Shown: positions 1 to 64,000 of the stretch, piece after piece
Position numbering within the stretch: position 1 is the first letter of the stretch
How the letters are laid out: every line of letters starts with the position of its first letter
NCBI RefSeq assembly: GCF_009882975.1
Contig: NZ_WTUX01000011.1
Coordinates: forward strand, 485,362 to 549,361
Direction of reading: 5' to 3'
Source of the DNA: Maritimibacter harenae
GTDB taxonomy: Bacteria > Pseudomonadota > Alphaproteobacteria > Rhodobacterales > Rhodobacteraceae
Length of the DNA: 64,000 nt
Notes under the pieces: generated by a model
What the model saw: the letters and a program-made list of their open reading frames with translations, nothing else
What the model was told of the DNA's origin: nothing
Databases searched by the model: none
Translations under genes and position numbers: made by a program

Positions 1-845
1 AGCGCGGCATCGAAGCGGCCGAGGCGGGCGCGGCCTGCCTGCGCATCAATCCCGGCAACATCGGATCGCAGGACCGCGTGCGCGAGGTCATCGCGGCCGC
101 CCGCGATCACGGCTGTTCCATGCGCATCGGCGTGAACGCCGGGTCGCTCGAAAAGCACCTGCTCGAGAAATACGGCGAGCCGTGCCCGGAAGCGATGGTG
201 GAAAGCGGGCTCGAGCATATCCGCATTCTCGAGGACAACGATTTCTTCAACTTCAAGATCAGCGTGAAGGCCTCCGACGTCTTCCTGTCGGCCGCGGCCT
301 ACCACGCGCTGGCGGATGCGACGGATGCGCCGCTCCATCTGGGGATCACCGAGGCGGGGGGGCTCACCTCCGGGACGATCAAGTCGTCCATCGGTCTGGG
401 CAACCTGCTCTGGGCCGGGATCGGCGACACGATCCGGGTGTCGCTGTCCGCCGACCCCGTGGAAGAGGTGAAGGTCGGCTACGAGATCCTGAAATCGCTG
501 GGCCTGCGCCACCGCGGCGTGAACATCATTTCCTGCCCGTCCTGCGCGCGCCAGGGCTTCGACGTGATCAAGACCGTCGAGGTGCTGGAAGAACGGCTCG
601 CCCATATCCACACGCCCATGAGCCTGTCGATCATCGGCTGCGTGGTGAACGGGCCGGGCGAGGCGCTGATGACGGACGTGGGCTTCACCGGCGGGGGTGC
701 CGGGCACGGCATGGTCTACATGGCGGGCAAGCAGGACCACCGCATCGGCAACGAAGGCATGATCGACCACATCGTCGAGCTGGTCGAGAAGAGGGCCGCC
801 GAGATCGAGGCGGAAGCCGAAGCGGCCGAGGAAGCCGCCGAATGA
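1..845 (+). CDS. ispG: 4-hydroxy-3-methylbut-2-enyl diphosphate synthase IspG, 5'-truncated by window edge
   Basis: This is the C-terminal part of IspG (GcpE), the iron-sulfur enzyme that makes HMBPP in the non-mevalonate isoprenoid pathway. The reading frame is already open at base 3 (RGIEAAEAG...LRINPGNIG), so the gene starts before the window; the GTG at 78 is internal. Family signatures are [16 protein letters not shown], the 4Fe-4S cysteines in SCPSCAR, and [10 protein letters not shown], which carries the other conserved Cys and Glu. The protein ends in a Glu/Ala-rich tail after the usual family end. The stop at 843-845 is followed at once by a strong hairpin, and the next gene is convergent. 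The identification is firm; only the start is missing. Confidence 0.95.
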
Positions 846-848
846 AAA

Positions 849-868
849 GGGGCGCCGCAAGGCGCCCC
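849..868. terminator. hairpin terminator between ispG and the convergent DsbA-like gene
   Basis: GGGGCGCC (849-856), loop GCAA, GGCGCCCC (861-868) form a perfect 8-bp stem three bases after the ispG stop. Only a short T-poor tail (GTTCATTTC) follows on the plus strand. It sits between two convergent genes and could serve both; on the minus strand the stem is followed by TTTTCATTC, a better U-tract. Confidence 0.75.
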
Positions 869-894
869 GTTCATTTCAACCGAAGGGATCGGGA

Positions 895-1647
895 TCAGCT
901 GTCCTGTTCGCGGACCTGTTCCACCACGTCGCGCATCCCGTCGAGCGGCACGTAGCCGCGCAGCATCTGGTCGCCGATCACGAAGGTCGGGGTGCCGGAA
1001 ATCTGGAGCCGCTGGGCCAGCCCGTGGTTCTCTCCGATCCGGCGGTCGACCTCGGGGTCGTCCATCTTGGCCAGGATTTCCTGGGAATCGTAGCCCATGT
1101 CATCGGCCAGCCGCGCCAGCACCTCTTCGGTCGCGTTCGCGCGCAGGGTCATCAGCGCGTCGTGCATCTCGCCGTAGGCCTCTTCCCCGTGGGCGAGCTG
1201 CGTGGCGATGGCGAAGCGCGACGAGGTCACGCTTTCTTCACCCAGGATCGGGAATTCCTTGTAGATGATGCGGATGTTGCCGTCGCTCTCGATCAGCTCG
1301 TTGAGCTCGGGGAAGGCCTTTCGGCAGTAGCCGCAGCGGTAGTCGACGAATTCGACCATCGTCACGTCGCCGTCCGGGTTGCCGCCCACGTGGCTGTAGC
1401 CGTCGTTGAAGAGCGCGTCGCTGTTGGCGGCGACGAGCGCCACGTCATTGGCTTCCGCCTGCGCCGCCTGGCGGGACTCCAACACCTGAATGGCTTCCAT
1501 CAACACTTCGGGGTTGTCGAGCAGGTAGGCCCGCACCTCGTCCCGGAACATGGTGCGTTCGTCCTCGGTCATCGCGCCGATGTCGAAGGCGATGGCGGGT
1601 GTGGCAAGGCCCATTGCGAGGGCGGCGGCGGTTACGAGGCGGGTCAT
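895..1647 (-). CDS. Secreted DsbA-family thiol:disulfide oxidoreductase
   Basis: A 250-aa periplasmic thioredoxin-fold protein. Residues 1-20 are a signal peptide (MTRLVTAAALAMGLATPAIA). A helical segment follows, then a DsbA-like domain with the redox motif C105-G-Y-C108 after a VEFVDY strand, and the cis-proline loop SGTPTFV near residue 222. The start at 1647 is chosen because GGGAGAG lies just upstream and the signal peptide begins there; the open frame extends to 1797 but the added residues look unstructured. The Com1/DsbG-like architecture suggests disulfide formation or isomerisation in exported proteins; the direction of the reaction cannot be told from sequence. The gene is divergent from the aminotransferase. 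Confidence 0.9.
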   Translation of the reverse strand: MTRLVTAAALAMGLATPAIAFDIGAMTEDERTMFRDEVRAYLLDNPEVLMEAIQVLESRQAAQAEANDVALVAANSDALFNDGYSHVGGNPDGDVTMVEFVDYRCGYCRKAFPELNELIESDGNIRIIYKEFPILGEESVTSSRFAIATQLAHGEEAYGEMHDALMTLRANATEEVLARLADDMGYDSQEILAKMDDPEVDRRIGENHGLAQRLQISGTPTFVIGDQMLRGYVPLDGMRDVVEQVREQDS

Positions 1648-1784
1648 GAGCTCTCCCTGAATTGGTTGCGGCGACGCTAGAGGGGCAGGGGGAGGGGCGC
1701 AATCCCTTGCGGCCATGTGACCCGCATGGTTGACCTTTGCCCGCCGAAACGGCACCTCCCGATGACGTAAACCGCGAGGCGAGC

Positions 1785-2927
1785 ATGCGCAAATCAAACC
1801 GAAGCGAGGTCGATCCGTTCATCGTCATGGACGTGATGGAGGCGGCACGCGCGGCCGAAGAGGCCGGGCGCCACATCATCCACATGGAAGTGGGCCAGCC
1901 GTCCACCCCGGCGCCCGAGGCCGCGCGCCGCGCGGTGGAGACGGCGATGGAGGCGGACTCGCTGGGTTACACGGTCGCGCTCGGGCTCCCTGCGCTGCGC
2001 CGGGGCATCGCGCAGCTCTATGACCGCTGGTACGGCGTGGACCTGGACCCGGCGCGTGTCGTCGTGACCTCCGGCTCCTCGGCTGCCTTCCTTCTGTCCT
2101 TCACGACGCTCTTCGACAGCGGCGACCGTGTGGGGCTGGGCGACCCCGGCTATCCGTCCTATCGCCAGATCCTGAAGGCACTCGGCCTCACGCCTGTCGG
2201 CCTGCCGACGTCGCCCGGGAACCGGTTCCAACCGGTGCCGGACGATCTGCCCGACGATCTTGCCGGGCTCATGGTCGCATCGCCCGCCAACCCGTCGGGC
2301 ACGATGCTGGACAAGGACGCGCTTTCCGATCTCGCCTCGGCCTGCCGGGCGCGCGACATGTCCTTCATCTCCGACGAGATCTACCACGGGCTTCACTACG
2401 AAGACCGGGCGGTGAGCGCGTTGGAGATCACCGACGAAGTCCACGTGATCAATTCGTTCTCCAAGTATTTCTCGATGACCGGCTGGCGCGTGGGCTGGAT
2501 GGTGGTGCCCGACGACCACGTCCGCACGGTCGAACGGCTGGCCCAGAACATGTTCATCTGCCCCCCGCACGTGAGCCAGGTCGCCGCGCTCGCGGCCCTC
2601 GACGCGGTGGACGAGCTGGAGGCGAACCGGCAGGTCTACGTGAAGAACCGCGAGCTGATGCTCGACGGGCTGCCCAAGGCCGGGTTCGACAAGATCGCGC
2701 CGCCGGACGGGGCGTTCTACGTCTACGCGGACGTGTCCGAACACACCGACGACAGCCGGGCGTTCGCCGCCGAGATCCTGCGCGAGGCGGGCGTCGCGGT
2801 CACGCCGGGGCTGGATTTCGACCCGGACCGGGGCGCCACGACGCTCCGCTTCTCCTACGCCCGTTCGACCGCGGATATCGAGGAAGGGTTGCGCCGGTTG
2901 CGCGACTTCATGGCCGCGCGCGCTTGA
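1785..2927 (+). CDS. Class I/II PLP-dependent aminotransferase
   Basis: A 380-aa fold-type I aminotransferase, soluble and cytoplasmic. Motifs in order: MEVGQPS near 34-40, GLPALR, the TSGSSAAF phosphate-binding turn, D120-PGYP, SPANPSG around 166-172, ISDEIYHG (Asp197 to the pyridine nitrogen) and SFSKYFSMTGWRVGW, whose Lys227 should form the Schiff base. A C-terminal LRFSYA carries the substrate carboxylate Arg. The start at 1785 (MRKSNRSEVD) follows a GAGGCGAG stretch; the open frame reaches back to 1737. The family covers aspartate, aromatic and alanine aminotransferases, and the substrate cannot be assigned. It stands alone, divergent from the DsbA-like gene and 76 bp before the amidase. 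Confidence 0.88.
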   Translation: MRKSNRSEVDPFIVMDVMEAARAAEEAGRHIIHMEVGQPSTPAPEAARRAVETAMEADSLGYTVALGLPALRRGIAQLYDRWYGVDLDPARVVVTSGSSAAFLLSFTTLFDSGDRVGLGDPGYPSYRQILKALGLTPVGLPTSPGNRFQPVPDDLPDDLAGLMVASPANPSGTMLDKDALSDLASACRARDMSFISDEIYHGLHYEDRAVSALEITDEVHVINSFSKYFSMTGWRVGWMVVPDDHVRTVERLAQNMFICPPHVSQVAALAALDAVDELEANRQVYVKNRELMLDGLPKAGFDKIAPPDGAFYVYADVSEHTDDSRAFAAEILREAGVAVTPGLDFDPDRGATTLRFSYARSTADIEEGLRRLRDFMAARA

Positions 2928-3003
2928 GGCGCACGTATCGCTGGACCGGCGGGCCCGCGCACGCTAGGCCGGAACGGAACGAGAATGGCAGGTTGAGCGC
3001 TTC

Positions 3004-4206
3004 ATGATCCGGGTGTTTTTGACGCTGGTGCTGGTGGCCTGGTCCACGGGGGCCTGGGCGCAGGGGCAATTGTCGGCGCTCGCACGCCTTTCGGGTGACG
3101 GCGTCACGCTCGAGGAACGCGGCGAGGGCTACGACCTTGCGATCGAGATGACCCGGTCGGTGCCCTGGCGCGTCTTCTCGTTGGCCGACCCCGCCCGCCT
3201 GGTGGTGGATTTCGCCGAACTCGACTGGAGTGCGATCGACGAGGACGCGATCACGTCGGTGCCGGGCGTTGCCGCGCTGCGCACCGGGCTCTTCCGCCCC
3301 GGCTGGTCGCGCATGGTGCTCACGCTGGAGGCTCCGTTCCTGGTCGATGCGGCCGGGATGCGGGGCACGCAGGACGCGGGCGCCCGGGTCGCGCTGACGC
3401 TTGTGCCCACCGATGCCGCGACGTTCGCGGAGGCCGTCGGCGCGCCCGAAAGCGCCGTCTTCGACCTGGCCCAGCCGCCCCGGTTCAAGGGGCACGACGA
3501 CGGGCGTTTCATCGTGGTTCTCGACCCGGGACACGGCGGCATCGACCCGGGGGCGGAGCGCGAAGGGGTGCGCGAGGCGGACCTGATGCTGACCTTCGCG
3601 CGCGAGCTGAAGGACGTGCTCCTGCGCCAGGACGGGATCGAGGTCGTGCTGACACGCGACGAGGACGTGTTCGTGCCGCTGGAAGAGCGCGTCTCGCTGG
3701 CCCGGGCCGCGGGCGCCGACATTTTCCTGTCTCTGCATGCCGACGCGCTGGCCGAGGGGCGGGCGAACGGTGCCACGGTCTACACGCTGGCCGAGGAAGC
3801 GACCGACATCGCCTCGCAGACGCTGGCCGAACGCCACGACCGGGCGGACCTGCTGGCGGGGGTGGATCTGGAGGAGACCGAGGATTCGGTCGCGCTGGTG
3901 CTCATGGACCTCGCGCGCACCGAAACCCAGCCGCGTTCCGAGAAGCTCGCCGACGCGCTGGTGGACGGCATCCGCGACGCGACCGGCGCCACCTACAAGA
4001 CGCCCCGCCTCAAGGCCGGTTTTTCCGTACTGAAGGCGCCGGACATCCCCTCCGCGCTGATCGAGCTGGGTTTCCTGTCGTCGCGCAGGGATCGTGAGAA
4101 GATGACGGACCCGGCGTGGCGCCTGAAGGCGGCCGAGGGCATCCGGGACGGCATCCTCACCTGGTCGCTCGAGGACGAGGCGGCGCGCGACCGGCTGCGC
4201 CGCTAG
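3004..4206 (+). CDS. N-acetylmuramoyl-L-alanine amidase (AMIN + Amidase_3)
   Basis: A 400-aa periplasmic zinc amidase that cuts the amide bond between MurNAc and the stem peptide during cell separation, AmiC-like. A signal peptide covers about 1-20 (ends GAWAQG). Residues about 25-135 form an AMIN-like peptidoglycan-targeting domain. The amidase_3 domain starts at VVLDPGHGG; the expected zinc ligands are H177, E191 and H245 (SLHADA) and the catalytic Glu is E354 (LIELGFLS). Its stop shares the CTAG at 4203-4206 with the stop of the opposing methyltransferase. mrcA lies just beyond, so wall hydrolase and wall synthase are near neighbours, separated by an opposing gene. Confidence 0.93.
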   Translation: MIRVFLTLVLVAWSTGAWAQGQLSALARLSGDGVTLEERGEGYDLAIEMTRSVPWRVFSLADPARLVVDFAELDWSAIDEDAITSVPGVAALRTGLFRPGWSRMVLTLEAPFLVDAAGMRGTQDAGARVALTLVPTDAATFAEAVGAPESAVFDLAQPPRFKGHDDGRFIVVLDPGHGGIDPGAEREGVREADLMLTFARELKDVLLRQDGIEVVLTRDEDVFVPLEERVSLARAAGADIFLSLHADALAEGRANGATVYTLAEEATDIASQTLAERHDRADLLAGVDLEETEDSVALVLMDLARTETQPRSEKLADALVDGIRDATGATYKTPRLKAGFSVLKAPDIPSALIELGFLSSRRDREKMTDPAWRLKAAEGIRDGILTWSLEDEAARDRLRR

Positions 4207-4805
4207 GAGGCCCGCCCGTATTGCGCGAGCCACACGGTGTGGCCGTTGCAGGTGGGGTCGTTGGGCACGAAATCGACCGTGAGGAACCCGTTCTCGTTCA
4301 GAAGCCCGCGATATTCCTCGGGGTCGAGCGAGGCGTGGTAGACGGTTTCCCCCTCGACGTTCCCGAACGCTTCGCCCGCGTTGGGCCCGGTCGTGAAGAG
4401 GATGGTCGTGCGGTGGTGGGCGTGGGCCGCGAAGGTCGCGAACATCGCGCGCTGATCGTCGACCGACAGGTGAAACATCGAGTTCCACGCGAGGATCAGG
4501 TCGAAGGTTTCGCCGAGCTCGAGCCCGCGCATGTCGGCATGCACCGCCCGCGCACGCGGCAGGTTCTCACGGAACAGGACCAGCATCGAACCCGCGCCGT
4601 CGACCCCGGTGATGTCGCAATTGCGTTCCTGCAGGTATGACCCGATCGGCTTGCCCGGCCCGCAGCCCAGGTCGAGCACCTTGCGGCCCGGCGCGTGGTT
4701 CAGCGCCCGGTCCAGCCAGCGACGTTCGAACAGCGTCCGGTCCCGGCGTTTCGCGAATCCGCGAGCGACGCGGTCGTATGTGGGGAGAATGTCGTCAGGC
4801 CTCAT
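4203..4805 (-). CDS. Class I SAM-dependent methyltransferase
   Basis: A 200-aa Rossmann-fold methyltransferase. It shows motif I VLDLGCGPGKPIG, an acidic ribose-binding strand end (ITGVDG), motif for residue VHADMRGL and the motif IV-like DLILAWNSMFHL. No substrate domain is recognisable, so the substrate is unknown; it looks like the small-molecule type rather than an RNA enzyme. The start at 4805 (MRPDDILPTYDRVA) is preferred over the frame's first ATG at 4856 because the extra 17 residues lie outside the fold. Its tail end meets the amidase gene in overlapping stop codons. It is divergent from mrcA, about 160 bp away. Confidence 0.82.
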   Translation of the reverse strand: MRPDDILPTYDRVARGFAKRRDRTLFERRWLDRALNHAPGRKVLDLGCGPGKPIGSYLQERNCDITGVDGAGSMLVLFRENLPRARAVHADMRGLELGETFDLILAWNSMFHLSVDDQRAMFATFAAHAHHRTTILFTTGPNAGEAFGNVEGETVYHASLDPEEYRGLLNENGFLTVDFVPNDPTCNGHTVWLAQYGRAS

Positions 4806-4912
4806 GACAGCGACATGGGGGCCAATTCCCCGACTTGTCCAGCGCCCTGAAAACAAACGGGCAAATTCCCGCGCATGTGACCGGGCGAGAGGCCGGCGGA
4901 CGCCGATGTGTT

Positions 4913-4941
4913 TTGACCCATCATGGGGAAGGGCCTATACC
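4913..4941 (+). promoter_or_regulatory. Sigma-70-type promoter of mrcA
   Basis: TTGACC (4913-4918), a 17-base spacer and TATACC (4936-4941) make a near-consensus housekeeping promoter. The predicted start of transcription, about 4948, leaves a 20-base leader holding GGAGG (4958-4962). The ATG at 4923 lies inside this promoter, which argues that translation starts at the TTG at 4968. Confidence 0.7.
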
Positions 4942-4967
4942 CTTTGGTTCAACTCCCGGAGGCGGTC

Positions 4968-7487
4968 TTGACCCGATTCATTCTTGGTTTCTTCGGCGCG
5001 ATCTTCTCGTGGCTGACGCTCGGCGCCTTCATGGCGGCGCTGGGGATCGGTGGCATCTTCTGGATGTACGGGCGCGATCTGCCCTCGACCGAGCAGCTGG
5101 AGAACTACCAGCCGCCGACGATTTCGCGGATCTATTCCGGCGAAGGGCAGCTGATGGACGAGTTCGCGCGCGAACGCCGCCTCTACACCCCGCCCGAGCA
5201 GATTCCCGAGCTGGTGAAGCACGCCTTCATCTCGGCCGAGGACAAGAACTTCTACAGCCACAAGGGCTATGACCCGCGCGGCATGCTGGCCGCCGCGATC
5301 GAAGCGGCGCGCGGCGGGCGTCTGCGCGGCGCCTCGACCATCACGCAGCAGGTGATGAAGAACTTCCTTCTGTCCTCCGACCGGTCGGCCGAGCGCAAGA
5401 TCAAGGAACTGATCCTCGCCTCGCGGCTCGAAAAGACGCTGAACAAGGAGGACATCCTCGCCCTCTACCTCAACGAGATCTTCCTCGGTCAGAACTCGTT
5501 CGGCGTGACGGCGGCGGCGCAGACCTATTTCAACAAGACGCTCGACGAGCTCGCCCCGCACGAGGCGGCAATGCTGGCAGCAATGCCCAAGGCGCCGTCG
5601 GACTACCACCCGGTGCGCAACGAAGAGCGTCTGATGAACCGCCGCAACTTCATCCTCAAGGAGATGTACGAGAACGGGTATCTCACCGAGGCGGAATACC
5701 TCGCCGAGCGCGAGGAACCGATCCGCTCGGTCCAGGGGGACGACTTCGAAAGCTTCCGCTCGGCCATGCCGCGCCGCGACTACTTCACCGACGAGATCCG
5801 CCGCCAGTTGAGCCGTGATTTCGGGGAAGAGGAATTCTTCGGCGGCGGCCTGTCGATCCGCGCCACCGTCGATCCGGAGATGCAGGATGTCGCTGCCTGG
5901 TCGCTGCGCAAGGCGCTCGAGGATTACGACCGCTCGCGCTCCGGCTGGCGCGGCACGGGCAAGTCGATCGACCCCGCGACCCTCGATGACGGCACCTGGG
6001 AAGAGGCGCTGGCCGAGGTCCGCGTCGCCCGCGACATCGTGCTCGAAACCGAGTGGCACGTGGCCGTGGTCGACCAGATCGGCGATCAGGAGATGACGAT
6101 CAAGATCGAGGGGAACCCGGAGCCCAAGCCCTGGGTCATCCCCCGTAGCGACACGTCGTGGTTCTCCGGCAGCCTGAAGGAGAATTTCGAACGCGGCGAC
6201 GTGGTCCACGTGCGCGCCATCACCTCGGGCGAGGGCAACGAGGGCGAGTTCGTGCGCTGGTCGCTGCGCCAGGTGCCGCAGGTGCAGGGCGCCTTCATGG
6301 CGATGGACGTGAACACCGGGCGGGTGCTCGCGATGCAGGGCGGCTTCTCCTACGAGAATTCGACCTTCAACCGTGCGACCCAGGCGACCCGCCAGCCCGG
6401 GTCGTCCTTCAAGCCCTTCGTCTATGCCGCCGCGCTGTCGACGGGCTTCTCGCCCGCCTCGATCATCATCGACGCCCCGATCGAGATCGACACGGGCAAC
6501 GAGATCTGGCGGCCCAAGAACGCCTCGAACCAGTTCTACGGCCCCACGCCGCTGCGCACGGGCATCGAACGCTCGCGTAACCTGATGACCGTGCGCCTGG
6601 CCCAGGAAATCGGCATGCACACGGTCGCGCGCTACGCCGAACGTTTCGGCGTCTACGACGATCTCGACCCCTATCTCGCCAACGCGCTCGGGTCGGCGGA
6701 GACGACGCTGTTCAAGATGGTCGGCGCCTACGCGATGTTCGCCAACGGCGGCGAGCGGGTGGAACCCACGCTCGTCGACCGCGTCCAGGACCGCTGGGGG
6801 CGCACGATCTATCGCCACGACCAGCGCAACTGCGAGGACTGCAAGGCCGCGCGCCTGCCGGCCGGCGAAGCGCCCGAGATCACGTCGAACCGCGAGCGCG
6901 TGATGGATGCCATCACCGCCTACCAGCTCACTTCGATGATGCAGGGCGTCGTGCAGCGCGGCACGGCCTCGGGCGCGGTGAGCCTGCCGGTGCCCACGGC
7001 GGGCAAAACCGGCACGACCAACGATTCGAAGGACGTCTGGTTCATCGGCTTCACGTCGAACGTGGTGGCCGGCTGCTACATCGGCTTCGACCGGCCCAAG
7101 CCGCTGGGCGGCGCCTCGGGCGGCGGCACCTGCGGCCCGGTGTTCCAGCGCTTCATGACCGAGGCGGTCAAGAAATACGGGGGCGGCAAGTTCAAACTGC
7201 CGCCGGGCGGGCATTTCGTGAAGATCGACCGCTTCTCCGGTGCGCGTCTCCCCGACGCGGCCTCGGGTCCCAACGTGGTGGCGGAATACTTCCGCGACGG
7301 CGAAGAGCCGGTGTTCGGTATCGTCTTCGACGGCGGCTTCGCGATGGGCTCGAACCTGCCGCTCTTCGGCCGCGAGGACGGCGAGGCCGGCGACGGCACG
7401 CAGCAGGTGACGACCTCGACCGGCGAAACGGTGGTCATCCCCGACAAGGCGAATTTCGGAGCCCTGTCTTCGGGCGGGCTCTACTGA
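4968..7487 (+). CDS. mrcA: Penicillin-binding protein 1A (bifunctional transglycosylase/transpeptidase)
   Basis: A class A PBP, 839 aa from the TTG start, anchored in the inner membrane and acting in the periplasm to polymerise and cross-link peptidoglycan. One TM segment lies near the N-terminus (FILGFFGAIFSWLTLGAFMA). The GT51 domain has the catalytic Glu in ISAEDKNFYSHKG plus RGASTITQQ and LYLNEIFLGQ. An OB-like insert (about 310-420) follows, then the transpeptidase with the SxxK serine in GSSFKPF, an SRN motif (ERSRNLMT) and KTGTTND. The start is set by GGAGG five bases before TTG 4968; the ATG at 4923 lies within the promoter. A Gly-rich tail follows the catalytic core. Confidence 0.95.
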   Translation: MTRFILGFFGAIFSWLTLGAFMAALGIGGIFWMYGRDLPSTEQLENYQPPTISRIYSGEGQLMDEFARERRLYTPPEQIPELVKHAFISAEDKNFYSHKGYDPRGMLAAAIEAARGGRLRGASTITQQVMKNFLLSSDRSAERKIKELILASRLEKTLNKEDILALYLNEIFLGQNSFGVTAAAQTYFNKTLDELAPHEAAMLAAMPKAPSDYHPVRNEERLMNRRNFILKEMYENGYLTEAEYLAEREEPIRSVQGDDFESFRSAMPRRDYFTDEIRRQLSRDFGEEEFFGGGLSIRATVDPEMQDVAAWSLRKALEDYDRSRSGWRGTGKSIDPATLDDGTWEEALAEVRVARDIVLETEWHVAVVDQIGDQEMTIKIEGNPEPKPWVIPRSDTSWFSGSLKENFERGDVVHVRAITSGEGNEGEFVRWSLRQVPQVQGAFMAMDVNTGRVLAMQGGFSYENSTFNRATQATRQPGSSFKPFVYAAALSTGFSPASIIIDAPIEIDTGNEIWRPKNASNQFYGPTPLRTGIERSRNLMTVRLAQEIGMHTVARYAERFGVYDDLDPYLANALGSAETTLFKMVGAYAMFANGGERVEPTLVDRVQDRWGRTIYRHDQRNCEDCKAARLPAGEAPEITSNRERVMDAITAYQLTSMMQGVVQRGTASGAVSLPVPTAGKTGTTNDSKDVWFIGFTSNVVAGCYIGFDRPKPLGGASGGGTCGPVFQRFMTEAVKKYGGGKFKLPPGGHFVKIDRFSGARLPDAASGPNVVAEYFRDGEEPVFGIVFDGGFAMGSNLPLFGREDGEAGDGTQQVTTSTGETVVIPDKANFGALSSGGLY

Positions 7488-7561
7488 GGAAAAACAGGGG
7501 TCCGGCGGGACCTGCGGCGGCCGGCGGCACAAAGCCGCGCGGCATTCGCGCATTTTCGCCA

Positions 7562-7964
7562 TTGTCACCGCACCCCGGCAGACACTATGTTACACGAGCG
7601 GCGGTCCGCTTGCCGAACCGCCCGAAAGTTTCGCTGCACTCCAGCCGCACCGCGCCACCTACAGGCGCAGGAGGCGGAGGCAGACCGAGTTGGCCGAAAG
7701 GCCAGGGCAGGCGGGCACGACAAAACCCGAACGCCAGACATTCGTCCGGGGGCCAAGGCCCTGCCGGACCGCAACGGGCCCAGCAAATGGGTCGGAGAAG
7801 AAACGCGATGAGGCGCGACGCGGCACTGATGGGAGATGACGTGGGGCAGAAACCCCCGCGCAGCCTGCGTGCAGCCGCGCCATTGCTCGCCCAGACAAGT
7901 CACCCTTTATCCGCGACCGCTCCCCCCGGGGCGGCGATCGCGCGTGCGGGTGCAATGAGATACA
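7562..7964 (+). promoter_or_regulatory. Putative promoter and long untranslated leader of rne
   Basis: No gene is supported between mrcA and rne (477 bp). TTGTCA (7562-7567) with CTATGT/TATGTT (about 7585-7591) at 17-18 bases spacing is a plausible promoter, giving a leader of roughly 365 nt before the rne ATG. The leader can fold into several GC-rich hairpins, for example GGCC-GAAA-GGCC near 7691-7702 and CCGCTCC-CCCC-GGGGCGG around 7917-7935. Short open frames in it look like noise. Long rne leaders that RNase E itself cuts for autoregulation are known in enterobacteria; whether this one acts that way is inference. A weak hairpin (GGTCC-GGCG-GGACC, 7499-7512) follows mrcA. Confidence 0.5.
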
Positions 7965-10847
7965 ATGGCAAAGAAAATGCTTATCGATGCGACCCATGCG
8001 GAAGAAACCCGCGTGGTGGTCGTGGACGGCAACAAGGTCGAAGAGTTTGACTTTGAGTCGGAGAACAAACGCCAGCTTGCTGGCAACATCTACCTTGCAA
8101 AAGTAACCCGGGTCGAACCGTCGCTTCAGGCGGCCTTCGTCGATTACGGCGGGAACCGTCACGGCTTCCTGGCCTTCTCGGAAATCCACCCGGACTACTA
8201 CCAGATCCCGGTCGCGGACCGCGAAGCGCTGCTCGAGGAAGAGCGCGCCTATGCCGAGGCGCTGGATGCCAAGGACGACGAGGACAAGAAACCGTCGCGG
8301 TCGCGCCGCCGCTCCTCCTCGCGCGCCGAGAAGACGAACTCGGACGACGAGGTGGCGACGAAGGATGTCGAACCCGCCGGGATGGACGTGATCGACCTCG
8401 ACGAGGGCGACGGCGACGAGGGCTCTTCCCCGATGGAACGGGTCGGAGAGACCCCGGTCGAGGAACCCGAGAACGGTGCGACCTCCGAGGAGGAGGGCGA
8501 CCAGTCCGAAGACGCGTCGCAGGACGACGGCGAGACGGCGGAAGAGGACACCAAGCCGCGCGGCCGGTCGCGCCGTGGCCGGGGCCGGTCCCGCAAGTCC
8601 GCCGACGAGCACGACGACGAGGACGCGCAGGTCGACGCCTCGGCGCGTGACGAGACGATCGAATCCGTGGCCGACGATGACGACCACGAAGAGCTGCGGA
8701 TGCCGCGCAAGCCGCGCCCGCGCAAATACAAGATCCAGGAAGTCATCAAGGTCCGCCAGATCCTGCTCGTGCAGGTCGTGAAGGAGGAACGCGGCAACAA
8801 GGGCGCCGCGCTCACCACCTATCTCAGCCTCGCGGGCCGCTACTGCGTCCTGATGCCCAACACCGCGCGTGGCGGTGGTATCAGCCGCAAGATCACCAAC
8901 GCCGCCGACCGCAAGAAGCTCAAGGAAATCGCGACCTCGCTCGACGTGCCGAAGGGCGCGGGGCTGATCGTGCGCACGGCGGGCGCCAAGCGCACCAAGA
9001 CCGAGATCAAGCGCGATTACGAATACCTGCAGCGCATGTGGGAGCAGATCCGCGAACTCACGCTGCAATCCACGGCGCCGGCGAAGATCTACGAGGAAGG
9101 CGACCTGATCAAACGGTCGATCCGTGACCTCTACAACAAGGACATCGACGAGGTGCTCGTCGAGGGCGAGGGCGGTTACCGGATCGCCAAGGACTTCATG
9201 AAGATGATCATGCCGTCCCACGCCAAGAACGTGAAGAACTACCACGACCAGCTGCCGCTCTTCGCGCGCTACCAGGTCGAGAGCTACCTCAGCTCGATGT
9301 TCAACCCGACCGTTCAGCTCAAGTCCGGCGGCTACATCGTGATCGGCGTGACCGAGGCGCTCGTCGCCATCGACGTGAACTCGGGCCGGGCCACGAAAGA
9401 GGGCTCGATCGAGGAAACGGCGCTCAAGACCAACCTCGAGGCCGCCGAGGAGGTGGCCCGCCAGCTGCGCCTGCGCGACCTGGCCGGTCTGATCGTCATC
9501 GACTTCATCGACATGGAAGAGCGCAAGAACAACAACGCGGTCGAGAAGAAGCTGAAGGACAAGCTCAAGACCGACCGCGCGCGCATCCAGGTGGGCCGCA
9601 TCTCGGGCTTCGGCCTGTTGGAGATGAGCCGCCAGCGCCTGCGCCCCGGCATGATCGAGGCGACGACGCAGCCCTGCGCGCATTGCCACGGCACCGGCCT
9701 GATCCGCTCCGACGACAACCTTGCGCTCAACATCCTGCGCCAGCTTGAGGAAGAGGGTACGCGCGGCCGGTCGAAGGAAGTGCTGCTGAAGGCCCCGGTG
9801 GGCATCATCAACTTCCTGATGAACAACAAGCGTGAACACATCGCCCAGATCGAGGCGCGTTACGGCCTGTCGGTCCGGCTCGAAGCCGATCCGTTCCTGA
9901 TCTCGCCCGATTTCGAGATCGAGAAGTTCAAGACGGCCAGCCGCAAGGTGGCCGAGGTCACGACGCCCGTCGTGTCGGTCGATGCCTCGCTCATGGACGA
10001 CTGGGACGACTCGGACGCCGAGGCGGAGGCCGAGGACGAGAGCACCGACCAGGACGACCAGCAGTCGCAGGACAACGGCGCGAACGGCGAGGATGACGAC
10101 CAGCCGAAGAAGAAGCGTCGCCGGCGCCGGCGTCGCGGCGGGCGTGGTCGCAACAAGAACAAGTCGGGTGAGGGCGAGGACCAGTCGCAGTCCGAAAGCG
10201 AAGGCGCCGAGGCGCAGACGCAGTCGGACGACGGCGAAGCCAAGACCGAGACCCCGGCGGAAACCCCGGCAGATGCCGAAGCCCAGGCCGAGACCGTGAA
10301 GGCCGAGCCCGAGGCGGAGCCGGCGGCGGAAGAGAAGCCCAAGCGGAAGCGTGCACCGCGCAAGAAGAAGGCCGACGCCGAGCCCGCACCGGAAGAGGCC
10401 AAGGAAGAGCCTGCCTCCGAGCCGGAGCAGGCCGAGGCCGAACCGGCCGCCGAGGAAAAGCCCAAGCGCAAGCGGGCGCCGCGCAAGACCGCCGCGCAGA
10501 AGAAGGCCGAGGCGGAAGCCGCCGAAGCCGAAGCGGCGGGCGAGGCCCCGGCCGAGGCCGAGGCCCCTGCGGAACCGGTTGCCGAGGAGAAGCCCAAGCG
10601 CAAGCGGGCCCCGCGCAAGACCGCCGCGCAGAAAAAGGCCGAAGCGGAGGCCGCCGAGGCCGAAGCGGCCGCCGAGGCCGCGCCGGAGACCCCGGCCGAG
10701 CCTGAGGCGGAAGCTCCCGCGCAGCCCGCGCCGGAAGCCCCGGCGCCTGAGGCGGAAAAAGAGCCCGCCCTGGCGAACGGTGAGCCGGAAGAGGCGAAGG
10801 CCGAGGAGCCGAAGCCCAAGCGGCGCGGCTGGTGGAACCGGGGCTGA
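7965..10847 (+). CDS. rne: Ribonuclease E
   Basis: A 960-aa endoribonuclease that initiates mRNA decay and rRNA/tRNA processing and scaffolds the degradosome. The N-terminus MAKKMLIDATHAEE is typical of the alphaproteobacterial family. The S1 domain (about 36-300) is split by an acidic/Arg-rich insert (about 86-252). The catalytic core has the metal-binding aspartates in VAIDVNSGR and LIVIDFIDM and the zinc-link CAHC near 571-574. The C-terminal third is disordered, Ala/Glu-rich with tandem basic modules, and ends PKRRGWWNRG. The Shine-Dalgarno is weak, in keeping with a regulated leader. A strong terminator follows. Confidence 0.96.
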   Translation: MAKKMLIDATHAEETRVVVVDGNKVEEFDFESENKRQLAGNIYLAKVTRVEPSLQAAFVDYGGNRHGFLAFSEIHPDYYQIPVADREALLEEERAYAEALDAKDDEDKKPSRSRRRSSSRAEKTNSDDEVATKDVEPAGMDVIDLDEGDGDEGSSPMERVGETPVEEPENGATSEEEGDQSEDASQDDGETAEEDTKPRGRSRRGRGRSRKSADEHDDEDAQVDASARDETIESVADDDDHEELRMPRKPRPRKYKIQEVIKVRQILLVQVVKEERGNKGAALTTYLSLAGRYCVLMPNTARGGGISRKITNAADRKKLKEIATSLDVPKGAGLIVRTAGAKRTKTEIKRDYEYLQRMWEQIRELTLQSTAPAKIYEEGDLIKRSIRDLYNKDIDEVLVEGEGGYRIAKDFMKMIMPSHAKNVKNYHDQLPLFARYQVESYLSSMFNPTVQLKSGGYIVIGVTEALVAIDVNSGRATKEGSIEETALKTNLEAAEEVARQLRLRDLAGLIVIDFIDMEERKNNNAVEKKLKDKLKTDRARIQVGRISGFGLLEMSRQRLRPGMIEATTQPCAHCHGTGLIRSDDNLALNILRQLEEEGTRGRSKEVLLKAPVGIINFLMNNKREHIAQIEARYGLSVRLEADPFLISPDFEIEKFKTASRKVAEVTTPVVSVDASLMDDWDDSDAEAEAEDESTDQDDQQSQDNGANGEDDDQPKKKRRRRRRRGGRGRNKNKSGEGEDQSQSESEGAEAQTQSDDGEAKTETPAETPADAEAQAETVKAEPEAEPAAEEKPKRKRAPRKKKADAEPAPEEAKEEPASEPEQAEAEPAAEEKPKRKRAPRKTAAQKKAEAEAAEAEAAGEAPAEAEAPAEPVAEEKPKRKRAPRKTAAQKKAEAEAAEAEAAAEAAPETPAEPEAEAPAQPAPEAPAPEAEKEPALANGEPEEAKAEEPKPKRRGWWNRG
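10327..10760 (+). repeat. In-gene tandem repeat in the RNase E C-terminal arm
   Basis: The segment EEKPKRKRAPRK occurs three times (coding from about 10330, 10453 and 10585). The second and third copies begin 132 bp apart and share a 44-residue module that continues TAAQKKAEAEAAEAEAA. Basic clusters thus alternate with Ala/Glu-rich helices. In RNase E such arms bind RNA and degradosome partners. DNA of this kind is prone to copy-number change, so the number of modules may vary between strains. Confidence 0.8.
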
Positions 10848-10874
10848 GGCCCCGGTCACCCGGACAAACGAAAA

Positions 10875-10900
10875 GGCGGGCCCGAAAGCCCGCCTTTTTT
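10875..10900. terminator. Intrinsic terminator between rne and ilvN
   Basis: GGCGGGC (10875-10881), loop CCGAAA, GCCCGCC (10888-10894), then six Ts. On the other strand four A-derived Ts also follow the stem (10871-10874), so it can serve both convergent genes. Confidence 0.92.
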
Positions 10901-10920
10901 CTTGCCGTGATCCGGTGTGG

Positions 10921-11484
10921 TCAGGTCGCGCCGCGCGACAGCGCCGCGACGCCCGTGCGCGCGATCTCCACGAGCCCCAGGGGCCGCATCAGGTCGGCGA
11001 AGGCGTCGATCTTCTCCGGCGTGCCGGTGATCTCGAACACGAAGCTCTCCAGCGTCGAATCCACCGCGTTGGCACGGAAGATGTCGGCCAGGCGCAGCGC
11101 CTCGACCCGTTTCTCGCCGGCGCCCGCGACCTTCATCAGTGCGAGTTCGCGCTCCACCGATTGCCCCTCGACCGTCAGGTCGTGGACCCGGTGGACCGGC
11201 ACGATCCGGCCCAGCTGCGCCTTGATCTGTTCGATGACGGCGGGCGTGCCGCCGGTCACGATGGTGATGCGCGACTGGTGGCCGGTGTGGTCCACCTCGG
11301 CCACGGTGAGCGAGTCGATGTTGTAGCCACGGCCCGAGAACAGGCCGATGACCCGCGCCAGCACGCCGGGTTCGTTGTCCACGATCACCGCGAGCGTGTG
11401 CGTCTCCACGATATCCGCGTTCGGATCGCGCAGGTCATAGGCCGACTTGCGGGACGAGCCCTTCTTGATCTTGAGAGCATTCAT
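10921..11484 (-). CDS. ilvN: Acetolactate synthase small (regulatory) subunit
   Basis: A 187-aa regulatory subunit of acetohydroxyacid synthase, which binds valine for feedback inhibition and boosts the catalytic subunit. The ACT domain starts at THTLAVIVDNEPGVLARVIGLFSGRGYNI; the second ACT-like half follows after about residue 100 (ELALMKVAG...). It lies 12 bp downstream of ilvB on the same strand and is surely co-transcribed, so it is controlled by the same leader attenuator. An N-terminal extension of about 28 residues (MNALKIKKGSSRKSAYDLRDP) precedes the ACT domain. Confidence 0.95.
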   Translation of the reverse strand: MNALKIKKGSSRKSAYDLRDPNADIVETHTLAVIVDNEPGVLARVIGLFSGRGYNIDSLTVAEVDHTGHQSRITIVTGGTPAVIEQIKAQLGRIVPVHRVHDLTVEGQSVERELALMKVAGAGEKRVEALRLADIFRANAVDSTLESFVFEITGTPEKIDAFADLMRPLGLVEIARTGVAALSRGAT

Positions 11485-11496
11485 CGCCTGTCCTCC

Positions 11497-13251
11497 TTAC
11501 ACCAGCACGGCGCCGGAAGCGCCGATCGCGTCGTCGGTGGTTGCTTCGCCCAGAAGCATCTTGTTGTGCGGTTCACCCGACGGGATCATCGGGAAGCAGT
11601 TCTCGTGCTTCTCGACCAGGACGTCGAGGATGAAGGGCCCGTCGTACTCGATCATCTCGCGGATCGCGTCGTCGAGGTCCGCCGGATCCTTCACCACGCG
11701 GCCCTTGCAGCCAAAGGCCTCGGCGAGCTTGACGAAGTCGGGCAGGGCCTCGGACCAGGAATGCGAATACCGCTCGCCGTGCAGAAGCTCCTGCCACTGT
11801 CGGACCATGCCGAGGCGTTCGTTGTTCAGGATGAACTGCTTGATCGGCAGGCGGAACTGCACCGCGGTACCCATCTCCTGCATGTTCATCAGCCACGAGG
11901 CTTCGCCGGCCACGTTCACGACCAAGCTGTCGGGATGCGCCATCTGCACGCCCACGCTCGCCGGCAGGCCGTAGCCCATCGTGCCGAGACCGCCGGAGGT
12001 CATCCAGCGCCCCGGCTCATCGAAGCCCATGAACTGCGCCGCCCACATCTGGTGCTGGCCCACCTCGGTGGTCACGTAGCGATCCATGCTGCGCGTCATC
12101 GCCTCGAGCCGCTCGACGGCGTATTGCGGTTTGATCGTCTGGGTCGAGTTCTTGTAGGTGAGGCACTTCACCTCTCTCCAAGCCTCGATCTGCTTCCACC
12201 AGTTCTTGAGCCCTTCGGTGTTCGTCTTGCGCCCGCGGGACTTCCAGATGCGCAGCAGGTCCTCCAGCACGTGGCCCACGTCGCCGACGATCGGCAGGTC
12301 GACATGGATGACCTTGTTGATCGAAGAGGGGTCGATGTCGATGTGCGCCTTCTTCGAGCCCGGGCTGAAAGCGTCGATGCGCCCGGTGATCCGGTCGTCG
12401 AACCGCGCGCCGATGTTGATCATCAGGTCGCAGTCGTGCATCGCCATGTTGGCCTCGTAAAGGCCGTGCATCCCCAGCATCCCGAGCCAGTTCTTGCCCG
12501 ACGCGGGATAGGCGCCCAGGCCCATCAGCGTGGAGGTGATCGGGAAGTTCGTCGCCTCGACCATTTCGCGCAGGAGCTGGCTTGCCGCCGTGCCGGAGTT
12601 GATCACGCCGCCGCCGGTGTAGAAGACCGGGCGTTCGGCCTTCTCGATCATGTCGGCCAGCTGCGTGATCGCATCGATGTCGCCCTTGACGGTCGGCGCG
12701 TAATGCTCGGTCCGGGCCTTCTGCGGGGTGGTGTAGTCGCCCTGGGCGAACTGCACGTCCTTCGGGATGTCGATCAGCGTCGGCCCGGGCCGGCCCGTCG
12801 TCGCCACGTGGAAGGCCTGGTGGATCGTGTCGGCCAGCTTGTTCGTGTCCTTCACCAGCCAGTTGTGCTTCGTGCAGGGGCGGGTGATGCCGACCGTGTC
12901 GGCCTCCTGGAACCCGTCGGTGCCGATCATGAAGGTCGGGACCTGGCCCGTGAGCACGACGATCGGGATCGAGTCGAGCAGGGCGTCCGTCAGCCCCGTC
13001 ACCGCGTTGGTCGCGCCCGGGCCCGAGGTGACGAGCACGACGCCCGGCTTGCCGGTCGAGCGGGCATAGCCTTCGGCGGCATGCACCGCACCCTGTTCGT
13101 GGCGCACCAGCACGTGACGGATGTCGTTCTGCTGGAAGATCTCGTCATAAATCGGAAGCACGGCGCCGCCGGGATAGCCGAATACCGTGTCCACACCCTG
13201 ATCCTTCAGGGCCTGAACAACCATTTTTGCGCCGGTCATCTGACGTGTCAT
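11497..13251 (-). CDS. ilvB: Acetolactate synthase large (catalytic) subunit
   Basis: A 584-aa ThDP/FAD enzyme for the first common step of Val, Leu and Ile synthesis. Signatures: FGYPGGAVLPIYD, the ThDP-activating Glu in AVHAAEGYARS, SGPGATN, and the C-terminal ThDP motif with a GEASWLMNMQE stretch followed by LNNERLGMVRQWQ. The start at 13251 (MTRQMTGAKMVV) follows GGAGAGAG; the longer frame to 13278 would run into the 3' side of the attenuator. It forms an operon with ilvN. A leader peptide and terminator 40-140 bp upstream indicate control by transcription attenuation. Confidence 0.96.
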   Translation of the reverse strand: MTRQMTGAKMVVQALKDQGVDTVFGYPGGAVLPIYDEIFQQNDIRHVLVRHEQGAVHAAEGYARSTGKPGVVLVTSGPGATNAVTGLTDALLDSIPIVVLTGQVPTFMIGTDGFQEADTVGITRPCTKHNWLVKDTNKLADTIHQAFHVATTGRPGPTLIDIPKDVQFAQGDYTTPQKARTEHYAPTVKGDIDAITQLADMIEKAERPVFYTGGGVINSGTAASQLLREMVEATNFPITSTLMGLGAYPASGKNWLGMLGMHGLYEANMAMHDCDLMINIGARFDDRITGRIDAFSPGSKKAHIDIDPSSINKVIHVDLPIVGDVGHVLEDLLRIWKSRGRKTNTEGLKNWWKQIEAWREVKCLTYKNSTQTIKPQYAVERLEAMTRSMDRYVTTEVGQHQMWAAQFMGFDEPGRWMTSGGLGTMGYGLPASVGVQMAHPDSLVVNVAGEASWLMNMQEMGTAVQFRLPIKQFILNNERLGMVRQWQELLHGERYSHSWSEALPDFVKLAEAFGCKGRVVKDPADLDDAIREMIEYDGPFILDVLVEKHENCFPMIPSGEPHNKMLLGEATTDDAIGASGAVLV

Positions 13252-13289
13252 GTCTCTCTCCGTCTCGGGCGGGCCCATCCTCGGGTCAT

Positions 13290-13317
13290 AAAAAAGCCCC
13301 CGATCCTGATCGGGGGC
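13290..13317 (-). terminator. Attenuator terminator of the ilvBN leader
   Basis: On the minus strand GCCCCCGAT (13317-13309), loop CAGG and ATCGGGGGC (13304-13296) are followed by six Ts (13295-13290). It stands before, not after, the ilvB start, so it works as an attenuator. A competing stem, GGCGCATGGG (13358-13349) with CCCATGCGCC (13324-13315), extends through ATCGG/CCGAT with a 3-base bulge and would consume the terminator's 5' arm. Confidence 0.88.
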
Positions 13318-13341
13318 GCATGGGGAACCAACAGGGGTCCG

Positions 13342-13389
13342 TTACCGTCCCATGCGCCGATGCCTTACGATGACTACGAGGTGCGTCAC
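13342..13389 (-). CDS. ilvBN leader peptide (15 aa, Leu-Val-Val-Ile-Val)
   Basis: A 15-codon frame starting with GTG at 13389 and ending with TAA at 13344-13342: MTHLVVIVRHRRMGR. AAGGAG (13403-13398) lies eight bases upstream. Codons 4-8 are Leu-Val-Val-Ile-Val, the three end products of the pathway, as expected of an attenuation leader. Stalling on these codons would leave the antiterminator arm (13358-13349) free; reading through to the stop would cover it and let the terminator form. The peptide itself probably has no function. Confidence 0.88.
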   Translation of the reverse strand: MTHLVVIVRHRRMGR

Positions 13390-13415
13390 GACCCTGTCTC
13401 CTTAGTGGTGCAAGC

Positions 13416-13444
13416 CTTTTAGGAGGGCCAAGACACAGCGTCAA
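13416..13444 (-). promoter_or_regulatory. Putative promoter of the ilvBN leader
   Basis: On the minus strand TTGACG (13444-13439), 17 bases, then TAAAAG (13421-13416). Transcription would begin near 13409, just ahead of the leader-peptide ribosome binding site. A second TTGACG copy (13450-13445) lies directly upstream. The remaining space up to the bpt stop holds an imperfectly used inverted repeat, CAGGCGCCCG/CGGGCGCCTG (13565-13574 and 13593-13602), and nothing coding. Confidence 0.55.
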
Positions 13445-13631
13445 CGTCAAATGGCTTCACAAAGTGTCGCGGGGCGGGATTTGGGCGACATTTTCTTTCG
13501 AAAAACGCGGGCCGGCGACGGAATCGAAAAATCCGGGGGCTGATCCGTGCGCGATTCGACCGCGCAGGCGCCCGTGCGGCGCGCCACGGGGCCGGGCGCC
13601 TGTGCATGAAAACTCCGCAAGAGAGGTGGGA

Positions 13632-14468
13632 TCAGCGCTTGCGCACGGGCTGCGCGTTGGGCAGCGAGATCTGGGCGACCTGCTCGGCGATCGGGTCGTT
13701 GGACAGCGGATGCGGGCGGTTGTCGAAATCCGCCGGGTTCTCCATCCGCTCCCAGGTGCCTCCGATATAGACTTCGAGCGCCGAGAACTTCGACTTGTAT
13801 TCCATCTTCGGCGACCCCGGTACCCAGTAACCCAGGTAGACGTAAGGCAGCCCCGCTTCACGCGCGAGCCGGATGTGATCGAGGATCACGTAGGTTCCGA
13901 GGCTCTGCGAATGGCGGTCGGGATCGTAGAAGCTGTAGACCATCGACAGCCCGTCATCGAGCACGTCGGTCAGGCAGACCGCCGCCAGTTCCCGCGTGCG
14001 GCCATCGTCGGCCCGCGCGGAATACTCGATGACGCGCGACTTGACCGGGGTCTCCTCGATCATCGCGGCGAATTCGAACACGTCCATGTCGGCCATGCCG
14101 CCATCGGCGTGGCGCGCGTCGAGGTACTTGCGGAAAAGCTCGTACTGCTCCTCGGTCGCCCAAGGCGCGCGGGTGCGGCGCGCGAGCTGCGCGTTCTTCT
14201 TCTCGGTGCGTTTCTGGCTCTTCGACGGGGCGAAGTCCGCCACGCGGATGCGCGCGGACAGGCAGGCGTTGCAGTCGGAACAGGACGGGCGATAGAGCAC
14301 GTTCTGGGACCGGCGGAAGCCTTGCTTCGACAACGTGTCGTTCAGGTCCTCGGCCTGTTCTCCCTGGAGCGCAGTGAACAGCTTACGCTCCAGCCGCCCT
14401 TCGAGATAAGGGCAGGGCTGCGGCGCAGTTACATAGAACTGCGGGGCGAGAGGAAGCGTATGGCGCAT
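13632..14468 (-). CDS. bpt: Aspartate/glutamate leucyltransferase (Bpt; arginyltransferase family)
   Basis: A 278-aa aminoacyl-tRNA:protein transferase that adds leucine to N-terminal Asp/Glu and so marks proteins for the N-degron pathway. N-terminal ATE domain: [22 protein letters not shown], then [18 protein letters not shown] with the conserved cysteines. C-terminal ATE domain: [21 protein letters not shown] and [20 protein letters not shown]. Length and motifs match the bacterial Bpt branch rather than eukaryotic Ate1. It heads a minus-strand group with the RDD and DUF2852 genes only by proximity; each seems separately expressed. Confidence 0.93.
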
Positions 14469-14570
14469 GGAAACTGTTGGTTTTCAGTGGTTCTTGACCG
14501 GGGTTTACGAAAACTTATCAACGAAACCTTAACACGCCAAGCCCCCCGGGTCGGATCAGGTAAACGCCGC

Positions 14571-15023
14571 CTACATCCGGGCGGCGCGGTTGAGGGCGGC
14601 GGTGCCGAGCACGAGGTCGGTCAGACCCTGTCCCCGTTCGTTGGTCAGCATGAGGATAATCGAGGCCACCTGGGGCAGCACGAAGGACATCGACAGGCTG
14701 TAGCCCAGCGTATGAAGCACGGCCGTGCCGAGGTCGAACCGGCGTCCGTCGCCCCGGCGAAGCTCGATCGAGGTCATGCGCATGCCCAGCGTGGCCGAGC
14801 CGTTGGCCAGGGTCACCACCCGGTAGACGAAACCCACGACAAGCCACAGGAAACCCGCGAAGAACAGGCCGATGCCCACCGTGATCACCACGATGAACGC
14901 GACCATCGCCAGGACGATCAGCGTGTCGATCACCCAGGCGATGCCCCGCTTGATGGGGACATCGGCATAGAATTCGCCCTGGTAGTCCGGATCGGGCAGG
15001 CCCGAGTAGCTCGCGTAGGTCAT
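14571..15023 (-). CDS. RDD-family membrane protein
   Basis: About 150 aa with the RDD signature: KRGIAWVIDTLIVL (Arg and Asp in the first helix), two further hydrophobic helices (MVAFIVVITVGIGLFFAG and LWLVVGFVYRVV), and GSATLGMRMTSIEL. A fourth weakly hydrophobic stretch lies near the C-terminus. RDD proteins are small inner-membrane proteins, some implicated in ion transport; the role here is unknown. Possible starts are 15035, 15026 and 15023; 15023 is chosen because GGA lies seven bases ahead. Confidence 0.8.
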   Translation of the reverse strand: MTYASYSGLPDPDYQGEFYADVPIKRGIAWVIDTLIVLAMVAFIVVITVGIGLFFAGFLWLVVGFVYRVVTLANGSATLGMRMTSIELRRGDGRRFDLGTAVLHTLGYSLSMSFVLPQVASIILMLTNERGQGLTDLVLGTAALNRAARM

Positions 15024-15076
15024 CATGCTTTCCATATGGACAGGCGCGCGGCCCCGACAAGCGGGGCCGCGTGGAA

Positions 15077-15559
15077 TTATTTGGGTTCGCGGGCCACGAC
15101 GGCGTCGCCGTCATCGTCCGTGTCGTCGTCGATCCGGCCGTTGCGCGCGGCTTCCGCGCGTTCTGTCATGAACTGGTCGAACTCCGACTTGTCCTTCGCC
15201 TGGCGCAGCCGCTCGAGGAAGGCTTCGAACTGTTCCTGCTCGTCCATCAGGCGTTGCAGGGTCTCGGCCTTGTAGGCGTCGAAGGCGGTGTTGCCGGTCG
15301 GGCGGAAGCCGTGACGGCGCGCCATGTGATCGTGGCGGGCGTGTTTCCAGTGGGCCCGGCCACCGCTGCAGGATTTCGAAAACATGCGTTTGCTCCAGAT
15401 CATGTACATCAGAAGGGCAAGGCCCACGGGCCAGAAGAACACGAAGCCCAGCACCATGAGCGCGATCCACGCGCCCTTGCCCTTGTCGTCGAGCCAGGCC
15501 TCGGTCTTGGTGAACCAGCTTTCGGCGCGGGCCGGGCCGGATTCGGTGATCGTGGTCAT
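15077..15559 (-). CDS. DUF2852 family membrane protein
   Basis: 160 aa with one strong hydrophobic segment at about 31-53 (GAWIALMVLGFVFFWPVGLALLMYMIW) of the DUF2852 type, followed by a basic, His/Arg-rich stretch (WKHARHDHMARRHG), FRPTGNTAFDAYKAETLQRL and a coiled helix, then an acidic Asp tail. The family is alphaproteobacterial and of unknown function. AAGGA precedes the ATG. Upstream, 45 and 104 bp from the start, are two identical-spacing palindromes (15604-15681), which suggest dedicated regulation of this gene. Confidence 0.85.
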   Translation of the reverse strand: MTTITESGPARAESWFTKTEAWLDDKGKGAWIALMVLGFVFFWPVGLALLMYMIWSKRMFSKSCSGGRAHWKHARHDHMARRHGFRPTGNTAFDAYKAETLQRLMDEQEQFEAFLERLRQAKDKSEFDQFMTERAEAARNGRIDDDTDDDGDAVVAREPK

Positions 15560-15603
15560 TCTCTGTCCTTTCTCAAAGCGACGCGGGAGCCGCGTCCGAT
15601 GCG

Positions 15604-15681
15604 ATGTGAATTCCTTTCACATTGAAGAAGATCGGATCGGGCCGGCGCCTTTTCAAGGAAAAATGTGAAACCTTTTCACAT
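15604..15681. promoter_or_regulatory. Twin palindromic sites ATGTGAA-N5-TTCACAT
   Basis: Site 1 is ATGTGAA (15604-15610), 5 bases, TTCACAT (15616-15622). Site 2 is ATGTGAA (15663-15669), 5 bases, TTCACAT (15675-15681). Arms and spacing are identical and the centres are 59 bp apart. They lie between DUF2852 and the YbaK-like gene, both on the minus strand, so they should act on DUF2852. TGTGA-N7-TCACA resembles a CRP site but has one base too many between the half-sites. The regulator is not known. Confidence 0.75.
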
Positions 15682-15690
15682 TATTTTCGA

Positions 15691-16161
15691 TTATTCCGTG
15701 AAATCAGCCGTTTGCGCGCCGCTGACCCGTGCGATATCGCGCGGATTGGCCGCGAAAACATGGCGCGGCGTGCCGGCTGCGGCCCAGATCACCTCGAATT
15801 CCATGAGCCTCGGGTCGATGAAGGCACGGATGGGGTTCAGGTGGCCGATGGGGGCGATGCCGCCTATGGCGAAGCCCGTCTGCCCGCGGATGAGCGCCGC
15901 GTCGGCCTTGCCCAGCGGTTCGCCCGCCACCGCGCTGGCCTTCCGGTCGTCCACCCGGTTGCCGCCCGCGGTGAGAAACAGAAGCACCTGGCCGTCATCC
16001 TCGCCGCGAAAGACGATGCTCTTGACGATCTGGTCGATCTCGCAGCCCGCCGCGGCCGCCGCGTCGGCGGCCGTGCGGGTGCCCTCGGCCATCTCCAGGA
16101 TCTCGATCTCGAGGCCGGCCTCTTCGGCGGCCCGTTTGACGCGTTTCAAAGACTTGCTCAT
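15691..16161 (-). CDS. YbaK/EbsC-type aminoacyl-tRNA deacylase
   Basis: A 156-aa single-domain editing protein of the YbaK/ProX superfamily, which hydrolyses mischarged tRNA such as Cys-tRNA(Pro) or Ala-tRNA(Pro). Typical features: IDQIVKSIVFR with the conserved Lys, VLLFLTAGGNRVD, TGFAIGGIAPIGH (the G-x-x-P substrate loop) and a final strand. The start at 16161 (MSKSLKRV) is preferred; the frame begins at 16176. The exact tRNA substrate cannot be told. It is divergent from glnE with 63 bp between starts. Confidence 0.85.
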   Translation of the reverse strand: MSKSLKRVKRAAEEAGLEIEILEMAEGTRTAADAAAAAGCEIDQIVKSIVFRGEDDGQVLLFLTAGGNRVDDRKASAVAGEPLGKADAALIRGQTGFAIGGIAPIGHLNPIRAFIDPRLMEFEVIWAAAGTPRHVFAANPRDIARVSGAQTADFTE

Positions 16162-16224
16162 GGCCGCACTATGCATGCGCGCACGGCCTTGACCACCCCA
16201 AGGCGTGCGGCCACTCTCCGCGCC

Positions 16225-19017
16225 ATGTCATTTGCCTCCAAGATCACCCGCACACCACGCCCGTTCGAGCCCGACGCCGCCCAGGACGTGTCGGAGAGAT
16301 TCTCCGACCTCGCCCCCGAGCTGGTCGAGGTGCTGTCGGGCACCGCCGGGTGTTCGCCCTATCTCAAGGGCCTGATGGAGACCGAGGAAGACTGGCTGCG
16401 CGCGGCGCTGACCGAGGCGCCCGACACGGCGATGGAGCGTGCGATGGAGGTGTCGGGCGACACGTCGTCCGAGCTGTCGGCATCCCTGAGGGCGGCCAAG
16501 CGGCGCGTGGCGCTCTACGCGGGGCTTGCCGACCTCGCCGGCGTCTTCGCGCTCGAGGATGTGACCGGGGCGCTCACGCGCTTCGCCGATCTTGCCACCG
16601 AGCGCGCGCTGACCTTCCAGGTGGCGCAGGAAATCCGGCGCGGCAAGCTGCCGGGGGCGACCGAGGACGACATCGCCTCCGCCGGGGGCGCGATGGCGCT
16701 CGCGATGGGCAAGATGGGGGCGGGGGAGCTCAATTACTCCTCCGACATCGACCTCATCATGCTGTTCGACGACAGCCGCTACGACGAGGACGATTTCCAC
16801 GAGGCCCGGGCGAGCCTGATCCGCGCGGTGCGCCGCATGTCCGCGATGCTGTCGGAGAACACCGCCGACGGCTATGTCTTCCGCACCGACCTGCGCCTGC
16901 GCCCCGATCCGTCCGTGACCCCGGTCATCATCTCCATGGAGGCGGCCGAAAGGTACTATGAGAGCCTCGGGCGCACGTGGGAACGCGCGGCACATATCAA
17001 GGCGCGGCCCTGCGCGGGCGCGATCGAGGCGGGCTGGGCCTATCTCGACCGGCTGCGCCCCTTCGTCTACCGCAAGCACCTCGATTTCGCGGCCATCCAG
17101 GATGCCCACGACATGCGGCTCCGGATTCGCGAGCACAAGGGGCTGGGCGGGCCGATCACGCTGCCGGGGCACGACATGAAACTCGGGCGTGGCGGCATCC
17201 GCGAGATCGAGTTCTTCACCCAGACACGCCAGCTCATCGCGGGCGGGCGCGACCCGGACCTGCGCCTGCGCGGCACGGTCGAAGGCCTCACCGCACTGGC
17301 CGACAAGGACTGGGTTCCGCGCGACGTGGCCGACACGCTGATCGACCATTACCGCTTTCACCGGGAGGTCGAACACCGCGTCCAGATGGTGCGCGATGCC
17401 CAGACCCACCAGCTGCCCAATTCCCCGCAAGGTTTCGAGCGGCTGGCAGCGATGATGGACGAGGACCGCGACGCGCTGGAGAAGAAGCTCACCGACGCGC
17501 TGACCGAGGTTCACGACCTGACCGAGGGCTTCTTCGCCCCCGGCTCGAGCGACGAGGGCGGGGTGGAACTCGAGCAGGACGAGGCGGAGATCGTGGAGGG
17601 CTGGAAGGCCTATCCGGCGCTGCGCTCATCGCGGGCCGTGACGATCTTCGACCGGCTGAAGCCCGACCTGCTGGCGCGGCTGAAGGGCGCGGCCCGCCCG
17701 CGCGAGGCATTGATCAATTTCGACAAGTTCCTCAGGGGTTTGCCGGCGGGTGTTCAACTTTTCTCCTTGTTCGACGCGAACCCGCCGTTGGTCGACCTGA
17801 TCGTCGACATCACCGCGACCGCTCCGGCCCTGTCGGTCTACCTCGGCCGGAATGCGCAGGTGCTCGACGCGGTGCTGGGTGGCGACTTCTTCACCGACTG
17901 GCCGGGCGAGGACGGGCTGATGGAGGACCTTGCAGAGACCCTGGAGGCGCTGCCCGATTACGAGACGCAGCTCGACGGGGCGCGGCGCTGGATGAAGGAA
18001 TGGCATTTCCGCATCGGCGTGCACCTTCTGCGCGGCATCGTGTCCGCCGACGAGGCGGGGCGCGAATACGCAGACCTCGCCGACGCGGTGGTGCAGACGC
18101 TCTGGCCCATCGTGCTCGAGGAATTCGCGCGCAAGCACGGCGATCCGCCGGGCCGGGGTGCGGTACTGATCGGCATGGGCTCGCTCGGGGCGCATTCGGT
18201 GACGGCTGCTTCGGACCTCGACCTTATCGTGATCTACGATGCGCCCGGCGACGCGATGTCGGAGGGGCGCAAGCCCCTGGGTGCGCGCGCCTATTATTCG
18301 CGGCTGACGCAGGCGATGGTCACGGCGCTGTCGGCCCAGATGCCCGAGGGGCGGCTCTACGAGGTCGACATGCGCCTGCGCCCCTCCGGGCGGCAGGGGC
18401 CGGTGGCCACCTCGCTCACCGCCTTCGGCACCTACCAGCGTGAAGAAGCCTGGACCTGGGAACACCTGGCCCTGACGCGCGCGCGGCCCGTGGTGGGGGA
18501 AGACGCCATCGCGGCCGAGGTCGAGGCGATCCGCACCGAGGTGCTGGAGCGCACCCGCGACCCGGCGACGACCATCGCGGACGTGAACGACATGCGCGCG
18601 CGCATCGCCGAGGCGAAGGGCCAGCGCGGGCTGCTCGACCCCAAGATCGGCCCGGGCCGGTTGCAGGACATCGAGCTTGTCGCCCAATGCGCCGCGGTCC
18701 TGTCGCCCGAAACGCCGCGCGCGACGCTGGACCAGATCGCGGCGGGGCAGGACATCGGGTGGATTACGGCGGACGAGGCCGAGGCGCTGTCCACCGCCTA
18801 CGGCACCTTCCGCCGGCTTCAGAGCGCGGCCAAGCTTCTGACCGACGAGACGCTGGACCTGGACGCGATCGGGCAGGGCGGGCGCGACTTCCTGTTCCGG
18901 ACGATGAAGGTGGACGATGGCGAGGCGCTGCTCGAGACGGTCTCGGGCTGCGCCGAACGGGCCCAACGCGCGGTCGAGGCGATCCTCGCGCGCACGCCGG
19001 GGGAGGCTGCGGCATGA
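16225..19017 (+). CDS. glnE: Glutamine synthetase adenylyltransferase/deadenylase
   Basis: A 930-aa two-domain nucleotidyltransferase that adenylylates (inactivates) and deadenylylates glutamine synthetase under PII control. The N-terminal domain has GMGAGELNYSSDIDLIMLFDD with the metal pair D174/D176; the C-terminal domain has a second centre, TAASDLDLIVIYD, near 660-670. The usual GKLGGxE before it is GSLGAHS here. Each is followed by a helical GlnE domain; the central region runs about 440-620. The start at 16225 (MSFASKITRT) is the first ATG after the divergent YbaK-like promoter region; a much longer open frame upstream is antisense to that gene. The stop overlaps the next start (ATGA). 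Confidence 0.95.
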   Translation: MSFASKITRTPRPFEPDAAQDVSERFSDLAPELVEVLSGTAGCSPYLKGLMETEEDWLRAALTEAPDTAMERAMEVSGDTSSELSASLRAAKRRVALYAGLADLAGVFALEDVTGALTRFADLATERALTFQVAQEIRRGKLPGATEDDIASAGGAMALAMGKMGAGELNYSSDIDLIMLFDDSRYDEDDFHEARASLIRAVRRMSAMLSENTADGYVFRTDLRLRPDPSVTPVIISMEAAERYYESLGRTWERAAHIKARPCAGAIEAGWAYLDRLRPFVYRKHLDFAAIQDAHDMRLRIREHKGLGGPITLPGHDMKLGRGGIREIEFFTQTRQLIAGGRDPDLRLRGTVEGLTALADKDWVPRDVADTLIDHYRFHREVEHRVQMVRDAQTHQLPNSPQGFERLAAMMDEDRDALEKKLTDALTEVHDLTEGFFAPGSSDEGGVELEQDEAEIVEGWKAYPALRSSRAVTIFDRLKPDLLARLKGAARPREALINFDKFLRGLPAGVQLFSLFDANPPLVDLIVDITATAPALSVYLGRNAQVLDAVLGGDFFTDWPGEDGLMEDLAETLEALPDYETQLDGARRWMKEWHFRIGVHLLRGIVSADEAGREYADLADAVVQTLWPIVLEEFARKHGDPPGRGAVLIGMGSLGAHSVTAASDLDLIVIYDAPGDAMSEGRKPLGARAYYSRLTQAMVTALSAQMPEGRLYEVDMRLRPSGRQGPVATSLTAFGTYQREEAWTWEHLALTRARPVVGEDAIAAEVEAIRTEVLERTRDPATTIADVNDMRARIAEAKGQRGLLDPKIGPGRLQDIELVAQCAAVLSPETPRATLDQIAAGQDIGWITADEAEALSTAYGTFRRLQSAAKLLTDETLDLDAIGQGGRDFLFRTMKVDDGEALLETVSGCAERAQRAVEAILARTPGEAAA

Positions 19018-19280
19018 ACGACAAGGATCTCGACCCGCGCGGTCTGATTTCAGAGGCCTACCGGATGGAGGACGTGACCGAGGCGGATTGCCGGGTCATC
19101 TTCCTCGACTGGGTCATGGGCGCGCGCGACCGGCGCATCGGCCCGCCCGAGATCGCGCGGCTTCTCGAATTGCACGCCGAAAGCGCGCCCGATCACCCGA
19201 TGACCAAGGTGCTGCGGGAAGGGATGACCTCGATCTCCGTCGCACCCGGCCGCAAGGGCGGCTCGCGCGCCCGGCGTTAG
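19014..19280 (+). CDS. Hypothetical 88-aa protein coupled to glnE
   Basis: 88 aa, not recognised. It begins MNDKDLDPRGLISEAYRMEDV, contains DCRVIFLDWVMGARDRRIG and HPMTKVLREGMT, and ends in a basic tail. It is soluble and likely helical, with no signal peptide. Its ATG overlaps the glnE stop (ATGA at 19014-19017), so translation is very likely coupled. Its TAG shares TTAG (19277-19280) with the stop of eda on the other strand. The constant tie to glnE suggests a part in nitrogen control, but that is inference. Confidence 0.8.
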   Translation: MNDKDLDPRGLISEAYRMEDVTEADCRVIFLDWVMGARDRRIGPPEIARLLELHAESAPDHPMTKVLREGMTSISVAPGRKGGSRARR

Positions 19281-19918
19281 CGCGGCAACGCGGCCGCCTC
19301 GGCCGCCAGCCGCTCGATGCCCGCCCAGTCGCCGGAGGCGACCATTTCCTTCGGTGCGACCCACGATCCGCCGGCGCAGACCACGTTGGGCAGCGACAGG
19401 TAGTCGCGCGCGTTCTTCGGGCTCACGCCGCCCGTGGGGCAGAACCGGATCAGGGGCAGGGGCGAGGACAGCGACTTGAGGAAGGACGCACCGCCCGCGG
19501 CCTCGGCCGGGAAGAACTTCTGCACGGTGTAGCCGCGTTCGAAAAGCCGCATCGCCTCGGATGCCGTGGCGGCCCCCGGCAGAAGCGGCAGGTCCGCCTC
19601 CTCGCAGGCGTCGAGCAACCGGTCGGTCGCGCCCGGCGATACGCCGAAGGTCGCGCCCGCGTCCTTCGCGCGCTTGACGTCCTCGGGGGTGAGGAGCGTT
19701 CCGGCCCCCACCACGCCGCCTTCGATCCTGGCCATCTCCGCGATCACCTCGAGCGCCGCATCGGTGCGCAGCGTCACTTCGAGCGCGGGAAGGCCACCGG
19801 CCACCAGCGCGGCGGCGAGCGGTCCGGCATGGGCCACGTCCTCGACCACGAGCACCGGGACGATGGGCGCGAGCTGGCAGATTTCGAGGGCCTTTTCGCT
19901 GGCTTCGGTCGGGGTCAT
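19277..19918 (-). CDS. eda: 2-dehydro-3-deoxyphosphogluconate (KDPG) aldolase
   Basis: A 213-aa class I aldolase that splits KDPG into pyruvate and glyceraldehyde-3-phosphate, the last step of the Entner-Doudoroff path. Signatures: [25 protein letters not shown] with the catalytic Glu, [19 protein letters not shown], and the Schiff-base Lys in [10 protein letters not shown], then [12 protein letters not shown]. The start at 19918 ([10 protein letters not shown]) is preceded by GAGGAG; it follows edd by 10 bp. The two form one operon under the operator at 21789. Confidence 0.95.
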
Positions 19919-19928
19919 GGCTTTCTCC

Positions 19929-21734
19929 TCACACGACGACGCCGGCGCCGTCCACGGCAAGACCGACATTCTGGCGGAACACGTCGAACAATTCGCGGCC
20001 CAGGCCCCGCGCGTTGGCGCTGAGGTCCATCGTGACGGGCGCACGGTCCTCGAAGCCTTCTTCGAGCACCGCGATGGTCCCGGCGGTCGCGTCAACGCGC
20101 ACCCGGTCCCCGTCGCGCACCTTGGCGATCGGCCCGCCGTCGACGGCCTCGGGCGACACGTGGATCGCCGCGGGTACCTTGCCCGAGGCCCCGGACATGC
20201 GCCCGTCGGTCACAAGCGCCACCTTGAGCCCGCGATCCTGCAGCACGGCAAGCGTCGGGGTCAGGCCGTGAAGTTCCGGCATCCCGTTGGCCTTGGGCCC
20301 CTGGAAGCGGACGACGACCACCGTGTCCTCGGTGAATTCCCCGGCCTTGAAGGCGGCCTTCACGGCCTCCTGGTCGGTGAAGACCCGCGCGCGCGCCTCG
20401 ATCACGTGGCGCTCGGGATCGACCGCGGAGACCTTGATCACCGCGTGCCCGAGGTTGCCGGTCAGCTGCGCCAGCCCGCCCGTCTTCTGGAACGGGTCCG
20501 AGGCGGGGCGCACGATCTTGTCGTTCAGGCTTTCGCGCGGCCCGGGTTCATAGACGACGCGGTCCCCGTCGATCTTCGGGTCGCGGGTGTACACGTCGAG
20601 CCCGCCACCGGCCACGGTACGGGTGTCGGGGTGCAGAAGCCCCTCCTCGAGGAGCGATCCGATCAGGAAGCCAAGCCCGCCCGCGGCATGGAAATGGTTC
20701 ACGTCGGCGAGCCCGTTGGGATAGACGCGTGCCATCAGCGGCGTCACGGCCGAGATGTCCGCGAAGTCCTCCATCGTAAGCTCGACGCCGGCGGCGCGCG
20801 CCATTGCGGGCAGGTGGATGAGCAGGTTGGTCGAACCGCCGGTCGCCATCAGCCCCACCATGCCGTTCACGAAGGCCTTCTCGTCGAGCACGGCCGACAC
20901 CGGGGTGAAGGCGTTGCCGAGCGCCGTGATCTCGGTCGCGCGGCGCGCGCCTTCCATCGTCAGCGCGTCGCGCAGCGGCGTGTTCGGGTTCACGAAGGAG
21001 GCACCGGGCAGGTGCAGCCCCATGAATTCCATCAGCATCTGGTTCGAGTTCGCCGTGCCGTAGAAGGTGCAGGTGCCGGGGCCGTGGTAGGCCTCCATTT
21101 CGGCCTTCATGAGCGCGTCGCGTCCCACTTCGCCCGCGGCGAACTTCTGGCGCACCTTGGCCTTCTCGTCGTTGGGCAGGCCCGAGGTCATGGGGCCGGC
21201 CGGCATGAAGATGCCGGGGATGTGCCCGAAGGTGGCCGCCGCGATCACGAGGCCCGGCACGATCTTGTCGCAGACGCCCAGGTAGAGCGCGGCGTCGAAG
21301 GTGTTGTGGCTCAGCGCCACGCCGGAGGCGAGCGCGATCACGTCGCGCGAGAAAAGGCTAAGCTCCATCCCCGTCTCGCCCTGGGTGACGCCGTCGCACA
21401 TCGCGGGCACGCCACCGGCGACCTGCGCGGTCGCCCCCGCCGAGCGCGCGGCGCGCTTGATGAGGTCGGGGAAGCGCTCGAACGGCTGATGGGCCGAGAG
21501 CATGTCGTTGTAGGCGCTGACGATCCCGATGTTGGGCGCGTCCTTGGTGGAGAGCGCGTGCTGGTCGGGACCGGCCCCCGCATAGGCATGGGCCTGGCCC
21601 GAACAGCTCAGGTGGCCGCGCTTCGGCCCCTTGTCGATCTGGGCCTGGATGCCGTCGAGGTAGCGTTTGCGCCGGTCCTCGCTGCGCTTGATGATGCGCT
21701 CGGTGATGCGGTCGATCTCGGAATGGAGTGCCAT
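19929..21734 (-). CDS. edd: Phosphogluconate dehydratase
   Basis: A 601-aa IlvD/Edd family iron-sulfur dehydratase converting 6-phosphogluconate to KDPG. Signatures: [69 protein letters not shown] and [16 protein letters not shown]. Length and the N-terminus separate it from the shorter IlvD. The ribosome binding site is weak. A perfect GTTAGCGCTAAC palindrome 55 bp before the start points to LacI-type repression. With eda here and glk at 63 kb it covers glucose phosphorylation and the two Entner-Doudoroff-specific steps. Confidence 0.95.
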
Positions 21735-21788
21735 GAGGGTACCTGTCGTGTCGCGCGGAAGGTGTCGGGCTTGCCTTTACCACGTTCG

Positions 21789-21800
21789 GTTAGCGCTAAC
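21789..21800. promoter_or_regulatory. LacI-type operator GTTAGCGCTAAC before edd-eda
   Basis: A perfect 12-bp palindrome with the central CG typical of LacI-family operators. Sites of this form are bound by the central-carbon regulator CceR in Rhodobacter (family knowledge). On the minus strand it overlaps a possible -35 (TTGTTA, 21802-21797), as expected for repression. It also lies about 140 bp before the divergent methyltransferase gene. Confidence 0.75.
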
Positions 21801-21939
21801 AACCTGCCGTTCGCCGGCAAACGGTCGCACCTTCAACATAGGGTGAAATGCACGCGGGTGAAACGGTTCGGCCCGCCGGCGGTCTCAGGCGCGCGATTTG
21901 CCCCTTCCGGCGCATTCGCGGAGGGGGTAGGCACGGGGC

Positions 21940-23136
21940 ATGACAGATACCCGCCCCGTGATCCGCCTGAAGCCCAAGGCCAACGCCCGCGCCATCCGCC
22001 ACGGCGCGCCGTGGGTCTTTGACAACGAAATGGTGACCGACCGGCGCAGCCGCGCCATCGCGCCCGGCACCGTGGCCCGGCTCGAAGATGGCGACCGGAA
22101 CCCGTTGGGCACGGTCGCGGTCAACCCGACGTCGCGCATCTTCGCGCGCATGCTCGACCGCGACCCGGAGGCCGAGATCGACCACGCCTGGCTCTCGGCG
22201 AAACTGCGCACCGCGCTCGATCATCGCGCACGGCTCTACGACGCGCCGTTCTACCGGCTGGTGCATGCCGAGGCGGACGGGCTGCCGGGCGTCGTGATCG
22301 ACAGGTTCGGCGATGTTGCGGCGATCCAGCCCAACGCGGCCTGGGCCGAGGTGTTGTTCGACACGCTGGCCCTCTCCGTGGTCGAGGTCACGGGCGTCAC
22401 GACGGTGGTCAAGAACGCCTCGGGCCGATCCCGCGCGCTCGAAGGTCTGGAGGAGGGTGTCGAGGTGACGCAGGGCGCGCTCGACGGCCCGGTGCCGGTG
22501 CCGATGAACGGGGCCACCTACATGGCCGACCTGCTGGGTGGGCAGAAGACGGGCCTGTTCTTCGACCAGCGCCCCAACCACGCCTTCGCTGCCGAGCTTT
22601 CGCGCGGGGGCCGGGTGCTCGACGTGTTCTCGCACGTTGGCGGCTTCGCCCTGGCCTGCCTGGCGGGCGGGGCGACGCATGCACTGTCGGTCGACGGATC
22701 GGCCCCCGCGCTGGATCTCGCACGCCAGGGGGCCGAGGCCGGCGGCATGGCCGACCGGTTCGAAGCCCGCCAGGGCGACGCCTTCGACACGCTCGCCGCC
22801 CTCGGCGAGGCAGGCGAGACCTTCGACGTGGTGATCTGCGATCCGCCCGCCTTCGCGCCCAACAAGCAGGCGCTCGAGGCCGGGCTGCGCGCCTACGAAC
22901 GCATCGCGCGGCTGGCCGCCCCGCTGGTCGCGCCGGGCGGATACCTGGGGCTGTGCTCCTGTTCCCATGCCGCCGACCTCGACCGGTTCCGCCGCGCCTC
23001 GACCCGCGGGATCGGGCGCGCGGGCCGCGCGGGCCAGTTGATCCACACGGGTTTCGCGGGCCCCGACCATCCGCAGCACCCGGCGCTGGCCGAGAGCGGG
23101 TACCTCAAGGCGCTGTTCTACAGGCTGACGGCGTGA
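21940..23136 (+). CDS. RlmI/RlmK-like class I SAM-dependent rRNA methyltransferase
   Basis: A 398-aa enzyme of the COG1092 type: an N-terminal PUA-like domain (IRLKPKANARAIRHGAPWVFDNEM), a short linker domain with PFYRLVHAEADGLPGVVIDRFGD, and a Rossmann methyltransferase with FFDQRPNHAF, VLDVFSHVGGFAL (motif I) and DVVICDPPAF (motif IV). Late CSCSH is the m5C-type cysteine region of this family. The usual product is 5-methylcytosine in 23S rRNA; the exact site is not shown. Its stop overlaps the GTG of the PIN gene (GTGA). I recall these two as a named RSP_2647/RSP_2648 pair in Rhodobacter. Confidence 0.88.
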   Translation: MTDTRPVIRLKPKANARAIRHGAPWVFDNEMVTDRRSRAIAPGTVARLEDGDRNPLGTVAVNPTSRIFARMLDRDPEAEIDHAWLSAKLRTALDHRARLYDAPFYRLVHAEADGLPGVVIDRFGDVAAIQPNAAWAEVLFDTLALSVVEVTGVTTVVKNASGRSRALEGLEEGVEVTQGALDGPVPVPMNGATYMADLLGGQKTGLFFDQRPNHAFAAELSRGGRVLDVFSHVGGFALACLAGGATHALSVDGSAPALDLARQGAEAGGMADRFEARQGDAFDTLAALGEAGETFDVVICDPPAFAPNKQALEAGLRAYERIARLAAPLVAPGGYLGLCSCSHAADLDRFRRASTRGIGRAGRAGQLIHTGFAGPDHPQHPALAESGYLKALFYRLTA

Positions 23137-23684
23137 AGGTCCTGATCGACGCCTGCGTGCTCTACCCGACGGTGATGCGCGAAGTCGTCCTCGGGGTGGC
23201 GCGCGCGGGGCTTTTCGAGCCGCAATGGAGCCGCCGGATCCTCGAGGAATGGGCGCGTGCGGCCGCCAAGCTCGGCCCCGGGCAGGAGGCGCTGGCGCGG
23301 GGCGAAATCGCGCTGGTCGAGGAGACCTGGCCGCGCGCCTCGGTCGAGCCGCGCAAGGGCGACCTGTCGCGGCTCTACCTGCCGGACCCCGACGACGTCC
23401 ACGTGCTGGCCGCCGCCATCGCGGGTTCGGCCGACATCCTGCTCACGCTCAACATGAAGGATTTTCCCCGCCAGATCGTGGGCGAGGAGGGGCTGGCGCT
23501 GGCGAGCCCCGATCCGTTCCTCACCGGCCTTTACGCCGAGGACCCGGAGGCGGTCATGCGCGTGGCGCGGATGGTACGCGGCGAGGCCGAGCGGCTTTCG
23601 GGCGAGGCCTGGCCGATCCGCCGGCTCATGAAGAAGGCGCGTCTGCCACGGCTGGGCAAGGCGCTGGAGGCGGCCGGGGTCTGA
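23133..23684 (+). CDS. PIN-domain protein, coupled to the methyltransferase
   Basis: A 183-aa PIN-fold protein: MKVLIDACVLYP with the first catalytic Asp, RRILEEWARA, DPDDVHVLAAAIAGSADILLTLNMKDFP with the conserved acidic residues, and a basic C-terminal helix (RRLMKKARLPRLGK). PIN proteins are Mg-dependent endoribonucleases, often toxins, but no small antitoxin gene flanks it. The GTG at 23133 overlaps the upstream TGA, so it is co-translated with an rRNA methyltransferase, which favours a role in RNA processing or quality control over a toxin. No independent promoter is evident. Confidence 0.85.
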   Translation: MKVLIDACVLYPTVMREVVLGVARAGLFEPQWSRRILEEWARAAAKLGPGQEALARGEIALVEETWPRASVEPRKGDLSRLYLPDPDDVHVLAAAIAGSADILLTLNMKDFPRQIVGEEGLALASPDPFLTGLYAEDPEAVMRVARMVRGEAERLSGEAWPIRRLMKKARLPRLGKALEAAGV

Positions 23685-23746
23685 AGGCGCGCGCATTCGC
23701 GCGCACAGGTCTGGCGTCCCATCGGGCTGCGCCCGTCGGGACGCGG

Positions 23747-23792
23747 CCGGGGGCCAGCCCCCGGACCCCCGGCGTATTTTGGGAAAGATGAA
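23747..23792 (-). repeat. Three-arm hairpin repeat after the M48 gene (copy A)
   Basis: In minus-strand sense, just after the M48 stop: TTCATC...CAAAATACG, then CCGGGGG, T, CCGGGGG, loop CTGG, CCCCCGG. Two identical left arms thus stand in tandem before one right arm. The same plan with different arm sequence is found at 47096-47143. Repeats of this type are frequent at gene ends in Rhodobacterales. It may end or stabilise transcripts. Confidence 0.7.
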
Positions 23793-23800
23793 AGGGCGGG

Positions 23801-24484
23801 TCAGCCCGACCACTTCGCCTCGTTCGTTTCGATCGCCTTGATGCGCTGGTCGGTCTTGGGGTGGCTGAGGAGCCAGGCCGGCTGGCCCGAGGCGCGGCTC
23901 CTGGTCAGCTCCTCGAGCTTGCCGAAGAGCGATTTCTGCGGGCCGGTTCCGATCCCCGACTTCATCAGGAGCGCGGTGGCGTAGGCGTCGGCCTCGTATT
24001 CGTCCGAACGCGACAGGCGCGCGGCGACCATCGAGGTGAGCACGCCCGCGATCATCTGGCCGATGCCGGGGATGATGCGCCCCAGGATCATGATGAGCGC
24101 CGTGCGCAGGGCGTTCTGGCCCGAGAAGTCGATCATCCGGCGTCGGGCGTGGCCCAGCGCCACGTGGCCCAGTTCATGCGCGATGACGCTGGCCAGTTCT
24201 TCGGCGCTGACGCGGCCCTGGCGATATTGCTCGTAGAAGCCACGGGTGATGAAGATCCGCCCGTCGGGGGAGGCCAGGCCGTTGACCTGGTCGATCTCGT
24301 AGATGTTCACCCGGATGCGCGGCAGGTCCAGCGCACCGGCCATCCGGTCCGTGAGCGCCTTGAGGCGCGCGTCGGCGAGCTCGGTCGACTTGGCGTCGAG
24401 CTCATGGCGCAGGCGCCAGGCCGAGAACCACCACAGGACGAAACCGTAGAGGAGCGCGATGAGGATCGGGGTGAACTTGAGCAT
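23801..24484 (-). CDS. M48 family zinc metalloprotease, membrane-anchored
   Basis: A 227-aa peptidase with an N-terminal TM segment (FTPILIALLYGFVLWWFSAW, about 4-22) and the gluzincin site H103-E-L-G-H107, third ligand Glu162 in SRSDEYEAD. Between them lies a second hydrophobic stretch (about 127-155). Family relatives (HtpX, Ste24, BepA types) degrade or mature membrane and envelope proteins. The start at 24484 (MLKFTPILIAL) begins the TM helix. It lies 31 bp downstream of the DedA gene in a same-strand run. The gene end is followed by repeat copy A. Confidence 0.87.
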   Translation of the reverse strand: MLKFTPILIALLYGFVLWWFSAWRLRHELDAKSTELADARLKALTDRMAGALDLPRIRVNIYEIDQVNGLASPDGRIFITRGFYEQYRQGRVSAEELASVIAHELGHVALGHARRRMIDFSGQNALRTALIMILGRIIPGIGQMIAGVLTSMVAARLSRSDEYEADAYATALLMKSGIGTGPQKSLFGKLEELTRSRASGQPAWLLSHPKTDQRIKAIETNEAKWSG

Positions 24485-24515
24485 GGCTTGATATGGTGTG
24501 TACGGGGGGCTTCGA

Positions 24516-25112
24516 TCAAGAGGGATGGGGCCCGTGTCGCGACCATATGATCCGGGCGAGCACGACCGCGAGGACCAGGGCCGCGAGCAGGCCCACGATG
24601 TTGCCGGCGACCTCGGCGATCTGGGCAATGTAGCCGGAGAAGGCGTAACCCAGCCCGACGTAGATCGAGACCCAGACGATTTCGCCGGTCACGCTCCAGA
24701 AGGTGAAGGTGGCGCGGTGGGCGCGGGCGGCCCCGAAAAGCAGGTTCACGTAAGGGCCCAACGGGCTAACCAGCCAGCGCGAGAAGAAGACGCCGGGCGC
24801 GCCCCAGCGGATCGAGAAGCGGCGGGCCCGCGCGATGAGCCGGGCGCGGGCGCGTGAGCTGGCTTCGATCCGGTCGATGAGCCCGGCCCCCCGTGCCCCG
24901 ATCGCGTAGCCCGCCTGGTCGCCGGTCACCGCGCCCAGAAGGCAGGCGGCATAGGTCGGCCCCACGTCGAGGTCGCCGCCCGCCGCGAAGGCGCCGCCGG
25001 CCAGCATGATGAGCGAGGCGGGGATCGGCATCGCGATGCAGGACAGGAAGGTGGCGATCCCGAGGGTCAGGACACCGTAGGCCGGAACCAGTTCCAGGAA
25101 GAGCGCGCTCAT
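24516..25112 (-). CDS. DedA/SNARE-associated family membrane protein
   Basis: A 198-aa polytopic protein of the DedA superfamily: ATFLSCIAMPIPASLIMLAGGAFAAGG, GDQAGYAIGARG, and the conserved R-x-x-x-x-G/P membrane re-entrant region FFSRWLVSPLGPYVNLLFGA. Members are lipid scramblases or proton-coupled transporters of undecaprenyl phosphate or phospholipids in some bacteria; which applies here is unknown. The ATG at 25112 overlaps the TGA of the preceding gene (ATGA). Confidence 0.87.
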   Translation of the reverse strand: MSALFLELVPAYGVLTLGIATFLSCIAMPIPASLIMLAGGAFAAGGDLDVGPTYAACLLGAVTGDQAGYAIGARGAGLIDRIEASSRARARLIARARRFSIRWGAPGVFFSRWLVSPLGPYVNLLFGAARAHRATFTFWSVTGEIVWVSIYVGLGYAFSGYIAQIAEVAGNIVGLLAALVLAVVLARIIWSRHGPHPS

Positions 25113-25456
25113 GGCTGCGCCTCGATCCATGCGGAAAGGTCGCGCTCGAGGGCGTCCGCGAGGGTTGCCGCCGGTTGGCCGCGTTCCGCCGCGAGCTCGG
25201 CGATGGTGGTGCGCCGTCCGTCGCCGGGGTCGAGCCCCAGCGCGTCCTGCACGACCTCGGGCGGCACCTGCCAGCTGCGCGCCACGTAGCGCGGGGTCAT
25301 CCAGCCGGCCACCTCGGGGGCATGGGCGAAACGCTGGTCCCAGCCCATCGCGTCGCGCGCCGTGCGGGCGGCGAAGATCAGGGCGGCGAGGAGCGCGAGT
25401 ACGAAGAGCGTGGAGAGCACCGGGTGCCGCCTGAAACCGGCGCGCAGGTGGCTCAT
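25109..25456 (-). CDS. Hypothetical membrane-anchored 115-aa protein
   Basis: Not recognised by family. It has a basic N-terminus (MSHLRAGFRRHP), one TM helix at about 14-30 (STLFVLALLAALIFAART), then a periplasmic or cytoplasmic domain with VAGWMTPRYVARSWQVPPEVVQDALGL and a C-terminal helix. Both ends overlap neighbours by ATGA (VWA gene upstream, DedA gene downstream), so it is a real gene, translated together with them. It may be an accessory of the VWA protein. Confidence 0.8.
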   Translation of the reverse strand: MSHLRAGFRRHPVLSTLFVLALLAALIFAARTARDAMGWDQRFAHAPEVAGWMTPRYVARSWQVPPEVVQDALGLDPGDGRRTTIAELAAERGQPAATLADALERDLSAWIEAQP

Positions 25457-26637
25457 CTCACGAGCTCGCGCATGCCGCGGTCGATGCCCTCGAGCGTCAT
25501 CGGCACCATGCGCCCTTCGAAAAGCTCGTCGATCATCTGGATCGACTGGGTGTAGCGCCAGTGGCTTTCGCGCAGCGGGTTGATCCAGAGGTTGTCGGGC
25601 CACTGGTCGCGGGCGCGCTGCAGCCAGGTCGCGCCGGATTCGGGATTCCAGTGCTCGTTCGCGCCGCCGGGCATGGCGATCTCGTAGGGCGACATGGAGG
25701 CGTCGCCCACGAAGATGCACTTGTAGTCGGAGCCGTAGGTGTGGAGCACGTCCCAGGTCGGCGTCTGCTCGGACCAGCGCCGGCGGTTGTCGCGCCAGAC
25801 GCCTTCGTAGAGGCAGTTGTGGAAGTAGTAGTATTCCAGGTGCTTGAATTCGGCCCGCGCGGCCGAGAACAGCTCTTCCACCACCTTGATGTGCGGGTCC
25901 ATCGAGCCGCCCACGTCGAGAAACAGGAGCACCTTCACCGCGTTGCGCCGTTCGGGCCGGGTCTTCACGTCGAGGTAGCCGTGTTCGGCGGTGGAGCGGA
26001 TCGTGTTGTCGAGGTCGAGCTCTTCGTGCGCCCCGTCGCGCGCCCAGTTGCGCAGGCGTTTGAGGGCCACCTTGATGTTGCGCGTCCCCAGTTCGACCGA
26101 GTCGTCGAGGTTCTTGAATTCGCGCTTGTCCCAGACCTTCACCGCGCGCTGGTGGCGGCTTTCCTTCTGGCCGATGCGCACGCCCTCGGGGTTGTAGCCG
26201 TAGGCGCCGAACGGCGAAGTGCCGGCGGTGCCGACCCACTTGGAGCCGCCCTGGTGGCGCTCGGTCTGTTCCTCGAGCCGTTCCTTCAGCGTTTCCATCA
26301 GCTTGTCGAAACCGCCCAGCGCCTCGATCTCGGCCTTTTCCTCTTCGCTGAGGTGCTTCTCGGCCATCTTCTCCAGCCAGTCGCCGGGGATGTCGACGGC
26401 CTCGAGCACCTGGTCGAAGGTGATCGCCTCGAGCCCTTCGAAGGTCTGCGCGAAGGCCCGGTCGAACTTGTCGAGGTTGCGTTCGTCCTTCACCATCGCG
26501 GCGCGCGCGAGGTAGTAGAAGGCTTCCACGTCATAGGTGGCCAGTCCCGCCTTCATGCCCTCGAGGAAGGTGAGGTATTCACGCAGGCTGACCGGCACCT
26601 TGTTGGCGCGCAGCGTTTCGAAGAAGGGGATGAACAC
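25453..26637 (-). CDS. VWA (CoxE-like) domain protein, partner of MoxR ATPases
   Basis: A 394-aa soluble protein. The N-terminal half is helical (FFETLRANKVPVSLREYLTFLEGM, MVKDERNLDKFDRAFAQTFEG), the centre carries GTAGTSPFGAYGYNPEGVRIG, and the C-terminal half is a von Willebrand A fold with the metal site LFLDVGGSMDPH (Gly in place of the first MIDAS Ser) and FVGDASMSPYE. VWA proteins of this type work with MoxR AAA ATPases in metal insertion or complex maturation; a MoxR gene lies 2.3 kb upstream on the same strand. The start is the GTG at 26637, with AGGAG 11 bases ahead, which is a long spacing, so the start is not certain. Confidence 0.85.
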   Translation of the reverse strand: MFIPFFETLRANKVPVSLREYLTFLEGMKAGLATYDVEAFYYLARAAMVKDERNLDKFDRAFAQTFEGLEAITFDQVLEAVDIPGDWLEKMAEKHLSEEEKAEIEALGGFDKLMETLKERLEEQTERHQGGSKWVGTAGTSPFGAYGYNPEGVRIGQKESRHQRAVKVWDKREFKNLDDSVELGTRNIKVALKRLRNWARDGAHEELDLDNTIRSTAEHGYLDVKTRPERRNAVKVLLFLDVGGSMDPHIKVVEELFSAARAEFKHLEYYYFHNCLYEGVWRDNRRRWSEQTPTWDVLHTYGSDYKCIFVGDASMSPYEIAMPGGANEHWNPESGATWLQRARDQWPDNLWINPLRESHWRYTQSIQMIDELFEGRMVPMTLEGIDRGMRELVR

Positions 26638-26654
26638 GGGGAGGAACGCTCCTG

Positions 26655-26819
26655 TTACAGGCCTCGGCTGAGGAAGACGGTAACAAAGAGGCCGAGGATT
26701 GCAAAAGCCAACCCGTAGGCCGTCGCGTATTGCGCGAGGTCGAGCCGCTGGCCGCCGCGCTTGCGCGCCTGGTAGGCCCCCAGAAGGGCTCCGAAGATGG
26801 CGAAGGCTATGACGATCAT
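26655..26819 (-). CDS. Small two-helix membrane protein (54 aa)
   Basis: 54 aa: one hydrophobic helix at the N-terminus (MIVIAFAIFGALLGAYQARK), a basic loop with KRGGQRLDLAQY, and a second helix (AYGLAFAILGLFVTVFLSRGL). It is not recognised. GGAGG precedes the ATG at 26819. It sits 17 bp before the VWA gene in the same run and is probably co-expressed. The two-helix hairpin with a positive loop suggests an inner-membrane protein with both ends on the same side. Confidence 0.75.
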   Translation of the reverse strand: MIVIAFAIFGALLGAYQARKRGGQRLDLAQYATAYGLAFAILGLFVTVFLSRGL

Positions 26820-26853
26820 GCATCCTCCCGGGGCTGGGCCGCCCCGGTCGGGG

Positions 26854-28254
26854 TCAGCTTCGGTTGACCGGCGAAATGGCGGCGATTTCCATGAGCCGCG
26901 CCCCCACCTCGTCGTCGGAACCGAAGCCATATCGCGCCCAGCCCAGACTGTCGAGACGGACGAGCTGCGCTTCAGCGTCGCGCCCGAGGAGCGCCAGCGC
27001 CTCGGCCTTGATCATCAGAAGCGTGGCGAGGAGGGCGGCGTTCTGCGCCGATTGCACGGCGGCCAGATGCTTGTCCACGATGGCCATCGCCCGTTCTCCG
27101 CGGCCCAGCGACAGCGCGTGGGCCGCCAGCTGCACGCCCATGTGCGCGGCCTGGAGCCGCGTGTCGGGCAGGCTGTCGTAGATCGCCTCGGCCTCGCGGA
27201 ACGCCGCGAGCGCGAGGTCTGAGTTGATGCCAAGGTTCAGCCGGCCCAGCGCGAAGAGCGAGAAGGCGAGGCGGGTGTCGTGCCAGCCGTTGGCGCGCGC
27301 CATGTCGACGGCGCGGGTGGCGGCGGCGCGGCGCACCGACGTGGGGCTCCCGCCTGCCAGCGCGGTCTCGATCGCGTCCTTCCAGGCGCGGGGCGAGGGC
27401 GCGCGGTCGGTGGGCGTGCCGGTCCCCCCGGCCGGGTTGAGCCGGGCCAGCACTTCGGGCAGGCGCGCGGCGACCGTTTCGCGGCTCATGCCCGAATGCA
27501 GCTCGGGCGCGTAGACGGCGCGCAGGATCAGCATGTCGAAGCCGGTCAGAACGGTGTGGAAGTTGTCGTCGTTGAAGACGCTGTCGGAGAGCCGGTAGAG
27601 GTCGTTCACCGGGCCCAGCGCCTGGGCCACCTCCTCATGCAGGCAATCGCGCATCTCCTGGGGCGCCACGTCGCCCGGGATGAAGACGGCCATGCGGCGG
27701 CGCGTGGTGAGCTGGGTCCAGTCGGTTTCTGGCCGATTGCGCTTGGCGCGGTACTCCGACCAGCCCGACACGTTGGGCGCGACGAAGCAGGCGGCCCCCG
27801 GAACCAGGGCCTGCAAGCTGCGCTTCGGGACCACTTCGAGCGTGATGGAGGCGGGCTGACGGCCGGCGACGCGGCTGATGTCGATCTGCGCCTCCTCGCG
27901 CAGGCGCGCCAGCAGGCGGTCGAGCTCGGCGTCGAGCAGTTGGGGGCGCGCACCCACCACGCGCACCGATACCGGCCCCTCGAAGCGTGACAGGACGGGC
28001 AGGGACCGGCCGCTTTCCAGTTCGAACACGAGGTCGAGGAAATCCGTGGCGATCTGCCCGTTGGGCCGCTCCGGCGCGGGGCGGGCAGCGGCGTGGAAGG
28101 CCTTCATCGGCGGCAGGTCCGTCGGCATGTTGAACTGGCGCGCGGCCACCTCGAGCGGTGCGCCCGGGGCGGGCGACTGCAACGCGCCGGTGCAGCCGGC
28201 CAAGACCAGCGCCGCCCCGACGACGGTCCCCACGATCACCCTGTGTCCGATCAT
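26854..28254 (-). CDS. DUF2927 lipoprotein with helical-repeat C-terminus
   Basis: A 466-aa lipoprotein: signal sequence with lipobox LAGC (Cys near 21), then a DUF2927 domain ([78 protein letters not shown]). The C-terminal third is alpha-helical and TPR-like (LGINSDLALAAFREAEAIYDSLPD, AHALSLGRGERAMAIVDKHL). The EMRDCLHEEVAQAL stretch recalls a zinc-peptidase helix, His-Glu inverted, but no activity is established. It lies 4 bp after the GNAT stop and 34 bp before the small membrane protein. Confidence 0.85.
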   Translation of the reverse strand: MIGHRVIVGTVVGAALVLAGCTGALQSPAPGAPLEVAARQFNMPTDLPPMKAFHAAARPAPERPNGQIATDFLDLVFELESGRSLPVLSRFEGPVSVRVVGARPQLLDAELDRLLARLREEAQIDISRVAGRQPASITLEVVPKRSLQALVPGAACFVAPNVSGWSEYRAKRNRPETDWTQLTTRRRMAVFIPGDVAPQEMRDCLHEEVAQALGPVNDLYRLSDSVFNDDNFHTVLTGFDMLILRAVYAPELHSGMSRETVAARLPEVLARLNPAGGTGTPTDRAPSPRAWKDAIETALAGGSPTSVRRAAATRAVDMARANGWHDTRLAFSLFALGRLNLGINSDLALAAFREAEAIYDSLPDTRLQAAHMGVQLAAHALSLGRGERAMAIVDKHLAAVQSAQNAALLATLLMIKAEALALLGRDAEAQLVRLDSLGWARYGFGSDDEVGARLMEIAAISPVNRS

Positions 28255-28258
28255 TCGC

Positions 28259-28714
28259 CTACCCCCGCTGATACTTGATGAACGGCGTCACTTCGCCGAT
28301 CCGATCGTAAAGAAGCCTGGCCCGGGCGTTGTTGTCCGTCGTCATCCAGTAGACCGAGGGCGTCCCGTTGCGATCGGCGGCGGCATAGACCGCCTCGATC
28401 AACGCCCGTCCCACGCCGCGCCCGCGCATGGCAGGGTCGGCATAGAGGTCCTGCAGGTAGCAGACATCCTCGATGCGCCAGTTGTGCCGGTGATAGAGGA
28501 AGTGGACCAGTCCCACGAGGCGCCCGTCGGCCTCGGCGATCAGGGCATGCTGTGGTTCATCGTCGGAGAGCAGCCGGGCGAAGGTGGTGGCATACACCTC
28601 TTCCGACACCGCGCTCTCGTAGAACCGCAGGTAATCTGACCAGAGGCTGCGCCACTGGGGCTCGTCCGCACGCGTCAACGATCGGACGGCGAATGTCGTA
28701 TTGTCTCCCAACAC
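28259..28714 (-). CDS. GNAT family N-acetyltransferase
   Basis: A 151-aa GCN5-type acyltransferase with an N-terminal strand-helix (FAVRSLTRADEPQWRSLW), a central sheet (LVGLVHFLYH), motif A in CYLQDLYADPAMRGRGVGRALIEAVYAAA (acetyl-CoA pyrophosphate loop RGRGVG), and motif B SVYWMTTDNNARARLLYDRIG. The acceptor is unknown. The GTG start at 28714 has no clear ribosome binding site, so the start is uncertain. It is the first gene of the minus-strand run to M48, about 270 bp after moxR. Confidence 0.83.
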   Translation of the reverse strand: MLGDNTTFAVRSLTRADEPQWRSLWSDYLRFYESAVSEEVYATTFARLLSDDEPQHALIAEADGRLVGLVHFLYHRHNWRIEDVCYLQDLYADPAMRGRGVGRALIEAVYAAADRNGTPSVYWMTTDNNARARLLYDRIGEVTPFIKYQRG

Positions 28715-28931
28715 AATACACGCACACCGTTCTGCGCCCCCCCAGGCCCTTCAAGGAGTAGGGCATGGGGATGGATTCTCCAAAGCGGAAAGTGGCGAAA
28801 TTGGGGCGGAAAACGGGTTGTCGCGTGGCGCGAAACAGTGGTGTCTCAAGATATTGGGGCGCTTTCGCGCCCTTTCCACAACACGCGGACGCGAAAATCG
28901 GGCGCCAATGTGGCGTGGCCTTCCCGAATCG

Positions 28932-28957
28932 AAAACGCCCGCACCGGGGCGCGGGCG
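28932..28957 (-). terminator. Terminator after the MoxR gene
   Basis: On the minus strand CGCCCGC (28957-28951), loop of 8, GCGGGCG (28942-28936), then four Ts. It separates moxR from the GNAT-DUF2927-VWA run. The remaining 28715-28931 holds a second hairpin (GGGCGC-TTTC-GCGCCC near 28857) and no supported gene. Confidence 0.75.
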
Positions 28958-28985
28958 TCGTCGAAGTGGCGCGGTCAGGGCCGGC

Positions 28986-29828
28986 TCAGCGCCCCTCGCG
29001 GCGGGCGAGGAAGGCCAGGCGCTCGAACAGGTGCACGTCCTGCTCGTTCTTGAGAAGCGCGCCGTGGAGCTTGGGAAGCGCCGTCGCCCCGTCGCGCTGG
29101 AGATCTTCGGGCGACATGTCCTCGGCCAAGAGCAGCTTGAGCCAGTCGAGCACTTCGGACGTCGAGGGCTTCTTCTTCAGCCCCGCCTGTTCGCGGATCT
29201 CGTAGAACTGCGTGAGCGCGGTGGTCAGGAGCTGTTCCTTGATGCCCGGGTGGTGGACCTCGACGATCTCGCGCATCGTGTCCATGTCGGGGAATTTGAT
29301 ATAATGGAAGAAACAGCGGCGCAGGAAGGCGTCCGGCAGTTCCTTTTCATTGTTCGAGGTGATGATGACCACGGGGCGGTTCTTGGCCCGGATCGTCTCG
29401 CCGGTCTCGTAGACGTGGAACTCCATCTTGTCGAGCTCCTGGAGCAGGTCGTTGGGGAACTCGATGTCCGCCTTGTCGACCTCGTCGATCAGGAGCACGA
29501 CTTTCTCCTCGGCCTCGAAGGCCTGCCAGAGCTTGCCCTTCTTGATGTAGTTGGCCACGTCGTGCACGCGCTCGTCGCCCAGCTGGCTGTCGCGCAGGCG
29601 GCTGACGGCGTCGTATTCGTAAAGGCCCTGCTGGGCGCGGGTGGTGGACTTGATGTTCCACTCGATCATCGGCAGGCCCAGCGAGGCGGCGACCTGCTTG
29701 GCAAGCTCGGTCTTGCCCGTGCCCGGTTCGCCCTTCACCAGCAGCGGACGCTCCAGCGCGACCGCCGCGTTCACGGCGATGGCGAGGTCCTCGGTGGCGA
29801 CGTAATCCTTGGTGCTTTCAAAACGCAT
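28986..29828 (-). CDS. MoxR family AAA ATPase
   Basis: A 280-aa AAA+ ATPase of the MoxR group: Walker A GEPGTGKTELAK near residue 34, Walker B VVLLIDEVDKAD, sensor 1 VVIITSNNEKELPDAFLRRC with the arginine finger, and a lid domain. It acts as a chaperone-like ATPase with VWA partners; the VWA gene 2.3 kb downstream is the obvious one. GGAGAG precedes the ATG. It has its own terminator, so its level may be set apart from that of the VWA protein. Confidence 0.9.
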   Translation of the reverse strand: MRFESTKDYVATEDLAIAVNAAVALERPLLVKGEPGTGKTELAKQVAASLGLPMIEWNIKSTTRAQQGLYEYDAVSRLRDSQLGDERVHDVANYIKKGKLWQAFEAEEKVVLLIDEVDKADIEFPNDLLQELDKMEFHVYETGETIRAKNRPVVIITSNNEKELPDAFLRRCFFHYIKFPDMDTMREIVEVHHPGIKEQLLTTALTQFYEIREQAGLKKKPSTSEVLDWLKLLLAEDMSPEDLQRDGATALPKLHGALLKNEQDVHLFERLAFLARREGR

Positions 29829-30187
29829 GGTTCTCTCCGGCAGCTTCGCCTACCTGCTATCCGGGCGGGGCGGGGACATGCAAGCCGGTTGCGCGCGAAC
29901 GTGACGGCACGGGGGCGAGTCGCGCATCCTCCCGTGGTCCGGATCGTCCATTTCGCGGGCCCGGCAACGCGGGCGCAGACCACGGTCCTGCCGTCCGAAC
30001 GGGCGTTTTAGCCACACACGGGCAAATTCCTGCCACGATCCGAGGCGCTTAGGCCGAAACGTGAACAACGCCATTGGTTTGTGTAGTGACATCGTCCCGA
30101 CGCTGGGATACACGGCACGCAGGAGACCGCGAGATGGTAAACAGTTCTGATAATATCGAGGCCTCCGGGGTTGAAGAGGAGAGTGGG
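29829..30187. other. Intergenic region between moxR and dksA
   Basis: About 360 bp between divergent genes, with no supported CDS. It must hold both promoters. A possible dksA -35 is GTGACA (30086-30091), but no convincing -10 follows. A second in-frame ATG for dksA lies at 30134 with AGGAG ahead. Confidence 0.4.
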
Positions 30188-30610
30188 ATGAAGGCGGAAA
30201 CCTTCCTGCCGGACGATTACAAGCCGGCTGAAGACGAACCTTTCATGAATGAACGGCAACTGGAATACTTCCGCGTCAAGCTGTTGAACTGGAAAGCCGA
30301 ACTTCTGGGCGACAGCAAGAACACGATCGAAGGTCTCCAGGACAGCACCCGCAACATACCCGACATCGCCGACCGTGCATCCGAGGAAACCGACAGGGCC
30401 CTCGAACTGCGCACCCGTGACCGCCAACGCAAGCTCGTCGCCAAGATCGACGCTGCGCTGCGCCGGATCGAGGAAGGCGAATACGGCTATTGCGAGGAGA
30501 CCGGGGAACCGATCTCGCTCAAGCGGCTGGATGCCCGCCCGATCGCGACGTTGAGCCTTGAGGCTCAGGAACGTCACGAGCGGCGTGAAAAGGTTCATCG
30601 CGACGATTGA
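30188..30610 (+). CDS. dksA: RNA polymerase-binding transcription factor DksA, zinc-less form
   Basis: A 140-aa secondary-channel regulator of RNA polymerase that acts with ppGpp in the stringent response. The long coiled coil runs from about MNERQLEYFRVKLLNWKAEL through DRASEETDRALELRTRDRQRKL; its tip holds the acidic DIADRASEE region. The globular end reads EYGYCEETGEPISLKRLDARPIA and LSLEAQ, so only one of the four zinc cysteines remains. Rhodobacter DksA is known to lack the zinc finger. The start at 30188 (MKAETFLPDDY) matches the family; ATG 30134 would add 18 residues. GAGGAG lies ahead. A strong terminator follows. Confidence 0.92.
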   Translation: MKAETFLPDDYKPAEDEPFMNERQLEYFRVKLLNWKAELLGDSKNTIEGLQDSTRNIPDIADRASEETDRALELRTRDRQRKLVAKIDAALRRIEEGEYGYCEETGEPISLKRLDARPIATLSLEAQERHERREKVHRDD

Positions 30611-30639
30611 ACGCCCGCGATGGGAGGAGGAGTTGAACC

Positions 30640-30673
30640 GGCACCGTGGCGGCAACGCCCCGGTGCCTTTTTT
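30640..30673 (+). terminator. Intrinsic terminator after dksA
   Basis: GGCACCG (30640-30646) pairs with CGGTGCC (30661-30667), with an inner GGCG-GCAA-CGCC stem, and six Ts follow (30668-30673). It stands only 12 bases before the ATG of the monooxygenase gene, so that gene's expression may depend on readthrough or a promoter within it. Confidence 0.9.
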
Positions 30674-30684
30674 GTGGAGTTTCC

Positions 30685-31854
30685 ATGCTGATCGGGCAGT
30701 CGATTTGCGTTCTGGGCGCCGGTGTCGGCGGGCTCGCCACTGCCTGTGCGCTCGCGATGCGCGGTGCACGGGTGCGTGTTCTGGAGCAGGCCGACGCGGT
30801 GCGCGAGGTGGGCGCGGGAATCCAGGTCAGCCCCAACGGGTTGCGCGTGCTCGACGCGATCGGGGCCGGTGACGCGCTGCGTGCCATGAGCCCGCGCTCG
30901 CGCGCCGTGCACCTGATCGACGGCCTGTCCGACCGCAGCGTCCTGCGCATGGATCTCGCCGGCCTTCGCCCGCGCCAGGAATTCCTCCTGGTTCACCGCG
31001 CCGACATCATCTCCGTGCTGCTCGAGCGCGCGCAGGAGCTGGGCGTCGTGGTCGAGACGGGCGTCCATGTCACCGACATCACGCTTGGCGATACGCATGC
31101 GACCCTGGCGATCGAGGGGCAGGCGGATCGGGACGTGCCCTTCCTCGTCGGCGCCGACGGGCTCCATTCCCGCCTGCGCCACGTGCTGAACGGCAAACGC
31201 ACGCCCTTCTTCACCGGACAGGTCGCCTGGCGCGCGATCGTGCCTGCCACGGGCGACGAGCCGGTCGAGGCGCGCGTTTTCATGGGGCCGGGCCGCCATC
31301 TTGTCACCTATCCGCTGCGCGACCGTAGCCAGGTCAACATCGTCGCGGTCGAAGAGCGCGGCGGCTGGGCCGAGGAGGGGTGGCACCACGAGGACGACCC
31401 GGCCAACCTGCGCCGCGCCTTCGCGGGTTTCGCCCCGACGACGCGCGCGCATCTCGACCGGGTCGACCGGGTGAACATTTGGGGGCTCTTCCGCCACGCG
31501 GTCGCCGACCAGTGGCACAAGGGTCCGGCGGTCATGCTGGGGGACGCGGCGCACCCGACGCTGCCCTTCATGGCCCAGGGCGCGGTCATGGCGCTGGAAG
31601 ACGCCTGGGTGCTGGGCGACAGCCTGGCCTTGGCCGGGCTCGACGAGGGCCCGGCACTCTTCCAGGCCCGCCGCCGCCACCGCGCCGCGCGGGTGATCGA
31701 GGCGGCCAATGCGAACGCCCGCAACTACCACTACGCCAACCCGCTTTTGCGGTTCGTGGGTCACGGCGCGCTCAGGCTCGCCGGCCGCGTCTCGCCGGAG
31801 ACCGTGCTCGGGCGCTACGACTGGATCTACGACGAGGACGTGACGGCCTCCTGA
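30685..31854 (+). CDS. FAD-dependent aromatic-ring monooxygenase (UbiH/salicylate hydroxylase type)
   Basis: A 389-aa class A flavoprotein. Dinucleotide fold ICVLGAGVGGLATACALAMRG at the N-terminus, Glu ending strand 2 (VRVLEQA), AGIQVSPNG, the DG motif LVGADGLHSRLR, and the FAD ribityl motif MLGDAAHPTLPFMAQGA. It resembles 3-hydroxybenzoate 6-hydroxylase and salicylate hydroxylase, but no catabolic neighbours point to a substrate. GGAG lies six bases before the ATG at 30685, immediately after the dksA terminator. Confidence 0.88.
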   Translation: MLIGQSICVLGAGVGGLATACALAMRGARVRVLEQADAVREVGAGIQVSPNGLRVLDAIGAGDALRAMSPRSRAVHLIDGLSDRSVLRMDLAGLRPRQEFLLVHRADIISVLLERAQELGVVVETGVHVTDITLGDTHATLAIEGQADRDVPFLVGADGLHSRLRHVLNGKRTPFFTGQVAWRAIVPATGDEPVEARVFMGPGRHLVTYPLRDRSQVNIVAVEERGGWAEEGWHHEDDPANLRRAFAGFAPTTRAHLDRVDRVNIWGLFRHAVADQWHKGPAVMLGDAAHPTLPFMAQGAVMALEDAWVLGDSLALAGLDEGPALFQARRRHRAARVIEAANANARNYHYANPLLRFVGHGALRLAGRVSPETVLGRYDWIYDEDVTAS

Positions 31855-31936
31855 CGCCCCAAAGGGGCCCGGAGGCGCTCACGACTGCGTATTTCGCCCC
31901 ATGCCCCCTTTCCATTCCCGCGCACGCGTGAAATAG

Positions 31937-33427
<1,491 letters not shown>

Positions 33428-33471
33428 TATTTGAGGGGCTTGCGGGCATATCTTTATCCGATGGGTGAGGC

Positions 33472-34650
33472 ATGACGCCCGCCGCGCGGCAGGCGGCCGC
33501 GATCGAGGTGCTCGATGCCTGGCTGGGCGGCGATGCGCTCGAGGCCGTTCTGACCCGCTGGGCGCGCCAGAACCGCTATGCCGGGTCGAAGGACCGGGCC
33601 GCGATCCGCGACATCGTCTATGACGCCGCGCGTTGCCGCCGCTCGTTCGCCGCCCTCGGCGGGAGCGAGACCGGGCGCGGGCTTGTGCTGGGCGGTCTGC
33701 GGGCCGCCGGCGTGGACCCGGACACGATCTTCACCGGGGAACGCTTCGCGCCCGCGCCGCTTGCGGACAGCGAACGCGACACGGTCGATCTTGCCACGCA
33801 GCCGGACCCCGTGCGTCACGACATGCCGGACTGGCTCTGGCCCCATCTTTCCGAAAGTCTTGGTCCCGACGCGGGCCCCATTACCGACGCGCTGCGTGAC
33901 CGCGCCCCGGTCTTCCTGCGCGCGAACCTCGCCCGCACCACCCGCGATGCGGCGCGCGCTGCGCTGGCGGAAGAGGGCATCGAAACCCGGCCGCATACCC
34001 TGTCCGACACGGCGCTCGAGGTCACGACCGGCGCCCGGCGCGTGGCGCGAAGCAAGGCCTTCCAAGAGGGGCTGGTGGAATTGCAGGACGCCGCGAGCCA
34101 GGCGGTCGTCGACGCGCTTCACGTCACGCCGGGGCTGCGTGTGCTGGATTACTGCGCCGGGGGCGGGGGCAAGGCGCTCGCCCTCGCTGCGCGCGGGGCG
34201 GAGGTCACGGCCCATGACATCGACGGCCGGCGCATGTCCGACCTGCCGGAGCGCGCCCGGCGCGCGGGTGTCGATATCGCGCGGATCGCGCCGGGGACGG
34301 CCGGGCGCGGCTTCGACCTCGTCTTCGCCGACGCGCCGTGTTCAGGCTCGGGAAGCTGGCGGCGCAACCCGCAGGGGAAGTGGAGCCTCAGTGAAACGGG
34401 CCTTGCCGAGCTCTGCCGGACCCAGGCCGAAATCCTCGACGAGATCGCGCCGCGCGTCGCCCCCGGCGGGCGGCTGGCCTATGCCACCTGTTCCCTGCTC
34501 GATGCGGAAAATGGGAGGCAGATCAAGCACTTCATCGAACGGACCCCGGGTTGGCGCGGGGTCGCCGAGCATCGGTTCACCCCGCTCGACGGTGGCGACG
34601 GGTTCTACCTTGCCGTGCTTGAGCGTGAACCATCCGGTTCACAACCGTAG
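33472..34650 (+). CDS. rsmB: RsmB-type 16S rRNA (cytosine) methyltransferase
   Basis: A 392-aa RsmB/NOP family m5C methyltransferase. The N-terminal part is a NusB-like helical RNA-binding region (AAIEVLDAWLGG, NRYAGSKDRAAIRDIVYDAAR). The catalytic domain has VLDYCAGGGGKALALAA (motif I), FADAPCSGSGSWRRNP with the motif IV Cys, and YATCSLLDAEN with the nucleophilic motif VI Cys. Position 967 of 16S rRNA is the expected target. It lies 44 bp after guaB and probably shares its transcript. Confidence 0.88.
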   Translation: MTPAARQAAAIEVLDAWLGGDALEAVLTRWARQNRYAGSKDRAAIRDIVYDAARCRRSFAALGGSETGRGLVLGGLRAAGVDPDTIFTGERFAPAPLADSERDTVDLATQPDPVRHDMPDWLWPHLSESLGPDAGPITDALRDRAPVFLRANLARTTRDAARAALAEEGIETRPHTLSDTALEVTTGARRVARSKAFQEGLVELQDAASQAVVDALHVTPGLRVLDYCAGGGGKALALAARGAEVTAHDIDGRRMSDLPERARRAGVDIARIAPGTAGRGFDLVFADAPCSGSGSWRRNPQGKWSLSETGLAELCRTQAEILDEIAPRVAPGGRLAYATCSLLDAENGRQIKHFIERTPGWRGVAEHRFTPLDGGDGFYLAVLEREPSGSQP

Positions 34651-34669
34651 ATTGCAGGCCGATCTTCGC

Positions 34670-34684
34670 TTAAGCTGCTGTTAA
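34670..34684 (+). promoter_or_regulatory. CtrA-type binding site TTAA-N7-TTAA before cckA
   Basis: TTAA (34670-34673), seven bases, TTAAC (34681-34685): a perfect full CtrA box of the alphaproteobacterial cell-cycle/motility regulator. It lies 20 bp after the rsmB stop and 49 bp before the cckA start. CckA is the kinase that starts phosphorelay to CtrA, so a feedback loop is suggested. Confidence 0.75.
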
Positions 34685-34732
34685 CGTTGAAGCGTCCAAA
34701 GTTGGGGCGCACGAATCAACCTTGGTGGCCTC

Positions 34733-37066
34733 TTGTCCCTGACGCTCCTGACACCCGGCCCTGTGACCCGCGTTGCGCAGACGCTGGCGCCGCGGTTGTG
34801 GATTCTGCCGGGGCTCGGGGCCATTGCGCTCCTGGCCGCGCTGGTGTCCGGATCGCCCGCTGCCGCGCTCTTCCTCGTCACCCTGGGCGCGACCTTCTGG
34901 GCTGTGGCCGGGATCGTGGCCGGTCTGCTCTGGCACCACCGGCAACGCCACAGGTTGCTGGAAAACGTCCTGCGCAGCTTCACACGCGACGACCGGACGC
35001 CCACGTTGATCGCCGACGGGGACGGGGCGGTCGACCTGGCCAACGATGCGGCGCGCGATGCGCTGGACGCCCGGCCAGGGCGCGCGCTGGCCGACGTCCT
35101 GGCGCCCCTGTGCCTCGAACCCGCCACCATCCTCTACCGCATGCAGAACCGCGCACAGGCGCTCGGCGCCGCCCGGGAGGGTGTGCCGATTCCCGGCGGG
35201 CGCCTTGACCTGTCCGTGCACCAGGTGGGTGCGGCGCGTTTCATGTGGCGTATCGACGAGGTGCGGGGTGCACCGGAACCGGCCCGGGCCGGTGAGGACA
35301 TCGCGATGCCGATGATGCGCGTGTCTGGCGCGGGCACGATCCTTGACATGAACGAGGCGCTGCGCCGCCTTTTGGGCGGGGCGGAGACAACGCTGGACCG
35401 CGTGTTCACCGACCTGCCGCTCCGACCGGGCCACATCCACGTGCTCCAGGGCGCGCGCGGCCCGGTGAGCGTGCGGGTTGCAGAGATGGCGCGCGGAGCG
35501 GATGAACGGGAAATTTACCTCGTCCCCGACCACGCGCCCACGACGATCGACGCGGGCGGCTGGCCTTTGATCGAGGCCTTGCCGATTCCGCTGCTGAAGC
35601 TCGACCGGTCCGGCGAGGTCGCCGCCGCCAATGCACATGCCCGGCGGCTCCTGGGCTGTGAAGAAGCGGTCGGACGGCCCCTCGCGGCGTTGGTGGAGGG
35701 GTTGGGGCGGCCCGTGGGCGACTGGCTGGAAGAGGCGTGGCGGGGGCGCAATCTTGGGCGTACCGAAACGGTGCGCGCTGTGCTGCCCGATGAAGAACGG
35801 TTCCTTCAAATCGCGCTGGAACGGATGCAGGTGGCCGGGACGGACGTTCTGATCGTCGTGCTGAACGACGCCACCGAGTTCAAATCGCTCGAGCACCAGT
35901 TCGTCCAGAGCCAGAAGATGCAGGCGATCGGCCAGCTGGCCGGGGGCGTGGCGCATGATTTCAACAACCTGCTGACCGCGATCACCGGCCATTGCGATCT
36001 GCTCCTCCTGCGCCATGAAGAGGAAGACCCCGATTACGCGGACCTCAAGCAGATCTCGCAGAACACCAACCGGGCCGCGGCGCTCGTTGGCCAGCTCCTG
36101 GCGTTTTCGCGCAAGCAGACGCTGCGCCCGGACGTGATCGACCTGTCAGACAGCATGGCCGACCTCGTGCATCTGCTGGGCCGGCTGGTGGGCGAGACGG
36201 TCCAGCTCGACTATGTCCATGACGCGGACGTGCACCCGGTGCGCGCCGACGTGCGCCAGCTGGAACAGGTGGTGATGAACCTGGTGGTGAACGCGCGCGA
36301 CGCGATGCCCGAGGGCGGCACGGTGCGGCTCGAGGTGCATAACGTCACGCTTGCCGAGCCGCTCGAGCGCGACCGGGTGCGGGTTCCCCGCGGCGATTAC
36401 GTGACGATCCGCGTGATCGACACGGGCGTCGGCATTGCGCCATCGCGCCTCAACAAGATCTTCGAACCCTTCCACACCACCAAGCTGGCGGGGAAGGGGA
36501 CCGGGCTTGGTCTGTCGATGGCCTATGGCATCGTGAAGCAGTCGGGCGGCTTCATCTTCGTCGATTCCGTCGAAGGGGCCGGCACGACCTTCACGCTCTA
36601 TTTCCCGGTTCACGACCTGCCGCAGGGGGCCGGCGAGTCGCGGGAGGATGCCCCCGCGGCGTCCCTGCCGCAGCCCACCCACGGGGGCGGGGGCGACGAT
36701 CCGGCGGGCACCGTGCTCCTGGTCGAGGACGAGGGGCCGGTGCGCGCCTTCGCTTCGCGCGCCTTGTCCCTGCGCGGTCACACCGTGCTCGAGGCGGACA
36801 ACGCCGAAACCGCGCTCGCGCTGCTCGAGGACCCGGAGCTTGCCGTGGACGTGGTCGTGACCGACGTGATCATGCCCGGCATGGACGGGCCGACCTGGGT
36901 GAGCCGCGCGCTGGAAGACCGACCCGGCGTGAAGGTGGTGTTCGTTTCCGGCTACGCGGAGGAATCGGTCGCCGACCACCAGATGCGGATCCCGAACGCG
37001 GTCTTTCTGCCCAAACCGTTCTCGCTCAAGGCGCTTGCCGCCACGGTCGCCGACCAGCTCCACTGA
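34733..37066 (+). CDS. cckA: Hybrid sensor histidine kinase CckA
   Basis: A 777-aa membrane kinase that feeds the CckA-ChpT-CtrA phosphorelay. Two TM helices (about 24-39 and 43-67), a variable segment with PAS-like units (about 85-270 and 270-385), the dimerisation/phosphoacceptor helix [22 protein letters not shown] (His408), an HATPase domain ([42 protein letters not shown]) and a C-terminal receiver with Asp711 ([11 protein letters not shown]). The start is TTG 34733; it has only a modest GGTGG ahead. A CtrA box lies upstream. Confidence 0.93.
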
Positions 37067-37198
37067 GCCAAGCACCTGTTTTCCGGCCGTAAAATCGGCA
37101 CCCCGCCGACGTAAAAGGTTTCTTAACCCTCCGCTGGTCACAGTGGAAGGGTAGAATTTTCTTGAAATGTTCTCTTTTGTTCCGCATGAAGGTCGCAA

Positions 37199-37213
37199 GA
37201 ACAAGAGGCGAAC
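37199..37213. promoter_or_regulatory. LexA SOS box GAAC-N7-GAAC before recA
   Basis: GAAC (37199-37202), seven bases, GAAC (37210-37213), which is GTTC-N7-GTTC on the minus strand, the direct-repeat SOS box of alphaproteobacteria. A plausible promoter has -35 TTGAAA (37162-37167) and -10 near 37185-37190, so LexA would sit on the transcription start. A near-match CtrA site (TAAA-N7-TTAAC, 37112-37127) lies farther up. Confidence 0.82.
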
Positions 37214-37262
37214 AAGAGCACAATTGCTGCCCGGCACCGGGTGTGGAATAAGGATCGGAAAC

Positions 37263-38339
37263 ATGGCAACCGCAAACCTCCTGGATCTCGATATGAAACG
37301 CGACAGCGAGAAGCAGAAAGCGCTCGATTCGGCCCTGGCCCAGATCGAGCGGCAGTTCGGCAAGGGCTCGATCATGAAGCTCGGCGCCGACAACCCGGTG
37401 GCCGAGATCGCCTCGACCTCGACCGGGTCGCTGGGGCTCGACATCGCCCTGGGGATCGGCGGCCTGCCGAAGGGCCGGATCATCGAGGTCTATGGTCCCG
37501 AAAGCTCCGGCAAGACGACGCTGACGCTTCATTGCGTGGCCGAGGAACAGAAGAAGGGCGGCGTCTGCGCCTTCGTCGACGCCGAACATGCGCTCGACCC
37601 GCAATACGCCAAGCGCCTTGGCGTGGATCTCGACGAACTCCTGATCTCGCAGCCCGACACCGGCGAACAGGCGCTCGAAATCGTCGATACGCTGGTGCGT
37701 TCGGGTGCGGTGAACATGGTCGTGGTCGACTCGGTCGCCGCGCTCACCCCGAAATCCGAGCTCGAGGGCGACATGGGTGATTCCAGCGTCGGCGTTCAGG
37801 CCCGGCTGATGAGCCAGGCGATGCGCAAACTCACCGGCTCCATTTCGCGCTCGAACTGCATGGTGGTCTTCATCAACCAGATCCGGATGAAGATCGGCGT
37901 GATGTTCGGCTCGCCCGAAACCACCACCGGGGGCAACGCGCTCAAGTTCTATTCCTCCGTGCGCCTCGACATCCGGCGCATCGGCGCGATCAAGGACCGC
38001 GACGAGGTCGTGGGCAACGCCACCCGCGTGAAGGTCGTGAAGAACAAGGTCGCGCCGCCGTTCAAGCAGGTCGAGTTCGACATCATGTACGGCGAGGGCA
38101 TCTCGAAGACCGGCGAACTGCTGGATCTCGGGGTGAAGGCCGGCGTGGTCGAGAAATCGGGTGCATGGTTCAGCTACGGTGACGAACGCATCGGGCAGGG
38201 GCGTGAGAATTCCAAGACGTTCCTCAAGGAAAACCCCTCGATCGCGCTCGAGATCGAAGACAAGATCCGTGCCGCCCACGGGCTCGACTTCGACATGAGG
38301 GGCGGTGATTTCGACGACGCGGACGTCGTCGAGGAATAG
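37263..38339 (+). CDS. recA: Recombinase RecA
   Basis: A 358-aa DNA recombinase and LexA co-protease. Walker [23 protein letters not shown], Walker [12 protein letters not shown], loop regions [11 protein letters not shown] and the [19 protein letters not shown] signature are all intact. The start at 37263 ([12 protein letters not shown]) is supported by AAGGA ahead; the open frame extends back to 37167 through the operator. An SOS box lies 50-64 bp upstream and an intrinsic terminator follows. Confidence 0.98.
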
Positions 38340-38379
38340 GCGCGTCCGGCGGCGACGCCCAAGGAAATACCTCGGAGAA

Positions 38380-38403
38380 GGCGGGCCGCGGCCCGCCTTT
38401 TTT
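38380..38403 (+). terminator. Intrinsic terminator after recA
   Basis: GGCGGGC (38380-38386), CGCG, GCCCGCC (38391-38397), then six Ts. It separates recA from alaS. Confidence 0.92.
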
Positions 38404-38477
38404 CGTCGTGGTGGACACTTGGCCGAGCCGCCGATAAACCGGGCGAACCGAAACCTTCGAACGCCCGGACCGCACCA

Positions 38478-41129
<2,652 letters not shown>

Positions 41130-41130
41130 G

Positions 41131-41418
41131 ATGCCCGCACTCTGGATCGCCCACGTCACCGTCACGGACGCCGACGCCTATGGCAAATACGCCGAACTCG
41201 CCGGTCCCGCGATCGCCAAGCACGGCGGCAAGTTCATCGCCCGCGGCGGCCGCTTCGTGCAACTGGAGGGCAAGGAGCGCCCGCGCAACGTGGTCGCGAA
41301 GTTCGACAGCGTGGAGGCGGCCGAGGCCTGCTATCACTCGCCGGAATACCAGGAGGCCCTGAGCCACGCGAAGGGTGCATCCGAGCGCGAACTGATGATC
41401 GTGGAGACGAGCGAGTAA
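41131..41418 (+). CDS. DUF1330 domain protein (95 aa)
   Basis: A 95-aa ferredoxin-like dimeric alpha+beta barrel protein: WIAHVTVTDADAYGKYAELAGPAIAKHGGKFIARGGRF, then a strand and FDSVEAAEACYHSPEYQEAL, which are the DUF1330 landmarks. The function is unknown. The ATG lies one base after the alaS stop, with GGAGG at 41121-41125 inside alaS, so it is translated from the alaS mRNA. Confidence 0.88.
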   Translation: MPALWIAHVTVTDADAYGKYAELAGPAIAKHGGKFIARGGRFVQLEGKERPRNVVAKFDSVEAAEACYHSPEYQEALSHAKGASERELMIVETSE

Positions 41419-41460
41419 GCCGGTCCCGCATCGCCGCCCATCCGGCGTCCCGACATGAAA

Positions 41461-41490
41461 ACACCGGCGTCCATCGGGCGCCGGTGTTTT
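41461..41490. terminator. Bidirectional terminator between DUF1330 and typA
   Basis: ACACCGGCG (41461-41469), loop of 9, CGCCGGTGT (41479-41487), followed by Ts on the plus strand; As before the stem give Ts on the minus strand. It serves two convergent genes. Confidence 0.88.
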
Positions 41491-41515
41491 CGTTTCAATG
41501 GGTGGGCGCGGGGCC

Positions 41516-43336
41516 TCAGCCGTTCGCCTTGGCCGCCCGCTTGCGCTCGTGCGGGTCCAGGTGGCGCTTGCGCAGCCGGATCGCGTTCGGTGTGACCTCG
41601 ACCAGCTCGTCGTCGTTGATGTAGGCGATGGCCTCTTCCAGCGACAGGATGGTCGGCGGGGTCAGGCGCACCGCGTCGTCGGTGCCCGAGGCACGGACGT
41701 TGGTGAGCTTCTTGCCCTTGAGCGGGTTCACCTCGAGGTCGTTTTCCCGGCTGTGCTCACCGATGATCATGCCCTGGTACACCTTCTCCTGCGGCGAAAC
41801 GAACATCTTGCCGCGCTCCTCGAGGTTCCACAGGGCATAGGCCACGGCCTCGCCATCCTCCATCGAGATCAGAACGCCCGCGCGCCGGCCCGGGATCGCG
41901 CCCTTGTGCGGGGTCCAGCCGTGGAAGACGCGGTTCAGCACGCCGGTGCCGCGCGTGTCGGTGAGGAATTCGCCGTGGTAGCCGATGAGACCGCGCGACG
42001 GCACGTGGGCCACGATGCGCGTCTTGCCGGCACCCGCCGGCTTCATCTCGACCAGTTCGCCCTTGCGGGTGCCGGTGAGCTTCTCGATCACGGCGCCGGA
42101 ATATTCGTCGTCCACGTCGATGGTGGCTTCCTCGACCGGCTCCATCGTCTGGCCATCCTGTTCGCGCATGATGACCTGCGGGCGCGAGATCGACAGTTCG
42201 AATCCCTCGCGGCGCATGTTCTCGATCAGGACGCCCATCTGGAGTTCGCCGCGACCCGAGACCTCGAAGGCCTCGCCGCCCGGCGTGTCGGCGATCTTGA
42301 TCGCCACGTTGGATTCGGCTTCCTTCATCAAGCGGTCGCGGATGACGCGGCTCTGCACCTTCTTGCCATCGCGGCCCGCGAGGGGGCTGTCGTTGATGCC
42401 GAAGGTGACGGTGATGGTCGGCGGGTCGATCGGCTGGGCTTCCAGCGGCTCGTCGACCGCCAGCGCGCAGATCGTGTCCGACACGGTCGCCTTGGCCATC
42501 CCGGCGAGCGAGACGATGTCGCCCGCGACCGCCTCTTCGATCTCGGTCTGGCCGAGGCCGCGGAAGGCGAGGATCTTGGAGACCCGGAATTGTTCGATCT
42601 TCTGCCCGATGCGGCTGATCGCCTGCACCGTGGCCCCGGCCTTGAGCCGGCCGCTCTCGACCCGGCCCGTGAGGATGCGGCCCAGGAACGGATCCGCGCC
42701 GAGCGTGGTCGCCAGCATCGAGAAATCCTCGTCCTGGTGGGCGATCTGGCGCGGCTTGGGTACGTGGTTCACGATCAGGTTGAAGAGCGCCTCGAGGTTC
42801 TTGCGCGGCCCGTCGAGCTCGGCATCCGCCCAGCCGGCACGGCCCGAGGCGTACATGTGCGGGAAGTCGAGCTGGTCGTCGTCCGCACCGAGGTTCGCGA
42901 AGAGGTCGAAGACCTCGTCGAGCGCGCGGTCGGGCTCCGCGTCCGGCTTGTCGACCTTGTTGAGCACCACGATCGGGCGCAGGCCCAGTGCCAGCGCCTT
43001 GGAGGTGACGAACTTGGTCTGCGGCATGGGGCCTTCGGCCGCGTCCACCAGCAGCACGACGCCGTCGACCATCGAAAGGATGCGCTCGACCTCGCCGCCG
43101 AAGTCGGCGTGGCCCGGCGTGTCCACGATGTTGATGCGCGTGCTCTTCCATTCCACGCTCGTCGCCTTGGCGAGGATGGTGATCCCGCGCTCGCGTTCGA
43201 GATCGTTGGAATCCATCGCCCGTTCGGCGACCGCCTGGTTTTCGCGGAAAGCCCCCGACTGTTTCAGAAGCTCGTCCACGAGCGTGGTCTTGCCGTGGTC
43301 CACGTGGGCGATGATGGCGATGTTGCGAAGGTCCAT
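41516..43336 (-). CDS. typA: Translational GTPase TypA/BipA
   Basis: A 606-aa ribosome-associated GTPase of the EF-G family, needed for growth under stress and cold. G1 [16 protein letters not shown]2 RGITI, G3 [16 protein letters not shown]4 [10 protein letters not shown], followed by domain II, EF-G-like domains III and V and the BipA-specific C-terminal domain ([31 protein letters not shown]). AAGGA lies eight bases before the ATG. It stands 69 bp after the hydrolase gene on the same strand. Confidence 0.96.
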
Positions 43337-43405
43337 TCGTTGCGTCCTTAGTCCTGCTCAGGCGGGCCATACAGGGGGACGGGCGGAATGGCTAGGCCCA
43401 AAGGG

Positions 43406-44365
43406 TCAAAGCGTGGCGAGCCAGTCGATCAACAGGCGATTGACCGCCTCGGGGGCCTCCTGCTGGGTCCAGTGCCCGACGCCGGGCAACGTGTGACAGC
43501 CGCGCAGATCGGCAAGCCCGCGCGACAGGATCTCGGCCGTGTCGCCCCGGAACATGGTCAGGACCGGATCGCGGTCGCCCCCGATGAAGAGGCTTGGCTG
43601 CTGGATCACCGGGTTCGATGGATGGGCTTTCAGGAACGCATGGTCCCGGCGCGAATTGCGGTAGCGGTTGAGCGGGCCGCGAAAACCCGACCGCTCGAAA
43701 TCGGCCGTGTAGGTGTCGAGGTCTTCCTGGGTGAGCCACGACAACGGCATCTCGGGGCGCGCGATCCCTTCGAGGACGCCCGCGCCATGCGGCTTGTCCG
43801 TGGGCCACCCGCCGGGGCCGACTTCGCCCGACCAGGCGGAGTAGAACTTGATGAGACTGTCCTCCGGGTCGGCTTCGAGCTCGGCTTCGGCCACGCCCTC
43901 GTCCTGGAAGTAGACCTGGTAGAAGAACCGGCCCTTGTCGGTGAAAAGCTTGCGGAAGAGGTCGATGGGCGCCTGGTCGCCCGGCGCGGTATAGGGGACC
44001 GACAATCCCGCGACGGCGCGGAAGGTGTCCGGGTGAAGCCGGGCCGCGTTCCACGCAAGCGGCGCGCCCCAATCATGGCCGATTATGATGGCGGGTTCAT
44101 CCGACAACGCGCGTGCGAGCCCGGCGAGATCGGCTGTCATGGTCTCCATGTCGTAGGCTTCGACCGGCATGGGGCGGTCCGACCCGCCGTAGCCGCGCAT
44201 GTCGGGGACCGCCACACGGAAACCCGCGGCGGTGAGCGCCGGGATCTGGTGGCGCCAGGAATACCAGGTTTCGGGGAACCCGTGGACGAGCACGACGAGC
44301 GGCCCGTCCCCCTCGACCATCGCGCGCAGGGTGATCCCGTTGGTCTCGATCCGTTCGAATGGCAT
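43406..44365 (-). CDS. Alpha/beta hydrolase, epoxide-hydrolase type
   Basis: A 319-aa hydrolase with the oxyanion motif [17 protein letters not shown] (HGxP), the nucleophile elbow [12 protein letters not shown] (Asp rather than Ser, as in epoxide hydrolases and haloalkane dehalogenases), lid tyrosines and the catalytic His in [15 protein letters not shown]. The Asp nucleophile and HGFPE favour soluble epoxide hydrolase. AGGA precedes the ATG. Confidence 0.87.
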
Positions 44366-44427
44366 TGGCTTTCCTCCCTTCCGCGATCAGGACGGGCGCG
44401 CGGCGCCCTGTCAATCGGAGCGCAGCG

Positions 44428-45045
44428 TCAGGAGCGCGCGACGTAGCGGTCGCGCCGGTGATTGAGCGCGATGATCACGTTCAGGAAGGCCGCGCCCAGA
44501 AGGGACCAGAGCACCGTCATCGGGTCGAACAGGAAGAAGGCGACGATGAAGACGCCCGCGTCGAAGATGAGCTGGGTGACGCCCGCACGGAAGTCGAACC
44601 GGTCCTGAAGATAGAGCGCCAGCATCCCGATCCCACCCAGCGACGCCCCGTGGCGGAAGAAGGACAGAAGGCCGAGGCCCGCGCAGACCGACCCGATGAT
44701 CGCGCCGTAGACCGGGTGCGGCATGTCGATCGTCAGGGTGGCGGCGAAGAACTCGGTGCAGCTCGACATCATCATGACGGCGATGAAGCTCTTGATCGTG
44801 AACATCCAGCCCATGCGCAGGGCGGCGAAGACATAGAAGGGCAGGTTGAGAAGGAAGAAGACCAGGCCGAAGGGCCAGCCGCCCAGGTAGGACCCGATGA
44901 GCGCCGCCCCGGCGATCTGGCCGGTGAAGAGCCCGGCCGTCTGGAGGAACACGATGCCCAGCGCCACGAGCGTGGTGGCGATCACGAACGCGACCGCGTC
45001 CTCGACAAGGCTGTGGCGGTCGGGCGGGGCGGAAAGGAGCAGCAT
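44428..45045 (-). CDS. YitT family membrane protein
   Basis: A 205-aa protein with five to six hydrophobic segments, including VAFVIATTLVALGIVFLQTAGLFTGQIAG, FGLVFFLLNLPFYVFAALRM, a small-residue/Met-rich helix (SFIAVMMMSSCTEFFA) and a C-terminal DAGVFIVAFFLFDPMTVLWS. YitT/DUF161 proteins are of uncertain function; transport is likely. Its ATG directly follows the stop of the SMR gene (TAGATG), so translation is coupled. Confidence 0.8.
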   Translation of the reverse strand: MLLLSAPPDRHSLVEDAVAFVIATTLVALGIVFLQTAGLFTGQIAGAALIGSYLGGWPFGLVFFLLNLPFYVFAALRMGWMFTIKSFIAVMMMSSCTEFFAATLTIDMPHPVYGAIIGSVCAGLGLLSFFRHGASLGGIGMLALYLQDRFDFRAGVTQLIFDAGVFIVAFFLFDPMTVLWSLLGAAFLNVIIALNHRRDRYVARS

Positions 45046-45375
45046 CTAGTGCGGCGCCGTGCGCGAGAACAGGTGGATCACGAGGATTCCCGCGAGGATC
45101 ATCGCCATGCCCGCGAGCGCGGGCAGGTCGAGCTTCTGGCCGAAGACGAGGAAACCGATGATCGCGATCAGGACGATCCCCAGCCCCGACCAGATGGCAT
45201 AGGCGATGCCCACCGGCAGGAACTTGAGTGCCCAGCCCAGGAGCACGAAGGAAATCGCGTAGGCCACTACCACGATCAGCGACGGGCCCAGGCGCGAGAA
45301 CTGCTGGCTGGCCTGGAGCGCGGTGGTGCCGATGGTCTCGGCGACCACGGCGAAGAACAGGATGAGGTAGGGCAT
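45046..45375 (-). CDS. SMR family small multidrug efflux protein
   Basis: 109 aa with four TM helices of the EmrE family: FFAVVAETIGTTALQAS with the proton/drug-binding Glu13, LIVVVAYAISFVLLGWALKFLPVGIAYAIWSGLG with Trp62 (Trp63 in EmrE), and LALAGMAMILAGILVIHLFS-like last helix. It exports cationic compounds such as quaternary ammoniums or guanidinium by proton antiport. The ATG shares its A with the upstream cutA stop (TGATG). Small-residue pattern and length are full. Confidence 0.9.
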   Translation of the reverse strand: MPYLILFFAVVAETIGTTALQASQQFSRLGPSLIVVVAYAISFVLLGWALKFLPVGIAYAIWSGLGIVLIAIIGFLVFGQKLDLPALAGMAMILAGILVIHLFSRTAPH

Positions 45376-45692
45376 CAGGCGTCCACGCTTTCTGCGATCC
45401 AGGCAAGGTAGTCGGGCGTGCTCCAGGCGACGGGCAGCGCCGTGATCTGCGGCACGTCGTAGGGGTGGCTGGCGCGCACGCGTTCGGCCAGGGCCGGCAG
45501 GGCGGCATGCAACGTCTTCGCGGTCAGGAGCCATTCCGGCTCGTCCTCGACCGCGCCCTCCCAGGTGTAGACCGAGGTCACGCGCCCGACCTGGCCGCAG
45601 GCGATCAGCCGCGCCTCGACCAGCATAGCGGCCGCGCCGTGGGCGGCGGCTTCGTCCGGGTAGGTGATCTGCACTTCGACAGCATCGGTCAT
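45375..45692 (-). CDS. cutA: Divalent-cation tolerance protein CutA
   Basis: A 105-aa trimeric ferredoxin-like protein: VQITYPDEAAAHGAAAMLVEARLIACGQV, SVYTWEG, EWLLTAKT and ASHPYDVPQITALPV are the CutA hallmarks. The role in copper tolerance is uncertain in the family. It is first in a tight cutA-SMR-YitT operon, and the efflux-pump neighbour fits a response to toxic cations. Confidence 0.92.
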   Translation of the reverse strand: MTDAVEVQITYPDEAAAHGAAAMLVEARLIACGQVGRVTSVYTWEGAVEDEPEWLLTAKTLHAALPALAERVRASHPYDVPQITALPVAWSTPDYLAWIAESVDA

Positions 45693-45782
45693 GGGCGGGC
45701 TCCTTTCACGGGCGACGCTACGCCCGGGCGCGTGCGAAGGGAAGGGAGGTGATCTCGGGGCCGTCCGGCCTCCGCTCACTCC

Positions 45783-46994
45783 TCAGCCCAGCGCCTTCTG
45801 AAGGTTCCGGTCCACAGCGTCGAGGAAACCGGTGGTGGTGAGCCAGCCCTGGTCCGGACCCACGAGAAGCGCCAAGTCCTTGGTCATCTGCCCGCCCTCG
45901 ACCGTGTCGATCACCGTCTGCTCCAGCGTCTCCGCGAACGCCTTCAGACGGTCGTTGCCATCGAGCTTAGCCCGGTGCTTGAGTGCACCGGTCCAGGCGT
46001 AGATCGAGGCGATCGAATTCGTCGAGGTCGCCTCGCCCTTCTGGTGCTGTCGGTAGTGACGGGTGACGGTGCCGTGCGCGGCCTCGGCCTCGACGATCTG
46101 CCCGTCGGGCGTCATCAGCTGGCTCGTCATGAGTCCCAGGGAGCCGTAGCCCTGGGCCACGGTGTCCGACTGCACGTCACCGTCGTAGTTCTTGCAGGCC
46201 CAGACGTAGCCCCCCGACCACTTGAGCGAGGAGGCGACCATGTCGTCGATCAGCCGGTGTTCGTACCAGAGCCCGGCGGCCTTGAACCTGTCCTCGAACT
46301 CCTCTTCGTAGACCTTTTGGAACAGGTCCTTGAAGCGCCCGTCATAGGCCTTGATGATCGTGTTCTTGGTGGACAGGTAGACCGGCCAGCCCAGGTTCAG
46401 CCCGTAATTGAAGCTCGCGCGCGCGAAATCGATGATCGAGGCGTCGAGGTTGTACATCGCCATCGTGACGCCGGGTCCGGGCGCGTCGTAGACTTCGCGC
46501 TCGATGACCGTGCCGTCCTCGCCCTCGAACTTGAGCGTGATCTTGCCCTTGCCGGGGAAGGTGAAGTCGGTGGCCTTGTACTGATCGCCGAAGGCGTGAC
46601 GCCCGACGACGACCGGTTTCGTCCAGCCGGGCACGAGCCGGGGGACGTTGCGGCAGATGATCGGCTGGCGGAAGACGACGCCCCCGAGGATGTTGCGGAT
46701 CGTCCCGTTTGGCGACTTCCACATCTTCTTCAGCCCGAATTCCTCGACCCGGGCCTCGTCCGGGGTGATCGTGGCGCATTTGACGCCCACCCCCACCTCC
46801 TTGATCTTCTCGGCGGCGTCGACCGTGATCCGGTCGTCCGTGCGGTCGCGCTCCTGGATCGAGAGGTCGTAGTAGAGCAGGTCGATGTCGAGGTAGGGCT
46901 CGATCAGCTGTCGCTTGATCAGGTCCCAGATGATGCGCGTCATCTCGTCGCCGTCGATATCGACGATGGGGTTGTCGACCTTGATCCTGTCCAT
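45783..46994 (-). CDS. icd: NADP-dependent isocitrate dehydrogenase (eukaryote-like type II)
   Basis: A 403-aa homodimeric enzyme converting isocitrate to 2-oxoglutarate and NADPH. Signatures: [20 protein letters not shown], the substrate segment [38 protein letters not shown], and [17 protein letters not shown], with the C-terminal [11 protein letters not shown]. It is of the type shared by mitochondria and alphaproteobacteria, not the E. coli type. Downstream there is only a short gap to cutA. Confidence 0.96.
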
Positions 46995-47095
46995 CGGGCA
47001 GCCTCCTGGGGTTCGTTCGCCCCGACCCTAGCGGTTCTGCACCTGCAGCAAAAGGCGGGGTCGCGCCATGCACCGGGCAGGCGGCTGCGCCGCCT

Positions 47096-47143
47096 CAGGA
47101 GGACCAGTCCTCCTGACCTCCTGAAGTATTTGTCGAACGATGA
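47096..47143 (-). repeat. Three-arm hairpin repeat after the crotonase-like gene (copy B)
   Basis: Minus-strand sense, starting three bases after the stop: TTCATC...CAAATACTT, then CAGGAGG, T, CAGGAGG with A, loop CTGG, T with CCTCCTG. The plan and the loop equal copy A (23747-23792), but the arms differ in compensating fashion. An extra hairpin (AGGCGG/CCGCCT) adjoins it at about 47079-47095. Confidence 0.65.
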
Positions 47144-47147
47144 AGGA

Positions 47148-47936
47148 TCACGAAGGCCAGTCGGGCTTTCGTTTCTCGATGAAGGCCTGGATGCCCTCGG
47201 AGGTGTCCTCGTTCATCATGTTGTGGGTCATCACGTCGCCGGTGAAGGCGTAGGCCGCGTCGAGCGGCATCTGGATCTGTTCGTAGAACGCCTGCTTGCC
47301 GATGCGCACGGCGGAGGCCAGCTTGCTTGCCACGGTTTCGGCGAGGGCGCGGGTTTCGGCTTCCTGATCCTCCGGGGCGACGACGCGGTTCACGAGACCG
47401 ATCTCGCGCGCCCGGGTCGCGTCGATGAATTCGCCGGTGGTCAGCATCTCGAACGCCTGCTTGCGCGGCACGTTGCGGCTCAGCGCCACCATCGGCGTCG
47501 AGCAGAAGAGACCGATGTTGACCCCGTTCACACCGAAGCGCGTGCCCTCGGCCGCCACGGCCATGTCACAGGAGGCGACGAGCTGGCAGCCGGCGGCGGT
47601 CGCGATCCCGTGGGGGCGCGCGATCACCGGTTGGGGCAGGGTGGGGATGAGCTGCATCACCTCGCCGCAGCGGGTGAAGAGATCGGCGAAATAGGCGCGC
47701 CCGCCGTTCTCGGCCTGGCGCCCGGCCTGCATTTCCTTGAGGTCGTGGCCGGCGCAGAATGCCTTGCCGGCGCCCGCCAGGATCACCGCCTTGATCGAGC
47801 GGTCGTCGCGCAGGCGCGTGAACTCGGCCTTGAGCGCGGCCAGCATGTCGTCGGAGAGCGCGTTCAGCGCGCCCGGGTTGTTCATCGTCAGCGTCGCGAT
47901 TGACGCGGCGTCCTCGCGCAGAAGCAGCTCGGCCAT
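47148..47936 (-). CDS. Enoyl-CoA hydratase/isomerase family protein, ECHDC3-like
   Basis: A 262-aa crotonase-fold protein. Oxyanion-hole region AFCAGHDLKEM and GIATAAGCQLVASCDMAVA are clear, as is GVNIGLFCSTPMVALSR. The two Glu that add water in true enoyl-CoA hydratases are missing: the first position is Gln (GCQL) and the second lies in NGVNIG. That pattern is that of the mitochondrial ECHDC3 group, whose reaction is not settled. AGGAGG precedes the ATG at 47936. It is divergent from the thioesterase (55 bp). Confidence 0.87.
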   Translation of the reverse strand: MAELLLREDAASIATLTMNNPGALNALSDDMLAALKAEFTRLRDDRSIKAVILAGAGKAFCAGHDLKEMQAGRQAENGGRAYFADLFTRCGEVMQLIPTLPQPVIARPHGIATAAGCQLVASCDMAVAAEGTRFGVNGVNIGLFCSTPMVALSRNVPRKQAFEMLTTGEFIDATRAREIGLVNRVVAPEDQEAETRALAETVASKLASAVRIGKQAFYEQIQMPLDAAYAFTGDVMTHNMMNEDTSEGIQAFIEKRKPDWPS

Positions 47937-47991
47937 CTTGTCCTCCTCTAGCCTTTGGCCAACGATAGGCGTCCAGAGAGGGAGGATAAAG

Positions 47992-48414
47992 ATGCAGTTG
48001 AAGATGTCGCTTGACGAGTTGAACAGGTTCCTCGACGAGCATTTCCCCCAGGTGGCCGATGATTTCGAGGTGCTCGACGTGGCCCCGATGCGGATCACGA
48101 CGCGTGCCCTGGTCGACGACAAGCACCTGCGCCCGGGCAACACGGTGTCGGGGCCCACGATGTTCGCGCTGGCCGACGTGTCGGTCTATCTCGGGATTCT
48201 CGCGATGATCGGGCCCAAGGCGCTCGCCGTCACCACGAATTGCGCGATCGACTTCATGCGCAAGCCGGCCGCGGGCGCGAACCTGCGGGCCGAGACGCGG
48301 ATCCTGAAGCTGGGCAAGGTTCTGGCCGTGGGCGACGTGCTGCTTTATTCCGAAGGGACGGAGGCGCCGGTGGGACGCGCCTCGCTCACCTATTCGATCC
48401 CGCCGGAGCGGTGA
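47992..48414 (+). CDS. PaaI-type hotdog thioesterase
   Basis: A 140-aa hotdog-fold protein: HLRPGNTVSGPTMFALADVSVYLGILAMIG (the PaaI helix with the catalytic Asp), ALAVTTNCAIDFMRKPAAG and ILKLGKVLAVGDVLLYSEG. Members hydrolyse acyl-CoA thioesters of medium chain or aromatic type. GGGAGGAT precedes the ATG. The divergent crotonase-like gene acts on acyl-CoA too, so the two may serve one pathway; that is inference. Confidence 0.87.
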   Translation: MQLKMSLDELNRFLDEHFPQVADDFEVLDVAPMRITTRALVDDKHLRPGNTVSGPTMFALADVSVYLGILAMIGPKALAVTTNCAIDFMRKPAAGANLRAETRILKLGKVLAVGDVLLYSEGTEAPVGRASLTYSIPPER

Positions 48415-48457
48415 GGCGTTTCGGTCCGGGGACCGTTCGAGACCGGGGAGGCACAGG

Positions 48458-49432
48458 ATGACCGAGGCAGGCAGCGACATCGAGGGCGGGCGGCTGGCCC
48501 ATTTTCCCGTGAGCTTCTTTTCCGTGGCGATGGGCCTCCTGGGGCTCGTGCTGGCCTTGCGGGCCGCGGCGCCGTTCCTGGGCTGGACGGCGGTTCTGGC
48601 GGAAGGGGTCCTCTGGGTCACGATCGTCGTCTTCGCCGTCATCGCGGCGGTCTATTTCGCCAAGCTCCTGCGTCACCCGGGCGCCGTGATCGCCGAGTGG
48701 CAGCATCCCGTGACGCTGGCCTTCTTCCCGACGATGACCATTTCGCTGCTCCTGCTGGCCACGGCGCTGCGGCTGGACATCCCGGCGCTGGCCGAGCCGC
48801 TCTGGATCGCGGGTGTCGCGGGGCAGGGGGTTCTCACCATCGCGGTGGTTACCGGCTGGATCAGCCACCGGTCGTTCGAGGTGGGCCACGTGACGCCGGC
48901 CTGGTTCATCCCGGCCGTCGGCAACGTGATCGTCCCGATCGCGGGCGCGCGCATGGGATACATCGAGATCAGCTGGCTTTTCTTCTCGGTGGGCATGCTC
49001 TTCTGGGGCGTGCTCCTGTCGATGATCATGAACCGGCTGGTGTTCCACGACCCGATCCCCGCGCGGCTCTTCCCGACGATGGTGATCCTGATCGCGCCGC
49101 CCTCGGTCGCCTTCGTGGCCTATGTCGCGATGATGGGGGTGATCGACGGGTTCGCGCGGGCGCTGATCTACATCGGGTACATGTTCGCGGCCCTCGTGCT
49201 AGCGCAGCTCCCACGGCTGGTGCGCATTCCCTTCGCGATCAGCTGGTGGGCGCTGTCCTTCCCGCTGGCCGCGCTCGCCGTGGCCTCGTTCCTGTTCGCG
49301 CGGCTCGAGGGGACGCAGGCGCACCTGTCGATCGGATTGGGCGTCCTGATGATCCTGGGTCTGGTCGTGGCCGGGCTGGTCCTGCGCACGGCGGTCGCGA
49401 TCGGGCGGGGCGAGATCGGCCGGCCCGAATGA
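48458..49432 (+). CDS. SLAC1/TDT family anion channel or tellurite-resistance-type transporter
   Basis: A 324-aa polytopic protein with about ten TM helices. FPVSFFSVAMGLLGL at the start, EWQHPVTLAFFPTMTISLLLL, the PAWFIPAVGNVIVPIAGA central helix and a helix with FAISWWALSFPLAALAVASF are characteristic of TehA/SLAC1. Such proteins conduct nitrate, chloride or dicarboxylates. It lies 43 bp after the thioesterase; co-transcription is likely but functional link unknown. Confidence 0.87.
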   Translation: MTEAGSDIEGGRLAHFPVSFFSVAMGLLGLVLALRAAAPFLGWTAVLAEGVLWVTIVVFAVIAAVYFAKLLRHPGAVIAEWQHPVTLAFFPTMTISLLLLATALRLDIPALAEPLWIAGVAGQGVLTIAVVTGWISHRSFEVGHVTPAWFIPAVGNVIVPIAGARMGYIEISWLFFSVGMLFWGVLLSMIMNRLVFHDPIPARLFPTMVILIAPPSVAFVAYVAMMGVIDGFARALIYIGYMFAALVLAQLPRLVRIPFAISWWALSFPLAALAVASFLFARLEGTQAHLSIGLGVLMILGLVVAGLVLRTAVAIGRGEIGRPE

Positions 49433-49475
49433 GGTGCGGCGCGCCGCCCCGGCGCACCGCGTTTCGTGTCCCGGT

Positions 49476-50317
<842 letters not shown>

Positions 50318-50321
<4 letters not shown>

Positions 50322-50848
50322 TGCGCCGCCACCGCGTCGCCTTCGGTGACGAGTCCTTCGCCGCGCAGAAGCTCCTTCATGCGCACGTCGTCCGTGTCGA
50401 AAGCGCGCTTGAGCACGTCGACGGCCAGCCAGGGCTGGGCATCGCCACACATGAACACGTCGAAGGCGCCGTAGCCGATTTCCGGCCAGGTGTGCACGGA
50501 GATATGGCTTTCGGCCAGCACGGCCACGCCGGACACGCCCTGGGGCGAGAATTTGTGCGTGTGGATGTGCAGGAGCGTGGCCCCGCAGGTATCCACGATC
50601 TCGCGGAACGCGTTCTGGATGCGGGTCTCGTCATCCAGCCCGAAGCCGTCCACGACCTCTAGGATGAGGTGCGTGCCGGCATAGACCTTGCCGTCGCGGC
50701 GGATGAAGTGATCCTCGCGGTCCTCGTCGAACACGTCGCGAGTCACGGTGTTTGCATTGGCAGGGCAAAAGCCCACCTCGATGGTGTCTTCCTCTTGGGC
50801 GCCTGTCTCCAGACCGATCCCCAGTTGGAAGAGGTTGGCGTCTTTCAT
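50318..50848 (-). CDS. speD: S-adenosylmethionine decarboxylase proenzyme
   Basis: A 176-aa pyruvoyl-dependent enzyme supplying the aminopropyl donor. Self-cleavage should be at Glu-Ser in VLAESHISVHTWPEIGYGAFDVFMCG; the new N-terminal pyruvoyl comes from that Ser. TLLHIHTHKFSPQGVSG is the proton-donor region. About 45 residues precede the typical bacterial core (GKVYAGTHLILE), an N-terminal extension (NLFQLGIGLETGAQEED). GGGGAG lies four bases before the ATG at 50848. Its promoter is at 50964-50992. Confidence 0.92.
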
Positions 50849-50963
50849 GGCGCTCCCCTTCGTTCCAGTAGATTTAGGATGGTTGCCCACCCGCGGTTCC
50901 AGTCGGTCCCTTAGCGCCCCCCCGAAGACATTCGAAGTTGGGATCGGTTCCGAAAGTGAGGCG

Positions 50964-50992
50964 CATCTAGGGGGCATGGAGGATTCGGTCAA
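50964..50992 (-). promoter_or_regulatory. Putative promoter of speD-speE
   Basis: On the minus strand TTGACC (50992-50987), 17 bases, TAGATG (50969-50964). It gives a leader of about 110 bases. The remaining part of 50849-51200 holds no supported gene. Confidence 0.5.
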
Positions 50993-51200
50993 CCCTTGTC
51001 TTTGCATGGCTGCCCAGCGTTTGTCGTACAGGGCGGAGGCGGGGCCATTGTCGCCGAAATGTCACTGAATTGCGGGCCGCGCGCCGGATTGTTCCCGGTT
51101 CCGCGCGCCGCACCGCAAGGAGGTGGCCCGTCCCCATGTTTTCTTAGCTCTGTTGCGCTTTTCCGCTATGCTCGAAGCGCAAGGGAAAGAGCCGCCGACG

Positions 51201-51836
51201 ATGAAGGAACACACGAAAGCGGTGCTGGAGGCCTGTACGGGTCAGCTTGTCGCGCTGGGGTTGCTCCGGCGGCGGCGCGGGCTTGCCGTGTGGCAGATGA
51301 ACGAGGAGATGTGGGGCGGGGTCGGCATGCAGGTGCAGCTGACCCGCCACGGCGCCACGCGCATCCTGCCGGTGGCGCAGCTTGTCTGGGATCCCGTCGA
51401 ACGGCTCGTGGCACATGGCAAGGGGACGGGATACCGGCCCTGGAGCCCGGCGGCCATCACGCGGGCGCGCGTGGTCCTGCCCGCGCCTGACACCGGGCCG
51501 ATCGAGTTCATCTCCCCCGAGGTGCGCGGCGACATGCTCGACCGGTTCGCGCGCCTCGTGCAGTCGGACATCGTGCCCACCATCCTCAACATGGCGGACG
51601 AGGGCGAGATCCTGCGCCACTACCGGGCCGGGGCGGGCGAGGGGGTCGGGCGCGCCGAGCACGCTCTGGCGATCCTGGCCTGGGTGACCAAGAGCCTCGA
51701 CCTGGGCGCGGACTACGGCTCGCTCCTGTCGGTCCAGACGCAGGACGAGACGCGTTCGCGCCTGCAGGCGTTTCACCACCGGCTCACCGGGTCGCGCGAG
51801 GCGCGGGTGCTGATTGGCGCGAAAACCGCGGATTGA
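51201..51836 (+). CDS. Conserved hypothetical protein (211 aa)
   Basis: Not recognised. The protein is soluble and mixed alpha/beta: MKEHTKAVLEACTGQLVALGLLRRRRGLAVWQMNEEMWGG, a DNA/RNA-like basic patch (LLRRRRG), PAQLVWDPVERLVAHGKG, SPEVRGDMLDRFARLVQSDIVPTILNMADEGEILRHYR and a C-terminal helix. No signal peptide or TM segment. The ATG 51201 is chosen by start of structure; ATG 51168 in frame would add 11 residues. It stands alone, divergent from speD, before rplM. Confidence 0.68.
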   Translation: MKEHTKAVLEACTGQLVALGLLRRRRGLAVWQMNEEMWGGVGMQVQLTRHGATRILPVAQLVWDPVERLVAHGKGTGYRPWSPAAITRARVVLPAPDTGPIEFISPEVRGDMLDRFARLVQSDIVPTILNMADEGEILRHYRAGAGEGVGRAEHALAILAWVTKSLDLGADYGSLLSVQTQDETRSRLQAFHHRLTGSREARVLIGAKTAD

Positions 51837-51904
51837 TGGTGGGGTAAAATAATACCGAAAACGCAAGGCATTGTTTTTGCGACATAAATCCAAGAACAAC
51901 GCTC

Positions 51905-51932
51905 TTGACCGTGCGCCGGAAATCTCTAGAAA
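51905..51932 (+). promoter_or_regulatory. Putative promoter of rplM-rpsI
   Basis: TTGACC (51905-51910), 16 bases, TAGAAA (51927-51932), 34 bp before the rplM ATG. The AT-rich stretch 51840-51900 upstream is unusual for this genome and may be an UP-like element. Confidence 0.6.
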
Positions 51933-51966
51933 CGCGCCATCCGAAACCCATCAAGGGCCGAATGAC

Positions 51967-52431
51967 ATGAAAACCTTTTCTGCAACCCCTGCAGATATCG
52001 AGAAGAAGTGGGTCGTGATCGACGCCGAGGGCGTTGTTCTGGGCCGGCTCGCCTCGATCATCGCCACGCGTCTGCGCGGCAAGCACAAGCCGAGCTTCAC
52101 CCCGAACATGGATTGCGGCGACAACGTCATCGTGATCAACGCCGACAAGGTCCAGCTGACCGGCAAGAAGCGGGCCGACAAGATCCATTACTGGCACACC
52201 GGCTTCCCGGGCGGGATCAAGAACCGCACCGCGGGCCAGATCCTCGACGGCGAATACCCCGAGCGCCTGCTGACCCTCGCGGTCAAGCGCATGCTCCCGG
52301 GCAACCGCCTGGCGCGTCAGCAGATGACCAACCTGCGTATCTACGCCGGGGCCGAGCATCCGCATGAGGCGCAGTCGCCGGAAGTGCTGGATGTCAAATC
52401 CATGAACAAGAAAAACACGCGTGAGGGCTGA
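51967..52431 (+). CDS. rplM: 50S ribosomal protein L13
   Basis: A 154-aa L13: [72 protein letters not shown] and [32 protein letters not shown] match the family end to end. It is followed two bases later by rpsI, the usual pair. The start at 51967 gives the normal alphaproteobacterial N-terminus ([15 protein letters not shown]). Confidence 0.98.
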
Positions 52432-52433
52432 TC

Positions 52434-52925
52434 ATGGCTGAAGAAGTTAAATCGCTTGATGAGCTGAACGCGGTCGTCGAAGGCGCCGATGCGCCGGTCG
52501 CCGAGGACATCATCAACCGTGAGCCGGTCCGCGACGAGCTGGGCCGTTCCTACGCCACCGGCAAGCGCAAGGATGCGGTCGCCCGCGTCTGGATCAAGCC
52601 GGGCTCCGGCAAGGTCACCGTCAACGGTCGAGAAATGAACAAGTATTTCGCGCGCCCGGTGCTCCAGATGATCCTCGCCCAGCCGTTCACCGTGGCCGGC
52701 GTCGAAGGTGAATTCGACGTCTACGCGACGGTCACCGGCGGCGGTCTCTCGGGCCAGGCCGGTGCGGTCAAGCACGGCATCTCGAAGGCGCTGCAGCTCT
52801 ACGAACCGTCGCTGCGCCCGGCGCTGAAGGCCGCGGGCTTCCTGACCCGCGACAGCCGCGTGGTGGAACGCAAGAAGTACGGCCGCCGCAAGGCCCGCCG
52901 GAGCTTCCAGTTCTCCAAGCGCTGA
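52434..52925 (+). CDS. rpsI: 30S ribosomal protein S9
   Basis: A 163-aa S9 with an N-terminal extension of about 35 residues rich in acidic residues, as in alphaproteobacteria, then [46 protein letters not shown] and the C-terminal [19 protein letters not shown] tail that reaches the P site. It is co-transcribed with rplM. A clear terminator follows at 52951-52984. Confidence 0.98.
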
Positions 52926-52950
52926 TCCGAACCGGATCACACGACATTCG

Positions 52951-52984
52951 AACGGGGTCGCCACATCGGCGGCCCCGTTTTTTC
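52951..52984 (+). terminator. Intrinsic terminator after rpsI
   Basis: AACGGGG (52951-52957) pairs with CCCCGTT (52973-52979), with an inner CGCC/GGCG, followed by a run of Ts ending about 52983. Confidence 0.9.
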
Positions 52985-53115
52985 GTGCCGGTCCCCGGTC
53001 ATTCGAGTTTTAAGCATTGTGCCCGCGCCAGCGTTAAGGGTGCGGAAAGGGAGGGGCGTTAGGGTCGCCGCGGACAGCCCGATGATGGGACGTGTCCTTT
53101 GACCGGAGACCCGAC

Positions 53116-53685
53116 ATGAAGACCCTGCTTGCCTCGACCCTGATCCTCGGCCTCGCCGCGCCCGCGACAGCGCAGGATTTCGCTGCCGCGATGGGCGACT
53201 TTCTCGACCAGCACGTGGTCGGTTGGGCTTCCGACCCGGTGCTGCTCGACGCGATCCGTGACAAGAACGCCGCCCATGAATGGATCGATCAATCCCGCAT
53301 CGATGCGCTCGACCGGGCCTGGCAGGACGAGATCGGGCGCAGCGTGACGCCCACGATCTCGACCGTGATGGAAAACCCCGCATCCGATTTCCTGCGCGCC
53401 CGCGTCAACGCCCTGGGCGGTGCGGTGACGGAGGTCTTCGTGGTGGACGCGCATGGCCTGAACGTCGCGGCCTCGGCCCCGACCTCGGATTACTGGCAGG
53501 GGGACGAGGCGAAGTTCACGGAAACCTTCGCCGTCGGGCCCAGGGCGCGCCATTTCTCCGAGATCGAAAGGGACGCCTCCACCAGCACCTACCAGGGTCA
53601 GGCCTCCTTCACCATCGTCGACCCGGAGACCGGCGCGCCCATCGGCGCGATGACCGTCGGCATCAATGCCGAAGCCCTGTTCTGA
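53116..53685 (+). CDS. Secreted PDC/Cache-like sensor protein next to the chemoreceptor
   Basis: A 189-aa exported protein without membrane anchor. Signal peptide about 1-20 (MKTLLASTLILGLAAPATAQ). The rest looks like a single Cache (PDC) sensor domain: a long N-terminal helix (SDPVLLDAIRDKNAAHEWIDQ), VTEVFVVDAHGLNVAASAPTSDYWQGDEAKF, YQGQASFTIVDPETGAPIGAMTVGINAEAL. These sheets usually form the ligand pocket of receptors, but here stand as a free protein. GGAG lies seven bases before the ATG at 53116. The receptor gene begins 45 bp downstream on the same strand, which suggests that it hands a ligand or signal to the receptor. Confidence 0.75.
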   Translation: MKTLLASTLILGLAAPATAQDFAAAMGDFLDQHVVGWASDPVLLDAIRDKNAAHEWIDQSRIDALDRAWQDEIGRSVTPTISTVMENPASDFLRARVNALGGAVTEVFVVDAHGLNVAASAPTSDYWQGDEAKFTETFAVGPRARHFSEIERDASTSTYQGQASFTIVDPETGAPIGAMTVGINAEALF

Positions 53686-53730
53686 GCCCCTGACGGTTCA
53701 AGCATCATCTCAACAGGAGCGTGCAAGTTT

Positions 53731-56331
53731 ATGCAATTCATCAATAAAGACATTCTCCCGCGGCGCATCCGGGTGAACTCGATCTTCGTGAAGCTTGCCG
53801 CGGTGATCTTCGCGATGTCGGCCCTGCTCGCGGCCGGCGTCTCCTGGTTCTACACCGACGTGTCCCGTTCTCACCTCGAAAACGCGCTGCGCCGCTCGGG
53901 GCTGGAAATCACCACCGTCACCGCCGAAACCCTCGACGGCGCGATGGCGTTCGGTGATACCGATGCCATTCTCGACCGGATCACGCCGCTGGTCGACCAC
54001 GAAGATTCGGAAACCGTGCACGGCCTCGCGCTTGGCGCCGACGGCGACCTCATCGCCTCGGCCGGCCGCGCGCCGGGGCTGGAACCGGCGCTGGCCGCGC
54101 TTGCCCGCACGGCGCTCGCCGAGGGCGCGGTCACGTTGTCCGAAGACGGATTCAGCGTCGCGGCGCCCGTGTTCTACGGCGACCGTGCCGATCCGGTCGG
54201 TGTGCTCGTTCTGGCCTGGACCGCCGAATACCTCGTCGCCGATGCGATGGCGGCCCAGGACACCGCGATCCTCGTCGCTTCCCTCGGTGTGCTTGCCGGC
54301 GTTCTCGTGATGATCTTCCTCGTACGCGGCATGGTCACGCGCCCCCTCGTCACCTCCACCGAGGTTCTCAACGAGGTGGCCGACGAACGCTACGACGTGG
54401 ACATTCCGCCCACGGACCGGGGCGACGAGATCGGCGATCTCGGCCGCGCGATCGAGGACTTGCGCCAGAAGCTTCTCGCGGGCGCCGAAACCGCCCGGGA
54501 AAACCGCTTTCGCGGCGAGGCCTTCAAGGCCTCCGCATCCGCGGTGATGATGGCCGACAGCGAGATGCGGATTTTCGGCGCGAACAATGCGGTGCTGGAG
54601 CTCATGCGCCACTACGAGCCGGAATTCCGAAAGACCTGTGACGGGTTCGACCCGGACAATGTCATCGGCCAGGACATGGATTTCTTTCATGCCGGTGCGC
54701 TCAAATCCCGCGTGCGCCAGATCCTCGCAGATCCCGCGAACCTGCCCTACGACGCGAACATCAGCGTCGGCGACGCCCGCTTTCGCCTCCTGATCACCCC
54801 GGTCCGTTCTGACGAAGGTGCGCTTGACGGCTACGTCGTGGAATGGACCGACAAGACCAGCGAATACATGAACGAGGCGATCCTGGCGGCCATCGAGAAC
54901 AACCAGATCAAGGCCGAATTCTCGCTCGATGGAAACCTGAAAGCCGCGAACGCCATGTTCTACGATGCCTGCGGCGCGTCCCCGGCTTCTCTTGGCGAGG
55001 TGAACTTGGATCGCTTGATCGATTTGGACGAAGGCCTCGAAGGCGGTCTCGGCAGCATATTTGACCGGCTGCGCCAGGGAACCGCTGTCTACGGCGAGTT
55101 CAGGATCAAGCGCCGGTCCGGCGGACATGCGGTCATCGATGGCGGCTTCACCCCGGTACAGGACGTGAAAGGCAACCTCCTGCGCATGGTGCTGGTGGGG
55201 CGCGACGTCAGCGAAGACCGCGCGCGCATCGCCGAAGCCGAAGCGGAGAAGCAGGCTGCGAAAGCGACCCAGGACAAGGTTGTCGACGCCCTGAAGCACG
55301 GTCTGGAATCCCTGGCGAACGGCGACCTGATGACCCGGATCGACGAGGTCTTTACGCCTGATTACGAACAGTTGCGCACGGACTTCAACCTCGCCGCGGA
55401 CAAGCTGTTGGACGCGATGCGCGGCGTGATCGAGAACGCCGATCTCATCACCGGCGAGGCCGCGGAAATTTCGTCGGCCGCCGACGACCTCTCGGCCCGG
55501 ACCGAGAAACAGGCCGCCACCCTGGAAGAGACCGCCTCGGCACTGGACGAGCTCACCTCTTCGGTAAAATCCGCCGCGGACGGCGCGACCCATGCCAATG
55601 ACATCGTGGAAAAGGCCCGCGACAACGCCGAAGCCTCGGGCACGGTCGTGCGCGAAGCGGTGACGGCGATGGGCGAGATCGAAACGAGTTCGACCCAGAT
55701 CTCCAAGATCACCGGCGTCATCGATGACATCGCTTTCCAGACCAACCTCCTGGCCCTCAACGCGGGCGTCGAGGCCGCACGCGCGGGCGAAGCCGGACGG
55801 GGCTTCGCCGTGGTCGCCTCGGAGGTGCGTGCCCTCGCGCAACGCTCCTCCGAAGCGGCACGCGAAATCAACGCGCTCATTTCCGCCTCCGGCGGCCAGG
55901 TCAAGCGCGGCGTGGATCTGGTCGGGCAGGCGGGCGACGCGCTCAAGGGCATCGTCGAGAGCGTCTCGGAGATCAGCCGTCACGTCTCGGAGATCGCGGT
56001 CAGCGCGCGTGAACAGAGCGCAGGGCTCGCCGAGATCAACGCGGCGGTGAACCAACTCGACCAGGTGACCCAGCAGAACGCGGCCATGTTCGAGGAAACC
56101 ACTGCCGCGAGCCACGCGCTCACGCGCGAGGCAGAGACACTGGCCCAGACGATGGGCCGGTTCCAAACCGGCCCGCGCGACGCGGGGAACGAAGCGCATG
56201 CGCCCGTCCCCTTCACCACCCGCCGCGATCCCGTACGCGACACGGCGTCCCAACCTGCGCTTCACGCAGGTGCGGCCGCTGTCGCCGTCGCGGAGGTTCC
56301 CGATGACGATGACGGTTGGGACGAATTCTGA
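53731..56331 (+). CDS. Methyl-accepting chemotaxis protein with HAMP and two PAS-like domains
   Basis: An 866-aa chemoreceptor. TM1 about 17-41, a short periplasmic region (42-178, Cache-like), TM2 about 179-200, HAMP about 200-250, PAS-like domain 1 about 262-375, PAS-like 2 about 385-495, a second HAMP-like stretch (515-565), then the methylated signalling domain whose tip is [16 protein letters not shown] (about 664-679). The final five residues, GWDEF, fit the pentapeptide that tethers CheR (x-aromatic-x-x-aromatic). cheB follows 14 bp later. The PAS domains could sense redox or a cytosolic ligand. Confidence 0.92.
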
Positions 56332-56345
56332 GCGGAGGTCGAGCC

Positions 56346-57398
56346 ATGAAGAAGGCCTGCCGCGTCTTGGTGGTGGACGACTCGTCCACCATGCGAAAAC
56401 TCATCCGCCACGGACTTGGTCGCGATCCCCGTTTGCGGGTCGTGGGTGAAGCTGGGACGGCCCGACAGGCACGCGAATTGGTCAAGACGCTCGAACCGGA
56501 TATCATGACGCTAGATGTCGAAATGCCCGGAATGGACGGTCTCGAGTTCCTGTCGCGCCTGATGATCGCACGCCCCATGCCCGTGGTGATGGTTTCGTCC
56601 CTGACCGGCCGCGGCAGTGACGCCGCAATCCGGGCTTTGTCCCTCGGGGCGATGGAGTGCATCGAGAAACCGCGCTTCGGCACCGCCCAGGAAACGTTCT
56701 CCCAACTCGCCGATCTTCTTGTAACCCTGTCCGCCGCAAAGCCCTCCACACGACCAGGTCGATCGCCCGCCAGCCGTGAACGCGAATACGACCCGCCCTT
56801 TCAGTGGAATGGCAGATTCCTTCTCATCGGTGCATCGACAGGCGGGGTCGACGCGCTTGAAACCATCTTTTCAGCTTTTCCCAACGACGCGCCGCCGACG
56901 CTAGTGACCCAGCATATGCCGGCACCGTTCCTTGCGAGCTTCGCAGAGCGTCTCAATTCGAACATGTGCCCCAACATACGCCTCGCGTCCGACGGTGATG
57001 TACTGACGCAGGGCAACATCCTGATCGCGCCAGGGGGCCGATACCATCTTCGGCTTTCGCATGATGGGGCGGCACAGGTGACACTTTGGGAGGGGCCCAA
57101 ACGAAATGGGCATCGACCATCGGTCGATGAAATGTTTCTTTCCGCATTGCCGGTGGCGCAGCGATCGGTGGCGGCGCTCCTCACCGGTATGGGCCGGGAT
57201 GGAGCCGCCGGACTGCTGCAACTCAGATCCGCCGGTGCCCGAACCTTCGCACAGGACGCCGCATCCAGCATCGTTTACGGGATGCCTCGCGTGGCGACCG
57301 AAATCGGGGCCGCAGGAGAAGTCGTTCCACTTGCTCAAATGGCGTCGGCTTTGTTGGGTGCTTGCGCGTACCAGGTTCCGATGGGTGCAGGGGCTTGA
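56346..57398 (+). CDS. cheB: Chemotaxis methylesterase/deamidase CheB
   Basis: A 350-aa response-regulator methylesterase that removes methyl groups from receptors. The receiver domain has D11/D12, phosphoacceptor D57 (MTLDVEMPGMDG) and Lys109; a linker spans about 125-155; the catalytic domain has the triad Ser164 (IGASTGG), His190 (TQHMP) and Asp285 (TGMGRDG). Start ATG 56346 (MKKACRVLVVDD). It is preceded by the receptor and followed by cheD one base after its stop. From about its second half the base composition drops below that of the flanks. Confidence 0.95.
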   Translation: MKKACRVLVVDDSSTMRKLIRHGLGRDPRLRVVGEAGTARQARELVKTLEPDIMTLDVEMPGMDGLEFLSRLMIARPMPVVMVSSLTGRGSDAAIRALSLGAMECIEKPRFGTAQETFSQLADLLVTLSAAKPSTRPGRSPASREREYDPPFQWNGRFLLIGASTGGVDALETIFSAFPNDAPPTLVTQHMPAPFLASFAERLNSNMCPNIRLASDGDVLTQGNILIAPGGRYHLRLSHDGAAQVTLWEGPKRNGHRPSVDEMFLSALPVAQRSVAALLTGMGRDGAAGLLQLRSAGARTFAQDAASSIVYGMPRVATEIGAAGEVVPLAQMASALLGACAYQVPMGAGA

Positions 57399-57399
57399 T

Positions 57400-57930
57400 A
57401 TGAGCAGTCTTGAAGCGCGGAAATCCGGCCGGACCTACATCGCGCAAGGCGAACACGCCATCGATGGAGGTCCGGACGCTGTCATCGCGACGCTTCTGGG
57501 GTCATGCGTTGCCGCCTGCATATGGGATCCAGGCCGCGGGATCGGCGGCATGAATCATGTATTGTTCGTTGACGCGACCGCGTCGTCCTCCATGACGTAT
57601 GGATATGGCGTCAATGCGATGGAACTCTTGATCAACGGCTTGTTGCGCCTGGGCGCAGAGCGGCGCGCCCTGCGAGCCAAGGTTTTCGGGGGCGCGCGCA
57701 TGATAGATGGGCTATCGGATGGTGGATCCCGGAATGCGGAGTTCGTTCAACACTTCCTGGCCCGGGAAGGGATCAGCGAAGTCGGGTCTGACATCGGCGG
57801 AACCAAGGCGCGACGGGTGGAATTCTGGCCGGGCACCGGGCGCGCGCGTTTGAAATATGTTCGGCAAACTGTCCCTGTCGTCTCGAGTAGCCTCCACCGC
57901 AAGACAAGTCGAGATATCGAATTGTTCTGA
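57400..57930 (+). CDS. cheD: Chemoreceptor glutamine deamidase CheD
   Basis: A 176-aa deamidase that changes receptor Gln to Glu and in some bacteria also docks CheC. The catalytic Cys36 lies in LLGSCVAACIWDP and His53 in GGMNHVLF, 17 residues apart as in Thermotoga CheD. KVFGGARMIDG and the later HFLAREGI are family features. The ATG follows the cheB stop by one base. It ends in a 41-bp gap to the convergent operon. Confidence 0.93.
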   Translation: MSSLEARKSGRTYIAQGEHAIDGGPDAVIATLLGSCVAACIWDPGRGIGGMNHVLFVDATASSSMTYGYGVNAMELLINGLLRLGAERRALRAKVFGGARMIDGLSDGGSRNAEFVQHFLAREGISEVGSDIGGTKARRVEFWPGTGRARLKYVRQTVPVVSSSLHRKTSRDIELF

Positions 57931-57971
57931 CCAGGTCCCCCGGACGCCCATTCCTGGCACAGTGCGAGCGG

Positions 57972-58349
57972 TCATAGCCAGGTCAGCGTATTGTCCGGGA
58001 CCGTTGTCTCGTCGGGGGTCAACTCCGGAAAAAGGCGATGCCTTAGGCTGGTAAGTTTCAGTAACTCTGCGACACCACGGGCGTTATTGAACTGGACATC
58101 CAAAGCACGAGTGAGCTTTGCCAGATCATCGAGAGTTTGATGGAGGCGATCAAGCTCCTGAAGCATGTGGTAATCCACGACCTGCTGCGGGTTGTCGAGC
58201 TTCTCCAACATCGCCGAGACGACGAGCTGCAAATGTTTGCAGGTCTCTGCAGATGATTGAAGTTCGCCGGACAGCCGCTCGGCCAGATGCTGGCGCGGTG
58301 GCCCCCCGGAATCTTTGGCTTTGGGGCCGTCATTTTGCGGATCGACCAT
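57972..58349 (-). CDS. Small helical chemotaxis-operon protein; candidate CheZ/CheT-like CheY phosphatase
   Basis: 125 aa, not recognised by sequence alone. It is predicted nearly all-helical after residue 20, with a long amphipathic central pair: ETCKHLQLVVSAMLEKL and VVDYHMLQELDRLHQTLDDLAKLTRALD. D67-R-L-H-Q71 fits the D-x-x-x-Q phosphatase motif of CheZ. The C-terminus ends LTWL, hydrophobic like the CheY-binding tail of CheZ. The ATG at 58349 comes one base after the cheY stop, so it is coupled to cheY. I recall that rhizobial CheT, at the same place in che operons, was described as a remote CheZ homologue. Function remains inference. Confidence 0.7.
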   Translation of the reverse strand: MVDPQNDGPKAKDSGGPPRQHLAERLSGELQSSAETCKHLQLVVSAMLEKLDNPQQVVDYHMLQELDRLHQTLDDLAKLTRALDVQFNNARGVAELLKLTSLRHRLFPELTPDETTVPDNTLTWL

Positions 58350-58350
58350 C

Positions 58351-58737
58351 TCAGAGGCGTCCCACGATCGCTTCGATTGCCTTGCGCAGGTCAGCCGGCT
58401 GAAATGGCTTCGCGAGAAAGTTGTTCATACCGAGCTTCTTACCGGTTTCGATGATATTTCTATCAGCTTTGCCCGTTATCAGTAGAAAACCGACCTTGCC
58501 CGTGCGCGCGTTGGAGCGCAGTGCGTGCAAGAGTTGCAGGCCGTTCATCCCGGGCATGTTCATGTCGGATATGACCAGGTGGACTGGCCATTGCGCGAGC
58601 TTGTTCAAGGCAGATTCACCGTCGGCCGCGCTTTCCACCTGCCTGATTCCGAAACCGTCGAGCGCCTGGGTAATGAGCCCGCGACTCGTCGACATATCAT
58701 CCACGACCATGATGCGAAGCTGTTCGCGCAAAGACAT
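58351..58737 (-). CDS. cheY: Chemotaxis response regulator CheY
   Basis: A 128-aa single receiver domain: IMVVDDMSTSRGLI (acidic pair D13/D14), phosphoacceptor D58 in LVISDMNMPGMNG, the switch Thr in LLITGKAD, and Lys in NFLAKPFQPADL. MSTSRG after the acidic pair is the alphaproteobacterial chemotaxis form. It signals to the flagellar motor when phosphorylated by CheA. Its stop is one base from the small helical gene's ATG; cheR ends one base upstream. Confidence 0.92.
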   Translation of the reverse strand: MSLREQLRIMVVDDMSTSRGLITQALDGFGIRQVESAADGESALNKLAQWPVHLVISDMNMPGMNGLQLLHALRSNARTGKVGFLLITGKADRNIIETGKKLGMNNFLAKPFQPADLRKAIEAIVGRL

Positions 58738-58738
58738 G

Positions 58739-59638
58739 TCAGACCGCCTCTTTCAATTCTGAGTTTTCAAGGGCCGTTCGACGATAGGCCGTGACCCCCG
58801 CTTTTTCGAAGTATGGCTCGACCTCGGGGCTAATCCGCTCGCTGTGCCCAAGGAACAGATGGCCGCCGGGCTCCAGGATTTTGGCGAACCTCCTCCAAAG
58901 CCTTGTCTGGGTTGGCTGGTCGAAGTAGATGACGACATTCCGGCAAAAGATCGCGTCGAATTTCCCGCGCATTGGCCAGTCACGCAGCAGGTTGAGGATA
59001 CGAAAGGTTGTCAGGTCGCGAAGCGTATCCGCGATTAGCAGTTGGCCATCTGTTTTTCTGAAATGATCTGCGCGCATTTGAGGTGCGAGGCCGGACAGCA
59101 TGTGTTCGGGGTACTGCCCGGATCGCGCGAAGACGACAACGGCCGGGTCGATGTCCGTGGCAAGGATGCGGCAATCCTTTTGCGACGTCAGTCCGGCTTC
59201 CGCGAGAACCATCGCGATCGAATAGGGCTCTTGTCCATTCGCGCATCCCGCCGACCATATGCGGACCGGATGGCCACGTTCGATCTGTTGCCTGAATGCA
59301 GGAATGAGCGTGGAGCGAAGCAGTTCAAAGTGGTGCGCTTCGCGGAAAAAGTGCGAGACGTTGGTGGTCAGTGCGGAGATGAACCTGGGTATTTCCTCGG
59401 CCCCGTGTGGACCCTCGATGAGCGCGCAATACGCGTCGAAGTCGGCAAGCCCCAGCTGGCGAAGGCGGCGGGCGAGGCGGGTTCGGACCATGTCGGATTT
59501 GGAGGCCCCAATCGCAAGCCCGGCTTCGCGTCGCGCAAGGGCGGTTATGCGACGGAACGCGGCATCCGACAATGTCGGGCCGTGCAGGCCCACCGGTGCT
59601 TTGGCTTCGGGCTTGGGATGTGGCTTCATGTCGATCAC
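58739..59638 (-). CDS. cheR: Chemotaxis methyltransferase CheR
   Basis: A 299-aa SAM-dependent enzyme that methylates receptor glutamates. N-terminal helical domain (LSDAAFRRITALARREAGLAIG, SALTTNVSHFFRE), motif I IWSAGCANGQEPYSIAM, LATDIDPAVVVFARSG and FDAIFCRNVVIYFD. The usual beta-subdomain loop for pentapeptide binding lies around 200-230 and is present in outline. The GTG at 59638 overlaps the cheW stop (GTGA); ATG 59629 is the alternative. The base composition is lower than cheW upstream. Confidence 0.94.
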   Translation of the reverse strand: MIDMKPHPKPEAKAPVGLHGPTLSDAAFRRITALARREAGLAIGASKSDMVRTRLARRLRQLGLADFDAYCALIEGPHGAEEIPRFISALTTNVSHFFREAHHFELLRSTLIPAFRQQIERGHPVRIWSAGCANGQEPYSIAMVLAEAGLTSQKDCRILATDIDPAVVVFARSGQYPEHMLSGLAPQMRADHFRKTDGQLLIADTLRDLTTFRILNLLRDWPMRGKFDAIFCRNVVIYFDQPTQTRLWRRFAKILEPGGHLFLGHSERISPEVEPYFEKAGVTAYRRTALENSELKEAV

Positions 59639-60114
59639 GCGACATCCTCGTCGGCGACGGGGAGGATCGCCCCGAGGTCCAGAAGGCGGATCATGCGGTT
59701 TTCCTTGATCGTCAACGCGGATATGAAACTGCGCTGCTGGTCGGCCGGCAGGTCCGGCGGCGCTTGCAGATCATCCGGCGAGATGGCCAGGATGTCCGAG
59801 ACCGCGTCGACCATCAGACCGACCACCCGCGCGCCGTTCGCCACGACGATGATCACGTTGCGCAGGCCGTTGGTGTCGACGGTGAGGTCCAGGCGCCCGG
59901 CGAGGTCCATGATTGGAAGGACGGTGCCGCGCAGGTTGATGACCCCACGCATGTAGCTGGGGGAATGCGGCAGCGGGGTCGCTTTCGCGCCACCGCGGAT
60001 TTCGCGCACCTGCATGATGTCGATGCAGTAATCCTGGCCGCCGACCAGAAAGGACAGGTATTCCCGCGCAGCTGTATCGCCGGTCCTGTCTTGCGCGGTG
60101 TCCGGGTCGATCAT
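59635..60114 (-). CDS. cheW: Chemotaxis coupling protein CheW
   Basis: A 159-aa adaptor that links receptors to CheA: YLSFLVGGQDYCIDIMQVREIRG, SPSYMRGVINLRGTVLPIMDL and VVGLMVDAVSDIL are CheW signatures. The ATG overlaps the cheA stop (ATGA), and its own stop overlaps the cheR start, a chain of translational coupling. Confidence 0.95.
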   Translation of the reverse strand: MIDPDTAQDRTGDTAAREYLSFLVGGQDYCIDIMQVREIRGGAKATPLPHSPSYMRGVINLRGTVLPIMDLAGRLDLTVDTNGLRNVIIVVANGARVVGLMVDAVSDILAISPDDLQAPPDLPADQQRSFISALTIKENRMIRLLDLGAILPVADEDVA

Positions 60115-62258
60115 GACGAAACTCCAATCTTTTGGGGAGAGACGGGCTTCGCAGGCTGGGTGTGGCCCGAGGCTTGGGCGACAAGGTCGATCGGGTCGAG
60201 GATGAGTGCGATCTGGCCATCGCCCAGTATTGTGGCCGCAGCGATGCCGGGCACGCGCCCATAGGCTTCCTGAAGCCCTTTTATCACCACCTGCCGTTGA
60301 TCCTCGATCGCGTCGACCACCACAGCCGCGGCGAGCCCGTCCTCCTGCCCGATGAGCAGGACGACGCTGCCGGTGTAATCCTGGAGAGGGTGCCGGTAGC
60401 CCAATTCAGCGCCCAGGTCGATGAGCGGCACGAAGGTGTCGCGGATGTTGATGACGTGTGTGTTCGGTCCGAAGGCGCGCAGATCGTCCGGGGTGACCGC
60501 AAGGGTTTCGAAAATCGCATTGAGCGGCACGACCAGCGTTTCGCGCGCGACGCGCACGACCATGCCGTCGAGCACCGCGAGGGTGAGGGGGAGGGAGATC
60601 GAGAAGGTGGTTCCCTGGCCCGGCTCCGACTGGATCGTCACGCGTCCGCCCAAGGCCTGGATCGCATTGCGCACCACGTCCATGCCGACGCCGCGGCCGG
60701 AGAGGTTGGAGATCCTGTCGGCGGTCGAGAAGCCGGGCAGGAAGAGGAGGTTGTCGATCTCGCTGTCGGTGAGCTGGCTGTCGGCCGGTATGAGCTCCTT
60801 CTCGATCGCCTTGGCCAGCACCTTCGGACGGTTGATGCCAGCGCCGTCGTCGGCCACCTCGATCACAACCCGGCCCGAGCGGTGGAGCGCGGTCAGCTGG
60901 ACGGTGCCTTCGCGCGGTTTGCCCGCAGCCTCGCGCGCGTCGCCGGGTTCGAGCCCGTGGTCGACCGCGTTGCGGATCATGTGGGTGAGCGGATCGGCGA
61001 GGCGTTCGATCACCGTCTTGTCGACCTCGGTGTTCTCGCCTTCGGTGCGCAGGCGCACGTCCTTTCCGATCGCGGCAGACGCTTCGCGCACGATGCGCGA
61101 CATGCGCTGGAACAGGGATTTCACCGGCTGGGCGCGGATCATCATCACGCTTTCCTGGATGTCGCGGGTGAGTTGCTGGAATTCCTCGAGCCCCGTGCGC
61201 ACGGGCGAGTTCGGCGGCACGCCGGCCGCATCCACGCTCTGGCTCAGCATCGCCTGGTTGATCACGATTTCACCCACCAGGTTCACGAGCCGGTCGATCC
61301 GGTCGAGGTCCACGCGCACCGTGGCGCGCGGCGTGGCCGCCGCCGGGGCGGGGCGCGGAGAGGGCTCCGGAGACGGCGCGGTTTCAGACGTTGGGCGAAC
61401 CGGCTCCGGTATCGGCTTTTCGGGATCCGGCGTCTCGCCGGACAGTGCAGCCAGATCATCGAGTTCGGCGAGATCGGGGAGATCGGCCGGTGGGGGCGGC
61501 GCGTCATCTGCCCGCATGATGTCGAGGCTGCACAGCCCCTCGACGAAATCGAAGGCATCGGCGATCGCCCCGCGCCCTTCCGGTGTGGTGAGCCGCAGGG
61601 TCCACCCCAGGTGGGCGTGTTCGCAGTCCAGCGCCTCGAGCGGGGGCAGGTCGTTGTCGTGGCAGGTGACCGTCAGGTCGCCCAGATCGCGCAGGGCCCG
61701 GAACAGGAATTGTGGCTCGTTGCCGTTGGCATAGAGCAGCGGGCCCGGCGTGAACGTGATGTCCCAGGTCGGGTCTTCCGTCTCGCCGGGGGCGTCGAGG
61801 TCGAGGTCGAGCGAGAGGGTCGTGACCTCGAAGTCGATCGGGTCGTCCTCGGCAACGTCATCCGCGGGCGTCGCGCCCAGGAGCGTGTCGAGCTCGGCGA
61901 GGATCGGGTCCGTCCTGGTGGGGTCGTGGGGGATGTCGTCGCGCGCTTCACGCACGAGATCGGTCAGGATATCGCTGCAGGTGAAGAAGAGTTTCAGCAC
62001 GTCGGGCGACGCGGACAAGTGCCCGCTGCGCACGAGGTCCAGCGCGGTTTCGAACCGGTGGGCGAAAGCGACCAGCGTGTCGAGCCCGAACGCCCCCGCA
62101 CCGCCCTTGATGGAATGCACAGCGCGGAAGACCACGTTCACGGTCTCGCCGTCGCCCATCTCGTCGTAGAGCGTCTGAAGCCCATCCTGCAATGCCTCCA
62201 GGAGTTCCTCGCATTCCACGAAGAACGAGGCGCGGATTTCGGCCATCGGATCGGACAT
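60111..62258 (-). CDS. cheA: Chemotaxis histidine kinase CheA
   Basis: A 715-aa kinase that phosphorylates CheY and CheB. P1 Hpt with the phosphoacceptor in FRAVHSIKGGAGAFG (His48), a middle region (about 125-290, acidic, with a second P2-like fold TWDITFTPGPLLYA...), P3 dimerisation helices (RVDLDRIDRLVNLVGEIVI), P4 ATPase (IRNAVDHGLEP, EVADDGAGI, LPGFSTADRISNLSGRGVGMDVV) and P5 CheW-like domain. Start is GTG 62261 or ATG 62258; the latter is used. It belongs to a tight operon. Confidence 0.95.
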   Translation of the reverse strand: MSDPMAEIRASFFVECEELLEALQDGLQTLYDEMGDGETVNVVFRAVHSIKGGAGAFGLDTLVAFAHRFETALDLVRSGHLSASPDVLKLFFTCSDILTDLVREARDDIPHDPTRTDPILAELDTLLGATPADDVAEDDPIDFEVTTLSLDLDLDAPGETEDPTWDITFTPGPLLYANGNEPQFLFRALRDLGDLTVTCHDNDLPPLEALDCEHAHLGWTLRLTTPEGRGAIADAFDFVEGLCSLDIMRADDAPPPPADLPDLAELDDLAALSGETPDPEKPIPEPVRPTSETAPSPEPSPRPAPAAATPRATVRVDLDRIDRLVNLVGEIVINQAMLSQSVDAAGVPPNSPVRTGLEEFQQLTRDIQESVMMIRAQPVKSLFQRMSRIVREASAAIGKDVRLRTEGENTEVDKTVIERLADPLTHMIRNAVDHGLEPGDAREAAGKPREGTVQLTALHRSGRVVIEVADDGAGINRPKVLAKAIEKELIPADSQLTDSEIDNLLFLPGFSTADRISNLSGRGVGMDVVRNAIQALGGRVTIQSEPGQGTTFSISLPLTLAVLDGMVVRVARETLVVPLNAIFETLAVTPDDLRAFGPNTHVINIRDTFVPLIDLGAELGYRHPLQDYTGSVVLLIGQEDGLAAAVVVDAIEDQRQVVIKGLQEAYGRVPGIAAATILGDGQIALILDPIDLVAQASGHTQPAKPVSPQKIGVSS

Positions 62259-62262
62259 CACG

Positions 62263-62631
62263 TCACCCCGCCACCATTCTGAGCGCTTTCACGAGGCGGG
62301 CAGGCTCGAACGGTTTCACGATCCATCCCGTGGCGCCGGCGTCGCGTGCGCGCGCCTTCATCTCGGCCGCGCTTTCGGTGGTCAGCACGAGGATCGGGAT
62401 CGCCCGGAATTCCTCCCGCGCGCGGACCCCATCGATGAAGCCGAACCCATCCATGCGGGGCATGTTGATGTCGGTGATGATCGCGTCCGGGGCGGGGATC
62501 TCGTCCAGCAGTTCGAGACCATGAAGCCCGTCCTCCGCCAGGTGCGCGCCGATCCCTTCGGCTGTGAGGGCGAGGCGGACCATGTCGCGCATGGTGCGGC
62601 TGTCGTCGACGGCGAGGACCTGCATCGTCAT
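62263..62631 (-). CDS. Second CheY-like response regulator
   Basis: A 122-aa single-domain receiver: VLAVDDSRTMRDMV (D9/D10), D54 in AIITDINMPRMDG, LVLTTESAAEM and WIVKPFEPARL. DSRTMR and the position before cheA mark the CheY type of alphaproteobacterial che operons. Whether it or the distal CheY drives the motor is not told by sequence; one may act as a phosphate sink. Its ATG overlaps the STAS stop (ATGA), with GGGAGG ahead. Confidence 0.92.
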   Translation of the reverse strand: MTMQVLAVDDSRTMRDMVRLALTAEGIGAHLAEDGLHGLELLDEIPAPDAIITDINMPRMDGFGFIDGVRAREEFRAIPILVLTTESAAEMKARARDAGATGWIVKPFEPARLVKALRMVAG

Positions 62632-62909
62632 GGCTGCGCCTCCCACCGCGTGACGCTGTCCGCGCTGAAGCCCAGGAGGGCGAGCTGATCGGCGAGGTCG
62701 GTGGACACGTTGCTGATGGTGAGGGACCGCCCGGCCACCGCCCAGCTCCGGGCAGCCGCGCGGATGACCTGGAGCGACAGGGCGCCCAGGTGCGTGACCG
62801 CGCCCGCGTCGAGCGTCAGATCCTGGCCCGAGTGCGACAGGATTTCATCCCTGAGCGGGCCCGCCGCGCGCAGGTCGAGCTTCGGTGGCAGGGTGATCGC
62901 ACCGCTCAT
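62628..62909 (-). CDS. STAS-domain protein heading the che operon
   Basis: A 93-aa STAS fold: ITLPPKLDLRAAGPLRDEIL, LTLDAGAVTHLGALSLQVIRAAARSWAVAGRSLTISN and ADQLALLGF. In column with SpoIIAA, where DSSG carries the phosphorylated Ser, it reads GALS, so the site Ser is Leu44; it is unlikely to be a phospho-switch. STAS genes lead many alphaproteobacterial che operons, with no clear role. The ATG overlaps the stop of a 12-codon frame upstream. Confidence 0.87.
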   Translation of the reverse strand: MSGAITLPPKLDLRAAGPLRDEILSHSGQDLTLDAGAVTHLGALSLQVIRAAARSWAVAGRSLTISNVSTDLADQLALLGFSADSVTRWEAQP

Positions 62910-62944
62910 CGCGCGACCATCGCGCCAAGGCGTTCATCCAGCAT
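62906..62944 (-). other. Short upstream ORF (12 codons) before the STAS gene
   Basis: ATG 62944 starts MLDERLGAMVAR and a TGA (62908-62906) overlaps the STAS ATG. GGAAAGGGG lies about nine bases ahead. It could couple translation into the operon or be chance. Confidence 0.35.
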
Positions 62945-62998
62945 GGGCCGTGACCCCTTTCCTCATCCGGTTTCGCGACCGGCATAAGGCAGGGGGCG

Positions 62999-63013
62999 TT
63001 AAGATTGGCTTAC
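62999..63013 (-). promoter_or_regulatory. Near-consensus CtrA site before the che operon
   Basis: On the minus strand GTAA, seven bases, TTAAC (63013-62998), one mismatch from TTAA-N7-TTAAC. It lies about 90 bp before the STAS ATG and overlaps the glk stop. CtrA activates motility and chemotaxis genes in several Rhodobacterales, so this is a plausible operon activator site. Confidence 0.55.
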
Positions 63014-63993
63014 CCGGAGACGGAAATTCGCGCGCCCAGCTTCTGGGCCATGTGGCGCGCGCAGCCGGTCAGCGCGGCATAATCGTCGTCGACCAGCGTG
63101 ACCGAGAAATTCTTCATGAAACCGGCGAAGCGCCCCTTGTCGCGCATGGCGTCGTCGAAGCCCATCTCGATCAGCCAGGGGCTGACCGCGCGGGCCACGC
63201 CGCCGACCAGGAAGACGCCGCCGAAGGGCAGGTGGATCAGCGACAGGTTGCCCGTGACCGTGCCCATGATGCGCACGAAGAAGGCGAGGGCCGCGCGCGC
63301 GGTTTCGTTGCCCGCTTCCACCGCCTCCATAACCTGCGCGGCGGAATATTCGCGGGTCTCCCCGGCGCGCGCGCTCATCCACGTCGCGACATGGGCGAGC
63401 CCGCGGCCCGACAGCACGTCCTCGACCGCGGGAAAACCGTGGGCGGTCTCGAAATCGCGGCACAGCTCCAGCTCCTCGACCGAGCGGATCGGCAGGTTGG
63501 CGTGCCCGGCCTCGGACGGCACCACCAGCCGCCCGGCGGGCGTGTCGTGGACCGGGGCGCAGTTGAAGCCGGTGCCGATCCCGATCACCAGCTTGGAGGC
63601 GTGGCCCTTGGGTGCCGGCCCAGGCACGATGCGGGTGAGGCAGCCTTCCTCGATATGGTCGAGCGCGTGGCCCTGGGCCTGCAGATCGTTGATCACGTCG
63701 ACCACGTCGGTGCCCGTTGCGCGCGCCACGGTGGCCGCGTCGATCGTCCAGTCGAGGTTGGTCATGTCCCCCACGCCGTCGCGCACCGGCCCCGCGAGCG
63801 CCACGCAGGCGCCGGCGCAGCCGGGATGGCCCTGGCCTTCGAGGTAGCGGGTGAGGACGGTCTCGAGCCCCGGGTATTCCGCGTTGCGGAACCGTTCGAT
63901 CGTGTCGGGGATGAGCGTCGTGCCCTCGGCCAGCGCGACGCGGGTGTTGGTGCCGCCGATATCGGCGACGAGGGTCAGGGCGGTCTGGGTCAT
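63010..63993 (-). CDS. glk: Glucokinase
   Basis: A 327-aa ATP-glucose kinase of the bacterial Glk (not ROK) group: TLVADIGGTNTRVAL phosphate-binding loop, ALAGPVRDGVGDMTNLDWTID, VINDLQAQGHAL with the catalytic Asp, LVIGIGTGFN, SEAGHANLPI, and GGVFLVGGVARAV. It supplies glucose-6-phosphate to the Entner-Doudoroff path, whose edd-eda operon is 42 kb away. Only seven bases precede its ATG in the window, so any operator upstream is out of view. Confidence 0.94.
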   Translation of the reverse strand: MTQTALTLVADIGGTNTRVALAEGTTLIPDTIERFRNAEYPGLETVLTRYLEGQGHPGCAGACVALAGPVRDGVGDMTNLDWTIDAATVARATGTDVVDVINDLQAQGHALDHIEEGCLTRIVPGPAPKGHASKLVIGIGTGFNCAPVHDTPAGRLVVPSEAGHANLPIRSVEELELCRDFETAHGFPAVEDVLSGRGLAHVATWMSARAGETREYSAAQVMEAVEAGNETARAALAFFVRIMGTVTGNLSLIHLPFGGVFLVGGVARAVSPWLIEMGFDDAMRDKGRFAGFMKNFSVTLVDDDYAALTGCARHMAQKLGARISVSG

Positions 63994-64000
63994 GGGCGCG

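Follow-up and report, generated by a model that had tools for sequence, protein, structure and literature searches.

A divergent CheT homologue behind cheY in the chemotaxis operon of Rhodobacterales, a probable CheZ-like CheY-P phosphatase

The window, a stretch of 64 000 nucleotides from Maritimibacter harenae, carries a chemotaxis operon on its minus strand, in the order STAS protein, cheY_a, cheA, cheW, cheR, cheY_b and a gene for a small protein that we call CheT-type. On the opposite (plus) strand, a chemoreceptor gene, cheB and cheD run convergently towards this last gene. The features are as follows.

57972..58349, minus strand: CheT-type gene, 125 aa, with a predicted disordered N-terminal tail (1-18), helical hairpin (19-50/56-85), short helices (90-95 and 100-106) and an acidic tail ending in TLTWL
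58158..58160, minus strand: Gln64 codon, CAG; same residue in 80 of 80 sequences
58149..58151, minus strand: Asp67 codon, GAT, the D of DxxxQ; same residue in 80 of 80 sequences, predicted exposed face
58137..58139, minus strand: Gln71 codon, CAA, the Q of DxxxQ; same residue in 80 of 80 sequences, predicted exposed face
58351..58737, minus strand: cheY_b, CheY2-like response regulator directly upstream of the CheT-type gene (Pfam Response_reg, 1.3e-25; 47% to Sinorhizobium meliloti CheY2)
58739..59638, minus strand: cheR (Pfam CheR, 2.9e-62)
59635..60114, minus strand: cheW (Pfam CheW, 9.1e-37)
60111..62261, minus strand: cheA (Hpt, H-kinase_dim, HATPase_c and CheW domains)
62263..62646, minus strand: cheY_a, CheY1-like response regulator (60% to S. 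meliloti CheY1)
62628..62909, minus strand: STAS protein, CheS-like (38% to S. meliloti CheS)
57400..57930, plus strand: cheD, convergent with the CheT-type gene (Pfam CheD, 1.9e-23; ATG start)
56316..57398, plus strand: cheB (Pfam CheB_methylest, 2.2e-52)
53731..56331, plus strand: chemoreceptor gene (HAMP, PAS and MCPsignal; C-terminus GWDEF)

The preliminary description of this DNA had placed a 125-residue open reading frame at 57972-58349, behind cheY. The frame does exist, but it has to be read on the minus strand; the plus frame over the same interval contains many stops. Its ATG (58347-58349) lies 1 nt past the TGA stop of cheY_b, a spacing that is consistent with translational coupling of the CheT-type gene to cheY_b. 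On the plus strand, just ahead of the chemoreceptor gene, a 197-residue protein (53092-53685) that matches nothing in Pfam and begins with what looks like a signal peptide is possibly a periplasmic sensor partner.

Syntenic homologues adjoin cheR–cheY_b in close relatives, and a 12-sequence profile matched 87 of 246 high-quality Rhodobacteraceae genomes, almost without exception of different genera. As an independent test, loci were fetched with CheY_b alone as bait, without use of the CheT-type protein. The 80 named Rhodobacterales loci obtained in this way include Maritimibacter, Celeribacter, Rhodobacter capsulatus, Roseobacter, Sulfitobacter, Thioclava, Pseudooceanicola and others. A homologue is present directly downstream of cheY_b in 79 of them, most often with a one-base or four-base overlap between the two genes, and at the 80th locus the contig ends. 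Since the gene recurs in 79 of 80 CheY-fetched loci and three columns are invariant in 80 sequences, it lies far beyond chance; the CheT-type gene is confirmed as a real gene and not a chance open reading frame. One Rhodobacteraceae genome (L275) still shows the order known from rhizobia, cheB-cheY-cheD-CheT.

Other arrangements were also encountered. At one Rhodobacteraceae locus (L269, 4078-4569, minus strand), the CheT-type gene immediately follows cheR and has no adjoining cheY_b; a CheY-like receiver (35% to CheY_b) is encoded divergently there, near the STAS gene. In another alphaproteobacterium (L128, 750-1337, minus strand), the interval between cheY and cheD holds, on the opposite strand, a divergent helical frame with LQSADRLTQ, which contains DxxxQ; its match is weak (E 0.014) and it may represent an additional branch of the family. 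A frame with LQSVDRRRQ downstream of cheB (L101, 1-398, minus strand) matches with an E of 0.055; several CheZ-like proteins are encoded in the same genome.

The three invariant columns of the 80 sequences, whose median identity is 22%, are Q64, D67 and Q71; the next most conserved are L63, D75, L99 and L73. The D-x-x-x-Q motif noticed in the preliminary description is thus kept in all 80 sequences, and its position in the middle of a helix also held: in the AlphaFold2 model, a monomer computed from 72 sequences, a hairpin (19-50/56-85; mean pLDDT 84) is followed by a loosely ordered tail, and D67 and Q71 are both situated within helix 56-85, where the pLDDT is about 95. On a helical wheel of this helix, Q64, D67 and Q71 stand at 149, 151 and 169° from the hydrophobic face, which makes them an exposed polar stripe, and the burial of D67 and Q71 that had been envisaged as an objection is not seen. 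The hydrophobic C-terminal end was likewise correctly recognized (TLTWL in the window), with a final F, L or W after an acidic stretch in 73 of 79 homologues. Q64, three residues ahead of D67, is as invariant as the motif itself; CheZ instead has Gln at -4 and -1. A small helical protein in an operon with two CheYs could also bring to mind a histidine phosphotransfer protein of the Hpt kind acting in the Che relay, and one homologue does weakly match the CheA dimerisation domain. There is, however, no Hpt match, and we give this reading practically no credence. An Hpt function was rejected since no histidine is conserved: even the column with the most His has it in no more than 17 of the 80 sequences.

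When the window protein was searched singly against Pfam, NCBIfam, PHROGs and PDB sequences, no relative came up, and a profile search of the PDB returned designed and generic coiled coils. Profile searches within the class, on the other hand, uncovered homologues behind cheD in other alphaproteobacteria, one of which led to the S. meliloti records, where the order is cheS-cheY1-cheA-cheW-cheR-cheB-cheY2-cheD-X-fliF. As S, D and T are listed as the extra genes of the S. meliloti che cluster (review, PMC8429497), X between cheD and fliF is cheT. S. meliloti CheT and its rhizobial relatives were then scored with a profile made from Rhodobacterales only. CheT obtained 33 bits (hmmsearch; E 2.5e-7 at 100,000 sequences), compared with at most 7.9 bits among 1,854 shuffled versions of the same protein that were scored, and 21 of 21 rhizobial relatives were matched, all 21 with DXXXQ. 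A profile-profile alignment with CheT by hhalign spans 117 columns at 97.8% probability and an E of 1.3e-12, and it brings the D, the Q and the GDxxF tail of the two into line. The kinship with CheT that the preliminary description had suggested is well supported by these scores, and on this profile evidence we regard the Rhodobacterales protein as a divergent homologue of rhizobial CheT that present annotation misses.

Indeed, the NCBI CheT model NF047973, whose curated equivalog cut-off is 200 bits, does not match the window protein. It gives 225.5 bits to S. meliloti CheT and 20.8 bits, far below the cut-off, to the R. capsulatus protein; 20 of 72 relatives are weakly matched (best 7.8e-6), and none of 120 genomes of the family rises above the cut-off. 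Because it does not reach the curated cut-off, the window protein is counted, from its sequence, as a CheT homologue and not as an NF047973 equivalog. It had been supposed that such a protein was not yet described in Rhodobacterales. This stands insofar as no family genome among the 120 passes the CheT cut-off; on the other side, CheT is published, an NCBI model exists, and a 2025 review that names Caulobacter crescentus and Hoeflea as CheT carriers also loosely lists Rhodobacter sphaeroides among bacteria with CheD, CheS and CheT (PMC12654446). The CheT family is therefore already known, and the window protein adds a new, lineage-wide member to it. New are the sequence-level evidence from all over Rhodobacterales, an altered gene order, and a conserved set that is narrowed down to Q64, D67 and Q71.

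A relation to CheZ itself, as first proposed, did not hold up. Pfam CheZ (PF04344) does not match the window protein, hhalign against nine CheZ sequences gave probabilities of 0.5-0.6%, and rhizobial CheT compared with CheZ, profile against profile, reached 0.1%. Foldseek and VIA-align brought up helical hairpins of a generic kind (ESCRT-III, WXG100); CheZ is not among the matches listed, and the result is neutral as to a shared fold. One could still imagine a true PF04344 CheZ, shortened and diverged past recognition, given that the D and Q of the hairpin's second helix are spaced as in CheZ and that the C-terminal end is hydrophobic like that of CheZ. These profile scores speak against it, as do the absence of the invariant AQDFQDLTGQ of CheZ and the lack of any CheZ above the cut-off in the genome, so that we hold it to be very improbable. 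A remote common ancestry is nevertheless conceivable, since helical hairpins hold little signal. The likeness between the CheT-type protein and CheZ is a functional one, of motif and of helix placement, and the profiles indicate no sequence relation. The preliminary description was right that the operon lacks cheZ, cheC and cheX; profile searches for CheZ, CheC and CheX found no match above the cut-off anywhere in the genome.

We consider it probable that this divergent CheT is a CheZ-like CheY-P phosphatase, in an operon with no other CheY phosphatase. Published CheT has DXXXQ and looks like CheZ when modelled with AlphaFold; it removes the phosphate from one of two CheYs, and it binds CheR (review, PMC12654446). 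By analogy, dephosphorylation of one of the two CheYs in the manner of CheZ is the likely mechanism. The second helix of the predicted hairpin, whose exposed face bears Q64, D67 and Q71, would dock on phosphorylated CheY, as in CheT and CheZ; D67 would help to hold the active-site lysine of CheY, and the amide of Q71 would position a water molecule so that it attacks the acyl phosphate in line, with faster signal termination as the outcome. The protein may act as a dimer, and the acidic tail with its final aromatic residue or leucine may provide a second contact, to CheY or CheR.

This CheR contact could even be the main one. The CheT homologue would then be chiefly an adaptor, its Q/D/Q face and acidic tail binding CheR or CheY so as to connect termination to adaptation, and it would catalyse little or nothing. 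Besides the reported CheR binding by CheT, cheR is close upstream of the CheT-type gene in all 20 operons that were read, and directly before it in L269; the tail is also conserved, although the motif lies elsewhere. S. meliloti CheT is said to bind CheR, with deletion and DXXXQ mutants that reportedly differ in phenotype. Yet, out of 125 positions, exactly the D and Q at the CheZ spacing are invariant, which argues for chemistry and not for a general binding face, and we find a purely adaptor role unlikely.

For the probable phosphatase, the choice of CheY is the next question. CheY_a is present in 20 and CheY_b in 19 of the 20 operons read, so that presence or absence does not tell the partner apart. 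In the 2024 CheT study of Agbekudzi and colleagues, the substrate of the S. meliloti protein is reportedly CheY1. Orthology with S. meliloti favours the CheY1-like CheY_a, and the gene neighbourhood favours the CheY2-like CheY_b. Co-folding with the neighbouring CheY, which the preliminary description had proposed as a check, does not decide between them: a CheY_b–CheT tether was built from Halocynthiibacter namhaensis (L155), where the genes are in frame, by reading the stop codon as glycine, purely computationally and with no claim of readthrough, and its AlphaFold model (pTM 0.55) has an unordered C-terminal tail and no confident interface. It is conceivable, if somewhat doubtful, that the Rhodobacterales protein is a dedicated phosphatase of the adjoining CheY2-type regulator, unlike S. 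meliloti CheT with its reported action on CheY1. If true, termination of the motor signal by the same scaffold would be direct and would not go through the draining of a phosphate sink.

In Rhodobacterales with this operon, among them the laboratory species R. capsulatus, the operon contains no annotated CheY phosphatase, and CheT offers a simple candidate for how the signal is terminated in this large marine group. CheT is also a wider alphaproteobacterial family than the NCBI model covers, and 80 divergent sequences point to three residues for mutation.

Among known systems, the CheC/CheX/FliY phosphatases would fill the same role, with a different fold and an E-x-x-N motif; CheC and CheX were searched for in this genome and none exceeds the cut-off. 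CheZ is likewise a small CheY-linked protein, but of about 214 aa, compared with 125 aa here, and its AXXFQ motif, which adjoins DxxxQ (PMC7750401), is absent from the CheT-type protein. The closest counterpart is CheT of S. meliloti and its relatives (Agbekudzi et al. 2024, doi 10.1111/mmi.15303, cited through PMC12654446), with which the window protein shares a full-length profile match, Q..D...Q in register, a GDxxF-like tail and the same operon partners as in S. meliloti (CheS, CheY1, CheA, CheW, CheR, CheY2 and CheD). The two differ in sequence, with about 12% identity in the profile alignment and Rhodobacterales scores far below the NCBI equivalog cut-off, and in gene place: behind cheY2 here, with cheD and cheB convergent, and behind cheD in S. 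meliloti.
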